Below, in pieces: positions 1 to 64,000 of a stretch of 64,000 nt of DNA. The DNA lies in NCBI RefSeq assembly GCF_949628265.1, contig NC_088787.1:37002844-37066843 (forward strand), written 5' to 3'. The translations under genes were made by a program, and so were the position numbers. Source of the DNA: Cloeon dipterum. Lineage: Eukaryota; Arthropoda; Insecta; Ephemeroptera; Baetidae. The notes under the pieces were generated by a model. It saw nothing but the letters and a program-made list of their open reading frames with translations, did no database searches and had not been told where the DNA came from. Numbering within the stretch: position 1 is the stretch's first letter; each line of letters opens with the position of its first letter.

Positions 1-1375
1 ATTTTCTCCTTCGTCTTCTACGAAAGCCAGTTGAAATTCACCATCGCTGTTGTCATCAGATGCTGACAGAAAAAAAGTTAATAAAGGTAAATAACTTCGT
101 GCAAGCGAATTTACTATCGGAAGCCAACCGATTATTTTAAAAAAGGCGATCGGGTTGAAATCGAATACTGTGATATGCCGTTGTCTCTACTCAAGCTACT
201 TATACAATTTTGGCTGATTTCCGAGGATATGTTTAAGGTGCTGCTTTGTTAAATTGTGCACAAAATTACCTGTTTGTTCATAATCGGAATTTAAACGTTT
301 AAACCTTGAACATTCTAATGCGCAGCAAATTAATCGCAATTGTTAAATTGCGTCCATCTCAAATATCCTGTTTGACCATAAATGGAAATAAAGCATACAA
401 ACTTTGTGCGAATCTGATGTACACTAAAAATTGACTGTACTGACCTCGATATTTAACAATTATCCTTCTTGAAGAATGAAGTGAGATAAATTTTCAAATT
501 TGAGAGAACTTGAATATTCGAACACAATAATATCTCAAAAATGTATTCCCATCATGTGTTGGCAATGTAGACTGAATTCAATAAAGATTATCGGCACATG
601 TCCATGCCATTCATCTTTACTTCTGTCTTAAATTTTAAACAGTTTCAAATTAAAAAATTTTTTGTCTTTTAATGAGATGATTTTATATAAAATGGTTTAA
701 GAACTGTTTTATATATTTAATGTCTTGTCATCTTGTGCTGTGCCTGAAAAATATTTTCTTACCCTGCTGGTTTTGTAGGAAAAAGCCTGCTCACATGATT
801 CCTCTCAGCATTTCCTGTCTTGGAATACACTCCGTCAATCATCATAAAAATCTGACAATTAATCCTTTGTGAGGTAAATATTTGACAAAAATTACACAAA
901 TCATTCACAAGGCAGTGATTAACATTTAAACATAATGTTTTTTATTAAAGCCATGTTTTATTCATTCATATTCACCAAATTTAATAAAATAAGAAAAACA
1001 AAGCTTACACATAAATTCAAACAGGGTTATTAATTTTTTAAAAATGCATTATTTTCTATTTTTATTCATATTTGTTCATTGTAAAAAACTAGATTTCAAT
1101 CTGTAGTACAGTGATTATAGTTTCAAAACTATGTTTTCTATTTAAGAAAACTAGGAATTTATATATGATTTAGCTGCAAAGAGAGCTTCATTAGATGATC
1201 TAACCCAGAGATCAAAAAAAGAAAGGAGGAAGTTTCGAGAAGATGCCAAAAAATAACTAACAAGGAGTGTCCACTTCTATAGTTTTTTGGCCGGATTGAA
1301 ACTTGCCGCTAAAATATGTATAGTATTCAACCTCCTATAAACTGTACACCAATCGAAAATTCTCAACGAGGTCAT
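1..1375. other. AT-rich stretch without a recognisable gene
   Basis: I see only AT-rich sequence with stops in all frames and no splice-compatible exon, RNA gene or terminal repeat. The 5' end of the decayed pogo-like transposon probably lies somewhere after about 1260, but I could not find its terminal repeat. Confidence 0.5.
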
Positions 1376-1650
1376 TTACGGCACTAATTGGCTGCCGAAA
1401 AATGCAACAATTTTCTTGCGCGGATATGACATCACAGAATATGCTGTTAGGCTAGGCGCACTATCTGCACACCGCGCGAACGTCGCGGACGTGTGCCGTA
1501 GCATCCGATTGGATGATCGCGCCGTGTTCATGTTGTTGTTGCCTCTGGCACAAGCTCCGCACGCTAACCACATATTTCGTGTTGTGATTATAATTAAACG
1601 CATGTCGGTCTCTGGAAATTTGGATTTTGGTATCGATTCATAATTTTTGT

Positions 1651-1945
1651 GATGAAGGTTCGGAAGAAGAGTCCGAAGATGATTACGAACTCTAAGCTGA
1701 TTGTGAAGCCATCGAAGAACCCCAGCAAAAATCAGACCGCAGGGTAGTCTCTTACACTGAAAAGGTCGCTGCAGTGGATTTTTGGCTCTACAATGATAAC
1801 CCAGATGGTGGGCCAAATCGCAGAAAACCGAAAAGGGCATTCACGTCAGTGAAAAACATCAGCCTTATGTCTACTCTATAGACCAGTTGCGCCAGTGGCA
1901 ACGCCAAATTGAAGACAGGGAGTCATTGAGGAGAAGGTAAGGAGG
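1651..1945 (+). pseudogene. pogo/Tigger-like DDE transposase, N-terminal remnant
   Basis: Acidic codons at 1651 lead into a frame containing KPKRAFTSVKN. A shift of one frame then gives YSIDQLRQWQRQIEDRE, which resembles the N-terminal DNA-binding part of pogo/Tigger transposases. A stop (TAA) near 1695 and the frameshift near 1860 break the frame. The sense continues at 5516 (KLVEVEAAVLARFHDATK), so this is the same gene interrupted by the LINE at about 1960-5515. An end such as AGAAG/GTAAGG near 1940 could also be a splice donor, so an intron at this place is possible. Assignment rests on the stronger DDE part downstream. Confidence 0.55.
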
Positions 1946-2258
1946 TAAGCTAGCATCGAGTGTGCAGGCAAAGAATCTGTCTCTGCTGTATTCCTGCCTC
2001 CGGGCGTTGTTTCAGGTTCACCGGGCCGGCGAGCCCCCTGGCGAAGCTTTTTTATCGCCCCCGCCGACCTTGTCGCGCGGAGGTGACCCTGAATACTGCC
2101 CAGTTGATTGGAAAATAGCTAAACGAAGTTTTCCCATTGACTGCCCAATCGCTGGAGAAATTCCGAGAGAGACGTTTGAATAGAAGAGACGAGGATTCCA
2201 TTTAAAACCCTCGGGACCCTGATCTCTGGAATTCGATCGACCATCTGGACCACTGTAT

Positions 2259-2576
2259 ATGCCACAGATGCCACCCTCGAAATGTTTTAATTGTGACAAG
2301 GCCGGCCGCAAGAATGCTGTTTTTATCAAATACTCTGACTGCCCGCTAGAATTTCACAGAACATGCCTTCGCAAATTCACAAAATATAGCGAGAAAGAGG
2401 TTAATGAATACAAGAAGAAAAATAATTTCAGCTGCTGGTCATGCTCCGTGCCAATGCTAAACGATTCCTTCTGGAGCGTTCCCGAACCGCTGCATCCAAC
2501 CCGAGCACGTAGTTCACAGCACCAGCAAAATTATAAAAAAGCAGCAGCGATTTTGTGCTTCAACGCCCGTTCTTAA
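2259..2576 (+). pseudogene. LINE copy 1: PHD-finger segment and start of the endonuclease
   Basis: The frame shows CFNCDKAGRKNAV, then a Cys/His group (DCPLEFHRTCLRKF) and CWSCSVP, the Cys4-His-Cys3 spacing of a PHD finger. It runs into ILCFNARS, the first strand of the EEP endonuclease. In the related copies this is followed without a break by the rest of the endonuclease, so PHD, EN and RT form one frame in this family. Here a TAA at 2574 and a frameshift near 2620 break it. The upstream 5' UTR (about 1960-2258) shows no convincing coding. Confidence 0.7.
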
Positions 2577-2617
2577 AAAAAAAGGAAAAGGGCCGCTGAC
2601 ATTACTGCTCTCTTAGA

Positions 2618-5321
2618 GTGCTACCTGCTGACATTCTCGCTAATAATGAGACCTGGTTGTCGTCTGATATTTCCGACCACGAGGTGATCCCCATTGACTA
2701 CGTTGTGCTGCGGAAGGACAGAACTGGCGGCCGCAGACCAGCAGGCGGCGTCCTGCTGGCCATTCTTCCGCACCTTCTGCCGCGCCGACAGACACAGCTC
2801 GAGACCACTGCTGAGGCCGTTTGGGCCGAAGTGACGGTCTCGAATTTGCGTTTCCTCATCGCCTCAGTGTATAGAGCACCAAACTGTACGCCAGAGCTAA
2901 ACGATGAGTTGCTTCGCTCGCTTGCGCTGGCCGCCGAGCAGCAGCACAACTACGACGCGTGCTTTGTCATGGGCGATTTCAATTTGGACGTGGACTGGAA
3001 CAACGAGACGCCGCTGCCGAGAGCTGCACCTGCTGAACAATTCGTCGATGCCTTTGATAATTTCGCCTTTGCGCAGCTGATAAAAAACGCAACGAGAACC
3101 ACGGCCACGAGCGAGAAGACCATCGACTTGTTCCTATGCGACACGCCGAATCTCGTCTCCACGAGCGAGGTTATCGCCGGCGTTAGCGAACACGACGCGT
3201 TGCTGATCGGCCTCAAGGTGGACTCCCGCCGCCCGCCACCTGTGTCTATGACGCTTCCGGACTGGCGGCGTGCCCACTGGCCGGCTCTCAACGACCAACT
3301 CGCGGTGAAGCTGCAAGAAGTGACGCAAGATGACCTCGCGGAAGCCTGGTCAGCCTGGAAGACAGCGCTGTTTGAATGCGTCGCGGAGTGCGTGCCAACC
3401 AGAAGGACGCGATCAAAGAGGAAGCTGCTCCCCTGGCTCGACAAAAATCTTAAAAAGCTAATTAAAATTAAAGATGATCTGTTCACGCAGTGGATGAGAG
3501 AGAAAACCAATGAGACGAGAAGCATTTTTGAGACGGCGAGAAAGGCAACCCAAGGCGCTGTCAGACTGGCTAAAGACCGCTGGTTTTGGAATCTCGGCCG
3601 TGGACCACAAGGGGCAGCTGTGTTCTGGAAATTCATTCATTCTAAATCAAAAGTGCCGATTAACACGACTACTTTTTCAGCTGACGGCCGTATTTTCAGT
3701 GAGCCTGCAGCCGTCGCTAGCCAATTTCTCGCCACTTTCAAGCAGAACTTCTCGCCAGCAGGCACTGATTTTCCGTTCGTGCGCCACGCGCCCGTCCAAA
3801 ATGAGAAGCTGAGCAAGCTGCATATCACGGCGAGCGAGGTCAGCGCCTTGCTGCACGTCCTGGACGCCAAAAGTGCCGCAGGACCGGACGGCATCCCTGC
3901 AGTGCTGCTCAAAAACTGCGCTGAGACGATCTGCCCCAGCCTCGCCCACATTTTCAACCTTTCGCTGCGGACACGCGACTTGCCGGCCGACTGGAAGTGT
4001 GCAGCGGTGACGCCGATCCCAAAAGAAGGTAACAAAAATGATTTCAATAATTACCGCCCCATCACCGTCACCTCGCTCGTTGGAAAACTCTTGGAGAAGC
4101 ACGTCCGCAACCAGCTTGCAGCATTCTTTGAGAGGATAAATTCCCTGCCAGACTGCCAGCACGGCTTCCGCGAGCGGCGCTCGTGCACGACAATGTTGCT
4201 GAAAACCCTGGACAACTGGACTGCGGACCTCGACAGCAACAGCGGGCAACACGTGCACGCAGTTTTCCTCGACTGGGCGAAAGCTTTTGACAGGGTTCCA
4301 CATCAGCGGCTACTGGCCAAGCTTCATCACCATGGCGTTGACGGCGAGGTCCTCGGGTGGCTGAAAAACTTCCTCGTTGGTCGCAGCCAGTTCGTGCGTT
4401 TCGGCGGCGCACGAAGCGAACCATGCGAGGTTACGAGCGGCGTCATCCAGGGCAGCGTGCTGGGGCCGCTGCTTTTCAACATCTATGTGTCCGACCTGCC
4501 TGCAGCCCAGAAAACTAACCTCGTGCGATACGCCGACGACTGCACCGTGTTCAGGATTGTGAGATGCCAAGATGACGTCGACGAACTGCAGGAAGACCTC
4601 GCCCTCGTTGACATCTGGTGCACCAACAACGGCATGCAGCTGAACGCCAAGAAATGCGTTGCGTTTGACATGACGCGCGCGCGCCAGCCGTGGACGCCCC
4701 AGTACACGATCGGTGGCGTGGCGCTCGACTACGTCTGCACGCAGCGCCTCCTTGGCGTCCATATCTCAAGAGATCTGCGCTGGAACCACCATGTCGAAGT
4801 CCAGCGTTAGAAAGCGGCGCGTACTCTTGGATTCGCGGCCCGCAATTTGCGTGGCTGCACGCAGAGAGTGAAAAGGATGGCGTACCTGACCCTCGTGAAG
4901 CCCAAGTTGTTTTACGGGACTCCGGCGTGGCACCCCTGGACCAAGGCAAACATCGGGAAGATGGCTAGAACCCAAAACAAAGCCCTCCACTTCATCTATG
5001 GTCGCCACGTCCCGCCGCCGCAACACCAGAAAATGCTGTCCGTCCCAGCCCAGCTGATGTTCAATGACCTGCTTTTCTTCAAGAAGAGTCTTTGCGGCCT
5101 CACAGATTACGACGCAATGGCGCGCATCACCGAGGGCCGAGTGCATCGCGGCGACGACTCGCAGCATCCGCGGCTGCAACAGCCACCAGCGCGCACCGAA
5201 CTCGGCCAGTGTGTTTGATTTTCGAGTCATCGCCTTTTGGAATGCTACACCACCTGCATTGAAAGACTGTTCGGCGGCACAGTTTCCTTCCAAGTGTAAG
5301 GCGTTTGTGAGTGCTTTCTAG
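2618..5321 (+). pseudogene. LINE copy 1: endonuclease and reverse transcriptase frame
   Basis: Endonuclease motifs in order are NETWLS (metal-binding Glu), SVYRAPN, MGDFNLDVDW and SEHDALLIGL (catalytic His). RT motifs follow: PDGIPAVLLK, YRPITVTSLVGKLLEK, CQHGFRERRSC, FLDWAKAFD (first catalytic Asp), GVIQGSVLGPLLFN and YADD at about 4530. A TAG at 4808 interrupts the frame. Sense continues from 4847 with a C-terminal block (HFIYGRH, FFKKSLCGLTD), and a frameshift near 5210 precedes the last residues (FWNATPPALKDC). The encoded enzyme would nick target DNA and copy the element RNA in the nucleus. This copy cannot make it in one piece. Confidence 0.85.
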
Positions 5322-5515
5322 TGCAGCTTAATTAACCTCCTTTCAAGGCCCATTCCGGCTCTTCCCTCCTGGGTAGAGTTTTAGCGAGATGTTTACCAGG
5401 AATTGTGCCTTTGCTCACTATGTCCTTCCTATTTTTAATTTTTGACAAATTGTTTTTTTTTAACATGTATGTACATCTTTTGGTGAGAATAAACAAGCAA
5501 TAAATAAATACAAAG

Positions 5516-6467
5516 CTGGTTGAAGTTGAGGCTGCCGTCCTGGCAAGGTTCCATGACGCAACGAAGAGGAGTCAAATTTTTAAAGGAATTACGGTTCGAT
5601 GCTGGGCAGTAGAAGAAGCAGAAGCCGTGGGCCTGCCTTTTGAATAGTTTTGCGCCTCTCTGCCTTGGCTAGATCACTTCAAGAAAAAGCATAGGATCAG
5701 CGACAGGAAGATCACAAAGCCCACTAGCAAGCGAATTTTGACAGAACAAGCAGAAATCGTAAAGATAGTTGAAGAATTTGTAGCAGAAGTGAGAGAATTG
5801 ATGAAGACAGCTGACACTCAATTCGTGTTCAATGTGGACCATACTGGCATCAACAAAGAAATCCACAATTCAAGGACGCTCGAATTCATCGACGAGCGGA
5901 TTGTCGCTAAAGAAGTCCAGAGTGTCATCGCAACAACCCACTCTGTCACCCTTGTTCCTGTCTGCAACGCTGCAGGTCAGCTCCTGGAGCCTGCATATCT
6001 GATTTTCCCAGAAAAGAATGGAAGTTTCGGTCCAAACCTTGCTGTTGTGCGTCCTGAAAACCTGAAAATTACGTGCAATTTGTGGGAAGATGTTGGGCAG
6101 CCTGGTTAGGTAGCTTTTTGAGACCTGCGTATTTCCCCACGTCCCGGAGGGTGAAAAATCTGTGGTTCTCATTGATCACTGGCTTGGGTGGAAAACAAAG
6201 AGACCACTGATTCAAAGCTGGGCAGAGGAACACGGAATTAATATCGAAATCAAGCTGATTCCCGAGAGCACATCAGGAATGGTTCAACCCCTTGATGTGA
6301 TTTTAATGGCCCGCTGAAAAATCATCTGCGGACACTTGAAGACAAGTCTGCATGGACAAGATTGATTTTAGCATCCAGACACGCAACAATCTCATCAAAA
6401 TCATCAGCTTCACCTATAGTCAATTAAAATCCCATCGTTTTTCCAGCATGCTTGAATACGGCTGGAA
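5516..6467 (+). pseudogene. pogo/Tigger-like transposase, catalytic DDE part
   Basis: Sense resumes right after the LINE tail. The catalytic Asp residues are visible: NVDHTGINKE (first D, about 5838), VVLIDHWLGWKTKRPLIQ (second D, about 6160-6210) and SGMVQPLDV (third D, about 6285). This is the DDE order and spacing of the pogo branch of IS630-Tc1-mariner. Breaks seen: TAG at 5645, a frameshift near 6100, and further shifts near 6300 and 6350. The last sense is SSMLEYGW at 6450-6465, where a 6951-bp insertion begins. Sense continues at 13421. The enzyme would cut and paste its own transposon; this copy is dead. Confidence 0.8.
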
Positions 6468-6515
6468 CCCCAGGTGCCAATCCCGGTGGATCCACCGGGG
6501 GAATCCCCGGGGATG
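6468..6515 (+). repeat. left terminal inverted repeat and subterminal palindrome
   Basis: The 15-bp terminus is followed by a perfect 12-bp palindrome, GGTGGATCCACC, and by GGGGGAATCCCC. A related block (GGATCCACCTCGCGGGA) recurs at about 6668. Such subterminal repeats are typical transposase-binding sites, but no function can be proven from sequence. Confidence 0.7.
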
Positions 6516-6935
6516 TGTCCACCGTTTTAGAAGTTAGCTATTCTTATATAAAAGTCACGCGAAGTTTATAAATATTGCTTAGAGCTTTACTTTTCGTAAC
6601 ATTGTTACCGAAAATGATGATAAAAGCAAGCATAAAGAGCGAAAATAGAAGAGAGATTATTCTAGGAGGATCCACCTCGCGGGAGACTCGGCCACCACAT
6701 TCCACCACAAAAAAATCGAGATATTTACATTAAATATGCCTCCAGTCAACTATTTGTGTCATAATCAATCGATAAATCTAACCTTCTCACTGCCGAATTC
6801 GTTCGGCGGCCGAATAAACTTCATCATTATCAGCCAGCTAAACTTTCGCGCCAAGCTTCTGCCGGGCATATGCGTGTTGCTTGGCAACACCGCCCATCAC
6901 CTGTTCGCGACCGGCACTAGGCACTACAATCAACA

Positions 6936-7395
6936 ATGGCGAGATCGCCGGCCAGTTTGCATTTTTGTCACAGGTTATGTTGTTTTTCTACTAATTTCGC
7001 TTGGAAAAACGCCTCGGCCTCCATCCGCAACCGTTTATTAAGAGCCGAGCTACGTTCGCACTGCGCACAGCTCTGCAACATCGTCGCCAAGTGCACTTTT
7101 ATCCATTCAGTAGGTACGAATGATTAGATAATTATTTTCATATTATAATTAAAATTATGGGTTACTCAAGCTTTTCAATCACTCGGCACACTTCTCGCCC
7201 TGTCCTAGCGAGAAGTGTGAGTTGTGCGAAAAGTGTGAGTCTTCCAAATGTCTGCTAGAAATCCTAAACAATTAATAAAATCTTTCATTTTTGTCACAGA
7301 ACGCCTCGTTGGAAAAGTGGAAGCGCGTACGTTTTACCCAAGACCTGGAAGATGGGTTGAAAGAGAAATTTCCACTCGTTGCTGACCTATTTTGA
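6936..7395 (+). CDS. possible two-exon small protein (89 aa) inside the TIR element
   Basis: ATG at 6936 follows a favourable context (caacaATGg). Exon 1 (6936-7109, 58 codons) is open and ends at a possible donor GTAGGT. An acceptor (ttgtcacag) at 7291-7299 opens exon 2 (7300-7395) in phase 0, which reads NASLEKWKRVRFTQDLEDGL and stops at 7393. The N-terminus is Cys-, Arg- and Ser-rich, with no clear signal peptide or known domain. It is not recognised as any family. The support is only the phase fit and the position near the element's left end; it could be chance. Confidence 0.3.
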
Positions 7396-8563
7396 TCACA
7401 GAGGCTTTTTCGTGCAGAGGTGAAACTATCCCTGAAAGACCTTTTAAGGTAACCCAGCCTGGCAGGGCCAGTCCTCTAAAGTCCAAATTGTTATATATTT
7501 ATTATTTTTTATTTTTGGAAGCGCCTGGAGATAAATTTCATCTTTTGTGATTGCCATAGGAGTGCGGCGCCTGCTGTTGACGTTGCTGTGGCGCACAAGA
7601 GCTGTTCTTGCTGGAACTACATACGAGAAGTCAAATTCAACCAGATGAGCTGCACGAGCTCTCTTTCTATGTCTTCCTCTGGATTGACGCCGTCTACTCG
7701 TTTGAGCAGGACAGACGCATCACAGCGCTGGCATGTGAGTCCATCCAGCTGCCTCCTATCCTCTTGATACTGATTCTGTAGCTCGAGGCACATTGTCGGT
7801 GTCTTCACAGGGAGCCACCGAATGCCAGTGAATGCCGCCAAATGACCAACGATAGTTGTTTCTCTTATTTCATAACAACGAATATTAATATGTATTTATT
7901 CCTTACATCTTAATTAATAATAATTATATATTTCTTCAGTGTTGACGCGATAAGGCGGAAAAAGAGCCAGATAATGAGAGCAGCTGAAGCCGATTATATG
8001 ACAAGTCTATGGACACTGATTTGCTTAGGCAAATTCCTGCTGTCGGTAATCTCGGTTTTCGAGCTTTTAGCACAAAATAGCTTTTTTTAAAAAAAATTGA
8101 TTACTCCCCTCCTTTATTTTTCACTCCCATGCTCTACGGCTCTTCCTCCTCCTCTTCGTCGAATCTGTTCCTCATAATCCATAGTATTTTTTACTCAAGA
8201 TCTTTTTTTGGCAAGATTTTTCGTCAGGAATAAAACTAAAACAAATTTTCGAAATTATTGGAAGCAAAAAATTTCAATTGTATTAAGGAATAATTTGTTA
8301 AACATTTTTTTCACTTATAATTGTATGGTATATTTTTTTATTTGCATTCTTTTTCTCTCAAATATCTGTTAAAATAAACTGTTTTTAAATAAGACATGCA
8401 AGGAAAATATGCGCCACTATGCATTAATTTGTGGGTTTTGTTAAAAATATATTTTTTAAGTAAATAAAGTTTCCAGGTTTTAATTTTTCCATTAAGATTA
8501 AGTGTAATACATATATATGTCAGGTAATAAAAAATTTGTATCAAATTTGGATAGCATTTAAAT
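7396..8563. other. element interior without an assigned gene
   Basis: Mostly AT-rich. An open minus-strand frame of 74 codons at 7617-7841 contains a Cys pair (LTCQRCDASVLLKR) but has neither a good ATG nor convincing splice sites, so I do not call it a gene. Confidence 0.4.
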
Positions 8564-8586
8564 TTTATTGCGCTCAAACATTTATT
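8564..8586 (-). promoter_or_regulatory. polyadenylation signals of the DUF4806-like gene
   Basis: Two AATAAA hexamers on the minus strand (8586-8581 and 8569-8564) lie 21-43 nt past the stop codon, the expected place for cleavage and polyadenylation signals. Confidence 0.6.
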
Positions 8587-8606
8587 CGAATAAAGAAAAA
8601 AAGGCT

Positions 8607-11600
8607 TCAATATTGGTAGTCCACCTGACGGGACGTGCTAGGTCTGTTGTTCGGGCCGCGAGGTGAATATCTGAGTAGAAATAAATTGTTTAATTAAAAA
8701 AGCTCTTCCAATAGCAATTTTAAATAATGGCTTATACCTCTGCTGGTCATTATAGAGTCTGCGTGGCGTATAGGACGTTCTGTTGCCACCATTGTATCTG
8801 AAAAATATACCGTTTTTGATAAGAACATATATTGTGCTGTTCGTATCAAAGACGCACCCTGAACTGTACGGTGAAAATCTGTAAGAGCTATAATTTCGGC
8901 CCCCACCGCCATACCAATTTGGGCTGAAACAAAAATTTCATAATTTCTAATTTATCAAAGCTAAACATATTAATTGGAACCTTTTATTGTTGATCCAATC
9001 TGACTGGTTCCTACGATGCGTTGGAGTTTTGTCGTTTTCGTTCGGACCAGAATGGGGCCTTGGGGAAACCCCAGTCAGCCTTGAGGATGGAACCCTGTCG
9101 GACGAAACACCTCTCCTGGGAAAAATGTGAAAAAGATTAATGAATATATAGAAACAAAGTGATATTTTAATAAAGCAGATAAATTTAAAAAATATATATA
9201 TTTACATATAAACAGCAAAACTTACTCTTGGGAATCCTTCTCGGTCCTCTGTTCGCTTCCGGCTCGGCTGCGAGACCTACTCGAGCGCTTTTTTGCATCC
9301 TTTAGCCAACTTTGTACTCCTTGCGTAAAATTTATAAGATTGGCAGGGGGAGTAGTTTTCAGTTTAGGTAGTTCATCGACCACCGCTCCTACGGCAGAAT
9401 AGGAAAAAAATTAGTTAAGCTAAAGAAAGTCTTTCTTAGAAAGGGCAAACAATTACTTTGTAACATGGCAGCAGTTTTGGTGGATCGAAATGCCAATTTG
9501 GTTGTCTTCCCTTGGTTGGACACGCCGTGCCAAGTGAACTTCTCAGCCATTTCATTTGACATAACTTTCCTCAGACATATATTAAGAAAGCTCGTCAAAT
9601 TGGGCCCATGGAATAGACGCAGTCTTTTGACCTAATAGGAAAATACATTGCACACAAATATATTTTTTTTTATAAAAGATCAGAGGGTAACATTGATAAT
9701 TTTGAAAATTTTTGCTTTTCAAATAATTGAGATTTTAGAATTACCAAAGATGTCACAACAGCTGGTTGATTCAAAGCATCCTCAAAGGCTTTGAACTCGT
9801 CGTCTGATTTACATGGCAGGGTTTGGTAAATGTCGTCGATGTTTGTGACAGTAGGGAGAGATGTGACGTTATTTGAGGTCAGAATAAATTTAATTTCGTC
9901 CAATCTCTCGTTCATCATCTTTGTCAGAGCATCAAACCTCCTGTCGATATACTCTGCAAAGATAAAAATTAATTAAGATTAAATCCAGCCAAGAAACAAA
10001 CTAGTGCCAAATCATGCCAACAGCATAAAAGCACTGCATTTTTTAAACCTTTAAGATCCTTAGAATACTCATCTGATTTATGAGACACTTCGGGAAATTT
10101 ATTCTGCTGGTGGGACTCATCATGGCTCAGATCTGAGGAAATTATAAATCCAATTAAAGAAGCAGCCCATACAAATAAATTTTGATTTATCTTACCCTCG
10201 GTATCTAAACAATTATAATCAAAAACAGAGCCTTCAACAAGATCATCGTCATCGTCCGAGGGAGGAATTGTTTCGATGTTGTCGGCCATGATTTTTCCAA
10301 TCTCCGGAGACGTCCGCTCAATATGTGACGGTGATCCGCCAGAGTTATGCTGCTCTGCGTTTTTTGCTTCAACCTCTATATTTAAAGCTAGTTTAGATCC
10401 TGCAAAAAATATAAACAATTTAGGTGGTATTATTCCTTAGATAATCGCGTGGTGATTAAGATATAATATTGTCAGTATTGCTTAAAACATGTGTTTTTAA
10501 AAATCAATGACGTTTTTTTCTGGAGAGGGGGGAATATGGCAACAAAAATACTGAAGATATTTTTATACCGAATAAAAATTAAATTTAAAAAAGACAAAAA
10601 TTACCCAAGTCAGTCAGATCAATTAACTTTGGTTGAGGAACAAAATCTTGCTCGTCTATTTCTGAGGAGCAATTACCACCATCAGAACTTTCAGAATTAA
10701 CAGTGGCTAAGCTGTTTCTCAAGGTGCTGCTAGCGTTCCTTTTCTGTGATCTCCTTTTTCCTGCAAGTTGGATAAAAATTAGGACTTGGGTGAGTGCTAT
10801 AAAAATCGTTTTATATATACCTGCTGTCACATTATTCTCCTCAGGACTGTTCAAATACCGACTTGGTTTCTTTCCTCTTGTGCTTCGAACGGCAGTTCCC
10901 TTGCCTGCGTCTGCGTCGCTGTCGTCTAAAAGTTTTTCTGCCGTTCTGAAGTCCTCTGAGTAAAAAAATCAAAGACTATGCTTAAAACTTATTATTTAGA
11001 ACTCAGCATCATTGTGAATTTATTTTCCAACTTAATTTTTAAAAAACTAAAAACTAATTTAACTATTAAACATGTTTTCAAATTTTGAAAAATTCTAGAA
11101 TATTATTGATTTAATCAACAATATATTGTATTTACCGGTTTGCCCAACAACCCTTTTGATAGGGAAGGTTGCCCACACTTCCCGTACTGGCTCAACATGC
11201 CGTTGCAGCATTTTTACAAATTGTAACGAGTTGCGATATGGGGGCCAGAACGTATGTCCACCACAAATCCATCTCGAAGAAAGAATCTCGAAGCTTCCTT
11301 GGTGTCCTCTCCGCTTTCCAAACTCGACCACGACATATTTGTATCTGAAAAGAGTTTCTTCAATAATCGCAAAAACATGCAAAAATATTATTGTGAAAAG
11401 AAGAAATATCAAGGGTTTTATTAAAAAATTGCACGGTTTTGAAAGAGGTCAACATTTGGCCTCATTAAAATTCACCAACGTCAACAACTGCTTACATTCA
11501 GAAAGCTGATTAAATTTACAGATTTTTTTTCTTAGCAAGATTTACTCAAATTCACGATTTTGTCTCAAAATGCTATGAAATTTTCGACAGGCCGTTACAG

Positions 11601-12250
11601 AAACTTTGAAACTTTTTGGGAAAAAATACTCAAAAGAATGAGAATCATCTCAGAAATAATATTTTGTCATCTTAATAACTCCTATGATTTTCAGAGCTCG
11701 GACCTCTATGACCTTTTGACTCAAATAAATTTTTTATTGATTTACGAAGACAGATACGTGCCGAAGTTCTCAATATTTTCTGATTAAGAAAACGTAATGA
11801 ATATGATAATCATGCGAACTTATATATATGCCGCCTTCTGAAACAAATTGAGATGCAACAGCGGGAAATGCCCTCTTTGTTGACTAATCAGATGGCTTTG
11901 CTAGTTTCCTCCGAAATTGACATCGCTCGACAATGTTTTTTCACATGATTTGAATTCCTCTCATCGAGACAGTTTGTGTCTTTCTTTTGCAAATGTGCAA
12001 TTTAGGTGGAAATCGCGGTAGAAAAATAACTTAGCGGATTTCTCCATTGAAATCCGTGCTAACTCTGTGGCCGATTTTCTCTAAAAATTTAAAGCACTGC
12101 CTCTGTGCATTATTTAACTACGCACATGATCTTTTCCTTTGATCTATACCTTTCTTTTCGTGTTTCTTCCTCATTGTCAGTCAGGTCCTGCTCATCCGCA
12201 TTTTTATCATCATTTTCCATGTCTGACATCGTCCTAGAAATTATGCAGTC
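8607..12250 (-). CDS. 13-exon gene, DUF4806-like protein with RS-rich tail (579 aa)
   Basis: Exons read directly from GT-AG sites, all in phase: 12250-12150 (ATG at 12229), 11344-11136, 10955-10821, 10760-10605, 10399-10196, 10132-10049, 9953-9745, 9631-9457, 9388-9226, 9115-8981, 8923-8858, 8797-8738, 8670-8607 (stop 8609-8607). Coding length is 1740 nt with no internal stop. Exon 2 has the YKYVVVEFGKRRG...FWPPYR pattern found at the start of DUF4806-type proteins. Exons 7-8 carry the C-terminal DUF4806-like block (LPCKSDDEFKAFEDAL, then LTSFLNICLRKVMSNEMAEK and FTWHG). Exon 9 has an SR stretch (KKRSSRSRSRAGSE); exons 11-13 are Gly/Tyr/Arg-rich. The middle is acidic and Ser-rich. The molecular function of this family is not known to me; the basic tail suggests RNA or DNA contact (inference). 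The gene fills most of a TIR-flanked insertion, so it may be transposon cargo or the element's own gene. Confidence 0.88.
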
Positions 12251-13030
12251 CTGCAAAATAATGAAAAACGAACTGGTTTTAGATTATCATTCAAAAAGGA
12301 TTAATGTAATCATATAGAAGCTGAGAGTAACAACAGAAAATAAAAGCTGAATTTAATGTTATTGCATGCTCATATACCTTTTTATTCAAAACGTCTTAAG
12401 AAAAGTGCAAAAAATTTCAATCTCAGGGCTTTCGTCACTTCAACCACCATAGGGTGGAAAATTATAACTAAAACGCCGAACGCCCAGCCAGCAAATTTTT
12501 GGTCAGAAATATTCTGGCATTATTTGAATAATATGCCGAGAATATTTCCGTTGTGAATTTATCGAATTGAATTTATATAAAAATATGTCCTTTTTTAAGC
12601 ATACGGTTGGCTGGACATTTTGGTGAAACACCAGGGTTTTGGGTTTTTCGGAAGTCTGCTAATCATTACAACATGTGTGGTGTTATGATACATTTACGAA
12701 TTAATTGACAATATTTATGTACATAATTTACTTACAAATCACTCGCGCTTCTTCTCGGCGACGATACGAGCAATATCCATTTATTGTATACACACTCATT
12801 TGAGGAAATCAAACGAATGGAGCACTGGATGACACTTCAGCTGTCAGCAAGTCGAAATGCACTAATTATGTTGTAAAATTACTTAAATTTTGGCCTCGCC
12901 GTGCATGCCGTTTGTTTTCATGCGAGTCTGCGACCGCAGCGACCAGCATGCGTAAGGCATGGAGCGGAGCGGCGTTGCCAACAAACCGCCTGAACGCGTT
13001 GCGCGGCAAATTGAAAACACCGCTCTGAAC
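12251..13030 (-). promoter_or_regulatory. probable noncoding first exon and promoter region
   Basis: On the minus strand a strong donor, GATTT/GTAAGT, lies at 12736/12735, and the acceptor at 12252 (TTATTTTGCAG) opens the exon holding the ATG. This implies a noncoding first exon ending at 12736. The region upstream (12880-13030) is GC- and CpG-rich, unlike its surroundings, as a housekeeping-type promoter would be. The transcription start cannot be placed. Confidence 0.45.
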
Positions 13031-13334
13031 GGCTTAATTAACTTCTACTAATTAACTAATTAGCTAGTTTTAGGACTTGAATGCGTGAAAGGATCAATAA
13101 ATATTAAGTTATCTCACTTTTTGCTTCATATTATGTTATTTCTGAGTGATTTTTAGGAGGTGGAACGAGTTCGAAGTGGATCATTCTCCGGAGATCCACC
13201 TCGCTCGTTCTAAGTCGATTTATTGGCCAAATTTGGGTGACAACGTGGGGGGTATGTTCTAAAATCGTCATTTTAGGAACAGTTAGACCCTCATGCGTGA
13301 GTTTCATCGCATCAATGGGCAGATTTCACTAGTT

Positions 13335-13418
13335 TAATGAGTTCGCCAATTCTCGGGGGAATCCCCTCGCCCGTTCTAGGAGGATCCCCCGGGAATCCCC
13401 GGAGATTGGCACCTGGGG
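13335..13418 (-). repeat. right terminal inverted repeat and subterminal repeats
   Basis: Read on the minus strand it begins CCCCAGGTGCCAATC, then runs through CGGGGGATCCTCC and GGGGATTCCCCC, matching the design of the left end. A related block (GATCCACCTCGCTCGTTC) lies at about 13193-13210. Confidence 0.7.
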
Positions 13419-13420
13419 AA

Positions 13421-13613
13421 GAAGCCTGGCTACATTGAAAAACGAGGAGAATGGTATGAGCTTCCAAACAGCTACGGCTTCCCAATCCGTCCGGGACCGT
13501 GCGTCAAGTGCGGTAAAATGAGGTTCCTCCGGTGTAGCTGGTGTACGAGACTCCTTTGTTTCAAGCATTCTTTTGAACAATTGCACCTATGTGATGTTTA
13601 CGTCGAGGAATAG
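13421..13613 (+). pseudogene. pogo-like transposase, C-terminal zinc-binding tail
   Basis: Directly past the TIR element, the frame continues KKPGYIEKRGEWYELPNSYG and then has a Cys/His cluster: PCVKCGKMRFLRCSWCTRLL, CFKHSFEQLHLC, with TAG at 13611. The spacing (C-x2-C-x6-C-x2-C then C-x2-H-x5-H-x2-C) looks like a compact zinc module, as seen at the C-terminus of piggyBac-type transposases. Here it belongs by continuity to the DDE frame at 5516-6467. Such a tail on a pogo-like enzyme is unusual. This segment itself is undamaged. Confidence 0.6.
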
Positions 13614-13655
13614 AAAATATAACCTATAATTATTTCATTCGAATATATACATTAA

Positions 13656-14030
13656 TTATTTGCTAACGAACTCATCACACAGGCCACCGAAAATGAAGTT
13701 AACGTCACGCCAACTTGCTTGGGTAATTTCATTTGGGTTTCTGGATAGCTTCAAGAGATTTTCAGCAATCATCATTGTTCTTTCATTAAATGGTTTCTTG
13801 TCATGAAGTTCCAGGTTGATCAAACTAAATGAGATCTGCCGTTCATATCGTCTAGCAAATGACTTGATCACTTTTCGGCTTCGATCGTTGTTTTCTCGCA
13901 TAACTTGTTCTGCATCTGCAACCAGACTTAAGTCTCCATTCAAGATATGGATATCTTCTGCAATCAGGTTCTTGACGTCGATCTTGTAACAGTGAATTGC
14001 CCTAGCCACGAGGGACAGGGACGGAATAAG
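13656..14030 (-). CDS. hypothetical protein, about 120 aa, convergent with the transposase
   Basis: An open minus-strand frame ends at 13656 with GGLCDEFVSK. It is rich in charged helix-forming residues (QVMRENNDRSRKVIKSFARR, KPFNERTMMIAENLLKLSRN) and has no recognised domain. Its start is unclear: ATG at 14009 is possible, and an acceptor-like CATTACAG at about 14045 would give a different frame. It lies 42 bp beyond the transposase stop, pointing at it, so it may be a second gene of the same DNA transposon. Function unknown. Confidence 0.4.
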   Translation of the reverse strand, partial: LIPSLSLVARAIHCYKIDVKNLIAEDIHILNGDLSLVADAEQVMRENNDRSRKVIKSFARRYERQISFSLINLELHDKKPFNERTMMIAENLLKLSRNPNEITQASWRDVNFIFGGLCDEFVSK

Positions 14031-14189
14031 GATTCTTCATCCTGTAATGGGAGAGCGATTCAAAGATTTTATTATATTTCTACTTTCATTGACCGAGCAA
14101 CTTATACTCATTCATTCATTTAATGAAGCACAACATTTTTGATAAATATTGAGATTAGAATCAAAGCAAGGTTTTATAATCTGATATCA

Positions 14190-14620
14190 GTGTCAAAGTA
14201 TGCGAGATTCAAAAGTGTTTTTACCATCAGTACCTTTCGAGACAAGGCACGGACTAGTACTCGGGCACACCGGGAAAAACTCCCGGGACCATCTCGCAAA
14301 CCTATGCTCGCCGGATAAAAAATCAGCTAATCAGCACCGATCTTGCGTGGTCGATGGGCAAGGGTTGCCGAACGAGGGTTCGAGGGGCGAAACCACCCCA
14401 GCGCCCATAGGGCAATTTTTAAAAAACTATCAACTTGACCAATTTTCTAGGTTTTTCGAGGGCAGCGGGATTGGAGGGGGTGCAGGTGGCGGAAAAAGGG
14501 TGAATCCGACGCAGAATATTGCGGCGCGATTAACGAACACCGTTTTCGCCATCAAGTACAAACAAGACCGGAGTTATGAAGTTTTAAAGCCGAAACATCG
14601 TACTCTGTGAAATTAAAAAT
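14190..14620 (+). repeat. GC-rich dispersed noncoding repeat
   Basis: The segment around 14525-14600 (taacgaacaccgttttcgcc and following) is recognisably related to 52640-52715 in the GC-rich repeat region, including the stretch before and after it. An open frame of 136 codons crosses it but looks like a by-product of base composition. I treat it as a dispersed repeat rather than a gene. Confidence 0.45.
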
Positions 14621-14957
14621 TGGCGGAAAAGCCTTTCAAACTTCACTAGCCACAGCCAATAGTTTTCAAGGTAAAAAGGAAAAAATGAAAAAAACATGGG
14701 ACTACTTTTAAACATGTTTTCAATAACTTTTTTCACGCACAAGACCTTAAGGCTACTTTATCAAAATGATATATCTTTATATTTGAAATTATAGTTTAGA
14801 ATATTAACTTTTAATGAAATCTAAACTCTAATTTTCCACAAATCAAACATGTTTTATTCCCTACCAGATAATTTACAATGTGTAGACATACACATCCAAA
14901 TCGAAGCCTTTCAATTCTTGTTAAATCATTTCATGAACTCTTTACCAATTATCTTTT
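14621..14957. other. AT-rich, nothing recognised
   Basis: No open frame, splice-compatible exon or repeat was identified. Confidence 0.5.
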
Positions 14958-15482
14958 GCTTGTTTATTTTCATCAAAGAAATGTACATACATGTTAAAAA
15001 ACAATTTTTCAAACACTAAAAATATAAATCACAGTGAGAAAAGGCACCATTCCTGGTAGACATCTCGCTAAAACTACCCAGGAGGGCAGAGCTGGAATGG
15101 CCCTTGAAAAGAGGGGAATTAAGCTGCCCTAGAAACACGCACTCACATACGCCTTACTCTTGGAAGGAAACTGTGCCGCCGAACAGTCTTTCAATGCAGG
15201 TGGTGTAGCATTCCAAAAGGCGATGACTCGAAAATCAAACACACTGGCCGAGTTCGGTGCGCGCTGGTGGCTGTTGCAGCCGCGGATGCTGCGAGTCGTC
15301 GCCGCGATGCACTCGGCCCTCGGTGATGCGCGCCATTGCGTCGTAATCTGTGAGGCCGCAAAGACTCTTCTTGAAGAAAAGCAGGTCATTGAACATCAGC
15401 TGGGCTGGGACGGACAGCATTTTCTGGTGTTGCGGCTGCAGGACGTGGCGACCATAGATGAAGTGGAGGGCTTTGTTTTGGC
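14958..15482 (-). mobile_element. 5'-truncated CR1-type LINE copy (copy 1 family)
   Basis: On the minus strand this repeats the last ~525 bp of LINE copy 1 (from about 4971), including the C-terminal sense (HFIYGRHVLQPQHQKML, CGLTDYDAMARI), the same frameshift before FWNATPPALKDC, and the 3' UTR to the tail. The 5' end stops abruptly at 15482, as expected for incomplete target-primed reverse transcription. Because it shares the frameshift seen in copy 1, both may descend from one already defective source, or the family may use that frame end differently. Confidence 0.85.
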
Positions 15483-16177
15483 AACAAAAAAAATTTGACC
15501 ATTTTGGGACAAAAAAAATGTAAAATTGTAAGAAAATTGTTTGAAGAAAAAATAAAACCGGAAACTGATCCAAAAACAAAAACCTTTTTGTTTTAATTCG
15601 TTACATTAAATGAATGAAACCGTATCCCTAAAAAGCACAAAAATATTGTATCGTTTCGAAGGTCGGGAAAGGGTGTGAATCGAAATTTTTTAGTTGATGC
15701 CAAAAAAATAAAAATTCTACTTTCAATTAAAATTCCAAAAATCATTGTTTTACTTCCATGCGGTAAATTAAATGAAAACGACCGTATTCCTGAAATGAAA
15801 CCATTTGAATGAAGAAGATTGATTTTAAAATTCAAAAGATATTTTTAATCTCAGAATACAGGGAAACAATTATTTTTTTAAAACGTAAAACTTATCAAAG
15901 AGAATTATATTAATTCTTTTGTGAATTAAAATGAAATGGATTTCCTTTGAAACTATAAGTCAGTTTTGTTTTCTATTCAGGTGTAACAATTAATTGTATA
16001 TTGTGCAATATGTTATGAGCAATGACACGTAAATTAAATGATTTATTTATTATTTTGTTAACACTCTTTCCTATTGTCCCCCTCTTATTTCTCCTTCGTG
16101 AAACAAATTGTCCGCAAGTGAAATTTGAGAGAATTGTGTGAATTATAGACATTCCATCCGTGAATGTGTGTAATTGA
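15483..16177. other. AT-rich, nothing recognised
   Basis: Dense stops in all frames and no repeat ends that I could match elsewhere in the window. Confidence 0.5.
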
Positions 16178-16501
16178 TGTCAGGGTTAACGCACGAAGAA
16201 ATGTCACCGGCCCTCAGGTACTTGTTTGGGGAGGAAAAGGCTTGCCTTTTCCTTTACGGGGATTTGAGAGTCAGAAGACTTTAACACGCTAAAGGAGACA
16301 CACGTTCCGTGGTCAGGAGTGTGATCTCCCAACATCTTCGAGTAAAGATAGCTCGGACCCGACCGATAAGTGAGAGATAGAAGAACCGACGTAAGTCCCT
16401 CTTCATTTCACCCGTCTTACTTTGGGCCAAGACGATACTACTTTTGTGGTATAATTGTTTCTAATAAGGAAACTGATTCTGACTCTCACGCTGACCCGAC
16501 A
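16178..16501 (+). mobile_element. possible LTR
   Basis: The stretch starts TGTCAGGGTT, like the confirmed LTR at 22986, and can be ended at ACCCGACA (16501), giving TG...CA termini with a partial short inverted repeat. It is GC-richer than its flanks. No second copy, target duplication or primer-binding site was found, so it may be a solo LTR or a chance match. A Gypsy fragment begins about 700 bp downstream. Confidence 0.3.
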
Positions 16502-17029
16502 GGTACCAAGTGTGCGTCGGTTTTATATCCCTCATCGCATCTGCGTGATACCGGCGGCACCATGCCCGCCGTGGCAACATAGCGGACGGTTGCGCCCATC
16601 TACACCTTGGCGCACCTCGACTAGCAGGTCGAATAGGCGGACGACAACCCTTCTGGAGTTTCCGACGGGAAGCTTCAAATCTACCAATGAACCACGACAT
16701 CTCCGAGTATTTCATCGAACGATTCAGTGATGAGTATTCGTGTTTAAGCGCGCTATATAAATTTCTTCCTATCCTGTTTCCCTACTAACATTTATTTTTT
16801 TTGTAAAATCTATTTCACCAATATAAATATGACTAGAATTGAGCCATGCTATTATACAACACCGCTTATACATCTTGCTCCGTTATTTTAAAAGGATTGT
16901 TAAATTTTTCTAGATTTGTGAATAATCTCCGCATTTTATTTTGTATTCAGTCCGGCGAGAAAACATATATTCTGAGCTATAATATTAAAGAGAAAAAACT
17001 AGGAGAGAAATAATTCTCGAAATACGAAC

Positions 17030-17225
17030 CCAGGACCTTTTGTGAGTGAATTGATTGAAATTTATTAGATATTCGGAATAGCAGAGCAGCGTTTCGTAAT
17101 ATTCAGTATTCAACCTATTTAGGTTTGGCATTCCTCTTTTGACATGTGATATGGCATCCCAAGGGGAACGAACCCTTGACCTCTGGATTAGCATCCGATC
17201 TTTTATGTGAGCAGAGTTCTCACAG
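17030..17225 (-). repeat. tRNA-like box B fragments, possible SINE or tRNA relic
   Basis: On the minus strand, two box-B-like T-arms (GGTTCGTTCCCC near 17165 and GGTTCGTATTTC near 17025) occur about 140 bp apart. The first follows an anticodon-arm-like stretch (CGGATGCTAATCC). No acceptor stem pairs convincingly for either one, so this is not a functional tRNA gene. Confidence 0.25.
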
Positions 17226-18345
17226 AAGGTGAACAAAAATATCCGACGATCCACAAAGAGGCGTTGGCTATTATTTGGTCAATAGAACGTTTGGAGGGAT
17301 ACCTGGCGTATGGCAAATTCCTTTTGTATACAGATAACCGACCGCTCAAATTCCTGAACGACATTAAAAACCCCAAGGGTGGACTAGCTAATTGGATTCA
17401 AAAACTGGAAAAATACAATTTTGAAGTTTTCCATAAGCCGGGGAAATTGAATGTTGTTCCGGATTTGTTGTCGAGATCATTTTCGGCGCCGATAAAAATT
17501 AGCCCGATTAAGTTGCCAAAGAGAATTTCAGACCCGTGGTATTTGGATTTACGAGATAAAGTTTCAAGTCAACCGGAGAAATTTCCTCTGTTAAAGATTG
17601 AGGACGGAAGGGTTTGTAAGTTGGTAAAGAGTTGGATTTCTTGGGAGGAGTCTTGTTTTAAAGAAATAGTTCCTAAAGAGAGAAGGACGGAAATCATGCA
17701 AAGGTGTCACGACGCACCAGATGCAGGGCACTTTGGATTTCTTATGACTTTCAGTCGTATTTCAGAGCACTATTATTGGCCGAAAATGCGTAGTGATATT
17801 TCGCGTTATTTGTCAAATTGTAGAGAGTGTGCAATGCAAAAGTCTAGCCAGTCTGCTAAAGCAGGTTTTCTGGGGTCTTCAAAGCGTTGGGACCCTGGCA
17901 GGTGATTGCAAGTGACCTCGTTGGTGAATTTCCGCGCAGTATTCGGGGCAAGAAATACGTATTTTCCTTGGTAGATTTTTTCACGAAGTACATTGTGTTG
18001 AAGCCATTAAGAGACGCGACAGCGAAGAGTGTGTGTGAGGCGTTAGAAAGTGTATTTTACACTTACGGCGCGCCAAAGATAGTCATTCAGGATGATGCAC
18101 AAAATTTTTAGAGTGTGTTGTACAAGAGTTTTACAAAAAAATTTAATGTCGGTTTACAATATACACCACGTTACCATCCGGCTGCTAATCCCATAGAACG
18201 ATGTAATAGGGTATTAGAAACTGTCATTCGCTGCCATGTTAATAATTGACAGAAAGATTGGGACGCGTATTTGCCACAAATAGCGTTTGCAATAAATTCA
18301 AGCGTGCACGAGACGACTCGACTTTCTCCTTTTTTCCTTGCATAA
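17207..18345 (+). pseudogene. Ty3/Gypsy pol fragment: RNase H and integrase
   Basis: 17207-17905 reads the RNase H end of a Gypsy polyprotein (EGEQKYPTIHKEALAIIWSI, LYTDNRPLKFL) followed by the integrase zinc-binding H2C2 box (RCHDAPDAGHFG, then CRECAMQ). A frameshift near 17890 leads to the integrase core (WQVIASDLVGEFPRSIRG with the first Asp, then QDDAQNF with the second). A TAG at about 18110 and later stops follow; sense fades at SSVHETTRLSPFF (about 18330), where Helitron sequence begins. RT, protease and gag are absent. A short piece of the same integrase region recurs at 48955-49018. Confidence 0.85.
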
Positions 18346-19520
18346 ACCTGCACACCGTTCGTCGCACGCAGGCTCACGCTCGCCGGCGTCGTGGACATTC
18401 TAGAGTTGGTGGACGACGTCGATCTCGACATGGAGGAGGATACTCGTTTTCGGACACCGGACGAGCCGCGGCCTCTCGGGGTCAACGACCCTCCCATGAC
18501 TGCGGCCGAGGCACGAGGTAGGTTTTCCGCGAAGCGATCATTCGTAACGTAGTTGACCATTGTTTTAAAGCCGACTTCAACAAGTTAAACGAAAAACAGC
18601 AAGATATTGTCCTCGCGATCACGGAGTTGCACGACGCCTACACGTCAGACCGACCGCGCGTGACGCGCGCAATTTTTTTTGTCCGGACCCGCAGGTACTC
18701 GCGTAAAAAATGTTGATACGGTACTTGATTTATTTTCGCGTTAGGTACCGGCAAGAGGAGGGTCATCACGCACATCGACCACGAGGTCAGACGACGCGGC
18801 GGGACGGTTATCAAGGTGGCACCAACCGGAATGGCAGCGAGCAACATCGGAGGCAGGACGGCGCACTCGGCGTTCGGATTGCCGCTCAACATGAACTCGA
18901 CGTCCACTTCAGCCATGATGTCAGATCAACGCCGCTGGCAGCTACTCCGCAGCGCTACGCTCATCATTTTTGACGAACTTGCCATGGCGAGCTACGAATT
19001 TTTGCGCATCCTGCACGAGATCCTGCTCGACATGCACTTCAAAAGGAACGCGCCTATGCCGCGAGACGCCGTTCCTGCAGACTGGCCGCCGCTGTTCGCA
19101 GGTGTCCCCATCCTCCTGATCGGCGATTTTCATCAAGCAGGCCCCGTCGCGACCCACGGCCCACGGACGATTGATGCAAGACTTGCACATTCTCAACTGG
19201 GAGCACTTTCGCAGGTATTATTGATATTCCACGAGTCGAAACGCACAATTGCCAACATTAATTTGCAGGTGCCATGTCATGGAGCTGACGACCAACATGA
19301 GAGCTGCCGAGTGGCTCCTGAGGCTTGGTGAAGGACGCATTGTCGATACAGCGTCGCAGAGGAAGAATTTTGTCAAGCTCCCAGCTCAGTGGATGGTGCA
19401 CAATCTCGGTGACCTGATTACCTCCGTGTTCGGAACCGACATCATCAAAAACAGAGGAAAATTTGATTCTGCAGTAGACTCGCTTCGAGAATACATCGAA
19501 ATTACAAGAGGCATACAAAA
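18346..19520 (+). pseudogene. Helitron helicase fragment with spliceosomal introns
   Basis: Exons joined at GT-AG sites give a continuous helicase frame: up to 18517, 18571-18694, 18745-19214, and 19269 to about 19520; introns are 53, 50 and 54 nt. The Walker A loop GPAGTGK is assembled across the 50-nt intron at 18695-18744. Further motifs are ATLIIFDELAM (Walker B, DE), LLIGDFHQAGPV (motif III, GDxxQ) and MELTTNMRA, typical of the PIF1-like helicase of Helitrons. The fragment starts where a Gypsy piece ends and stops at a donor-like site before a P-type exon. No internal stop was seen within the joined exons I checked. The rest of the helicase is missing. Confidence 0.8.
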
Positions 19521-19609
19521 AGTATTAATTATTCATGGTTATTTTAAGCACTAAACAAAATTTATAATAATAATTATTTTTAAAATATTCATGAATCAAT
19601 CATTTCAGG

Positions 19610-19926
19610 TATTTCAGTGGGAAAAAGCTGGAAACCTTGGCAGCGAGGTACTCTAGTCTCAACCCATGGATTCAATACCATTGCAACCAGACTTCTTGAA
19701 AGCAAAATGATGGTCTTTATTTATGGAAGTAGATTTTCATCGAACTGCATTGAAAATCTGTTTTCAGTTATTCGATCAAGAAACCCAGTTCCAACTGCTT
19801 TTCAATGGAAATTGCTCCTTAAGAACATCATTCTTTCGCAATATTCAAATTCAATTCAATTCCGGCCATGTTTTTCGTACTTGCTTTACAACGCAGGCTG
19901 GCAATACAATCCGATTATCTTTTCCT
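19610..19926 (+). pseudogene. P-type (THAP9-like) transposase, C-terminal exon
   Basis: After an acceptor-like tcatttcag, an open frame reads SWKPWQRGTLVSTHGFNTIA, then RFSSNCIENLFSVIRSRNPV and PTAFQWKLLLKNIILSQYSN. The ENLFSxIRSxN...PTxxQF pattern is typical of the C-terminal part of P-element/THAP9-type transposases. It stops at 19924 (TAA). The rest of the gene is not next to it; an N-terminal half from a P-type gene is at 51160-52230. Fragment of a dead copy. Confidence 0.6.
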
Positions 19927-20029
19927 AATTTCTCTCCGGAGTGAACCCATGGCACAAAATACCTATTTGATAATAATAATAATAATAAGGAGTCCGATTG
20001 TTGCCGACAACAAGAACGGACGCACTTCA

Positions 20030-20800
20030 AATTCGCTCCTCAGAATTTTCCCCTTTTGGCCCCGACGTTGAACTTTGACTGGAAGAAACTGGCATATCCT
20101 TGCTCAGCTTTTCACGCCGCATCGATCGACGTCAAAATTTCTTCTGGGGGACAAGATTTCGGCCCAAAATTCTGGTTTAGAAGTTCTGACCGGCGAGTGA
20201 GTACAATTCCACCAAAGCAACAATGGCAAAGACCAACTAGCGCCCGAGTAGCTCGCCAACGGCACCCTGCGAATTTTCGCTCGCGACATCGCAGAATCGC
20301 GCCGAGGTGCTCTGCCTTGGCGGAGAGGAGTCCTCTTTAGCCGGAGGATGCGGCTCTCCGTCCAAGAAACCGGCCACCGCAACGACCATCGAGGGATCTC
20401 AGCTTGGGACGACCCAGAGTCGACCCCGCCGTGCCCTCAACCCTACCATCGAACGAGCGACAGCCGGCACTCCTGAAGAAAGAAATTCATTTTCAGACGA
20501 GGGGTGGCTCTAAGCCTGCGTAATAGACTGGCCGGGGGAGTGGAATCGAGTTCCAGCGCCAAATCTCCCTGACGAGTTGCCGGGGGCCAGCGTGGAAGAG
20601 CGACAAGCCTTGGCTAACGCCCGGCTGCTCACCATGCTTCTAACTCAGCCAAGTCAACTTTGAGAAAACCAATCCGAGCTGAAGACGAAGTTTCTGGCCA
20701 TCATCCTGATCAGTCGAACAGGCCTCACGGCTCCTGGTGGGTGATTGCTGCGTGGGACCAAGACTGAAGTGAGGACCGGCGCCCTGAACTCGCCTTCGGA
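20030..20800 (+). other. GC-richer segment with short open frames, possibly LINE 5' region
   Basis: This stretch is GC-richer than its flanks and has open frames such as the 68-codon one at 20307-20513 (SPSKKPATATTIEGSQLG) and a Pro/Glu/Ala-rich phrase near 20560 (LPDELPGASVEERQALANAR). It leads into the 3' end of an R4-like LINE at about 20830. It may be the N-terminal region of that element joined to its tail by internal deletion. No domain is recognised. Confidence 0.3.
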
Positions 20801-20829
20801 GACAACCCCGGCTAATCCGATTTGTCCAG

Positions 20830-20918
20830 GCGCCATTTCCCGACTTGGCCTCTTTTGTAGGCCCGTCGGGTTATGTGTATCTCTGTTCATCCAGAATAAA
20901 TACAGAATAATAATAATT
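20830..20918 (+). mobile_element. 3' end of an R4-like LINE
   Basis: The block cgccatttcccgacttggcc through GGGTTATGTGTATCTCTG to an AATAAT tail is nearly the same as 45603-45690, where it follows an R4-like C-terminal domain. Only the 3' UTR is present here. Confidence 0.6.
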
Positions 20919-21268
20919 TATATGTTTTTTGGCATGTACATAATTTTACACAGTAATGCAATAAACCACATACATCCAATTGCAAATCAAACATTTAGTT
21001 ACATTCACTTAAAAAGAAAAGAAAAATTGAAGTTGCTACAACTTCTGTACACAATCAAAATACTCTTCAGCACTATAAAACTGTTTTTGATGTTCAAATT
21101 CACGCAGCATAGCAACAAACTCCTTATAACGCGGTTCAAGACGAAGAGACACTGGCAGCGCATTATACAAAGTAGCTGCACAAGTTTGTGGGTTTTGTTT
21201 AGAGTTTTGAGTCGTTTGCGCTGGAACATATAGCTCTGGTTTCCTCCTCGTATTGTACTCGTGAACAA
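20919..21268 (-). mobile_element. 5'-truncated R1/Jockey-like LINE, C-terminal end
   Basis: Minus-strand sense at 21268-21040 (EYNTRRKPELYVPAQTTQNS, LPVSLRLEPRYKEFVAMLRE) matches the C-terminus of the element at 45700-46430 (YCTRRKNDIYVPLQTT, LPVALRQEARYKEFVAVLHT). The 3' tail abuts the tail of the plus-strand R4-like piece, the same tail-to-tail arrangement as at 45.7 kb. The 5' end is a fold-back hairpin. Confidence 0.7.
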
Positions 21269-21292
21269 TACGAGGAGGAAACCAGAGCTATA
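21229..21292. repeat. 28-bp perfect inverted repeat with 8-nt loop
   Basis: Arms 21229-21256 and 21265-21292 are exact reverse complements around the loop actcgtga. The left arm and loop belong to the LINE; the right arm is an inverted copy of the left arm placed at the LINE's truncated 5' end. Confidence 0.9.
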
Positions 21293-21901
21293 GGTATCTT
21301 AGCGTAGCATTGTTATTTGATTTGAGACGAGCAATCTCTGTTAGTCAGTGATATATCTAAGGAGAGTAGAGACTAGGAGGCGGCATTCGGTATCAGAGCT
21401 GATACCCTACTATATGCACGTCAGCTTTATTTTCACGGTGTTTGTATGTTGATTTAGCAACGCAGCTGAAATTTTGTAAACAGCTTTAATTGAGATACAG
21501 TATCTCACATACAAAATTCGGTGTCCGGGACGGTGTGCGCGTGAAGCATTGAGAGTAAATAGGAATTAAACGAGTCCCAAAGGTTAGTAAATCGTTTGCA
21601 GTTTCATTATTTCAGTTTCAATATTGAGTAAACAAACCAACGAAGTTTGCGCGCAAATTGTGGGATCTAAAAGGAATAACTTTGCTCATTTATTCAATGA
21701 AATTCGGGAATGGGTTATTTACTGACCAACAGCAATAAATTATACACATTACTTAATTAAGACTTCAGTATTTATTCTTATATATTGGAAAAATAAAATG
21801 CATTATTTTTGATTAAACCACATAATGATTACTCTATTTTTCATCACAGCCCGTGTCCAAGCCTATCAATCCCTAGCCAGTTTTTATTTTAAACCATTTA
21901 A

Positions 21902-22047
21902 ATGGTTGCCTGCACGAAATGCAAGAAGAAGCAGACGAACGGTTTCAGCATGTTTAAGTTCCCTATGAAAGACCCGGCACGATTAAAAATTCGGGAAGAG
22001 TTCACGGGTGACAATTTTGTGGCCAAACCTTCTAGCCAGCTCTACCA
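21902..22047 (+). CDS. THAP-like first exon
   Basis: ATG at 21902 opens MVACTKCKKKQTNGFSMFKF, then PMKDPARLKIREEFTGDNF and AKPSSQLYQ, ending at a strong donor CAG/GTATGT (GT at 22048). Two Cys with short spacing followed by an FxFPxKDPxR motif fits the first half of a THAP zinc finger; the C-x2-H pair would lie in the next exon, which I could not place with certainty. A candidate continuation near 22140-22210 (YQAKLAKKWSKWNW) has no verified acceptor. It could belong to a P-type transposon or to a host THAP gene. Confidence 0.4.
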
Positions 22048-22528
22048 GGTATGTTCCTAATTTTGCAAAGTATAAAGGTACTTTCAATATGGAAGTTAAT
22101 TATAATGAATTCCACGAAAACCAACTGATATGACTCGCCGCGGCTTCATAAAAGGAGCTGTACCAGGCAAAACTCGCCAAGAAATGGAGCAAGTGGAATT
22201 GGATTGCACGACTCGCGACGAAGAAGAATAATGAAGGGTTTTTATTTTTAGTTTAAATCTTGAATAGCTTATTGTTAATAATGTTTTGTCACAAAATACT
22301 TCGCATTGACTGTGTGCATAAGCATGTCGTCAAATTATTGGGGTTCTCTTTCAAGGCCCACCAGGTATACGTATTGCTTGTTTTATTTCACATTTGAATA
22401 ACTAGAATGAAAAAGAAACTAATAATAATCCTTAGCTAATAGAGAAAAATGCTTTAAAAGTTGGCGAAATAGAAAGTTATTTTGGTTAATTTTAATTACA
22501 TATTATTTATAGAGCACACACTCACCCA

Positions 22529-22692
22529 AAAAAATCTCAAATAGAGACACTTTTCAGCCATCTCAAACTGATGCACTTAAAAAACATCTCAAATAGAGTC
22601 ACTTTTGCAAAAAATGACTCTATTTGAGACGCACACGAGTTACCGTCTCTAACAGAGACGGTGGCAGAAAAGTGTCTCTATTTGAGATACTT
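22529..22692. mobile_element. small palindromic MITE-like element
   Basis: Ends are inverted copies (atctcaaatagagacacttt on the left; its complement at about 22668-22690). An inner inverted pair (caaatagagtcacttttgc / atgactctatttgag) lies around 22590-22640. About 160 bp, noncoding. No target duplication was confirmed. Confidence 0.55.
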
Positions 22693-22985
22693 TTTGGAAA
22701 GCATCTCACCGAGTGATAGATAGCGCGCTACCGCTAGCTGCCGGCGGCCGCTTCCTCGCTGCATTTTGCAGACTTTAGTGGCTTGTTACGGCTTTTTGGA
22801 CATTGTGTGGAGGACGTCTTTAATAAAACTCTTCGTGTTATTGTTTTGACAAGCTGATCATCATGATGGGCAACGTTTCAGGGTGAGTTGAACTACCAAA
22901 ATTACATAATTAATAATGTTTTGCTTGTTTTCATGCAATCGAAAAATACTTTTATAGCTTTGCTTTTGCCAGTTTAAAAGAGTCG

Positions 22986-23424
22986 TGTCAGGGTTTTACC
23001 TGACGATATTACGATCGCATTAATAATTGTTGCGCACCGATATGTATTGACGTGAACTTTCGGGCGCCCACAGGGGAGAGTGGAGGGAGAAACTCAGGTA
23101 TCAATAAAGGCGACGTGAGAGCCTCCCTCTCGCGAGCACACGACCTGCTCGCACCCACACATTCGCTCTCCTGACGGCACGCGAGCAAGAGGGTAACTCT
23201 CTCGCTCCCCCGCTCGTCCCTCTGGGCAGCCACGCTGTAATGTCGCCGCCATCAGCAATAAACTGGTATGGTATAGTAACCGGGCATTTTCCCTTCTTGT
23301 CCACCCTGCACCCTTTAAAGTCGACCATGGCTAGAAGAACAGGCTCCGACCTCGTGATAGAGAGAAGGCGCGCCGGCAGGGCCGATTGCACCCATTCGGC
23401 GGCCCCTGCCCCGCGTCGCTGACA
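22986..23424 (+). repeat. 5' LTR
   Basis: Starts TGTCAGGG and ends GTCGCTGACA. It contains polyadenylation-like hexamers (caataaagg at about 23103, gcaataaac at about 23260) and a CT-rich middle. It carries one copy of the 11-bp unit that is doubled in the 3' LTR. Confidence 0.93.
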
Positions 23425-23426
23425 AG

Positions 23427-23444
23427 TGGAGGCACCGGCGAGAT
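23427..23444 (+). other. primer-binding site, probably tRNA-Thr
   Basis: Two bases after the LTR, TGGAGGCACCGGCGAGAT begins with TGG, as expected for pairing to a tRNA 3' CCA. Its complement ends GGTGCCT-CCA, the acceptor end of animal tRNA-Thr as I know it. Not checked against this species' tRNAs. Confidence 0.6.
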
Positions 23445-23764
23445 CTCCAAATTTCCTCCTCCAGGAAAATGGAGAAAATTTGTAAGTACACGAGAAGTAC
23501 CCGTAAAAAGTTATACGTCAGCCCTCACGAGCGAAGAGTCTTTTTTTTCTGCAGCCACTGTGCCCTCACGACCCCCAGCCCTCCAATTTTTTTTGGACCC
23601 AAAACCCCACCAACCAACGCGTAATTTCCTCCTAAAGGACATGTGAAATCGAACTCACGTACGCGTCATGCAAATTTTGTAAATATTGTATAATTTAAAA
23701 TATGTCAGGTGCATAATAGGCGGTCTAATTTTTCTTTGCACACTGAGCCAAATGTAAATTTAAA

Positions 23765-25708
23765 ATGGACGGTAAACCTATGAAGATCGGACGACGGTTG
23801 CTCGATGAATTTTTCGGTGAAAGTACTGAGGACGTTGAATTATACCTTCAGGACTTACACTTAATTAGAAAAATCGCGGGAATGACAAAAGATGAAATGC
23901 TCAATGTCCTTGCAGGCAAATTACAAGGACATGCAAAGCACTGGCATCTGCAATGGGAGTCTGACCCATTAAATGTAAATAAGGGATTTGATGAGTTTTT
24001 GAACGATTTGAAAAATTGGCACAATGATTTCAAACACTCGAATTTCGTAGAAAGCCCGAGAAAACGTAGCAAACCGCGAGATTCCTCCTCTCTCTCAGAT
24101 AGCGATCATTCTAACGATAACTACGAGACAGATTACAACTGTAGAGTCAGCCGAGACCGAAAGAAAAAATCAAAAACACAAAAGGAGGTAAATAAGGTTG
24201 AACTAATTTTACTCCTCCTCAAACAGTTGCAACAAAAAGAGGAGCAAGTGCGCACTCTTCAAGTGGCACCAGGCTCTGCACAGATCACATACGCGCTAAT
24301 ATCCCCTCACACTAATTATGCTCTCATACCAACCACGCAACTTATCCAACAGCAGTTCGTGGAAACCCATCCTCAACCGCAACCACAGCATGCCTTCCCA
24401 ATTTACCAGTACCCAAGCCAGTACCCGTCATACCAAGTGCACCCACCACCAGATTTCGCACCAGTTTACCAAACGGCACCCCAGTCAGGGCAACAGCAAT
24501 TTTTCCCATACCGAGCCCCCAAAATCTGTTTTAAGTGCAATCGCAGCGGACACATTAGAAAACAATGCCGATCACGCGGAGGAGATGCGTATCGCGGAAA
24601 TAGGAGACAAAATTACTCTTCGCGCATGCACGGCCTTACCACATCTCAGCCGGCAACTGCAGGCGGCATTCCACCAAACGCGATTTTTCCCCCGAACGCA
24701 CACTCGACTCAGACGCGAAAGGTGCTCTATTACGTGCCGGTTTATGCGCCCAAATCAGCAACAAACCGAGAACAGGAGAATCAAAAAGGGGAAACGTCAA
24801 TCACGCAAAATCGTGGCCTCGCCAGGGAACGCACTCATGTAAATAATGTAGATTCAATTTCTCCCAAAGAAACCGAGTCTCCAGTTCCCTCGGAAAAAAC
24901 TAATTCGCAACAACAAAAGCACGCGATTAGCCAAATATCGTTCTCATCAGTGCCAAAATCAAGCTCGAGCGAGTATTTCGATTGGTTATATTCTGCAGAC
25001 GAAACCCAAGAGCCAGTAGCGAGTTTGAACGAACAAAAGAGAGAAATTCCGCACACAATTGGAGTTGTAGCTCAAAGTGAACTAAAATCGGAGAAAAGAG
25101 CTTCAGAAAATGCATGCACATTAGCGGAAACCAAAAATACCGGAAAAACTGGACCAGTAGAGTCATTACAATCACCTCAGGTGAAAAATGAGAGTAGAAG
25201 ATTTCAAGCAAAGAAAAAGAAAAATCCAAAGAAGATCAATTCACAAAGGAAAATCGAGAGTAGAAAATTAGAAAACGCGCAAAAGGCTAAAATTCAAATT
25301 GCAAAACACGCCGCTATAGAAGATGACGGGGTTGTAAATAAGTTCGAACCACAAGAAAAAGAGTTAATCAGTGCAGCGGAATATGGCACCGGATTGCCAG
25401 GAAAATGTGTAGTAGATACTGTAGCGGCAGTTAAGAAAAAATCAAAAAACTTGAATGAGCGCGAGAAGCACGTTGACAACGGGGATAAGATCTTTCACAG
25501 TGACAAAAGTGCAGAAACAGTAGAAAAAATTGAAATTCCTTTGAAACCAAAACCCATTACCGAGAACAGGGTAGACTTTTTACGAAATCTTCAGAATTTG
25601 AGTAGCAAGTGGTCCACAAAGCGTAAAAACGAACAAGATGACACGAAAGGGTCAAAATACCGAAAGACGAGGTATTGGCGAACAAGCCAAAGAACGATCG
25701 AGATTTGA
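23765..25708 (+). CDS. gag: Gag protein with CCHC zinc knuckle (647 aa)
   Basis: One intact frame. The N-terminal ~100 residues (EFFGESTEDVELYLQDLHLI, LAGKLQGHAKHWHLQWES) resemble the retrotransposon Gag capsid-like domain. Residues ~105-140 are charged; ~165-250 are Gln/Pro-rich; a CCHC knuckle CFKCNRSGHIRKQC lies at about residues 256-270. The remaining ~370 residues are Lys/Glu/Ser-rich and low-complexity with no known domain, longer than a usual Gag tail. It should form particles and package element RNA in the cytoplasm. There is no following pol frame, by fusion or frameshift. The gene starts about 340 bp after the LTR. The absence of stops fits recent insertion. Confidence 0.88.
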   Translation: MDGKPMKIGRRLLDEFFGESTEDVELYLQDLHLIRKIAGMTKDEMLNVLAGKLQGHAKHWHLQWESDPLNVNKGFDEFLNDLKNWHNDFKHSNFVESPRKRSKPRDSSSLSDSDHSNDNYETDYNCRVSRDRKKKSKTQKEVNKVELILLLLKQLQQKEEQVRTLQVAPGSAQITYALISPHTNYALIPTTQLIQQQFVETHPQPQPQHAFPIYQYPSQYPSYQVHPPPDFAPVYQTAPQSGQQQFFPYRAPKICFKCNRSGHIRKQCRSRGGDAYRGNRRQNYSSRMHGLTTSQPATAGGIPPNAIFPPNAHSTQTRKVLYYVPVYAPKSATNREQENQKGETSITQNRGLARERTHVNNVDSISPKETESPVPSEKTNSQQQKHAISQISFSSVPKSSSSEYFDWLYSADETQEPVASLNEQKREIPHTIGVVAQSELKSEKRASENACTLAETKNTGKTGPVESLQSPQVKNESRRFQAKKKKNPKKINSQRKIESRKLENAQKAKIQIAKHAAIEDDGVVNKFEPQEKELISAAEYGTGLPGKCVVDTVAAVKKKSKNLNEREKHVDNGDKIFHSDKSAETVEKIEIPLKPKPITENRVDFLRNLQNLSSKWSTKRKNEQDDTKGSKYRKTRYWRTSQRTIEI

Positions 25709-26857
25709 AGTTGCATATTATGTAAAAATTTCTTTTAAAGCAATTTTAGCATTTAGATTTGTAAAATATACATTCAGTAATTTGAACGACAAACACCTTT
25801 TTTTTCGTAGCAAGCCACTTGCACGACGCAAGCCGGCAAGCACATTTTTCTTCGAGGTTAATGTTTTTACAAGGGGCCCAATCCCCGATTTCTCTTTAAA
25901 TTTAAGAAAGACTGTCACAAGGTAACGTACAATTTATAACCACCCTATTATATTCTTCTTAACATCACGGAAGTTAGTTCGTTCGGGGTACGTTTTACCA
26001 AGAAAATCTATCACGCTCCTACTCTTCCTTTTTTTTCTTACAAGAGTCTTTTTGGCAATGCCCTCACATATTTCTTTTTTATAAAACCTTTTATGCAACA
26101 CGTAAGTGCAACAGCAATACAAGGTCAAACCCCACACGAAGCGCGCTGGGTCATCCCTTAAACAGAAAGGAAATTGTTTCGCATTGTCCTCCCTTTAAGC
26201 CTAACGAAACAATTTACGCGTTCAGGTTAACTTTCATTTCACAAAAAAAAAAAAAATAAACTTTACTGCGAAACGCAGGTGTAGCACGATAAAGAGCATG
26301 AAGACACCATTCTTGTTTCCCCAAAGCAGTTAAATCGGTATTTTAACATAAATTGGAAGCTTAAATCTTTTTGAAGGTGCCTTGACAAGAACATTTTTCA
26401 AACACGCATAGTCCACGTTTAATCCAAAATAAGACTAAGATAGCTCATGACGGAATTTATCTAGCGAAAAGAAAAAATCGCAGGAACGCAGCATACATTC
26501 TTAATAAAGCGGAAATAGCTTTCCCGTAATTCAAAAACCAAGAGGGAGTTTTAATTGTATATATTTTTCACAACCTCCCTGTTAAGCAAGAAGGATAATA
26601 TAAATTTTTTCATGTTACTTGAAAATTATATGTACTATTTTCACTTCAACAACAATTTAAAAGACTTTGTATATTGATAACCTTGGAAAGCCATTCGGTA
26701 AAAATTCCACGAGTTAATTTTTCTCAAACAACGAGCAATTATATATTTATTCCCCTATATTGCTCAGGAAATAATAAAATTATTGAATGCTAATAAGCTG
26801 CTCTTGCCATTGAATTGAAAAAATATCGATTACACTCTTCAACTTATTTCTTTGCAG
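25709..26857. other. retrotransposon interior, noncoding, AT-rich
   Basis: No pol-like sense in any frame. It includes an A-rich run at about 26243 and ends at a pyrimidine-rich acceptor (aacttatttctttgcag, 26841-26857). Confidence 0.6.
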
Positions 26858-27383
26858 ATCGAATGGTCGGCGTCAAGATAGACAATCTGCTGCTCCTTCA
26901 ATTTCCTCAGAAGTGCCCTCAACAAGGCGTTCAACAATGGTGGCTACAAAAGGGACTCCTAGTAATGGTAGGCGCTCATCAAGGTCACCCAGGCGCTCAT
27001 CAAGGTCACCCAGGCGCTCAAGGTCGCGCAGCAGGCGCTCAAGGTCGCGCAGCAGGCGCTCAAGGTCGCGCAGCAGGCGCTCAAGGTCGCGCAGCAGGCG
27101 CTCAAGGTCGCGCAGCAGGCGCTCAAGGTCGCGCAGCAGGCGCTCAAGGTCGCGCAGCAGGCGCTCAAGGTCGCGCAGCAGGCGCTCAAGGTCGCCCAGC
27201 AGGCGCTCAAGGTCACCCAGCAGACGCTCCACGTCTATTTCCTCTGTGAACTCATCTACGTTGGCCAGACGCTCTGTGCGGACGGCAAGCCGCGCAGGCT
27301 CGACCAAGCGCTCAGGGGCGACCAGGCGCTCGGGCTCGACCAGGCGCTCGGGCTCGACCAGGCACTCGAGCTCGGCCAGATAA
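26858..27383 (+). CDS. Arg/Ser-repeat exon, about 174 aa, within the LTR element
   Basis: A splice acceptor at 26856-26857 opens a frame that runs without a stop to TAA at 27381. It begins SNGRRQDRQSAAPSISSEVP, passes RRSSRSPRRSSRSPRRS, then a long run of RSRSRRS heptads encoded by a 21-bp tandem repeat, then SPSRRSRSPSRRSTSISSVN, and ends in RRSGSTR-type repeats. The composition is that of an RS domain, used by SR splicing factors for protein and RNA contacts in the nucleus. No RRM or other host domain is present. It sits downstream of Gag, where other elements may carry env or captured genes. Other frames across the 21-bp repeat are also open because the unit is a multiple of three, so expression is unproven. 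Confidence 0.5.
27013..27225. repeat. 21-bp minisatellite
   Basis: About nine units of aggcgctcaaggtcgcgcagc, with variants (gtcgcccagc, gtcacccagc) at the ends. A second 18-bp array (aggcgctcgggctcgacc) lies at about 27318-27372. Confidence 0.9.
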
Positions 27384-30300
27384 ATTTGAAGTTGGAAAGA
27401 AAGATCAGATACGTATTATGTGGAGATGGACTTTGATTTTTCAATTTTCCACTTGAGTTTACGAATCAATTTTCTTGCGCTGCGGTAGAATACTTTAGTT
27501 TTTGGTATAAATATACTCTGTTCTTCAAATATTTCTTGTAAAATTATAATATTTGTGTCTGTTCTAAATATGATGGCATTTTAATACTATAACACACATA
27601 CTCTGCTCTCGATCATTATTAATATGTGAGATAATATATGGCTTCTATATTTAGATTTTGCATATTCGACATTATATTATATTGATATGGAGTCCTATTT
27701 GAAAATCTCTTTATTGCATGAAAATACGATTATTGTATAGTATGTAAATGACAAATATTCAAATGATCTTTTCATTTTTGTATCTTCCGGCCAACCTTCC
27801 TAGAATTTGCTATGTTTAAAAAGCGCTCCCTCGCGTCGGTCATATATAGGGGTGCCCCCGCCCTCGTCGGCGGTGCATTATATGTGTGCGCTCTCTATAA
27901 ATTTACTAGCGTCAGCTCTCCAGATATATATGCGAGCATGAGTGCGGTAAAGAAAATAAAATGTATTTCATTTGAAGACCCAAAATATGTTTCTAGTAAA
28001 ATCAATAAATTAACGCAAAAAATAAAAATAATTGCCACAATTTTTATTTTAAAATCCACAAAAATTTTCCAAAAAGAAAAAAAATCAAAATTGCTAAAAA
28101 AAAGTGCCCTGAGAGCACCAGAGCCATTTTTGAGAAAATTTGACGTCAAGCTTGAAACAAGCTTATATCAGCGGACATTATCAAGACTGATGTCAAGCTT
28201 GACGTCAAGTAAGAGTCAAGCTTGACGTGCTTGACGTTCAAGCTTGAATCAAGCTTCAATCAACGTTGACTGGTTACTAGGGTACCAACCTCTACCTACC
28301 TCTAGAACCCTTTCGCTTTGAAATAAACACTTCCAGTATAAGTCTTCCATCAAACATTTATCCAGTTATCACAACATATACAACACAGTTCTGCTATAGA
28401 AATACATATGTATACTTAGAACACAACAACACTAAAAATGAGTTACTTAGAAAAGCAAAAAAAATTAAATTAAATTCATACACTCATGAGCAGTAATAAA
28501 TAAAATCGCCACTAATTTCTCAAATTAAGTTCCGTATTTTTTATTTTTATTTTACGGAGGTCAAAGAACTCACCACACTACACCTTCATATACAAAAAAT
28601 GCTTTCTAAAACAAAATCATTTTATATCGTTCAACAAAACAAAATATTACGGCAATTTTTAATACATTTAGAAAAAATAATAATTTATAGATTTCTATTG
28701 TGAAGATTGACGAACTCCACAAGACACACACACACTTTCATAGCTTACACAATGTTTCTCCTAATTCATACGCCTACTCTAGCACTAATTTGAACAACCT
28801 CATCAACATAAAGACTTATAAGCAGCAAAACAAGAAATAACATAGAAATAATTAAATTAATGGATTTAGTAGTAAATTAACGTAATTTTCCACACTTTCG
28901 ATGATATTAAGCTCACATTAAGTTACAAAGTTTATGGATATTAGATACAACAGTAAACGCTTAATGAGAAAAAAAGAGTATATCGTTGAACCATTCTATA
29001 AAAATAATTCATTTTCAAGACAATTTTTTTAATTTGCCTACAACATAATTTTATGAACACTATTTTTATACAACAATTATTTTCTAAGTTAATCTTTTTT
29101 TTCTCGCCACTTTTCAAATTTAATACGAGTAAATATTTTTCCCTTTGTTTTATTTTCAAATTTGTTTGTCATAAATTTTTTACATCTTTGTCACACGATG
29201 AAATTGAAAATTTGAATATTTAAGGCACCATTATCAAGTTTTTTTTAAGTTCACAGAAAGAACTAGTAACGTAAATTTAGTGCCATTTCCTGTAAATACC
29301 TTCCACTGCACCTATACTCAACCCACGGGCACATCAACCGAACACAGAGTCAAGAAAGAGTAACAACTCCTAAAACAAGCGGGACCTGACCATTGACGTG
29401 GTACCTGAAACAGATGACCCCTGGAAAACCAAGGAGCTTTCCAGCCAAAGACTATTGTGACTCTGACATCCCACAACAATGCGAACCAACCTATCACCTA
29501 CTGCAGCAGACATTCGAGTGAACCTAGCAGTCCGGTACCGTCGGCCAGCTAATGTGTTAATCCATAACAAAACGAACATGTGCAACGTGCAACAAAGGAA
29601 AAACGAACACTTCCAAGACATAGACAAAAACGTTTCCGAAAAAGTATGTAGTGTTGTGCAGTGCTAAAACAAAAACAATGACATTTACTCATAGTGCAAA
29701 GGACGCGAGTGTTACATTATTATGTTCGGTATATTTCTTTAAATTAACGACGGAGAATTCAATTCACTTCCTAACTATCTCGGCGAACGGTTGTCCAAAA
29801 AAAAAATAGATATTAGCATTTCTTTAACTTTTTCTTCAAGGCAACAAATGGGTCAACCGTCAAACGTATATACACATGGTTAACTTTGTTTTGTTCAGAT
29901 TAGGCAATCAAAGAAAACAAGGTGCAAATCGTTTCCTTCTTGATTTTAGGTACTTTTAAGCTGGAATTTCATTCACCAGAACTTTGCTTACGTTTCTTTA
30001 TTAAGTTAGACTATAACACATTTAGCATTATATTTACATCGACATTAACATTTCGCTATCGGAGTATTTCTTTATTGCAAGTCGCGATTCATTAACGAAA
30101 AAAAAGATAACATCCAACCCCAATAATTCTTAAATTTTTTTTAGTAATTTAATCTGTAAAAGGTGCTCACCAAGACATACAGAACGAGAGAGTTTGGGTA
30201 AATATCATGGAAGTTGCAGCCCTCGTCTCCTGGACAAAACTCATCACACCTCCACACACGCGCATGGCTATAAACACACGACACATCGCACCAGCCATCA

Positions 30301-30886
30301 TTTATCATCGAGTCATGCTGGGACCAGAACTTCTACCAACTGACGAAAACCAGGATCAACCAAGCCAAATTCAACACCAGATAACACCAACCAATAAGCC
30401 GCAGATCACCATCACCTGGCACCCTCAGAGGATCAGTCAGTCACCATGCAAGTCTCTTCGCTGTTCCCCACTCTACTCGCTTGGTTAAGAGCAACCGATT
30501 TACTTATCATTTTTCCTCCCCTTTTTTAATTTCATTTTAACTATTCAAGTTTTGGTAAATTTCGAATTAAATTTGGAATTTTTTTTTCTTTGCTGGTTGG
30601 AGAGGTAGAAGGTTTTCTACCATTTAATTACAATTAACTTTTTACTATAAATCTCCGAAAGTGAAAGTTAAATACATAAGACACATTTTAGAAAACACAA
30701 AACTACACTTATGTCACACACATACACACATACTTAATTAGAATAAACTTAAGTAATTGGGTCACACAAACACATGACTACAAAATTATGTCCGGAGAAA
30801 ATGTAAGAACGGGAAATGAAATAAATGTTAGAATTAAGGTTCAAAAAGAAAAAAAAAAGAAAAGAAAAAACTAAACCCCGGTGAGA
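27384..30886. other. retrotransposon interior, noncoding
   Basis: 3.5 kb with no pol, env or other recognisable gene. A 137-codon frame at 27812-28225 is Lys/Ser-rich and lies over a TATA-containing segment (about 27840-27900) but has no known domain. A 93-codon frame at 30207-30488 also looks incidental. An A/G-rich run at about 30842-30870, 16 bp before the 3' LTR, could be the polypurine tract. Confidence 0.5.
28140..28262. repeat. cluster of short palindromic repeats (AAGCTT core)
   Basis: Repeated, partly inverted copies of gtcaagcttgacgtcaag-like units, about 20 bp each, are packed into 120 bp. The AAGCTT core is self-complementary, so strong alternative hairpins are possible in RNA. 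Confidence 0.75.
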
Positions 30887-31336
30887 TGTCAGGGTTTTAC
30901 CTGACGATATTACGATCGCATTAATAATTGTTGCGCACCGATATGTATTGACGTGAACTTTCGGGCGCCCACAGGGGAGAGTGGAGGGAGAAACTCAGGT
31001 ATCAATAAAGGCGACGTGAGAGCCTCCCTCTCGCGAGCACACGACCTGCTCGCACCCACACATTCGCTCTCCTGACGGCACGCGAGCAAGAGGGTAGCAA
31101 GAGGGTAACTCTCTCGCTCCCCCGCTCGTCCCTCTGGGCAGCCACGCTGTAATGTCGCCGCCATCAGCAATAAACTGGTATGGTATAGTAACCGGGCATT
31201 TTCCCTTCTTGTCCACCCTGCACCCTTTAAAGTCGACCATGGCTAGAAGAACAGGCTCCGACCTCGTGATAGAGAGAAGGCGCGCCGGCAGGGCCGATTG
31301 CACCCATTCGGCGGCCCCTGCCCCGCGTCGCTGACA
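30887..31336 (+). repeat. 3' LTR
   Basis: Same as the 5' LTR except for a tandem copy of an 11-bp unit (agcaagagggt) at about 31087-31107. Followed by the target duplication AGTCG. Confidence 0.93.
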
Positions 31337-31341
31337 AGTCG

Positions 31342-32250
31342 TTTGATTTAAAAGTATGTTAAACTTTAAGTTTCATTCTGCTCTTTGATTTTTTTATTCC
31401 TGCAAAAAGTGATCGCAAAAGTTGGCTCTCCTCGCGGTCATCTGTTCATTAATTTTCAAACAGCTGGGTGCTGTTGTCTTAATGCAACAATGCAACAGTG
31501 AAATTCAAATACAAATAAATGCAAGTAACAAATTATGTTCACCACCTAGAACAATGAATTAAAAACGGTAATATTAATTAATAACATATGTACATATTTT
31601 AATTATTAAAATCTGCCGCAACTACCGCAGGCATGTATCTTGTCTGAACAAATACATATATTTATGCTGGCAGAATCGATATTAATTTTGAAAGCAAAAT
31701 ATAAACAATCATCCGTGTTATGTATGTGTGTACATTTATGTAGAACTCGCACTTTTTTACCTTCTCACACTTCTAGGTAGGGCATTATTATATTATATTA
31801 ACATTATTCATTTTTCGCTTTTTATCCCTGGATGTTCGAGTTTTATTCTTTATGTTCAAATGACCGATCAAGTTGAAGAGAGTGGAAAGTGTGAGTCCAC
31901 CATAATATGCACACACATATAATTTGAAATTTATCTCAGCAACTTCCATGTATATTTATATATTTTAATTTCTGAAGAACAGCTATGATATTAATTGTGC
32001 TTTATTTCACAGGCACAGACGCTCATGAGGCTGCCACCCCCTAATATTACGATGTCTCCGGATGACCCCGTGTGACCGGCCGCCATCCGCCGCGGAGCAA
32101 AACCGGCCTCTGGTACCACCAAGGCCATGGACTTTGTTTGGCCTCCATATTAAAAGCTGGCTGGCCGCCTCTACCAGCAGCACCAGCTGTTTCCTGCCCC
32201 GGCCGACAGCCACACCAGCTGGCAGAGTTTATTGATAATTATTGGACAAT
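31342..32250. other. noncoding; diverged copy of part of the next inverted repeat
   Basis: No gene. The segment 32010-32240 (GCTGCCACC, CCCCGTGTGACC, GGTACCACCAAGG, GCTGGCTGGCC) is a diverged copy of 32404-32590 inside the left arm of the inverted repeat, so that unit has been duplicated in tandem. Confidence 0.5.
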
Positions 32251-33887
32251 AGTTTCATCAGATCTCTTGTATTTGAAGGATAGAGTTGACCTTGTTTTGT
32301 TAAATTTAACCATCGATATGTACTTTTCTTATCACTGGCTACCCTGTTTCTGTGGCCTGAGAGTCACTTATTTAATTCACAAGATTAAAACATATATTTT
32401 ATTACAGGCGTAGCGGCCGCCACCTCCACAGAGAACGGTGCCCCCGGAGAATCACACCCCGTGTGACTTTGAGCAAGGGCCTGGCACCAATAAGGTCTGA
32501 TTGTTTGGCAATTTCTTTCATCCAAAGCTTGCTGGCCAGTCGCCTGTGCTCAGCATCTATACCTTTTCTGTGGACAGCCGCCAGCTGACAGTTACTTTTG
32601 ATATTAACAGATCAACCTTTTTTGTCTGATTTTCCTTACAATAAAAAATATTTGTTTGTGAATGATTTTTTAGCTCATGCCATGTTATGTGAACTCTTCA
32701 TAGTTATTCATTTTCCCCTTTTTGGATAGGTAAAAAATTTTCCATGCGTATTTTAACTGTTTTATCAACAATAAAATAATAATTCTTCGTATTTCCAAGC
32801 TATATATATTTTAAACGGATTTGTTCGGAAGTAAAATTGCCGACTTACATTAATTTCTGTTTATTATTGAATGACTGACTGAAATAAAATTTTTAACCAT
32901 CAATAAAGTATGTTTTTTTCTTTTTAATTCAAACAAAAATATTTAGCTCACAAATTTTAAAAGTTGAGAGAGAGAGAGAGAAAGAGAAAGAGAGAGCATT
33001 TTATGCAATATAAATTCACAGGTATAACAGATGCAAGATCAAGTGGAATGCAAGTAGAGATTAAGGTACATTTTCTTTAGTAAAAATTTGAAAAAACTTT
33101 CCTACATAGTAATTTTTTTAAACGTCACGTAATTTTTTGCTCATGATTCTTGGTCACTATTTAAAAATATCTTTAGTCCAGGGAAATTGTAGGTATTTTA
33201 GCTATTGCCAAATTTAACTATTACTTGTTGAGCTGTATCCTTCTGCAGTCCTCCTTTCAGTCAGTCATTCAATAATAAACTGAGAAATTAATGTAAGTCG
33301 GCAATTTTACTTCCGAACAAATCCGTGTAAAATATATATAGCTTGGAAATACGAAGAATTATTATTTTATTGTTGATGAAACAGTTAAAATACGCATGGA
33401 AAATTTTTTAGCTATCCAAAAAGGGGAAAATGAATAACTATGAAGAGTTCACATAACATGGCATGTGCTAAAAAATCATTCACAAACAAATATTTTTTAT
33501 TGTAAGGAAAATCAGACAAAAAAGGTTGATCTTTGAATATCAAGTAACTGTCAGCTGGCGGCTGTCCACAGAAAAGGTAGATGCTGAGCACAGGCGACCG
33601 GCCAGCAAGCTTTGGATGAAAGAAATTGCCAAACAATCAGACCTTATTGGTACCAGGCCGATTGCTCAAAGTCACACGGGGTGTGATTCTCCGGGGGCAC
33701 CGTTCTCTGTGGAGGTGGCGGCCGCTACGCCTGTAATAAAATTTATGTTTTAATCTTGTGAATTAAATAAGTGACTCTCAGGCCACAGAAACAGGGTAGC
33801 CAGTGATAAGAAAAGTACATATCGATGGTTAAATTTAACAAAACAAGGTCAACTCTATCCTTCAAATACAAGAGATCTGATGAAACT
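32251..33887. repeat. large inverted repeat (arms about 634 bp, spacer 370 bp)
   Basis: Arms 32251-32884 and 33255-33887 are near-exact reverse complements, beginning agtttcatcagatctcttg and its complement. The spacer (32885-33254) is AT-rich and includes a GA-rich run (32966-32997). Frames in the arms are not protein-like. Such a structure can arise from a foldback transposon or from head-to-head insertion; transcripts through it would form a long double-stranded stem. Confidence 0.85.
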
Positions 33888-34269
33888 CCAAATCGAGCGC
33901 CGCCGTCGTGCTTCACAAAAAAGAGCGGCGACAAAGTCCTGCGTTTCTCTATAACGAGCGGAGCCGCCATCCAACGCTCCGCCAAAAAAACGCCTCCGCC
34001 CCTCGCACCGCCACACCGCGCAATCCGCACCGCGCCGCCACCGAAAGTGGAAAAAGAAATTGATGATGCCGGAAAAACCGCGTTGAAACAGTCATAAGGT
34101 TGCGCGACCTGAGGTGATTAAGTTACAGTCCAGGGTTTAAAATCGTTGCTGAAAAGGGGAGTTTTTTTAGGGTGTAGGGTTGCGGGGCTGACAAGGGATG
34201 ACGGTCGACGTCAAAGTCTACAAAAATTGTCGTGTCGCAGATGTTTTCAGGGTGAAATTTTCCGCAAAG
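33888..34269. other. noncoding, locally GC-rich
   Basis: The GC-rich part (33890-34080) resembles the composition of the repeat regions at 52-54 kb, and its phrase gcgcgacctgaggtg recalls 'gacctgag' motifs there. No gene is supported. Confidence 0.35.
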
Positions 34270-35620
34270 ACCAAATTTAAGGTTGAAAACTTGAAATTGT
34301 TCGGAGTTTTTTGATTGTTATGAAAAATCTACTAAAACCCGTCTTTTCGTTACCAACCGAGGAACGCATTTCGTATAGGCGGTCAAATGTCATAAATCTC
34401 GACAAAAAAACGTGAAATTCAGTTTGAGAGCACAAAATAAAGGTGCTGAGCAGGAAAAATTTTGGTTTTGGAAGACCAAAATTGTCCATTTTCTTAAGGA
34501 GTCTGTGTTTGGCATTGCAACTCAACACCTATGGGTCTGAGAGCAAAAATAAGCACAGATTCTGAGAGCTGATAAAATTTGCAATCTTCTTCATGAGGAA
34601 AAAATTTTCCTCCACCTTGGAATTTTCCGGAAAATCCCATTAAAAATTACTAGACTTTCTGGGAAAAGGAAAAATATCGAGAAATATTTTTCAAGATGGC
34701 GAAACTTTAGCTTAAGTCTTCTTTAACTTATGAAAAAAAAAACCATTCGTGCAAACCGTTTTCGTGCTGCGCGCGATTTCCCAAGTGTCCAACTTAAAAA
34801 AACCGAGAAATATCAAAAGTTTCCAAAAATAGTCAAATTGCACATTTTCGGACTCGTCTTCATATGCTGATTTCAAATATGTTTGGTTATTTAAATCGGA
34901 TAATTTTTAAAAAAGGAACATCATTTTAAATATTTTTAAATTTTCAAAAATTTCTTTAATGTTTCAAAGTTCTATAACTTTTCGAATAATGCTCGGATTT
35001 TCAAAATCAAACATTAATGGAATCAGCACTTTGTGAAAAGTATGAAAATGTGTGATTGGAACATGTTTGGACACTTTTGATTTTTTCGTTTTTTTTTTCA
35101 AGTTGGACACTTGGGAAATCTTGCGCACCATGAAAACAGATTGCACGAATGTTTTTATTTTTTCACGAGATGTAAATAAAGACCCCAACTAGGTTTTGGC
35201 TTTCTTGAAAATTTTTTGTTGATATTTTTCCTTTTCCCAAGAAGTTTTGTGAATTTTGAAAGGAATTTTCCGGGAAAGTCGAAGGCGAAAGAAATTTTTG
35301 TTCCACACAAAGAAGATTGCAAATTTTATCAGCTTTCAGAATCTGTGCTTATTTTTGCTTTTTGACACATAGGTGCCGAGCTGCATGGCCAAACACGGAC
35401 CCCTTATTAAAGTGGACAATTTTGGTCTGATTTTAAAATTTTTCCAGACCAACTTGCCATTTTCTAGGAGCATATCGAATTTCGACTTAACTCGACAAGA
35501 TTTGTCCCAAAACTCTCCTTTCGAGCCGAGCTTCCCGACACGTGTTGCCGGAGTTAGACATTTTCACCGATTTTCATGAAAAATCATAATTTTTCCGATT
35601 GTTTCACATCAACAATGGCT
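34270..35620. repeat. older foldback repeat with diverged arms
   Basis: Left arm about 34270-34830 and right arm about 35060-35620 are diverged inverted copies. Shared blocks include gaccaaaattgtcca, gcaaaaataagcacagattc, gctgataaaatttgcaatct and cccaagtgtccaactt, in reverse order and orientation in the right arm. The centre is near 34945. Noncoding. Confidence 0.75.
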
Positions 35621-36332
35621 TGGCCGGAAAATTTCAGCCAGAATCGATGTTGTGCTTACATTTTGTGAGAAAATTTGGGAAAGCCGTAATTTTTGGTGAC
35701 CTGAAATTAAAAAGTTCGCTTTCCTGAAAAAAAATAAACATTGCATATCGAAAAAATAACGCTGGATTCGGAATTCCCGTGAAATCTTACCCTAGAAAAC
35801 CTATTTGCACGATAGAAAAACGAAGGTTTGTGTCTCGAAAAATTTCACCCGAGTTTTCCATCAGACACCTTCGCCTGAGCATTTTGCATTGTACCGGCGC
35901 AACAATACACCTGGGAGGGTAGACACCAATTATTGGTCCTTCCTACACAGCCAAAGTTTATGCCGACGTTGGAATTTTTCGGATCGGACTCTGGGTTCTC
36001 AAAATAGAGCCCCGGGATCAGTGGTCGTTCATTTCTTGTACACCCTGTACAATAGACATCCGGTTTATTCTGGAGAGGGGACCAGGGAAAGGGACTACGG
36101 GATTCCCGTCCCGTACCTTTCAGATTCCCTCTGGGACGGGACGAATTTTTTATAATGGGACAGGGACGGGACGGGACAGGGACGAACTGCAGTGGGACGA
36201 GGGATAGTTTTACTGGCAGCAAATGCCTTTAAAGATTGTCAGTTCGGTGCTCGAGGAGCAATAGTCAAAATTCACTGTTACCGCCAACCTATTTTTAAAA
36301 GTGAGCACTCTTGCGACGTTCAACGCCATCTG
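35621..36332. other. noncoding, with a GGGAC-rich tandem run
   Basis: No gene is supported. Short GGGAC repeats occur at about 36130-36200 (gggacagggacgggacggga). A minus-strand frame through it is Pro/Arg-rich because of this repeat. Transposon-end debris is possible. Confidence 0.4.
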
Positions 36333-36537
36333 TTGTTATTATTATTATTATACTTGTTTATTCTCATCATGTCATAATACAAATACAGTACAAATATAGT
36401 ACATTATGTCAAAGTCAAAAATTATCGATGAGTAAAAGGCAACAATGCTAGCGGAAAACCGATTTAACAGACCGAAGTCATCGCAATGCGCCCGTGGGAA
36501 AAATCACTAACACGAAAAGCACACGTTCACAGACACT

Positions 36538-39500
36538 TTAAAACTCTTGCCACATGTGCTGCTTGAGGAGAGCGGGGAATTGCGCGGCGTTGCAGTCTTT
36601 GAGTGCCAGAGGCAAATCGTTCCATGGCTTGACTACCCTGAAGGAGAACGCGCGCTGGCCGAAAACACTGCTGGTCGGAGGCGGCTGGAGGCGGGGGTGC
36701 TGGCCACTATCACCTCTCAATACACGACCCTCAATTATTCTCGCACGCGCGTTAAAATCGGTCTCACCACACTCACACTTTTTGAAAAAGATAAAGTCAT
36801 TGTATCTCAGCAGCATTGGGAATGGCATGATTTTTTGCTCATTGGCCGGCGGTGGATTGCGGCCATAGATGAAATGCACCGCCCTCTTTTGCACCCTCTC
36901 CAGCCTGTTGACGTTGTCTTGTGTTGTCGGGTGCCAGGCTGGGAGGCCGAAAGTCATTACCGGTCTCACAAGAGTCAGGTATGCCACCCTCTTAACGCGG
37001 GCCGTGCACCCTTGCAGGTTGCGCGCCGCGAACCTTAGGTTTCGTGCTGCCTTCCCACGCACGATGTCCGTGTGCTCGTGCCATCGGAGGTCGCTTGAGA
37101 TGTGCACGCCGAGCATACGCTCCTTGTGCACGTACTCGAGAACCGTAGCACCGAGGGTGTACACGAACTGCAGAGGGACGCGCGCGCGGGTTATGTCCAT
37201 GATTTTGCACTTTTTGGCGTTCAGAGTCATCCCGTTGTTGGAGCACCAAATGTCGATGTTGAACAAATCTTCCTGCAGCGCGTCGGCATCTTCTTGGCAT
37301 CTTATTTCTTTATAAATGGTCGCGTCATCGGCGTACTGGACAAGGGTGCTGCTTGTTACCATTTCTGGTAAATCCGCGACGAAAATGTTGAAGAGGAGCG
37401 GGCCGAGAACGCTCCCCTGAACAACTCCCGAGGCCACCTCACAAGGCTCCGAGCTCTCTCCGCCGAACTTGACAAACTGCGTTCTGCCAACGAGGAAGTT
37501 CTCGTACCACTTAAGCATTTGACCTTTTATGCCGTAGTGCTGCAGCTTAGAGAGGAGCCTCGGATGCAAGACTTTATCAAAAGCCTTGCTCCAGTCCAGG
37601 AAAACAGCGTGGATGTGAGTGCCGCTCGCCTCGTCCAGGGCAGCTGTCCAGTGGTCTATTGTCCCCGTCAGCAAAGTGGTGCAGCTTCTTTTCTCCCGAA
37701 ATCCATGTTGGCATGAGGGAATTACTTTTTCTTTTTCTAAGTATTCCACAGTTCTGTCTCGCACGATTCGCTCGAGCGTTTTTCCCACAAGAGATGTAAT
37801 GCTGATAGGCCTATAGTTCTGCATGTTGCTTTTATCTCCGTCCTTGAATATGGGGGTGACTGCTGCAGTTTTCCAGTCGGCCGGAAGTTCGGCGGACTCG
37901 AGCGATTTGTTGAAAACGTGTGCGGGAGAAGGAGCGAGCGCTGCGGCACAGTATTTGAGCAGGGGAGCTGGCAATCCGTCTGGGCCAGCAGCTGCGCTCG
38001 CCTTAATTTGCTGCAACCGGTTATGCACCTCGGCACTTGTGCACACCAAATCGCACATTTCTTCTGTGGAATCTACGCACGGCGTGTGTCGTCTCATGAA
38101 AGGAAATATATTTACGGCTCGCGAGAAATTTCTTTGAAAAACTGCACTGAATCCAGCAGCCACCTCACGTGAGATTATTGTTAGGATCTTTTGTCTTTGA
38201 ATTGATGTAGCGCCAGAATTCATTGCTGCCGTCCGGTCCATTTCCGATCCTCCAGAGCCAGTTGTCTCTCGTCGCTCTCAGTGCTTTCTGGACTGTTCTA
38301 CGTGCCGCTACAAACGTATCTCGCGTTTCGGCCGTTTTTTCCCTCAACCATTTTCTGAAAAGCTCGTCCCGAATTTTTATAACTTTCTTCAGGCCCGTAT
38401 TCATCCACGGTAGTAGCCGCTTTTTCCTACCGCCAACTCTTCTTTTTGGGATGAATTCCTCTGCACAGTCAAAGACGATTTTTTTCCAGCTTTCCCAAGC
38501 TTCATTCATGTCTGTTTTCTGCATAACTGGCTGCAAGAGCCCCTCTAATACGTCATTTATTGCAAACCAGTCAGCACGACGGAAATCTAAAATTTCGCGC
38601 GGCGCGCTGATTGGGCGGCAAGAACTGACCGATAGGGTGACTAAGAGGGCATCGTGGTCAGAGATTCGGCACACAACATTAGCGGCCGCAACGAGCTCGG
38701 GAACGTCACTGAGGAAAAGGTCGAGGATATTTTCCGAGTTTTCTGTCGTTCTTGTTGGCGATTTAATGTGCTGCTCCAGGGCCATAGTGGTGAAAGCGCT
38801 CAAAAAATCATCTGCGGGGGCTGCGTGAGCGCGAGGTGGATCCAAAAGCCACGAAACGCTAAGATTAAAGTCGCCCATCAAGAAACACCCGTCGTAGCTA
38901 TGTTGCTCAGCCGCTGCAAGCTCGAGCGATTCTAAAAGCGCCGCGTTATAAACGGTGTCCGCGTTTGGCCGCCTGTACGCAGACCCGACGAGGAAATGCA
39001 GCGAGTTTGCCTTTATTTGCGCCCACACTATCTCGGCCTGGCCCTCGAGTTGTTGCAACCTCTTTGGCTGCAAGTGTGGCCGTATTGCAAGAGCAACGCC
39101 TCCGGCAGGTCGGCGGCCCCCCAGCCTGTCCTTACGCAGGACAACGTAGTCGCGCGGCAGCACCTCGTAATTGTGAACGTCCGGCGATAGCCACGTTTCG
39201 TTAATTGCGCACACGTCGGCCTCGTGTGCAGTAAGCAGCGAGAGCACGTCGGCAGTAGACATGGCCAAATAAAAATCGATTTTTAATATCGATATTTTTT
39301 CTGACGATATTTATCGATTTTTATCGATGTTTTTTTGTGGCTTAACATAGGTTATATAGGACGATATTTTAACGTCGATATTTTTTCAGACGATATATAT
39401 CGATTTATATCGATAGTCAAAAACATTTGGTGATGTCTAGTCGGCAGTCTTCTTTCTGTCTTTCAGCGATCGCGCGTTAAAACAGATGAAGGTTACGGCA

Positions 39501-40096
39501 TTTTTGTCCACTTGGCGCGGGAGAATTCGAGTTGATGGGGGGCTTGGGGGTGGTGGGGGCAAGCTCCAAAACGAGTCATTCATCGTAGGAATAGTGCAGC
39601 TCCAACACACGTAGTTTCCGTTCTTGCGGTATGCGCTTATTTCTTTTGCTGGCATCCGAATCATTTTTGAGAGACACACGCCGTGGTATATTTTGCCGCA
39701 GTTGGCACACAGAATTTTCACGGCATTTTTGGCTCCTACCTTGTCGCAGAGATGGCATGTTGTCGGCTGGCTGAGAGGCCCTGGCAATACCTGGATGTCT
39801 CCGCAAAAGAGCGCGAAAATTGTCAGACTTTTGAAAAGTGCCGATGAGAGGCCCAACTTTCGGCGTGAGAAAATCTGACAACAGGCATTCCAGAGCAATA
39901 GATTAGCTCGGCGTCCTCTTACCCCGCCGCAGCTGATCAAGGACCAGCAGGACACGCTACAATTTTCGGCGACCTCAAGCGTGCTGAAGGAGGCGGAAAA
40001 AGGGTCGATCGGCGCGCCGGGCACATGCTGGCGGTCAATGCTCAGGCAGCGTGTGTAAACAGCGACGGCCAAGGCGAGAATCAGCCGGCACCGCAT
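36538..40096 (-). pseudogene. LINE copy 2: single-ORF PHD-endonuclease-RT polyprotein
   Basis: N-terminus (40096-39900) is hydrophobic and Cys-rich. Then IFALFCGDIQVLPGPLS and a PHD finger (CHLCDK, CANCGKIYHGVC, YVCWSC). Endonuclease: FICFNARSLKDRKKTAD, interrupted by the MITE at 39439-39256, then NETWLS, FLMGDFNL, ISDHDALLV. RT: AAGPDGLPAPLLK, FLDWSKAFDKV, VVQGSVLGPLLFN, YADD (about 37330), LGVHISSDLRW. One frameshift near 38170-38200 separates endonuclease/linker from RT. All catalytic residues I can see are present, so this is the best-preserved copy in the window. Confidence 0.88.
39256..39439. mobile_element. 184-bp hAT-type MITE with 8-bp target duplication
   Basis: Ends TAGACAT...ATGTCTA form a terminal inverted repeat that extends imperfectly (ccaaat shared). 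The 8-bp duplication GTCGGCAG flanks it at 39248-39255 and 39440-39447. Excising the element with one duplicate restores the LINE frame (KKTADVLSLL). Inside are repeated, partly inverted TATCGAT and AATCGAT motifs. An 8-bp duplication and TAG termini fit a nonautonomous hAT element. Confidence 0.9.
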
Positions 40097-40110
40097 TTCA
40101 GGTCAAAACT

Positions 40111-42399
40111 TCTCAGTTTCTAGTGGGTGTCAGAGGGAAATGACCCCAATCGCTTGGGGGACATTTCATGGGTCCCCTGGACCCACCAGGTAGCATGCAA
40201 CAGTCAGACAAGGGACAAAAAGGTTAAAAACTGCGGAGCAGCAAATTGTTGCGTATGTAGTTACCTAGGTGGCGTCCTTGTATATTATTGATTTGATAAC
40301 AACCAATGTAAACACTACTCCGCTGCCCGCACGTGCACCCAACGCTGCGTTCGTGTGCCTGCTGATCTGTTAAGTTTAGGCCTTCAAGCTGGTCTGTTTT
40401 AGATGTTTAAACATACATAATATAATGTAAAGACTTAAAAACAGCTACTAGCAATGAATACAAACTAATCGGCTCAGGCTGATATTGAAGTTGTGGAGAA
40501 TGCGGATGGCCCAAGAGCCGCATGCCCCGCGAATAACAAGAAGAGAATATCAGTTTCTCAAAAGAAGAGGTTTGTTTATTCGTTAAAAATTACTCCTTTT
40601 TGAAAATGTTATTGTTGACATACTTTATTGTTTGGTTGATTAAATCACTGCTGAGCCTCAAGTCGTCGAGAATACTGCTATCAGAGTTGAAACGAAATCA
40701 CACGAAGGGATATCAGACAGTGGAAATCGACGGCGAGAGGACTGATTTTGTCAATTGTCTAAATTGTCTGTAACGCGCGTGTCTAGGGGAAATGCGCTAC
40801 GCCTTACTATCTGGCGCGGCTTGAAGAGCCGGCGCCCAGATCTAGCCTGTTCTGCTTTTGGGCTGCGGGAACTCTCTCGTGGGAGTTCCCGCGAATAATC
40901 TGAATTTGGATTTTTTCGGCCGGTCATCGGCACCCAGAGCCGGGCACTCGCCTTGGTCGATCTCGTGGTCGACAGGCGGTGTCCTCGAACTCCGTCACTG
41001 TCAGATGGGCAGTGCTCAAATGCGGAGGATTACGTAATAAATGAATTGCTTTAAGCCAGACTTACGCGATGCTCTGGATGGCGTCCATCAAACTGTACGG
41101 CCTTGGTCTCTTATGTAGGGCACTGTCGTGAAATAAAATTGCAACAGATATACAATAAGTGCCTCTATAACATCCCGCGAAATAAAAGCGTGCGCAAAAA
41201 AATCGCGAGCATGCTCACAAGCTTCATGTCTGCTGGCAAAAACGCATATCGTTAAGCCGCACAAAAATGATGCACAGCTCAACTGACAGTTTGACCGCCC
41301 ACACCATAAGCCTCCTGGCCGCGATTGACGCCACACACATCAAATGTATAATTACATCCGCACGAAAATAAACAACAACTCGTTCAAGCGTTCACTACAT
41401 ACGCAAATTACATACTTCAAAACAGGGTCCATAGCGATAAACACAATTCTCGTCAGGAGCAGAACAACACAACCTATCCCCGATCCGGTCGGGACTTTAA
41501 TGACACTCAATACGTCACTGTGTGCCGACAGCCACAGACGCCTGCGCAACGATTGCGTTTATCACGTTCAAACATGCAGAAATCAACCCTAGCATGCGCC
41601 ACCACAAAATCCAAGCATAACGCTCGCAACCATATAGTGCAAAGCTGTACACGTTTGCAAAGCCGCTGACCATGTACCAGGCACGTGAATTCAAGCTTCA
41701 TAAGTGCAAAGAGGCGACTGTCAAAACCGTCACCGAAAAACAAAGCAGCAAAAGAAAAAGAGAGAGGCGCCGAATGGAGATTGTGAGAACTAATTATGAA
41801 AAATGCGTACTAGTCTTTAACAAATCACTCTTTATTTCAACAGCGATCTGTAAATATCTCATCCAGAACATTCAAGCAAAGAGACGATATCGCATTTAAA
41901 CCGAATATAAAATAAAAATCAAAGTCCGCGACGCAAAACGAGTGGCCAAATCTTAAACGTTTATTTGATGCAGCATTGGTCGACGAGATCCTCCACGATC
42001 TTTCGTTCACAACAAATATATTGTTTGGCTACGATAAAAACACGCTCTGTCGTGTCACTACAAGTTTGATATCTGCGTCTCGCAGATGTTGCTGCACCCA
42101 ATATTCTTGATTAACACAAAGGGGGAGTTGTCGATATCGTTACCGTCAACATTGCACGATCCATTTGAAAACAACTGCATCACAAAAAGTTGAAGTGAAC
42201 GATTCTTACGAATTATTGAAAACAGAACACTGCCAGTTACAAACGGCCAAAAATATAAACACGCGACGACGAAAGAATAAAAGCAATAAATTTTCGAAAT
42301 TCTTTGACATCTTCATCAAATCACTCTTAATTTGCAAAACAATCCGCTAATTTCTTGATGTACCTCCTGGGGTCAGTCATCGCTCATCTGTGTATCGAT
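40111..42399. other. no assigned gene
   Basis: 2.3 kb without a supported gene. A plus-strand phrase at about 40470-40570 (ADIEVVENADGPRAAC, NNKKRISVSQKKR) runs into a donor-like GTTTGT and may be an exon fragment. Open frames at 41088-42350 have no known domains. A hairpin lies at 40865-40892. Confidence 0.4.
40865..40892. repeat. perfect 10-bp hairpin
   Basis: GCGGGAACTC, 8-nt loop tctcgtgg, GAGTTCCCGC. GC-rich and isolated; role unknown. Confidence 0.8.
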
Positions 42400-43578
42400 T
42401 ACACACCTAGAGCACAATGATGACAATTTCAATCCCACGTCGCAAACTTGTACTTGGTTTCGTTCCAGCCCTTCTCGCCAATCAGCCGAAACATCTGGAT
42501 CTGAAACAGTGAAAAAAATTGCGGAATAAAGAACCTGTTATCAAAAGGCTGACAAACGGACGTAACTCCAGTCTTGACACCACCTCGGCACCGATGGTGC
42601 CAAGAGACGAACGAGTGATCGCGGCGAACACCCTGCAGGCATTGAAAGTATCCAATCCAGTCGTTGTCAGCGGTTCCAAACTACGTGACGACACGTAAGC
42701 CATTGATTGCGTGATGAGATCAACCTCGGCATGGCAAGAGGACGCACTGTGTAGATACATTGCAAACTTGACATGCAGCTGCCGCAAAAAGTTGAGATAG
42801 CGCATCTGCTCATGGTATCTGTCAGCCCACCTGAGAAATCGGCTGCAAAAAGAACAAACCTAAATTTAAAACATACCGTCGCAAGGCATTGGCTCTCGCG
42901 GTGGGCACGGCGTCCGGAGAAGCAGACGGCGCAACAGACAGGCGAGCGTCCGCGGCCCCTAAAGCACAAGTATTCTCATCACGGGGCAGCAATATCTCCC
43001 AGGCGGATTTATCGTGTTGTCAGTCAGGTACGGCTGGTTTGCTGCTTCTTTGCTCTCGTCATAAATGCTAGCTCGGTCGGTTGGATCAAGCTGGAATTCG
43101 GGGCCATACCTTTCCGACATCGTAAACTTAACTCGGGGGTAAGGTATCGCCTCCACATCTTGATCCCCCTTAATAAGGTGTGTTGTGTCCTCTTTATTTG
43201 TATTGTAATATAACCACTTGCGACTAGAATAAAAATAAAGACATTAAAATTATTTTATAGGTCGTTTTTGAAATGACTTACTCTAACTCCGATGTACCAC
43301 GAAGGTGCTTGTTCTGGATGTGGGATAGCAAGTTGCAGATATTCTGTTTTTCTGGAGAGTCACAGCAATGGCATTGCAGCCTGCATTTCGTCAAGTGCTT
43401 GCTGAACTCAAACTCAGATAAGTCTTTGAAGGTGCCGCAATTCTGACAGAAGTAGGATCCATTCGGGCTCAGCTTGCGGCGACAACCCAGGCTTATGTGT
43501 GATGGTAGGGCCTGTATTCCAGGTGTTCTCCTTTCCCGGCCAGTTAGGCAGAACGGACAGATGATGTATTTTCGTTGT
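42400..43578 (-). CDS. zinc-finger gene, partial exon set
   Basis: Exon 43578-43282 has a strong acceptor (TTTGCATTACAG) and donor (GTAAGT). It encodes three Cys/His groups: IICPFCLTGRERRTPG with a following His/Cys, YFCQNCGTFKDL with HLTKC, and LQCHCCDSPEKQ with HIQNKH, like degenerate C2H2 fingers. The next acceptor (TTTTATTCTAG, exon from 43223) continues in phase with an open frame (YNTNKEDTTHLIKGDQDVEA, then SIYDESKEAANQPYLT). Further exons end at 42877 (donor GTATGT) and run from 42830 or 42842 to about 42520 (RYHEQMRYLNFLRQLHVKFA). The joins between 43223 and 42877, and the 3' end near 42400, are unsettled. Upstream exons are missing; CR1 debris begins about 80 bp away. Family not recognised. 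It may be a host gene or an old transposon gene. Confidence 0.5.
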
Positions 43579-43639
43579 CTGTAATGCAAAGAATATTTGT
43601 TATTTATATAATGAAATATATATTTCAGTTCTTACCCAT

Positions 43640-44905
43640 TTACTCTTATCATCTCTCCCATACTACTATTTTGGAAACTGGGAAACCGGACACAATTTAA
43701 TGGCGGACGGGAGGGAATTCCATTTTTGCACGATGCGAAATGAGAACGAGTGCACTCCGAGATCAGGGCGTGCGAATGGAGGAATCAGTCGGTGCTCGCC
43801 ATCCGCGTTTCTCATTGTTTTGCCCACGATTATGCGTTCCATAGCGTCAATGTCAGTTTCACCGTCGAGACATTTCCTAAAGAAAGTCATGTCATTGTGG
43901 CTGAGCTGCTGGTGGACCGTCAGCTGCTGTTCTCTCGCTTTTTCGGAAACATGCCGCCCATGCACGAACTGAAGTGCTCGATTTTGCACTTTCTCAAATT
44001 TATGGACGTTGCACTGGGTGGACTGGTGCCACGCGGGGGTGCCGTAGAACATGAGCGGCTTGACCATCGTCAGATAGGCCAGCCGCTTGACGCGTGGGGT
44101 GCAGCCGTAGAGGTTGCGCGTCGCGAACGAGAGCACTTTGGCCGCTTTGCCGCACGCGATGTCGGTGTGCTTGTTCCACCGCTAGTCCCTGCTTACATGC
44201 ACGCCGAGGATGCACTCGGTGTCGTTGTATTCAAGCACTGTGCCGCCGACGGTGTAAGGGGTGTGCAACGCGTTTTTAGCCCTTGTCACGTCCATAACGT
44301 GACACTTGGCCACGTTGAGCTCCATACCGTTGCTAGCGCACCACGCAAACACCGCGTCAAAGACGTCCTGCAGCTCTCCTGCGTCCTCGGCAGAGCGAAT
44401 TTGTTTCCACAATGTTACGTCGTCCGCGTACTGAGCGATTTGAGCGTTCACTTCAGCAGGAAAGTCGGCTGCGTATATGTTGAAGAGCAGGGGGCCTAGC
44501 ACAGAGCCCTGCACAACCCCCGAGCACACCTCTCGCAGCTCCGATTTCGCTCTATTGTACACGACGTACTGGTTTCGCTCTTGCAGAAAGGCACCTGTCC
44601 ACTGCTAGATATTTCCCTGCACACCATAGTAGGAAAGCTTTGACATTAATCGGTCGTGAGGCACACGGTCAAAGGCCTTTTTCCAGTCCAAAGTGACGGC
44701 ATGGATGTGCGACCTGGATTTCTGGTCCACGATGGCCGCCCACTAACCAGCATCATACTGAGCAACGTTGTGCATGACCTTTTCTGCCGAAAACCATGCT
44801 GGCAGTCCGGAATAATTTTGTTTTCTTCCAGGAAGTGATGAATTCTGTCTCGAACAATTTTCTCTAGCACCTTTCCAACCGATGATGTCATGCTTATACC
44901 AGTTT
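43640..44905 (-). pseudogene. CR1-type LINE fragment, RT to C-terminus (LINE copy 5)
   Basis: Minus-strand sense starts inside the RT (SSVGKVLEKIVRDRIHHFLE, CQHGFRQKRSC, 44900-44760), breaks near 44640, continues with CSGVVQGSVLGPLLFNIYAA and YADD (about 44420) to LGVHVSRD, and after another break gives the C-terminal block (RVKRLAYLTMVKPLMFYGTP, WNSLPSAIKLCPVSQFPK) ending about 43666. The endonuclease half is absent. Several frameshifts and stops. Confidence 0.8.
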
Positions 44906-45074
44906 GCCAGCAGCGATTTCTTGCCAGTTTGTGGGATTGGAACTGGTAAGCCTGATTACTTAAATCATTGTATGACTGCAAGTTGGCAACATTAACAATA
45001 CAGTTAGTCTCATGACACCACTGGGAAAGGACGTGTTTTATTTCACTGCTCTCCGTTACTAATAATAATAACAA
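44906..45074. other. unassigned junction between LINE fragments
   Basis: An open minus-strand frame here (HVLSQWCHETNCIVNVANLQ) is not recognised. It ends in a TAA-repeat run at about 45060-45075, likely the tail of a small element. Confidence 0.3.
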
Positions 45075-45690
45075 TAAGGGAGTATCTTGAGCGGCATAAC
45101 AATGTCGCGAAGGGGGTTCATCAAGCGCTCGCTAAAAGCTTCAAATTACAGGTGGAAGAGCAGCCCTATTACAGAGGCAAGCCACCGCAGGTCATGGAAG
45201 CTGGAGGAGTGCGTCTTCTTTGGGACTCGGAGATGGTGACTGACCGAGCAGTCGAGGCCAACAGACCGGACATCGTCGTCATTGACTAACGGAAGAAAGA
45301 AGGCCTGATCATCGACATCGCCGTGCCTTTGGATGCCAATGTGGAGAGAACCGTCGTCGCTAAAAAGAGAAAGTATCAGCCGCTTGCAGAAGAGTTGAAG
45401 GATATCTACAACCTGGGGAAAATCAACGTGGTTCTTGTTGTCATTTCCACGATGGAGTTGTGCTCAGAGACTGGAAGAAGCTGATGGAGACATTGCCGCT
45501 GACAACAAACCACCTCAAGCTGATGCAGAAAGCTGCAGTACGTGGAACTGCCAACATCGTCAGGAAGAATCTCGCACTTTAATTTCCACACTGTTTGTTT
45601 GCTCGCCATTTCCCGGCTTGGCCTCTTCTTGTAGGCCCGCCGGGTTATGTGTATCACTGTTGAACCAGAATAAATCCAAGATAATAATAA
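45075..45690 (+). pseudogene. R4-like LINE, C-terminal endonuclease-like region and 3' UTR
   Basis: Plus-strand sense EYLERHNNVAKGVHQALAKS, VRLLWDSEMVTDRAVEANRP, DIVVID, LIIDIAVPLDANVERTVVAK and KYQPLAEELKDIYNLGKINV is the conserved C-terminal block of LINEs with a restriction-like endonuclease. The PD...D pattern (RPDIVVID, then LIIDIAVP) fits a PD-(D/E)xK fold. A TAA at about 45288 and a frameshift near 45430 break it. The 3' UTR ends in AATAAT repeats at 45690. I assign it to the R4/Dong-like group with caution. Confidence 0.65.
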
Positions 45691-45694
45691 TATA

Positions 45695-46430
45695 TTTATT
45701 TGACTTTTAGCATGCTCATAATACAGTTATACACTAATCATGAACATCTAATTGCAAATATACAATACAAAATGACACACAAAATATAAAAAAGTATCAA
45801 CAAGTTGGTCACAACTGTTTAACATCAGAAATATATTCATTAACATTATATAATCGCTTGTCATACACGAAAGTGTGCAATACCGCTACAAACTCTTTAT
45901 ATCGCGCCTCTTGGCGGAGAGCAACTGGCAAATCATTTAACAAACTTGCTGCACGTGCTACCGGGTTTTGCTTTGATATCATAGTCGTCTGCAGCGGCAC
46001 ATAAATATCATTCTTTCGGCGTGTGCAATACGAGTGAACATCACGCGTCCGCTGGAAGTAACTTGGATATTTTAAAACAAATTTGCAAGCTTCAAACAAG
46101 TAAATGGAAAACACAGGAAGCAACTGGAAGCGCTTAAAAAGTGGACGCGCTGATGGTACAGGATCAACACTGCGCCAATACCGCTCGACCGCCATAGCCC
46201 TGATAAGACGTTTATGCGCCACAAAAACAGCCTCCACCGCCGCCTTGCTCGCGCCCCAAATTACAACACCGTATGACATGATCGAGTACGCGTGTGCGTA
46301 GTGCACAGACAACAGACTTTTATCTGACACACAGCCTTTTAACCCGTTAAGCATGGTGACCGTCGTGTGCAAACGCCCGGCCACGTATTGGGAGTGTTCC
46401 GTCCACATGCAATTATCCTCAATGCAATTA
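45695..46430 (-). pseudogene. R1/Jockey-like LINE, RT C-terminal region
   Basis: A 199-codon open frame on the minus strand (46408-45809) reads YVAGRLHTTVTMLNGLKG, HAYSIMSYGVVIWGASKAAV, then the C-terminus with YCTRRKNDIYVPLQTT and LNDLPVALRQEARYKEF. The 'SYGVxxWG' phrase and the trailing Arg-rich block are typical of the part after the RT in Jockey/R1-type elements. 5'-truncated; the 3' end abuts the R4-like tail. Confidence 0.75.
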
Positions 46431-46519
46431 TGTCAGCGAGGCATAAGGCCAAAGCAATACCCTGAAGTGCCAGCCTTGATGGGACCTTAGCCGGTGCTTC
46501 CCTTCACCTGCGAAGGCTA

Positions 46520-48765
46520 CCGGCGTAACAGGCACCACGGCTGCAGTCTTCCAACCCGCTGGAAGCGAGCACTGCTACTGCTGCAACAAGCAATTGAAGA
46601 GGCGCGCGAGGCTAGGAGCGGGAGCGGCAGCGCACTTTAGCAGCACGCAGCCCTGCACGCCGTCGGGGCCGGCCGTGGCGTTGCCCTTTAATTGCTTCAG
46701 CTTGCTGTAAACACACGCAGCACTGACCGACATATCGCAAAGGGTTGGTGGAGGGGGCCTGGGGGACGGCGTCGCATGAATGGGAAATAATTTTTGTTTA
46801 GCGGAAAACACAGGCTCGGAAATACATATTAACACCATTCACTAGAAACACGCCAGCAGAGGGAGAAATCTTGCTTTTTGATTTGATGTAGTCCCAGAAG
46901 AATTTGTTACCGCCGGGGCCGCGTCCCAACTTCCACATCCAGCCGTCCCTTGCTGTCCGCGACGCTTTTTACACTTTTCTGCGCGCCGCCAAGAAATCGT
47001 CGAACCTGCTTTGCGATTTGCCACCTTTCAAACAGCCTGTCTCGTTTATTCATTTCGGAGCGCAATTCTTTCGTGATCCACGGTGTTGGATTTCTTTTTC
47101 CTGGGCGAAAACGTTTCTTGGGTGCAGTTTCAGCCAGCGCTTCCCAATAAATTCTCAGCCACTTCTCCCAGCCGCGATCAATGTTTTCTCCCTCGAAAGT
47201 GCACTCGGCAAATTTTTCCTCGAGGTGATGGCTAACAGCAGGCCAATCAGCTGATTTGAAGTCGAAGATTACGTGCGTCGTGGTCGTGGCTCTCTGGGTA
47301 ACCGCGAAATCCAGCAATATTACATCGTGGTCTGACGTTCCTGGAACAATGGTCACGCTTGCAACGAACGCGGGCGCGTAACAGAGCGCGAGATCAAGGA
47401 TTTTTGAAGTTGTGTCTGTCGTGCGGGTTGCATTCAGCTCTAGCTGCTGCAGCGCGAGCTCAGAAAAAGTGCCGAGAAACTCGGCGGCGGGTGCGTGGCC
47501 TGCACGCGGCGGGTTTTGCAGCCAGTCTGCGTCCAAGTTAAAGTCCCCTGTGAGGACACACACGTCAAACAGGTGTTTAATTTCGGCGGGTTTATCGAGA
47601 GGCAATCAGGTGGTCGTTGTATGGGGCGAGGGCGTTTGGTTTTCTATAAGCCGAGCTAAGCAGTACTTTTAATTCGCCATTTTTATTTCGACCCACACGA
47701 ATTCGGCGCCAGATTCGAGGTTTTTCAGTCGGCGCGGCTTCAAATGAGAACGGACGGCTATCAGGGTACCGCCGGAGGCGCGTTGACATACGGCGCGATC
47801 ATTGCGGAAAACGTCGTAATCGGCGGGGATGATCTTGTTGTCACCGTGGTCTGCCGACAGCCACGTCTCGGTCACACAAATGATGTCTGCGTCCGCGTGC
47901 TCAATCGCGGCCAAAGTGTCTGCGCGTCTTTTTCTGTTTGAAATCGAGCGGGCATTAAATGTGAAAAGTCGCGGCTTGGAGCGACTTCTCTGGCACGGCA
48001 GGTTTCGTGGTGCTTGTGGAGCTGGAGCAACGTTTTCGTCGTTGATCAGCGAGTCAGAAAAATTAGTAATGAGCAACGCCATTATAAGTAGCCTCCTGCC
48101 ACGGATTTCTTTCTCTCATTGGGCTTAAATCGTAAACAGGCTGTGTAATAGATGGAGTGGCAACTGTAGCAAGAAATTATCATTTGGTTTCGACGACCTG
48201 GCCTGTCACATAGTATGCATACCGCTGCATTATCCGCTCTTATCACTGGAGTGCCAGGCATTGATTTCGCCACAGAGGAGGGCGAAAATCATGAGACTGC
48301 TGCCTACGGCTGCCACGGCAGAGTGAATGCTGCACTTATCACGCCTTTCAAAAAAGCGGCAAATGTTCAAAAATTGACAGCGGCCATTTCTTCCGTGCGC
48401 CAGGGTAACACTCACCCAGCAGGACAACCTGACACCTTGAGCAACCCCGACGGTGGCGAAGTTGAGGCCCATTCCGGCTCTTCCCTCCTGGGTAGAGTTT
48501 TAGCGAGATGTTTGCCAGGAATGGTGCCTTTTCTCACTATGTACTTCCTATTTTTAATTTTTGACAAATTGTTTTTTTAACATGTATGTACATCTTTTGG
48601 TGAGAATAAACAAGCAATAAGCAACAATAATAAGTCGACGGTTTAGGGGTTCGCGATCGTCCTCGGGTCCTGCTGTTGTTGTGGGCGCCGCAGTATGTCG
48701 TGCTTGGGCAGACGAAAGAGAGCCGCGCAGACCAAGGCGAGCACTAGCAATCCTCTTCTTCGCAT
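46520..48765 (-). pseudogene. CR1-type LINE, 5' half (LINE copy 3)
   Basis: Minus-strand ATG at 48765 (MRRRGLLVLALVCAALFRLP) resembles the start of LINE copy 2. A LINE fragment at 48468-48625 interrupts it. Sense resumes with SSLMIFALLCGEINA, a frameshift, a PHD-like finger (CILCDRPGRRNQ, CYSCHSIYYTAC), LFTFNARSISNRKRRAD, VTETWLSADH, then VLTGDFNLDADWL and GTSDHDVILLDF (endonuclease), and the start of the RT region (NATAGPDGVQG, ending with AGWKTAAV at about 46545). The catalytic RT motifs are missing. Many frame breaks. Confidence 0.8.
48468..48625 (+). mobile_element. 158-bp CR1-type LINE 3' end inserted in LINE copy 3
   Basis: From ggcccattccggctcttccc to the tail aataagcaacaataataag it matches the 3' UTR of LINE copy 1 (about 5346-5510). 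It lies in opposite orientation inside LINE copy 3, whose N-terminal sense continues on either side. A likely 7-bp duplication (aagttga / aagtcga) flanks it. Confidence 0.8.
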
Positions 48766-48954
48766 TTTGGAATTTTGCTTTTTTCTCTGGTTCAGCGGTT
48801 ACCTAGGGTTGAATCGCCTCATAAAGGTTTGGTGGAGCAACTCATGAGGCCCCTGGGCCCGTTTCATCTGGGTTGCTTAAACAGACTCGGCAGAATCGTA
48901 AGAAAATCTGCAGAGCTAATCAGAGATGCGTGCGTGCTTACCGGAATGCTGGCT

Positions 48955-49018
48955 GTTATTTCTTGGCAGGTTATTGCATTGGATTTAGTTGGGGAGTTCC
49001 CACGTAGTATTCGAGGCG
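48955..49018 (+). pseudogene. short Gypsy integrase relic
   Basis: SWQVIALDLVGEFPRSIRG matches the integrase core start at 17890-17945. Only about 20 codons remain, joined directly to LINE sequence. Confidence 0.6.
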
Positions 49019-49024
49019 GTCTTA

Positions 49025-49565
49025 ATTTGTTATTCTGTCGACGTGCTTTAAAATGGGAGATTTGAATATCGGACGTCAATTGGAGCAAAGAGCCTCCACA
49101 GCCGAAAGTAGCTCCAGCTGAAAAATTCTTGAATGCCTTCAACGATGTTGCATTTGCATAGTTGCTCAATAACTCCACAAGAACGACAGAAAGAAGCGAA
49201 AAAACAATCAACCTATTCCTGTGTGACACACCTTATCTTGTTTCTTCAGCTGAAGTTATTGACGGTGTCTGCGATCACTCTGCTCTACTTATCCACCTGA
49301 AAGTCAAGTCTCGTCAGTCGATGCAGCTACCTACGAACCTCTCGAACTGGTGCGGAGCCAACTGGCCAGCACTTCACGGATATCTTGCTGAAAAGCTCTA
49401 CGATATATTAAGAATGGATGACGTTCTTGTAGCTTGGGAAGCATGGAAAACCACCGTCTGCGAAAGCATCGCTGAATGTGTGCCAGCTTGGAAATCGAGA
49501 GGAAAAAGGAAGTTACTGGCCTGGCTAAATAAAGGAATAAAAGAAATTAACAAACTGTTTTACAA
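49025..49565 (+). pseudogene. CR1-type LINE endonuclease fragment (LINE copy 4)
   Basis: MGDLNIGRQLEQ, then STRTTERSEKTINLFLCDTP, CDHSALLIHLKVKSRQSM and KSRGKRKLLAWLNKGIKE follow the endonuclease-to-linker order of LINE copy 1 (2968-3480), with one break near 49160. The 5' and 3' parts are absent. Confidence 0.75.
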
Positions 49566-49567
49566 AA

Positions 49568-49892
49568 TGGCTCCAAAACCGAAAAGACGTCGAACTGACT
49601 GTCAAGAGCTTCATGGTTACAACGATTATCTAGTGTTGCCACTTGATACCGACACTTGGCATTGGTGGCAGGAAAACTCTGATTGATTTCCTACTCTTTC
49701 GCTAGTTGCGAGATTTATTTATCGCTCAGCCATCCTCGGCACAGTTGGAACGTATTGTCTCCTCTATTGACTCTGTTATGAGGGACGACTGCAGCCGACT
49801 ACTTTCAAAGCGGTTAGGGAAAATTGTCTTCCTAAAGAACCTCCCCAAAGACCTATGGGATGGAAAGTTAAAAAATGTGATAAATAAATTAT
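49568..49892 (+). pseudogene. hAT transposase C-terminal dimerisation domain remnant
   Basis: The frame shows LPLDTDTWHWWQENSD then, after a stop (49684) and shift, LFIAQPSSAQLERIVSSIDS and SKRLGKIVFLKNLP. The order WW...FPxLxxxA, I/AQPSSAxxER, then IVFLKxN matches the hAT dimerisation domain near the C-terminus of hAT transposases. A short basic start (MAPKPKRRRT) is joined directly, so the catalytic middle has been lost. Confidence 0.65.
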
Positions 49893-50515
49893 AATGGCCA
49901 TATGAGACATAATATTATAAAATTTGGATGAGGATGGGCTATGCCGCAAAGAACCTCTATCCAACGCCGTGAACTCCCCCATCACCGAAGAATAGAGCGG
50001 TCGCTCGCGTCAGGTTCGACGAATATTTAAAATCCCATCCACGCTCTTGACATTCCGATCTAATGGCCAAATGCCATTAATCTAAATTTTAGTTGTATAG
50101 TAAGGAATGCCAGCTTATTTATTTAAATTTTAACCTTAAATAAGCAAAAGGTACGCAACTGAATTCTTATCCAGGATTTAAATAAATTAAGTTCAAGGGT
50201 TCGCTGCGCCCATCCGATTCGTAAATCTAATTGACACGAAATTCAAATTTTGGGGTGAAACAGAAAATGAGACTAGCGACAATTCAAGAAAATGAAAAAA
50301 ATACTGCTGCCAGTTTATTACAAAAGACTAAATATTGTATTGTGATGTGTCATCTTTTGTCTTGGCAAGTATAAAAAAAAGGAAGAGGTTAGTAGGGGTT
50401 GACAATCGTGGTGTGTGAACTAGCGCTATCAAAAAAATAATGTTGTACTCATCACTGGAAACAAAGGTCGAGTTCCAATCACAAAATAACTGCAGGCGAT
50501 GTTCTCCTGTTGCTC
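49893..50515. other. nothing recognised
   Basis: AT-rich sequence without an open frame or repeat that I can support. Confidence 0.5.
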
Positions 50516-50519
50516 AAAA

Positions 50520-50680
50520 AGTATGGTGGTCGCTGTGGCTGCACGGCGAGGACCGGGTAGATGGTCTTGGGTGGACTCAGGGTGTCGAGGGTCCAAACCC
50601 GCCGCCCGTACGACGCCCGGGAAGGCTTCGCAGGCCGTCGATTCAAACAGTACAGAACGGCCCCGCAGGGCACCTGGGGT
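50520..50680 (+). repeat. possible tRNA-derived SINE head
   Basis: A GC-rich island with a box-B-like GGTCCAAACCC (one mismatch to GGTTCRANNCC) at about 50594 and a weaker box-A-like TGGCTGCACGG about 55 bp upstream. No tail repeat or second copy was found in the window. Confidence 0.25.
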
Positions 50681-51159
50681 TACTAGCAATTTGTCAGAAA
50701 GCAGCCAAAATTGAATCAAGTGCTCAGAAGTCACTTGGGAAAATAGGAAGCCCAAAATTAAAACTGTAACTTACGTTGTAGTACAGCTTAGAAATTAAAT
50801 CGGATCCGACTCAGAATGGAAGTCGCAAGTTGGCCGAATGCACACCATCTACACGATGTGGGTTTCGCCAGTTGGGGTGTTTGGGCTTCTGACAAATTTA
50901 CTTGCAGGCGAATACATATGCACTCGCCCCCACTTAGTGCCTGCTCAGGAAATAGGCTCGTCTATTTTAAATAGGCGAAGGTGCACTCTCACAGCGAAAA
51001 TTCACAATACATTGGTTCGCGCGAAACTTATACAATTCAAATTTTGATAGCGCTTGCGTGTAGGGGATATAGTGCAAGGAATAGAGTAATAAAAAAATTA
51101 AAATAAATTATTCTCTTTTCGAATAATTACGTGTCTGATTTAATCTTAAGCCAATGAAC

Positions 51160-52230
51160 TAAACAACGTTATACCAACATTCCGACGCAGCTTCAAGAGC
51201 CAGTAGGTGATAAATTACCTGTCAATATGGAAGTGTCAATGACGGAAGGCGATGAAGAAGCTGTTCTCCAACTTCACCCTGGAGCTGGGGACCTTCCCCT
51301 GGAGCCGGATCGGCAAACCTCAAATGCCGAACTAACCCAACAGCTGAAGGTTGCGGACGAAGCGAGGAATCGTCTGAAGGCACAGTTGGAAAGACGTGAG
51401 AGGGTCGCGCAGTCAGCGGCCAAGTCAGAGGCCACCACATCAGTCTCCTCGACGTTGAACAGGGATAATGTCAGCACATCCCGCTGCATGAGTCCATTCG
51501 CGTCGACCCAGCGGAGGGAGTGTCTGTTAGCATCAATCCCAAGGGTCTCCAGTCCATGGCGCAGCAACCTCGAAAATTGCTTGTGGGAAATCAAGAAAGA
51601 GGTAAATCCAAGTAAGAATATAATAAATATAAACAGTATAAAATTTGAAAATTAAGTACAAGTTGCGAGACGGCTGAAGCCGTTTCCTGAATAAGGACCG
51701 ATTGGAAAGAATTAAAGCGGACCAAAGCAAAAGATGTTACAAGCCGTGGAGCGCAGACACAGTAAATAAATGCATGAAGCTGTGGCTGAGGATGGGCGCA
51801 ACGTGCTACGAAGAAGCCAGAAATGGCAACAAGTGGCCATTAGTGAGCCTCAGGACTCTACAAGAACATCTAGAAAAGATTGATTTTGAGCCAGGTTGAT
51901 TGTATGCTGCCTTGAAAGTAATTCAAGAAAAGGTGAAAAAGGTTCCTGATATGTACATTGGAGTACTTTCCCTTGACGAGATGGCAGTGAGGTGAAATTT
52001 CTGTAATTTACTTTGAATATTTACTGATGTGAATTTTCTGGCAAGGAATCTTCTATGACAAGATATTCAAAAGGCTTATTGGTCTCGAAGCTGAAAGCCT
52101 CACTAAGTCGTCAGAGGGAGCAATTAAAGCAGCCACTCATGTAAAAAGAGTAATGCTTCGCTCAGTGAAATATCATACGAAGCAACTTATTGCATACGAT
52201 TTCACAGGCATAGAATTTGATATTTAATTG
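51160..52230 (+). pseudogene. P-type (THAP9-like) transposase, N-terminal and middle part
   Basis: Exon 1 is open to a donor GAG/GTAAAT at 51602. It has a coiled-coil-like segment (ELTQQLKVADEARNRLKAQL). The next exon (about 51675) reads KRCYKPWSADTVNKCMKLWL, then SLRTLQEHLEKIDFEPG; a TGA at 51898 interrupts, and sense continues PDMYIGVLSLDEMAVR to a donor at about 51994. After an acceptor (ttctggcaag, 52047) it reads FYDKIFKRLIGLEAESLT and VKYHTKQLIAYDFTGIEFDI. The RTLQ...PG, LSLDEM and K.QLIAYDFTG motifs are typical of P-element/THAP9 transposases. The THAP domain and the C-terminal half are absent; GC-rich repeat follows. Confidence 0.7.
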
Positions 52231-52239
52231 TTGACGAAA

Positions 52240-54260
52240 AAATTGCTGACACGATTGATCGCCCTCCTATAAAATACCCACTTGGAACGGACTTTTTTGG
52301 ACGCAAGGGGCGGGGGTTGGGGGGGCCGAGGGGGGAAGGTGTGCCAGAGGTTTTTCCCCAGGGGGAAAAACCCCGGGGGCCCCCCTCTTTGTAAACCGCT
52401 TCCCTATGCTTCTGTATAGAAAAATCGGCAATTCGGCCCCGATCGCCGCCAAACCCGGATGGCTGACCAAGGGACGGCCACGAACGCGGAAACAACCGTA
52501 AAACCCGACATTTTTACCATGGGCGAAATTAAAATAATAAATAAAACGAAAAAGGCCTTTTTTGAGGGTCCCCCGGGGGCAGCGGGGGTGCGTGGGGGAT
52601 GGGGGGTCGCAACTGGTGCCATCGGAAGCGGAATTTAACCCCGAGTCTAACGAACACCAGTTTTGGGCCGCACGTCCCATAGGAGCCGAGATATAAAAAT
52701 ATAAAGCCCGAAAAACGTGGTTTGGACAAGAATTATTTTTTTTAGGGGCCCCCGCGGAGCCCCATGATGACTTACGGCCCGCCGCGACCCCTCATTCGAA
52801 AGGGGCCGCGATTAGCTTCATTTTCATGTGCGGGTTTGGCATCCTGCTCGAACCGCACGGAAGGAGGTTGAAGGGCCAAAAGGGAAAAAAACAGGCAAAA
52901 ATCAAAGCTCCCATAAGGTTAACACGGCCCGGAACATGGAAACCTAAATATCCAAAAACCCCATCAAAAATCAATTTTGCCCATCCAAAGACCTCCCATA
53001 GGGTTTCAGCCCTGTGCGACCTCCTCAGGGTCAACGGTGACCTTTGAAATGTACAAAACACCATTTTTCGGTACTCGGGCCCCCCCCCCCCCCGCCCGCA
53101 ATTTGGCTATGGGCCCCAGGGCCCCCAAACTCGAGATTCGTGCAGGCGGCGACCTGAGGAGGCCGACGGTGTGCGGAAAAGATTTTTCCGCCCCATAGCG
53201 AAAAAGTTATTAAACGGGCTAATTCTGCCCATTTTCCCTTCCACACCATTTGGGCAGGCATAACTTTCGACCTGATTAACTTTTCTTGCAAAACGCATCC
53301 AGGTCGATGCGGAATTTATCCCCGAACATTTTAAGACCGAATTAGACCTGATCAGACCAAGATCCCCGGAGGAGTATTCTTTGGCGCGCGGCGCGGAAGG
53401 GATTTTCGCCTCCTATTAGCTTAACATTGGAATTTGGAATTCGGATTTTGGGCAGAAAAAAGATCTTTTGGGCCGCCATTGCTGTGCCACGCTCTTCCAC
53501 CCGGTGAAGAGTCCCTTCAAACCGAATTTGGCGGAAATCCGGCCCATAGGCGAATTACGGCGGCCCATCGAAAATCCGCGATTTGGCCAGCACGAAAATG
53601 AACAGGGTGAAAAAACGCGCATCGACGCCGCGGAGCCGCCCGCCGCTGAATCTCGAATTTTACCGTCGCAAACCCACGGCTGGTTGCGCGGGGGTCTGTG
53701 TCCAAATTTTTACCATCATAGCTCTTCCAAAATTCGATTTATAGGTGATTTTCGGTTTTGGGTGTGCAAAACGTGTGCACGGCAGAAGGAGCGTGCGGCG
53801 CGGCACCGTGTCGCACGGATTTATTTTTGCAAAAATTCGAGTATTAGCCGCAGAATCGACCGCGACCCCCCATTCGAAAGCGCCCGCCGAGCGCTTCAAC
53901 CTGGCACGGTCAAACGACCTTCCACCGGGTCCCCCGACCTGAGACCCTTTCTCAGGGTGGCCACCCCGAAATCTCTCATTCAGCCGGCATCCTCGGCGCT
54001 TCCGGCGCCGCCCGTCCGGCGCGCCCCCGTCCGGCGCGCCCCCGTCTGGCGCGCCCCCGTCCGGTGCGCCCCCGTCTAGCGCGCCCCCGTCCGGCGCGCC
54101 CCCGTCCGGCGGTCGCGGCCCGTTCAGCGGTCGCCGCCCGTCACCCGATCTGGGGCGACTCCGAGTTGGCCCCTGCTCTAAATTCGCCCAGAAAACGTAG
54201 CTCAAGCTTTCTCAAGGTCCCCCGACCTGAGATCCTTTCTGACCTGATTGCTGTTATTAA
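52240..54260. repeat. GC-rich complex repeat region, noncoding
   Basis: 2 kb of GC-rich sequence with purine and pyrimidine runs, e.g. a C run at 53081-53096. Parts are shared with 14190-14620 (52640-52715) and with 58995-59200 (53745-53945). Open frames on both strands reflect base composition; none looks like a known protein. Confidence 0.6.
54005..54112. repeat. 15-bp minisatellite
   Basis: About seven units of gcgcccccgtccggc with single-base variants (tctggc, tccggt, tctagc). Confidence 0.9.
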
Positions 54261-54927
54261 GATGTTTGGTCGGCGACGACACTTATTGGCGGCTGCTGAA
54301 TTTTTTCTCTTTCAATATCCCTGTACCAACAAGACTGGCGGCGCCGGCGGCGCCGCTAGGCGCCGAATGGCGGTGCCAATGATAATTTTTATTATTTGCT
54401 ACTCTGATCAACGTTTTCCCAACATTCTTTTCGAAACCTCTCAGCGCATAATGCAATTCTCCTGCTCACTTTGCGTGAATCTAAATACCGGTTTTTATGT
54501 TGAACACATGAATGGATAACCGGTACACATTTATTGTTTCTTTCACAGTTGTCAACATTTCATCTCGAAATTTGTTTGCCAATTTAATAAAACTGCCAAA
54601 TCCTGCATTGTTTCTTTTTAGTTTGTTTTAATTTGCATGAAAAGGTTGTTATGGGGCGCCATCACCAGAGTGCACCACTCCACCGCGAGAGCTACGAAAA
54701 AACCGGCCACGCCCATTTGCGCGAATTTGTTTAGGGGAAGATTTGACTACCAAGAATTCTTCCTGTTTGTGTTTACATTCGCATAGTTATATTCGCCAAT
54801 TACAATTTTGAATTTGAATGAAAATACGGTTTGTGAAGTTCCATCGACTGCACATCTGCTCGTGTGTGGCTAAATTCGGCCGAGCGTTCTTAAGTTAACA
54901 GCTTCAACCGGCTTTCTGCGGCCCAAG
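54261..54927 (+). promoter_or_regulatory. upstream region and probable noncoding first exon of the Helitron gene
   Basis: A strong donor AAG/GTAAGT has its GT at 54928, and the next acceptor (tatctctgcag, to 55267) is followed directly by ATG. This implies a noncoding first exon ending at 54927. I cannot place the start or a TATA box. Confidence 0.4.
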
Positions 54928-55267
54928 GTAAGTGTATGAGAATTTTTCTTCTTGAATTCCACTTTGCGCTTCTGTCAATAACATAATTTGACGCTGTTTC
55001 TCGACAAAAACAAACTGCATTGTTGTTTTTTGCCATTTCACCACGCACACAACATTGAAAACGTGTTTATGAGTATAATTCGTACGCATTTGACGTCCAA
55101 TTTTCATTCAATTCTATATCAATTTCTATTCAATGTTAATTATTTGACGTTTTTCCCCACATATGCCGACCGATTTTTAATTTTCATTTGCAATTTGCTC
55201 CAACACATCACTTAACGACGCTTATTAGAATGGTAATCACAGCCTCATTATGAATATATCTCTGCAG

Positions 55268-56938
55268 ATGACGCGGAAGAAGAAGTGTAATTTGCACACC
55301 ACTAAGGACAAGAAAAATCCGAAACAACAGGGCGGCACCAAATCCACTCAGCAAGAGCGTTCCATTGCTTCGTCCGTTTCGGAGGATGGAGTGTTTAAGA
55401 AACCCAAACCAAAGCAGAGAGACTCGGATCTGTCGAGCACTTCAAGCCGGAGTTCAACCTCCGGGTCTGCTTCAGCTACTCCTCGCCTCAGAGCTCCCGG
55501 TTTGCCGACACAATTGGAGCAAGTGAACATCGCTATTTGGTCTCAAGATGGATCATTCGACACAAGTAAAGCAATTTTATATTTTATTTCTTTAATAATG
55601 TTGGTATTTAATTTCGCAATTTGTGCTTTTTTTTACCCGCAGCCTCCAATCGTGGTCCAGCACAATCGACGCAGAGTGAACCAACAAAACGAGGTCGGGG
55701 GAGGCCACGACGTAAACCGCAACCAGAGCAAAGTAGTTTGTCGTCAGCTTCATCTACAAAGTCTTTCACGCCAATTTCACCCCATGCTGCTCCTGCTGAC
55801 ACGACGAAACGTGGTCGAGGAAAGCCTCGGCGCACGCCTCTACCACAAGCAGCCATCCCTACACCGGCTTTCTTGGCCTCTGAAAGCACTCAGACGCGGC
55901 CGCCACCACCTGACCAGGTCGAGAGCGCCAACAGCGCTATTCCCTTTGGTCGGTCGCGAGGACCAAGCCTGCTAGACACGGACGACGACGCCGCTGAAAT
56001 ACGCAGCGGCAGCTCCAATGCTTCAAGTTGATATACAATTAGTTACTATTTTTCGTACATATTTTTACTTTGTTCGTTCAAAAGGTTGGCGCGATCTTGA
56101 CAAATGCCCCGGCGAATACTCCGGAAGACACCGCCGCCCCGCTAATCAGGCCGAGGACGAGCAAGCATTGGCTGGCGCACTGGAGGATTAGGCCCGCGAC
56201 ATTCAACAAGTGCAGACTGCGTAAAACCCGAAATCTAATATTTTAATAATAAAAAATCACAATTTATCAATTTTGCAGACTGTCTGTTCCTTCACCGCAC
56301 GATGTTCCTCAAGTCGAGGACCACCCTGCGCCCGAGGTTGTTGTGCTGAATCCAGCTTTGAGACGAAGGTCCAAAAGACTTTCCGGTAGAGTGTCTTCTG
56401 CGACTGAACCAGAAAGTGGAGGCGAAGATGGCAATGAAAGCGATGATGAATACATTCCACCAGAGTCAATTAGAAAAGCGATTGGAGTAAAAACTCACCC
56501 AAAGCAGTCGCCGCAATTTCGCAGCCAGGTATTCAAATCGAGTTGAAACTTTTAAAAAACATTTAATTTCTTAACCGTCTGTTTTTAGAGCATTTCCGTT
56601 ACCAGGGAGGAAGCCACTCCAACTTTAGCCCCAATAGCTGCCCAGTCAGACGAGCCTCATTTGCAGGGTGACGAAATCGCCGCCAGGTGAACACTGTTTA
56701 ATTATAATTAAAAATTCAATTCCTCACAATAAACACATTTTCTAGCCTTTCCCAACTATCTGTGACTGAGAGTCCCACACTATTTGGACCAGATGCATTT
56801 ACGGAGGTCAGCCCTCTGGACGACCAAGATCGACAAATGGACCAATTCACCTTCGGTCATGCTAATCCCACTGACAGTGTGCGAAAATTTGTCGGCATGC
56901 AGTTACCAGAGACTGACACGCAGTCGTCAGCCAGTCAG
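55268..56938 (+). pseudogene. Helitron-associated gene, N-terminal exons with AT-hooks
   Basis: Exons in phase: 55268-55565, 55643-56026, 56085-56220, 56279-56528, 56589-56686, 56746-56938. The second holds two AT-hook-like motifs, RGRGRPRR (about 55690) and RGRGKPRR (about 55810). The third (RHRRPANQAEDEQALAGALE) recalls the R/N/E-rich stretch before the Helitron N-terminal domain but has a TAG at 56189. Exons four to six are acidic, Ser/Pro-rich. They lead towards the Rep exons at 57466, so I read them as the 5' part of one Helitron gene. The AT-hooks would bind AT-rich DNA (family knowledge). A separate host gene cannot be excluded. Confidence 0.6.
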
Positions 56939-57465
56939 GTAATTAAAAATTACGTTTATTTAAAAAAAATGAAAAAAAAATTCATTACAATCGACCTCGG
57001 TTTTTTATTTTTGGTCACTCAACATAAATTTTTGCGAATAATTGGCCAATATGCAGAGAACTAAATTTTTAATTCTAATTTTTGGATTCAAAGCAGATTT
57101 TCATTTTTCATTTTTTTGGCTGCTGCAACCTTCTGTTTAGCGCTAATAAAATAATTACCAACGGTCCATTATTCAGAGTGAACACCAGAACACAAACACA
57201 CCAAAAACAACTTTTCAAGTGGATCGGTGCAGGACAACAATAGAAATGAGCTCCATTTTTTCTCTAAAATTAAAATTAAAATATTAGGTTTCTCTCGTCT
57301 AGATCTGAGCCGCAGTGCTTCAATACGTTGAAACTTAGTCGACATTTAAATAAAGTGAGATTTCAGGAACAAGGATGGTTCGCGCCAATTGCCAAGCAGC
57401 TAAATTCCCTGTCATTTACGCAGTATAATTTAAATAAAATTAATAAAACAGAATTAATTTTGTAG

Positions 57466-58680
57466 GAAATAATTTTGTTCGGGCAGTGTATATACGAAAT
57501 TAAATCTCAAATCAAAGAAAATACATTTAAATTGCAAAACGCTAATATCTCTCACAAACACGACACGACAAGCACACTGAATATTATTAATTATGACGTA
57601 AACAATGAAATCCATTTCCTTCGTCAGCTGTCATTGACGCATTACGAGGCAAAGAGAGTCCACTTCGAGAACACCCCTGGCCGATTTGCTCCTGCGGTTT
57701 ATAAAATCCACGGAACCACATACGCTCACATGCTGCCATTAGATCCGACGGCGAGAACGGGACCCGGCGAGCAGCCTGCGCCAAATGCGCCGAACGCGAA
57801 TTTAGGAAGGAGGAGGAAAGCGCAACTGATTGTTTTGTCAGCCCCGAAAGAGTCGTGGACCAAGTTCGCGGGGTATTCGGCGGCCAAAGTCTTTCGGAGG
57901 AGGCGCTCACTAGATATTTGACTTTCTTATTGGACATCAACCCCTTCTACCGAACCTTTACGATGGCGCGACAATACATTTCTGAGCAGCTGGAAGCTGG
58001 AAACACCATCGGTAATATCACCATCGCATTCAAACAGCCCGGCCGCGACAGGATCACCTTACGGGACAAAACGCACGCCTTGCCAGTTTGCGAAACTGAA
58101 GTTGCCGCTCTCTTCGATACTGGCGGAGTTCCGGAAGGAATTCAGGCCTTCGTGGTGAAAAATGGATTCAAACAAAAGGTCCACCCCGCAGATCCGAACC
58201 GAAACCTCCTGCTCTACCCAGTCCTTTACCCACACGGCATTTGGGCCTGGTATCCTGGCGGCCACGAACATCAAGGGCCAAACCGAACCGCTGTTCGCAA
58301 CCGCGTGACCTTGCATGAACACCTAAGGTCAGTAATGGCCGACTATGTTTGAATGCAAAATTTCTAATTAAATTTTTATCGTCAGACTGCTCTGCTTCCG
58401 CCGAGAGCCGCCGCAAATTGAGCTCAACTGCGGTCCGTTGACACAGCAGTACCACGTGGACCAGTGGACACGAGTCCAGGAAAACGTGCTTAACTTCCTG
58501 CGCCACACCATGCCGCACGAAATGAAGCTTGATTCCATGAAGCACATGCAGGAGATGCTGCAGAAGGTCGCGGAGAACATGCACCACAAGGTTGGGAGGT
58601 CTTTTCTCTTACCGAAAAACCATCACTATGGAGACGAATCCATGCAGCAACTGTACCAACACGCCATCGTCAGCATAAAG
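57466..58680 (+). pseudogene. Helitron Rep, N-terminal (Helitron-like N) region
   Basis: An acceptor (ttttgtag) at 57458-57465 opens a frame with FAPAVYKIHGTTYAHMLPLD, matching the 'hGxxYHxxxxLxP' element of the Helitron N domain. A frameshift near 57775 leads to LTRYLTFLLDINPFYRTFTM and NLLLYPVLYPHGIWAWYPGG, both typical. An intron (58328-58385, 58 nt) splits it, then QYHVDQWTRVQENVLNFLRH and GRSFLLPKNHHYGDESMQQL follow. The exon ends at a donor at 58681. Confidence 0.8.
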
Positions 58681-58994
58681 GTGATCATTGAAATAACTTT
58701 TTTTCAATAAAAAGCTCAAAAATGTGAACTTTCGGTCTAGCAAAATTACGGTATTGCGAGCGACTCAAATTAGGGAATTAATTTTTTCGTATCAATTTTG
58801 GCCGCGATTACTAGCCTATCATAACCCAAATGCCAATAAAAGCAGCGAAACCAAGTTTGACAATTTTCCCGCCCATAGGAAAATTACGGCCAATTTTGGG
58901 AGCTGAATCTCGAATTTGACCATCGAACACACGCGAGCGCGTGCGCCCCTGTCTGAATCTCGATTTTCTCCGGTTTTTCTCTACCCAAATTGAT

Positions 58995-59200
58995 TTTATA
59001 AGGGTTTTTCGGTTCTTGGGGTGCAAATCGCGTGCACGGCAAAAGGAGAGTGCGGCGCGGCACCGTGCCGCACACATTTATGTTTGCCAAAATTCGAGTT
59101 TTGGCCGCAGGCTCAACCGCGACCAATCATTCGAAAGCGTTCGCCTAACGCTTTAACCTGGCACGGTCAAACGACCTTCCTCAGGGTCCCCCGATCTGAG
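58995..59200 (+). repeat. dispersed repeat shared with 53745-53945
   Basis: Long shared blocks such as gcgtgcggcgcggcaccgtg-like and cctggcacggtcaaacgacc, in the same order and orientation, link these two places. Confidence 0.75.
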
Positions 59201-59972
59201 ACCCTTCCGCAGGCAGAATTTAACCGCGTTTTCGGCGTTTTCCACCAAGTTTGACGCTGCTTTGCGATGGCCAGCCCACTTCGAACCAAAAACCTTTACC
59301 AGGTCGCCCACCCTGAACACTTCCACTTCGCGATTCAGCCGGCCGCAACGACTCATTTCTTCTCCGTCGTCAATATTAGGGCTTCTTTTCAGCGGATTTC
59401 GCACCTGTCGAGCGGTGCAGCATGCGCCGAGCGGCAGGCGAACTGCTTTCGACCGACTCGAACTCACTTTTTATTGTCTTCGATGCTAAAATACGACCGT
59501 TCGTTCGATCGCGGACCACGAACCCTCATCGGACGTGTCTCGCGAACGGCTTTCACCTGCCGCACCTGACCCAACTATTTCAGGGTCCCCCGACCTGAGA
59601 CCCTTCCGCAGGCCGAATTTTACCGCGTTTTCCACCAAGTTTGACGCTGCTTTGCGATGGCCAGCCATCTTCGAACCAAAAAACCTTTACAAGGTCGCCC
59701 ACCCTGAACACTTCCACTTCGCGATTCAGCTGGCCGCAACGACTCATTTCGCTTCCGTCGTCAGTATTTGTGCTTCTTTTCAGCGGATTTCGCGCCTGTC
59801 GAGCGGTGCACCATGCTCCGAGCGGCAGGCGAACTGCCGTCTACCAACTCGAACCAACTTTTCATTGTTTTAAATGCAAAAATTCGACCGTTCGTTTCAT
59901 CTCGGACCACGACCCCTCATCGGACGTGTCTCGCGAACTGCTTTCACCTGCCGCACCTGACCCAACAATGTC
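59183..59972 (+). repeat. tandem duplication, unit about 398 bp
   Basis: Two consecutive copies (about 59183-59580 and 59581-59972) share ccgacctgagacccttccgc, gacgctgctttgcgatggcc and ctgtcgagcggtgca-type blocks in order. Copies differ by point changes and small indels. Confidence 0.85.
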
Positions 59973-60746
59973 AGGGTGGCGCGACCTGACACGCGCAGAG
60001 CACCGAATTTTCAACGCAAGATAAAAATAAATTAAACGAGCTATTTTCGCAGAATCGATCCACAAAGCTGAAACTGTCAAATTTTTTATAAAAAATATAT
60101 TTCTTTCCTTATATGTGAAGCTGGATTGTCTGGCGCGGCTGAGTCACGGTAGTTGTCCACTTTCCCCTGAACCACTTCGAAATCTAATCCCGCAGTTATT
60201 AACGCATCTAACGATGTAATCTCAAGCAATGGAATTTGTCTCGTCGTCTCCAGATTCAGCCTCACTCTAATGAACTCGAATTTTTCGGTCTCGGTCGGCG
60301 TGGTTGCGAGTAGATTGAAAGAGTGAAATTATCGCCGAATCCGAAATCGTAAGATCTCGTCTGCAATGAGAGACGCACCCTGTTCAGGTGACGTGCGCTC
60401 TGGTCGGTGATTTTGGGCCATCTCATTTATTGTTCCCTGACCTACCGTGGGCTAGCTCAGGCCAACCCCCTGCGGCATCTATCGAAGGTAGAGAAACTGG
60501 GAGGGCGAAGCAGCTGGTCGCTGGGCTGTCGCACTCGTGCTGCACACAAGTTCGCTTTCGCACAATTTTGCACATAATCACTCCACTCGCACAAATACAA
60601 AAACAAGCAATAATCAAAGAAGAGAGGAAAAGATAGGAAAGATGTTTTTACAAAAATAAAAATAAATCAATCATTTTACACAATTTACGTGTTTGCCAAT
60701 TTCGCTATTGCCTTTATTACAAGTGATTGTAACAATGTATCTGTAG

Positions 60747-61505
60747 AAGACGGGAATGCCCAACTTCTTCGTCACCATTACGGCGAACCCCAGAGAGCCG
60801 GAGGTTAACGACATCGACGGTGTTGATTTCAATGATGGAAGCCTAAACTCGGATCTCAAATGCAGGGCTATCGCGGCAAAGGTTGAAAGAGTCAAGGACA
60901 TGTTCGTTAAAAGAGAAGATCTTCGGTAACGTCTAGAATTACGAAATGGTCACGGAATTCCAAAAGCGCGGGCTCCCACACGTCCATATCGTTCTGACCA
61001 CTGATCAGAAGTTACAACGAGATTCCGATTGTGCCGAGTATATGTTACAAGTAATTCATTTCAGCTCGTCAACCCGGACGACGATGACAGCTTTGTGTCC
61101 ACCGGAATCGCAGATCCCGCGGTCGACAAGAAACTGCATGATTGCGTGAAAAAGTTCATGCTGCACAACTGCACACCGCTCTGCGCCGCCGGCGACAATA
61201 GAGCGGTGTGCAAGAAAGGATTCCCGGTCGAGCAGAGGGATAACACGACGCTGAACGACGGCAAGGGATTCATCAGACTGAAAAGACCGCCCGGCGGACG
61301 CACCGTTCGTGTCCGAGGCCGTGTTTACAGCAATCGCGATGTCGTCCCGTACAACCCTTATTTGCTCAAGACGTTGAACTGCCACGTGAACGTGGTGCCG
61401 TTCAATAGTCTCCGCCAGATTCGCTATGTGTGCAAGTACATCACAAAAGGACCAGACATGGCCACCACCGAAATGACAGCTCAGCGTGTCGGTCACACCA
61501 TCCGA
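60747..61505 (+). pseudogene. Helitron Rep catalytic domain (HUH, two-Tyr)
   Basis: Sense KTGMPNFFVTITANPREPEV, then a frameshift and a TAG near 60905-60930, then EFQKRGLPHVHIVLTT with the HUH metal motif (H-V-H) at about 60975. It continues with CKKGFPVEQRDN, DVVPYNPYLLKTLNCHVNVV and RYVCKYITKG, which holds the paired Tyr used to nick DNA in rolling-circle transposition. A 14-nt GTAATT...TTTCAG relic (61051-61064) disrupts the frame. The exon ends at a donor at 61506. Confidence 0.85.
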
Positions 61506-61685
61506 GTAATTATTATTTTTGGCACTTTTAAATTAAAATATTTTTAACACAACCAATCTTTAAAAATTAATATTAAATTCTTACGAATAAATTTCCCACG
61601 TAAGCGTTAAAGCGGCAGTGGAAAATTTAATTTTTTTTCCTAATTTTTTCAATAAATTTTGAATTGTTTAAAACTCTACCCGCAG

Positions 61686-62931
61686 AATCCTGACCGGATG
61701 ACTAGAAGGGACCACGTGCACACTTCTACGGTAGTCACGGGGCTGGGCAGACCATCTGCGCCGCAGCAAACAGCGACGGGACAAGGCCAGCCGCCCTAGC
61801 AACCAGTGACTACCGGACAAGGGCCAGCCGATGAACCCGTAAATGGTCAGGTCGCCATCGACGAGCTGCAAAAAGTCCTCACCGTCCGCTACCTAACCTC
61901 CGTGGAATCCATGTAGACACTCCTGATGCTGTTCATGATCATGAAATACACTCTTCATGCGGTATTAATTCGCCACGGTTTTTTTTAAATACCAAATAAT
62001 TTCAACTCTTTTAGCACACAGGTCCTGGACCTAAATGTTCACACTCCCGAGCAAACGCCTGTCGTGTGGCTTGCGCGAACGGGGCAGGAAGGAGCGATCG
62101 CGGCCGCCGATCGACCGCTCAAGAAGAGCAAGTTCTTGGCTTATTTCGACCTGTACAGGACCGCCAACGATGTCGATCGCATCCTTCTGGAAAGAATCAA
62201 GTTTGTCGATGTGCCTGAATTCTTCACTTGAGATCGCAAGAAGCGCAAGTGGAACGCCAGGAAGCGCAAGGGAATCAGAATGCTGGTAAACCTGTATCCC
62301 GTCTCGCCAAAACACGAGGAGAAATTCTGGCTCCGCGCTATTGTTCAGCACAGGCCGTTAATTACGAGATTTGTAATTTATTCTAGCTCGTAAAATTCAA
62401 AATTTCGACCGAATCAATTTAATTTCAAGCTACGAAGACGCAAGAACAGTTGATGGCATCGAGCATCAGTCCTTCAGACAAGCGGCGGTCGCATTGGGAC
62501 TCGCCAGAGACGACCAATAACATAGGAACGTCCTGGAGGAAGCTAAAATGGGCGCAACCCCATTTTCAATGAGAGTGCTGTTCTTGATGCTGCTGCTCCT
62601 TGCTGGCCCTGCGCAGCCCAAAGAACTTTTTGAGGAATATTGGCGCACAAAGGTCGGTCCTTTTGCCCTGCAGCGCGATGAAGAAGGTCAGAGGCTCCGA
62701 CTACTTAGAAATTTTGCAAGAAAACTGCTGCTGAACAACGCAACGCTGGACCAAGAATTGATCCAAGAAATCGACATCAACGACATGCTGCGCATCCCGG
62801 ACCAAGACGCCGCTTTCGACGAAGGTCTTCAGGAAGAGGCACCTCCGAGCGAGGCGGAAGTCAGACGTAAGCAAAGATTTAATAAAATTCATTCGGTCCT
62901 TCGGAGAGCGCCGATAAATATATTTTTTTAA
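61686..62931 (+). pseudogene. Helitron Rep-helicase linker region
   Basis: After an acceptor at 61684-61685, sense includes IDELQKVLTVRYLTSVESM (before a TAG at about 61913), KSKFLAYFDLYRTANDVDRI, RKRKGIRMLVNLYPVSPKHE and EKFWLRAIVQHR (62100-62350), then TVDGIEHQSFRQAAVALGLA and MRVLFLMLLLLAGPAQPKEL to SEAEVR. These follow the order between Rep and helicase in Helitrons (RYxxxxEAxWR-like, A-F-F/L, FxLRxLL, SFxxAxxxLGL, LRxLFxxLL). The donor at 62867 (AGAC/GTAAGC) matches the intron position in the copy at 18.3 kb. No helicase follows in the window. Confidence 0.8.
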
Positions 62932-63000
62932 AATTAATTGACGTGACGAGCATCTTGTTGGTCTGCATTTTCATTTCCAACCATCAGAAAGTTTTAATAT

Positions 63001-63116
63001 AGTGGTCTGAAGAGACTCACGAACACGAAAATTGTCACTTAGAGACTCACTTGGAGGGGAAATTCGTGAAGAGACTCGGAGTCTCTTCGTGACAGTGAGT
63101 CTCTTCAGACCACCGA
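63001..63116. repeat. small palindromic element
   Basis: Outer arms GTGGTCTGAAGAGACTCAC (about 63001-63019) and its complement (about 63095-63114). An inner inverted pair, cgtgaagagactc / gagtctcttcg, lies near the centre-right. About 116 bp, noncoding, MITE-like. Confidence 0.75.
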
Positions 63117-63227
63117 AACTTCGCGGTTTTTCTGTCCTTCGTGACATATTTTAAACACCCAAATGTGAGTTCGTGTGTATGGATTTTAATGGCGCCGTCG
63201 TCGCGATTTTATTATGTTGGCACATTT

Positions 63228-63242
63228 CCCCCCCCCCCCCCC
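63228..63242 (+). repeat. poly-C run
   Basis: About 14 consecutive C. Such a run is prone to length error in assembly. Confidence 0.85.
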
Positions 63243-63513
63243 ACAGGATTGGGGCGGAGCCAAGTGGCGGTTGCGGTTTTTCAACGATATTTCGGATAAT
63301 TTTACCGGCACCGCGTCTTCCCCACTTCTGTGAAAGATTGTTTGGCCGCCATGGTTGCTGTTTAAAGTGTGCCTCATAAGCGTGGTAAATTGTGTTTATG
63401 ATGTGTTTTGTGTTGTGTTTACCCTATCTGGGGGCGTGAAAGTTTTGCGTTTGTGTAGTGATGTGAAGGGGGATAATTGATTGGTGTTGCTGGAGGGTGA
63501 GTAACTATTGTAA

Positions 63514-63820
63514 GATGCCTGGAGAGGGTGTTTTCACGGGGTGGCTTGGAGGTTGTCCAGAAATCGATGCAGCCAAAGAAGCAATTATTGGCATGTTTCT
63601 CATCTTTAAATGTGTTGTTTGGGTCATGCCCAAGTTATTGTTGGGCACGGTGGGTCAAGCGGCTAATTTTTTCGGCAATGTAGCGGTTAAACCAGCGGCT
63701 AAAATAGCGGCCAAACACGCGGCACTGTTTCCTTTAATATTGAAGGCGATGGATGGAGCTAAACAAGTGTTCAAATCAGTGGCTAACTCAGCGACCTTCA
63801 AGTTGCAAAGCTCTTGGTAA
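63514..63820 (+). CDS. hypothetical protein, about 101 aa, hydrophobic and Ala-rich
   Basis: ATG at 63514 (context taagATGc) opens MPGEGVFTGWLGGCPEIDAA; an upstream in-frame ATG at 63497 would add six residues. Residues ~20-45 (AIIGMFLIFKCVVWVMPKLL) can form a membrane helix, followed by Ala/Lys/Phe amphipathic helices (AAKIAAKHAALFPLILKAMD). The stop is at 63818. No family is recognised. A membrane-active or membrane-anchored small protein is an inference from composition. The frame may have further exons outside the window. Confidence 0.5.
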
Positions 63821-64000
63821 TGTGTGGACACATGACTCGTTTATTGATAATTTTAAAGCAGCTTTGAATTTGTTAAAATAATGTGACGAACAGAGATGCA
63901 TTGCAGCCCGCAAATTTAATTTTTATTTTGCAATAGATGATTCATGCGTTATTTCGTGACACATTTACAAGACAAATTGTGTGACAAATCGTGTCCGGGT
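63821..64000. other. 3' flank, nothing recognised
   Basis: AT-rich sequence with no polyadenylation hexamer that I would assign with confidence. Confidence 0.4.

Follow-up and report, generated by a model that had tools for sequence, protein, structure and literature searches.

Transposase-less elements that are bounded by terminal inverted repeats (TIRs) and carry unspliced host gene fragments include Pack-MULE, Pack-CACTA and the Tpn1 family of Ipomoea. In maize En/Spm, the tnpA gene has 11 exons and the tnpD open reading frame (ORF) lies in intron 1, TNPA binds to the subterminal repeats, and both proteins are needed and can work in trans, as described in part of PMC2613891. In the same account, the second proteins of En/Spm, Tam1 and Tgmt* are unrelated between the families (PMC2613891). 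According to passages of PMC4482050, the CMC superfamily generates target-site duplications of 2-4 bp, and ISL2EU (PHIS) duplicates AT, has ends starting with GG and comes with THAP/YqaJ proteins.

The window, a stretch of 64,000 nucleotides of Cloeon dipterum, contains an insertion of 6951 bp at positions 6468-13418, which is referred to as EL. The original prediction of perfect 15-bp TIRs with AA flanks was borne out, and the 33-bp arms are 82% complementary. The ends, the target site and the interrupted gene are as follows.

5648-6467, + strand: interrupted, already decayed gene, 5' part, transposase-like by eye, without confirmation by Pfam
6466-6467, no strand: left copy of the target-site duplication, AA (flank comparison)
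6468-6482, + strand: left TIR, CCCCAGGTGCCAATC (perfect 15-bp inverted match)
6468-7109, + strand: left terminal/subterminal region, 75-80% identical in L039-L047 (sequence match)
12939-13418, + strand: right terminal/subterminal region, 81-90% identical in other copies and 73% in the fragment L021 (sequence match)
13404-13418, - strand: right TIR (perfect 15-bp inverted match)
13419-13420, no strand: right copy of the target-site duplication, AA (flank comparison)
13421-13613, + strand: interrupted gene, 3' part, frame ending with VYVEE and a stop (junction frame test)

Excising EL in silico together with one AA generates a single open frame spanning the junction, whereas the frame is broken when both AA are kept. 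Thus, the frame-restoring effect that had been predicted for the removal of EL stands. Stops are already present upstream in the interrupted gene, which is transposase-like by eye but was not confirmed as a transposase by Pfam, one 141-aa piece matching Metalloenzyme with an E value of 0.055. Likewise, the proposed comparison of empty and filled sites yielded a contiguous frame after removal in silico, but no paralogous empty copy of the target site was present among the fetched loci. Fragments with a single recognised end do exist in the genome (L048-L052), and two separate end-bearing insertions could flank a host gene by chance without forming one unit. This reading is scarcely credible given the identical 15-bp ends, the AA/AA flanks and the frame that is restored across 6951 bp; independent insertion of the ends was ruled out by the frame and duplication test.

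In the assembly (190 Mb), the exact 15-mer of EL has 17 occurrences, as compared to 0 for a reversed-pattern control. End searches, in which 40 of 142 candidates were scored for the left end and 12 of 12 for the right end, uncovered the further copies that the original prediction had suggested looking for: the left end (at least about 640 bp) recurs in nine other copies (L039-L047), and the right end (430-490 bp) recurs in most of them, eight of the nine having both ends. Among the nine copies with both ends (EL, L039-L045 and L047), seven have matching 2-bp flanks (AA, TA, TG, GA, TA, TG and TC). The flanks of L039 and L040 do not match individually; the two copies form an identical tandem pair, the outer flanks of which match as AA. 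Including both copies of the D2 element described below, 2-bp duplications of varied sequence (AA, TA, TG, GA, TC and CA) are present in 7/9 and 2/2 copies, respectively, and the probability of finding at least 9/11 by chance is about 7e-10. Moreover, L042 and L043 are 99.9% identical and lie on separate contigs with unlike flanks, a pattern indicating that copies of the EL family have moved recently. The ends of the group begin with CCCCA(G/T)GTGCC (longer form CCCCA(G/T)GTGCCA). Shared subterminal motifs had also been noted, and indeed GGATCCAC recurs 3-4 times within the outermost 400 bp of EL and of the B and C copies (at most 0.05 expected), while AATTTCGA occurs 4 times in D2 (0.11 expected); both expectations derive from a simple Markov control that is uncorrected for the number of words.

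Degenerate remains of a host gene cluster that was captured are present in EL and in other fetched copies of the family; in EL, they comprise the following features.

7391-7459, + strand: short match, 75% identical, E 2.6e-5, to sequence that lies upstream of GPHR in the host (alignment)
7501-7741, + strand: three co-linear fragments of the GPHR-kaptin region, 7501-7545, 7564-7621 and 7647-7741 (alignment)
7780-8071, + strand: degenerate piece, 67% identical and with stops, of the Vma12-like gene region of the host (alignment)

The fragment at 7647-7741 is 88% identical and corresponds to a kaptin exon (tblastn, E 1e-10), and the identity of kaptin was confirmed by comparison with the PDB (E 2e-40). 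The piece at EL positions 1180-1268, which had been considered as a transposase remnant, also proved to be kaptin. Of 13 sources examined, 11 match the host GPHR-kaptin-Muted-Vma12 cluster. Judged by these alignments, capture of host genes other than DUF4806 by the EL family is real, and the family may have taken up an unspliced host segment of about 5.5 kb (GPHR, kaptin, Muted and Vma12 region) that has since decayed. EL thereby combines TIRs, no transposase, host gene fragments and an intact donor elsewhere, as Pack-type elements do. Two other cargo candidates were rejected: RPS23, named by eye from an ORF, is separated by about 7 kb from the right end of L048, and the stretch fetched there contains no left end; WDR55 adjoins an old left end in L051, for which L051 and L059 yielded no right counterpart.

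The main content of EL is the complete spliced gene of 13 exons that had been predicted; manual splicing gave a product identical to the protein of NCBI LOC135937763.

8607-12229, - strand: intact 13-exon gene LOC135937763, 579 aa, DUF4806 (manual splice equals NCBI protein)
Exons 1-7, - strand: 12229-12150, 11344-11136, 10955-10821, 10760-10605, 10399-10196, 10132-10049, 9953-9745
Exons 8-13, - strand: 9631-9457, 9388-9226, 9115-8981, 8923-8858, 8797-8738, 8670-8607
9476-9822, - strand: DUF4806 domain, residues 334-411, split by the intron 9744-9632 (Pfam)
11345-12149, - strand: intron 1, in position and phase equal to the D2 intron that houses a transposase-like ORF, here without the ORF
11417-12134, no strand: dispersed genomic repeat inside intron 1, matches 66-77% identical (genome comparison)

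The protein scores 32.5 bits against Pfam PF16064, above the cut-off of 25. A six-frame genome search with PF16064 gave 0 matches in Cloeon because the domain is split by the intron; 14 control genomes were silent as well. A homologue with 75% identity and long invariant blocks (P0002) is located on a 27-kb Cloeon contig, and a query with its residues 290-440 retrieved the same pair of proteins and nothing else. With a mean pLDDT of 35, the AlphaFold model could not be used, Rfam gave no match, no relative was found in the viral contigs searched, and the NCBIfam search and a PDB search with a two-protein DUF4806 profile led nowhere.

Four further DUF4806 loci with 33-43% identity were found in the same genome, and in all three that were examined, a transposase-like ORF precedes the DUF4806 gene on the same strand. 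Two of the three, both copies of D2, are bounded by related ends and 2-bp duplications.

C2:36888408-36896475: D2 copy, 8068 bp, flanks CA/CA
C3:28536660-28544328: D2 copy, 7669 bp, flanks AA/AA

The D2 copies are 99% identical where compared. D2 was first detected as a duplication edge, and the family-type TIR at its end was recognised only afterwards. Of 18 positions, its termini share 13-15 with the ends of EL and 15-16 with those of group B. Hence, DUF4806-like genes, which the original prediction had proposed to look for between the same ends, do occur between related ends, but these ends are not identical to those of EL. In D2 on C2, the copy in which the whole ORF was read, an intact ORF of 599 aa lies within the intron between DUF4806 exons 2 and 3, as deduced from sequence and splice signals. 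In D3 on C4, where the comparison covers the ORF and the adjoining DUF4806 gene, an intact ORF with 59% identity directly precedes the gene. In both genes, synonymous sites are saturated (pS at least 0.81; pN 0.26-0.49). EL, D2 and D3 have intron positions in common, including the one within the DUF4806 domain at 9744-9632. For those exons that were compared, identity between the EL and D2 proteins amounts to 33-45%, and beyond the TIR, the DNA of EL and D2 shares nothing except short matches at chance level. The DUF4806 pieces of D2 and D3 stay below the Pfam cut-off (E 0.032 and 0.001, respectively).

As predicted, EL itself contains no known transposase: six-frame Pfam scans of positions 6600-13418 revealed no transposase domain and the D2 ORF has no match in the window. 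Transposase-carrying copies with EL-type ends, for which the original prediction had proposed to look, were not found among the scanned copies either. Neither six-frame Pfam scans of EL and parts of L039, L044, L050 and L051 nor comparison with the D2 ORF, which is unmatched in all fetched loci outside D2 and D3, nor the end searches uncovered a transposase associated with EL-type subterminal regions. The D2 ORF shows a weak co-linear match to Pfam Transposase_21 (E 0.005, 16.5 bits, cut-off 28.6), and the D3 ORF has no Pfam match. A genome search with PF02992 gave one match, at neither D2 nor D3, with 14 control genomes being silent too, and a PDB search with the transposase-like ORF led nowhere.

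We consider it probable that EL is a non-autonomous member of an En/Spm-like two-gene cut-and-paste group, which has kept a TnpA-like DUF4806 gene and relies on a transposase in trans. The group would be laid out as maize En/Spm is, with a transposase ORF within an intron of the multi-exon second gene. EL may descend from such a two-gene element by loss of the transposase from its first intron, its transposase may come from an element of the D2/D3 type, and the DUF4806 protein would act as a TnpA-like DNA-binding cofactor for the subterminal motifs of its own family.

A Pack-type origin, in which EL took up a DUF4806 gene of the host together with all of its introns, as one half of the original prediction had it, and in which DUF4806 has no role in transposition, is unlikely. 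The family does take up unspliced host DNA, the fetched copies other than EL contain no trace of DUF4806, and the homologue with 75% identity could be a host gene. However, the genome offers no close donor but only places with 33-43% identity, each of the three places examined has a transposase-like ORF as its neighbour and two of these places lie within TIR elements, and DUF4806 is intact whereas the captured host fragments have decayed. Thus, the DUF4806 gene itself was probably not captured from the host. Domestication of the gene, by which a former transposon accessory would now serve a host function such as repression within an immobile EL, appears more improbable still: the gene is intact without a second close copy in the genome, its homologue retains long invariant blocks, and BEN-type domains are said to recruit chromatin modifiers, but the TIRs, the target duplication and the subterminal regions of EL are intact and sibling copies were recently mobile. 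The other half of the original prediction, that DUF4806 is part of a new transposon type, is supported as far as being part of a transposon is concerned (a transposase-like ORF at 3/3 loci examined, of which 2/3 are TIR-bounded). "New type" is too strong because the arrangement follows En/Spm and departs from it in the second protein and the end sequence.

If the preferred two-gene reading is true, DUF4806, a protein family of unknown function, would have a concrete role, and an animal would possess the En/Spm two-gene layout, the second protein being unrelated. The loci would supply intact animal copies in which the function of the second protein could be addressed. They also provide an insect example of a DNA transposon that has captured a host segment with several genes. 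More tentatively, animal DUF4806 (BEN-like) proteins could by origin be the TnpA-equivalents of an animal En/Spm-like transposon clade, the EL accessory gene travelling alone in a split system. The specificity protein and the transposase would then reside on different elements in the case of EL, and lineage-specific DUF4806 expansions such as that of Hydra, for which a table in PMC7642931 gives 69 and 54, would be transposon copies.

As described in PMC2613891, En/Spm, Tam1 and Tgmt* resemble D2 in that a second gene with multiple exons houses the transposase ORF in one of its introns, and the mayfly group in repeated subterminal motifs and a short target duplication. The mayfly group differs from En/Spm in its animal host, its DUF4806 second gene, its 2-bp duplications and its ends, and the transposase-like ORF of D2, unlike En/Spm, matches Transposase_21 weakly. 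Since CACTA ends begin with CACTA or CACTG and those of the mayfly group do not, the group is likened to En/Spm in its workings and not filed as CACTA; judged from sequence, this placement is provisional. A DUF4806 gene is not known to us from any CMC family in the part of the literature searched. The 2-bp duplication lies within the CMC range given in passages of PMC4482050. ISL2EU shares a 2-bp target duplication with the mayfly group, but identity with ISL2EU was ruled out because the dinucleotide varies here whereas it is AT there. Compared with Pack-type elements, EL additionally keeps an intact gene that is tied by its relatives to the transposon itself.

The original prediction described the element EL as a segment with perfect 15-bp terminal inverted repeats and AA flanks, which carries one complete spliced gene without any known transposase and interrupts another frame. 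This description holds for the window, which lies in Cloeon dipterum:

6468-13418: EL, with identical inverted 15-bp ends and AA on either side
Within EL, minus strand: main gene of 13 exons with GT/AG boundaries, encoding 579 aa
4972-5314 and 15139-15481, both outside EL: inverted 343-bp arms, 99% alike; the left arm directly follows a long ORF that looks reverse-transcriptase-like by eye

When the flanks of EL are joined with a single AA, an open frame runs across the junction, which is broken if both AA are kept. The predicted protein is identical to NCBI LOC135937763, and its residues 334-411 correspond to the Pfam domain DUF4806 (PF16064). Six-frame Pfam scans of 6600-13418 uncovered no transposase and only a trace of DUF4806.

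Other copies with the ends of EL, for which the prediction had proposed a search, do occur in the genome. Left-end homologues are present at at least 14 places including EL (best 40 of 142 candidates scored); for the right end, EL included, there are 13 such places or pieces (12 of 12 candidates scored). Both ends are found in nine copies (EL, L039-L045 and L047); L046 has no recognisable right terminus and L048 no left one. Two-base duplications flank seven of these nine copies, the exceptions being L039 and L040, an identical tandem pair. This pair is located at C1:40333975-40348027, its members being separated by 2.66 kb, and the inner flanks differ and the outer ones match (AA), an arrangement resembling either a single composite unit or a local duplication. 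Pairwise identity reaches 99-100% among L039-L041 (group B), 99.9% for L042/L043, 98.8% for L044/L045 and 93% for L044/L047. Some movement of the family was therefore recent. A comparison of the EL protein with 20 fetched copies and fragments (L039-L058) gave a single match, which we regard as chance (E 8.2). The prediction had proposed to look for copies carrying a transposase; no transposase was detected in six-frame Pfam scans, which covered the cores of L039 and L044 together with parts of L050 and L051. The group B copies contain a 1.8-kb near-palindromic repeat (L039 element coordinates 1409-3224; 73% to its own reverse complement) with dozens of genome-wide matches. L053 harbours four very short consecutive MITE-like elements of 58-90 bp with inverted ends of the CCCCAGGTGCCAATC type (501-1196; C1:39064630-39065325).

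In their cores, the copies of groups B and C match L060, a place on contig C2 with a row of host genes, namely GPHR, kaptin (PDB kaptin match, E 2e-40), Muted and Vma12. The first encodes an ABA_GPCR domain (121 bits), and we take it to be GPHR. The host cluster was matched by 11 of 13 sources (EL, L039, L041-L050 and the joined L051+L059; L040 was omitted, being identical to L039), L049 and L050 giving no match. The matches are collinear except for one reversed 25-bp match in L048. EL itself retains one fragment each of kaptin (tblastn E 1e-10) and of Vma12 (E 4e-6), the latter with stops. In the displayed copies, gaps, frameshifts or stops mark the pieces of kaptin, GPHR and Vma12. Since some matches reach past the host open frames, DNA rather than spliced RNA was captured. 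L051+L059 (C2:6961014-6972133) is an old copy that has a left end and, some 10 kb further in, captured kaptin-cluster pieces, with WDR55 exons lying between the two. L049, at C2:6.997 Mb, repeats parts of this copy at 92-93% similarity and likewise has a left end.

A protein search revealed four further DUF4806 places, 33-43% identical to the EL protein:

C3:28.54 Mb: C3 copy of a second element, D2; 7669 bp, flanks AA/AA
C2:36.89 Mb: C2 copy of D2; 8068 bp, flanks CA/CA
C4:28.79 Mb: a third locus, D3
C2:36.94 Mb: weak match (E 0.02) with two stops

Furthermore, a homologue that is 75% identical to the EL protein (P0002) and may be its orthologue lies on a different Cloeon contig, 27 kb long and apparently of another assembly, which shows that the gene persists there. 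The two D2 places are 99% identical, introns included, except for a 253-bp repeat in the C2 copy (L061 1707-1959; C2:36892706-36892958). This repeat is missing at the same C3 site, has many 74-100% copies and is a clean recent insertion. The identical stretch stops on one side at ...GATAATGGCACATGGGG, beyond which the flanks diverge, and a pattern search located the upstream inverted end in both copies. In an 18-position comparison, the D2 termini match the EL ends at 13-15 positions and the group B ends at 15-16. In D2, therefore, a second, long-diverged DUF4806 gene lies within an element with ends of this kind. What connects EL with D2 is the TIR, the length of the target duplication and the homology of the gene; further shared DNA consists of short matches.

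The C2 copy of D2 contains an intact 599-aa ORF on the strand of the DUF4806 gene; part of the ORF sequence was compared in the C3 copy. Upstream, two small exons are predicted from consensus splice signals and can be joined in frame to the exon starting FEYVVVEFG; in this sequence-based model, the ORF lies entirely within the intron preceding that exon. This intron equals EL intron 1 in position and phase; the latter holds a dispersed repeat and no transposase-like ORF. D3 has the same gene order, an intact ORF 59% identical to that of D2 directly preceding the DUF4806 gene. Gene and ORF alike show saturation at synonymous sites and much less change at replacement sites. The Pfam family Transposase_21 (PF02992) matches the D2 ORF weakly (E 0.005) and gave no match to the D3 ORF. 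A genome search with Transposase_21, in which the controls were silent, detected neither D2 nor D3 and one other place only. That place (C4:32405068-32405316; E 0.02) lies within a 693-aa open frame apart from D2 and D3. The DGxNP, LxPLV, DLPA and CxFC motifs of the transposase-like ORF are presumably TNP2-like, which we treat as a lead.

In the literature, DUF4806 is among the expanded domains of Hydra, listed alongside transposase domains (PMC7642931), and is enriched together with DUF5641 in a bark-beetle genome (PMC13270666). None of the published passages on DUF4806 considered here names it as a transposon component. In maize En/Spm, the tnpD ORF is situated in the intron-1 region of the 11-exon tnpA, TNPA binds the subterminal repeats and TNPD is proposed to cut at the TIRs; both proteins are required and are able to work in trans (PMC2613891). 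D2 fits this plan, DUF4806 standing where TNPA stands, and D3 agrees over the part compared. The terminal motif is specific to each family: EL and groups B and C have GGATCCAC, D2 has AATTTCGA. Thus, EL looks like an element that has lost its transposase and retained the factor that serves its own ends, a reading we consider probable. Alternatively, its DUF4806 gene could have been recaptured. On the first reading, EL may rely on the transposase of D2/D3-type elements with similar TIRs.
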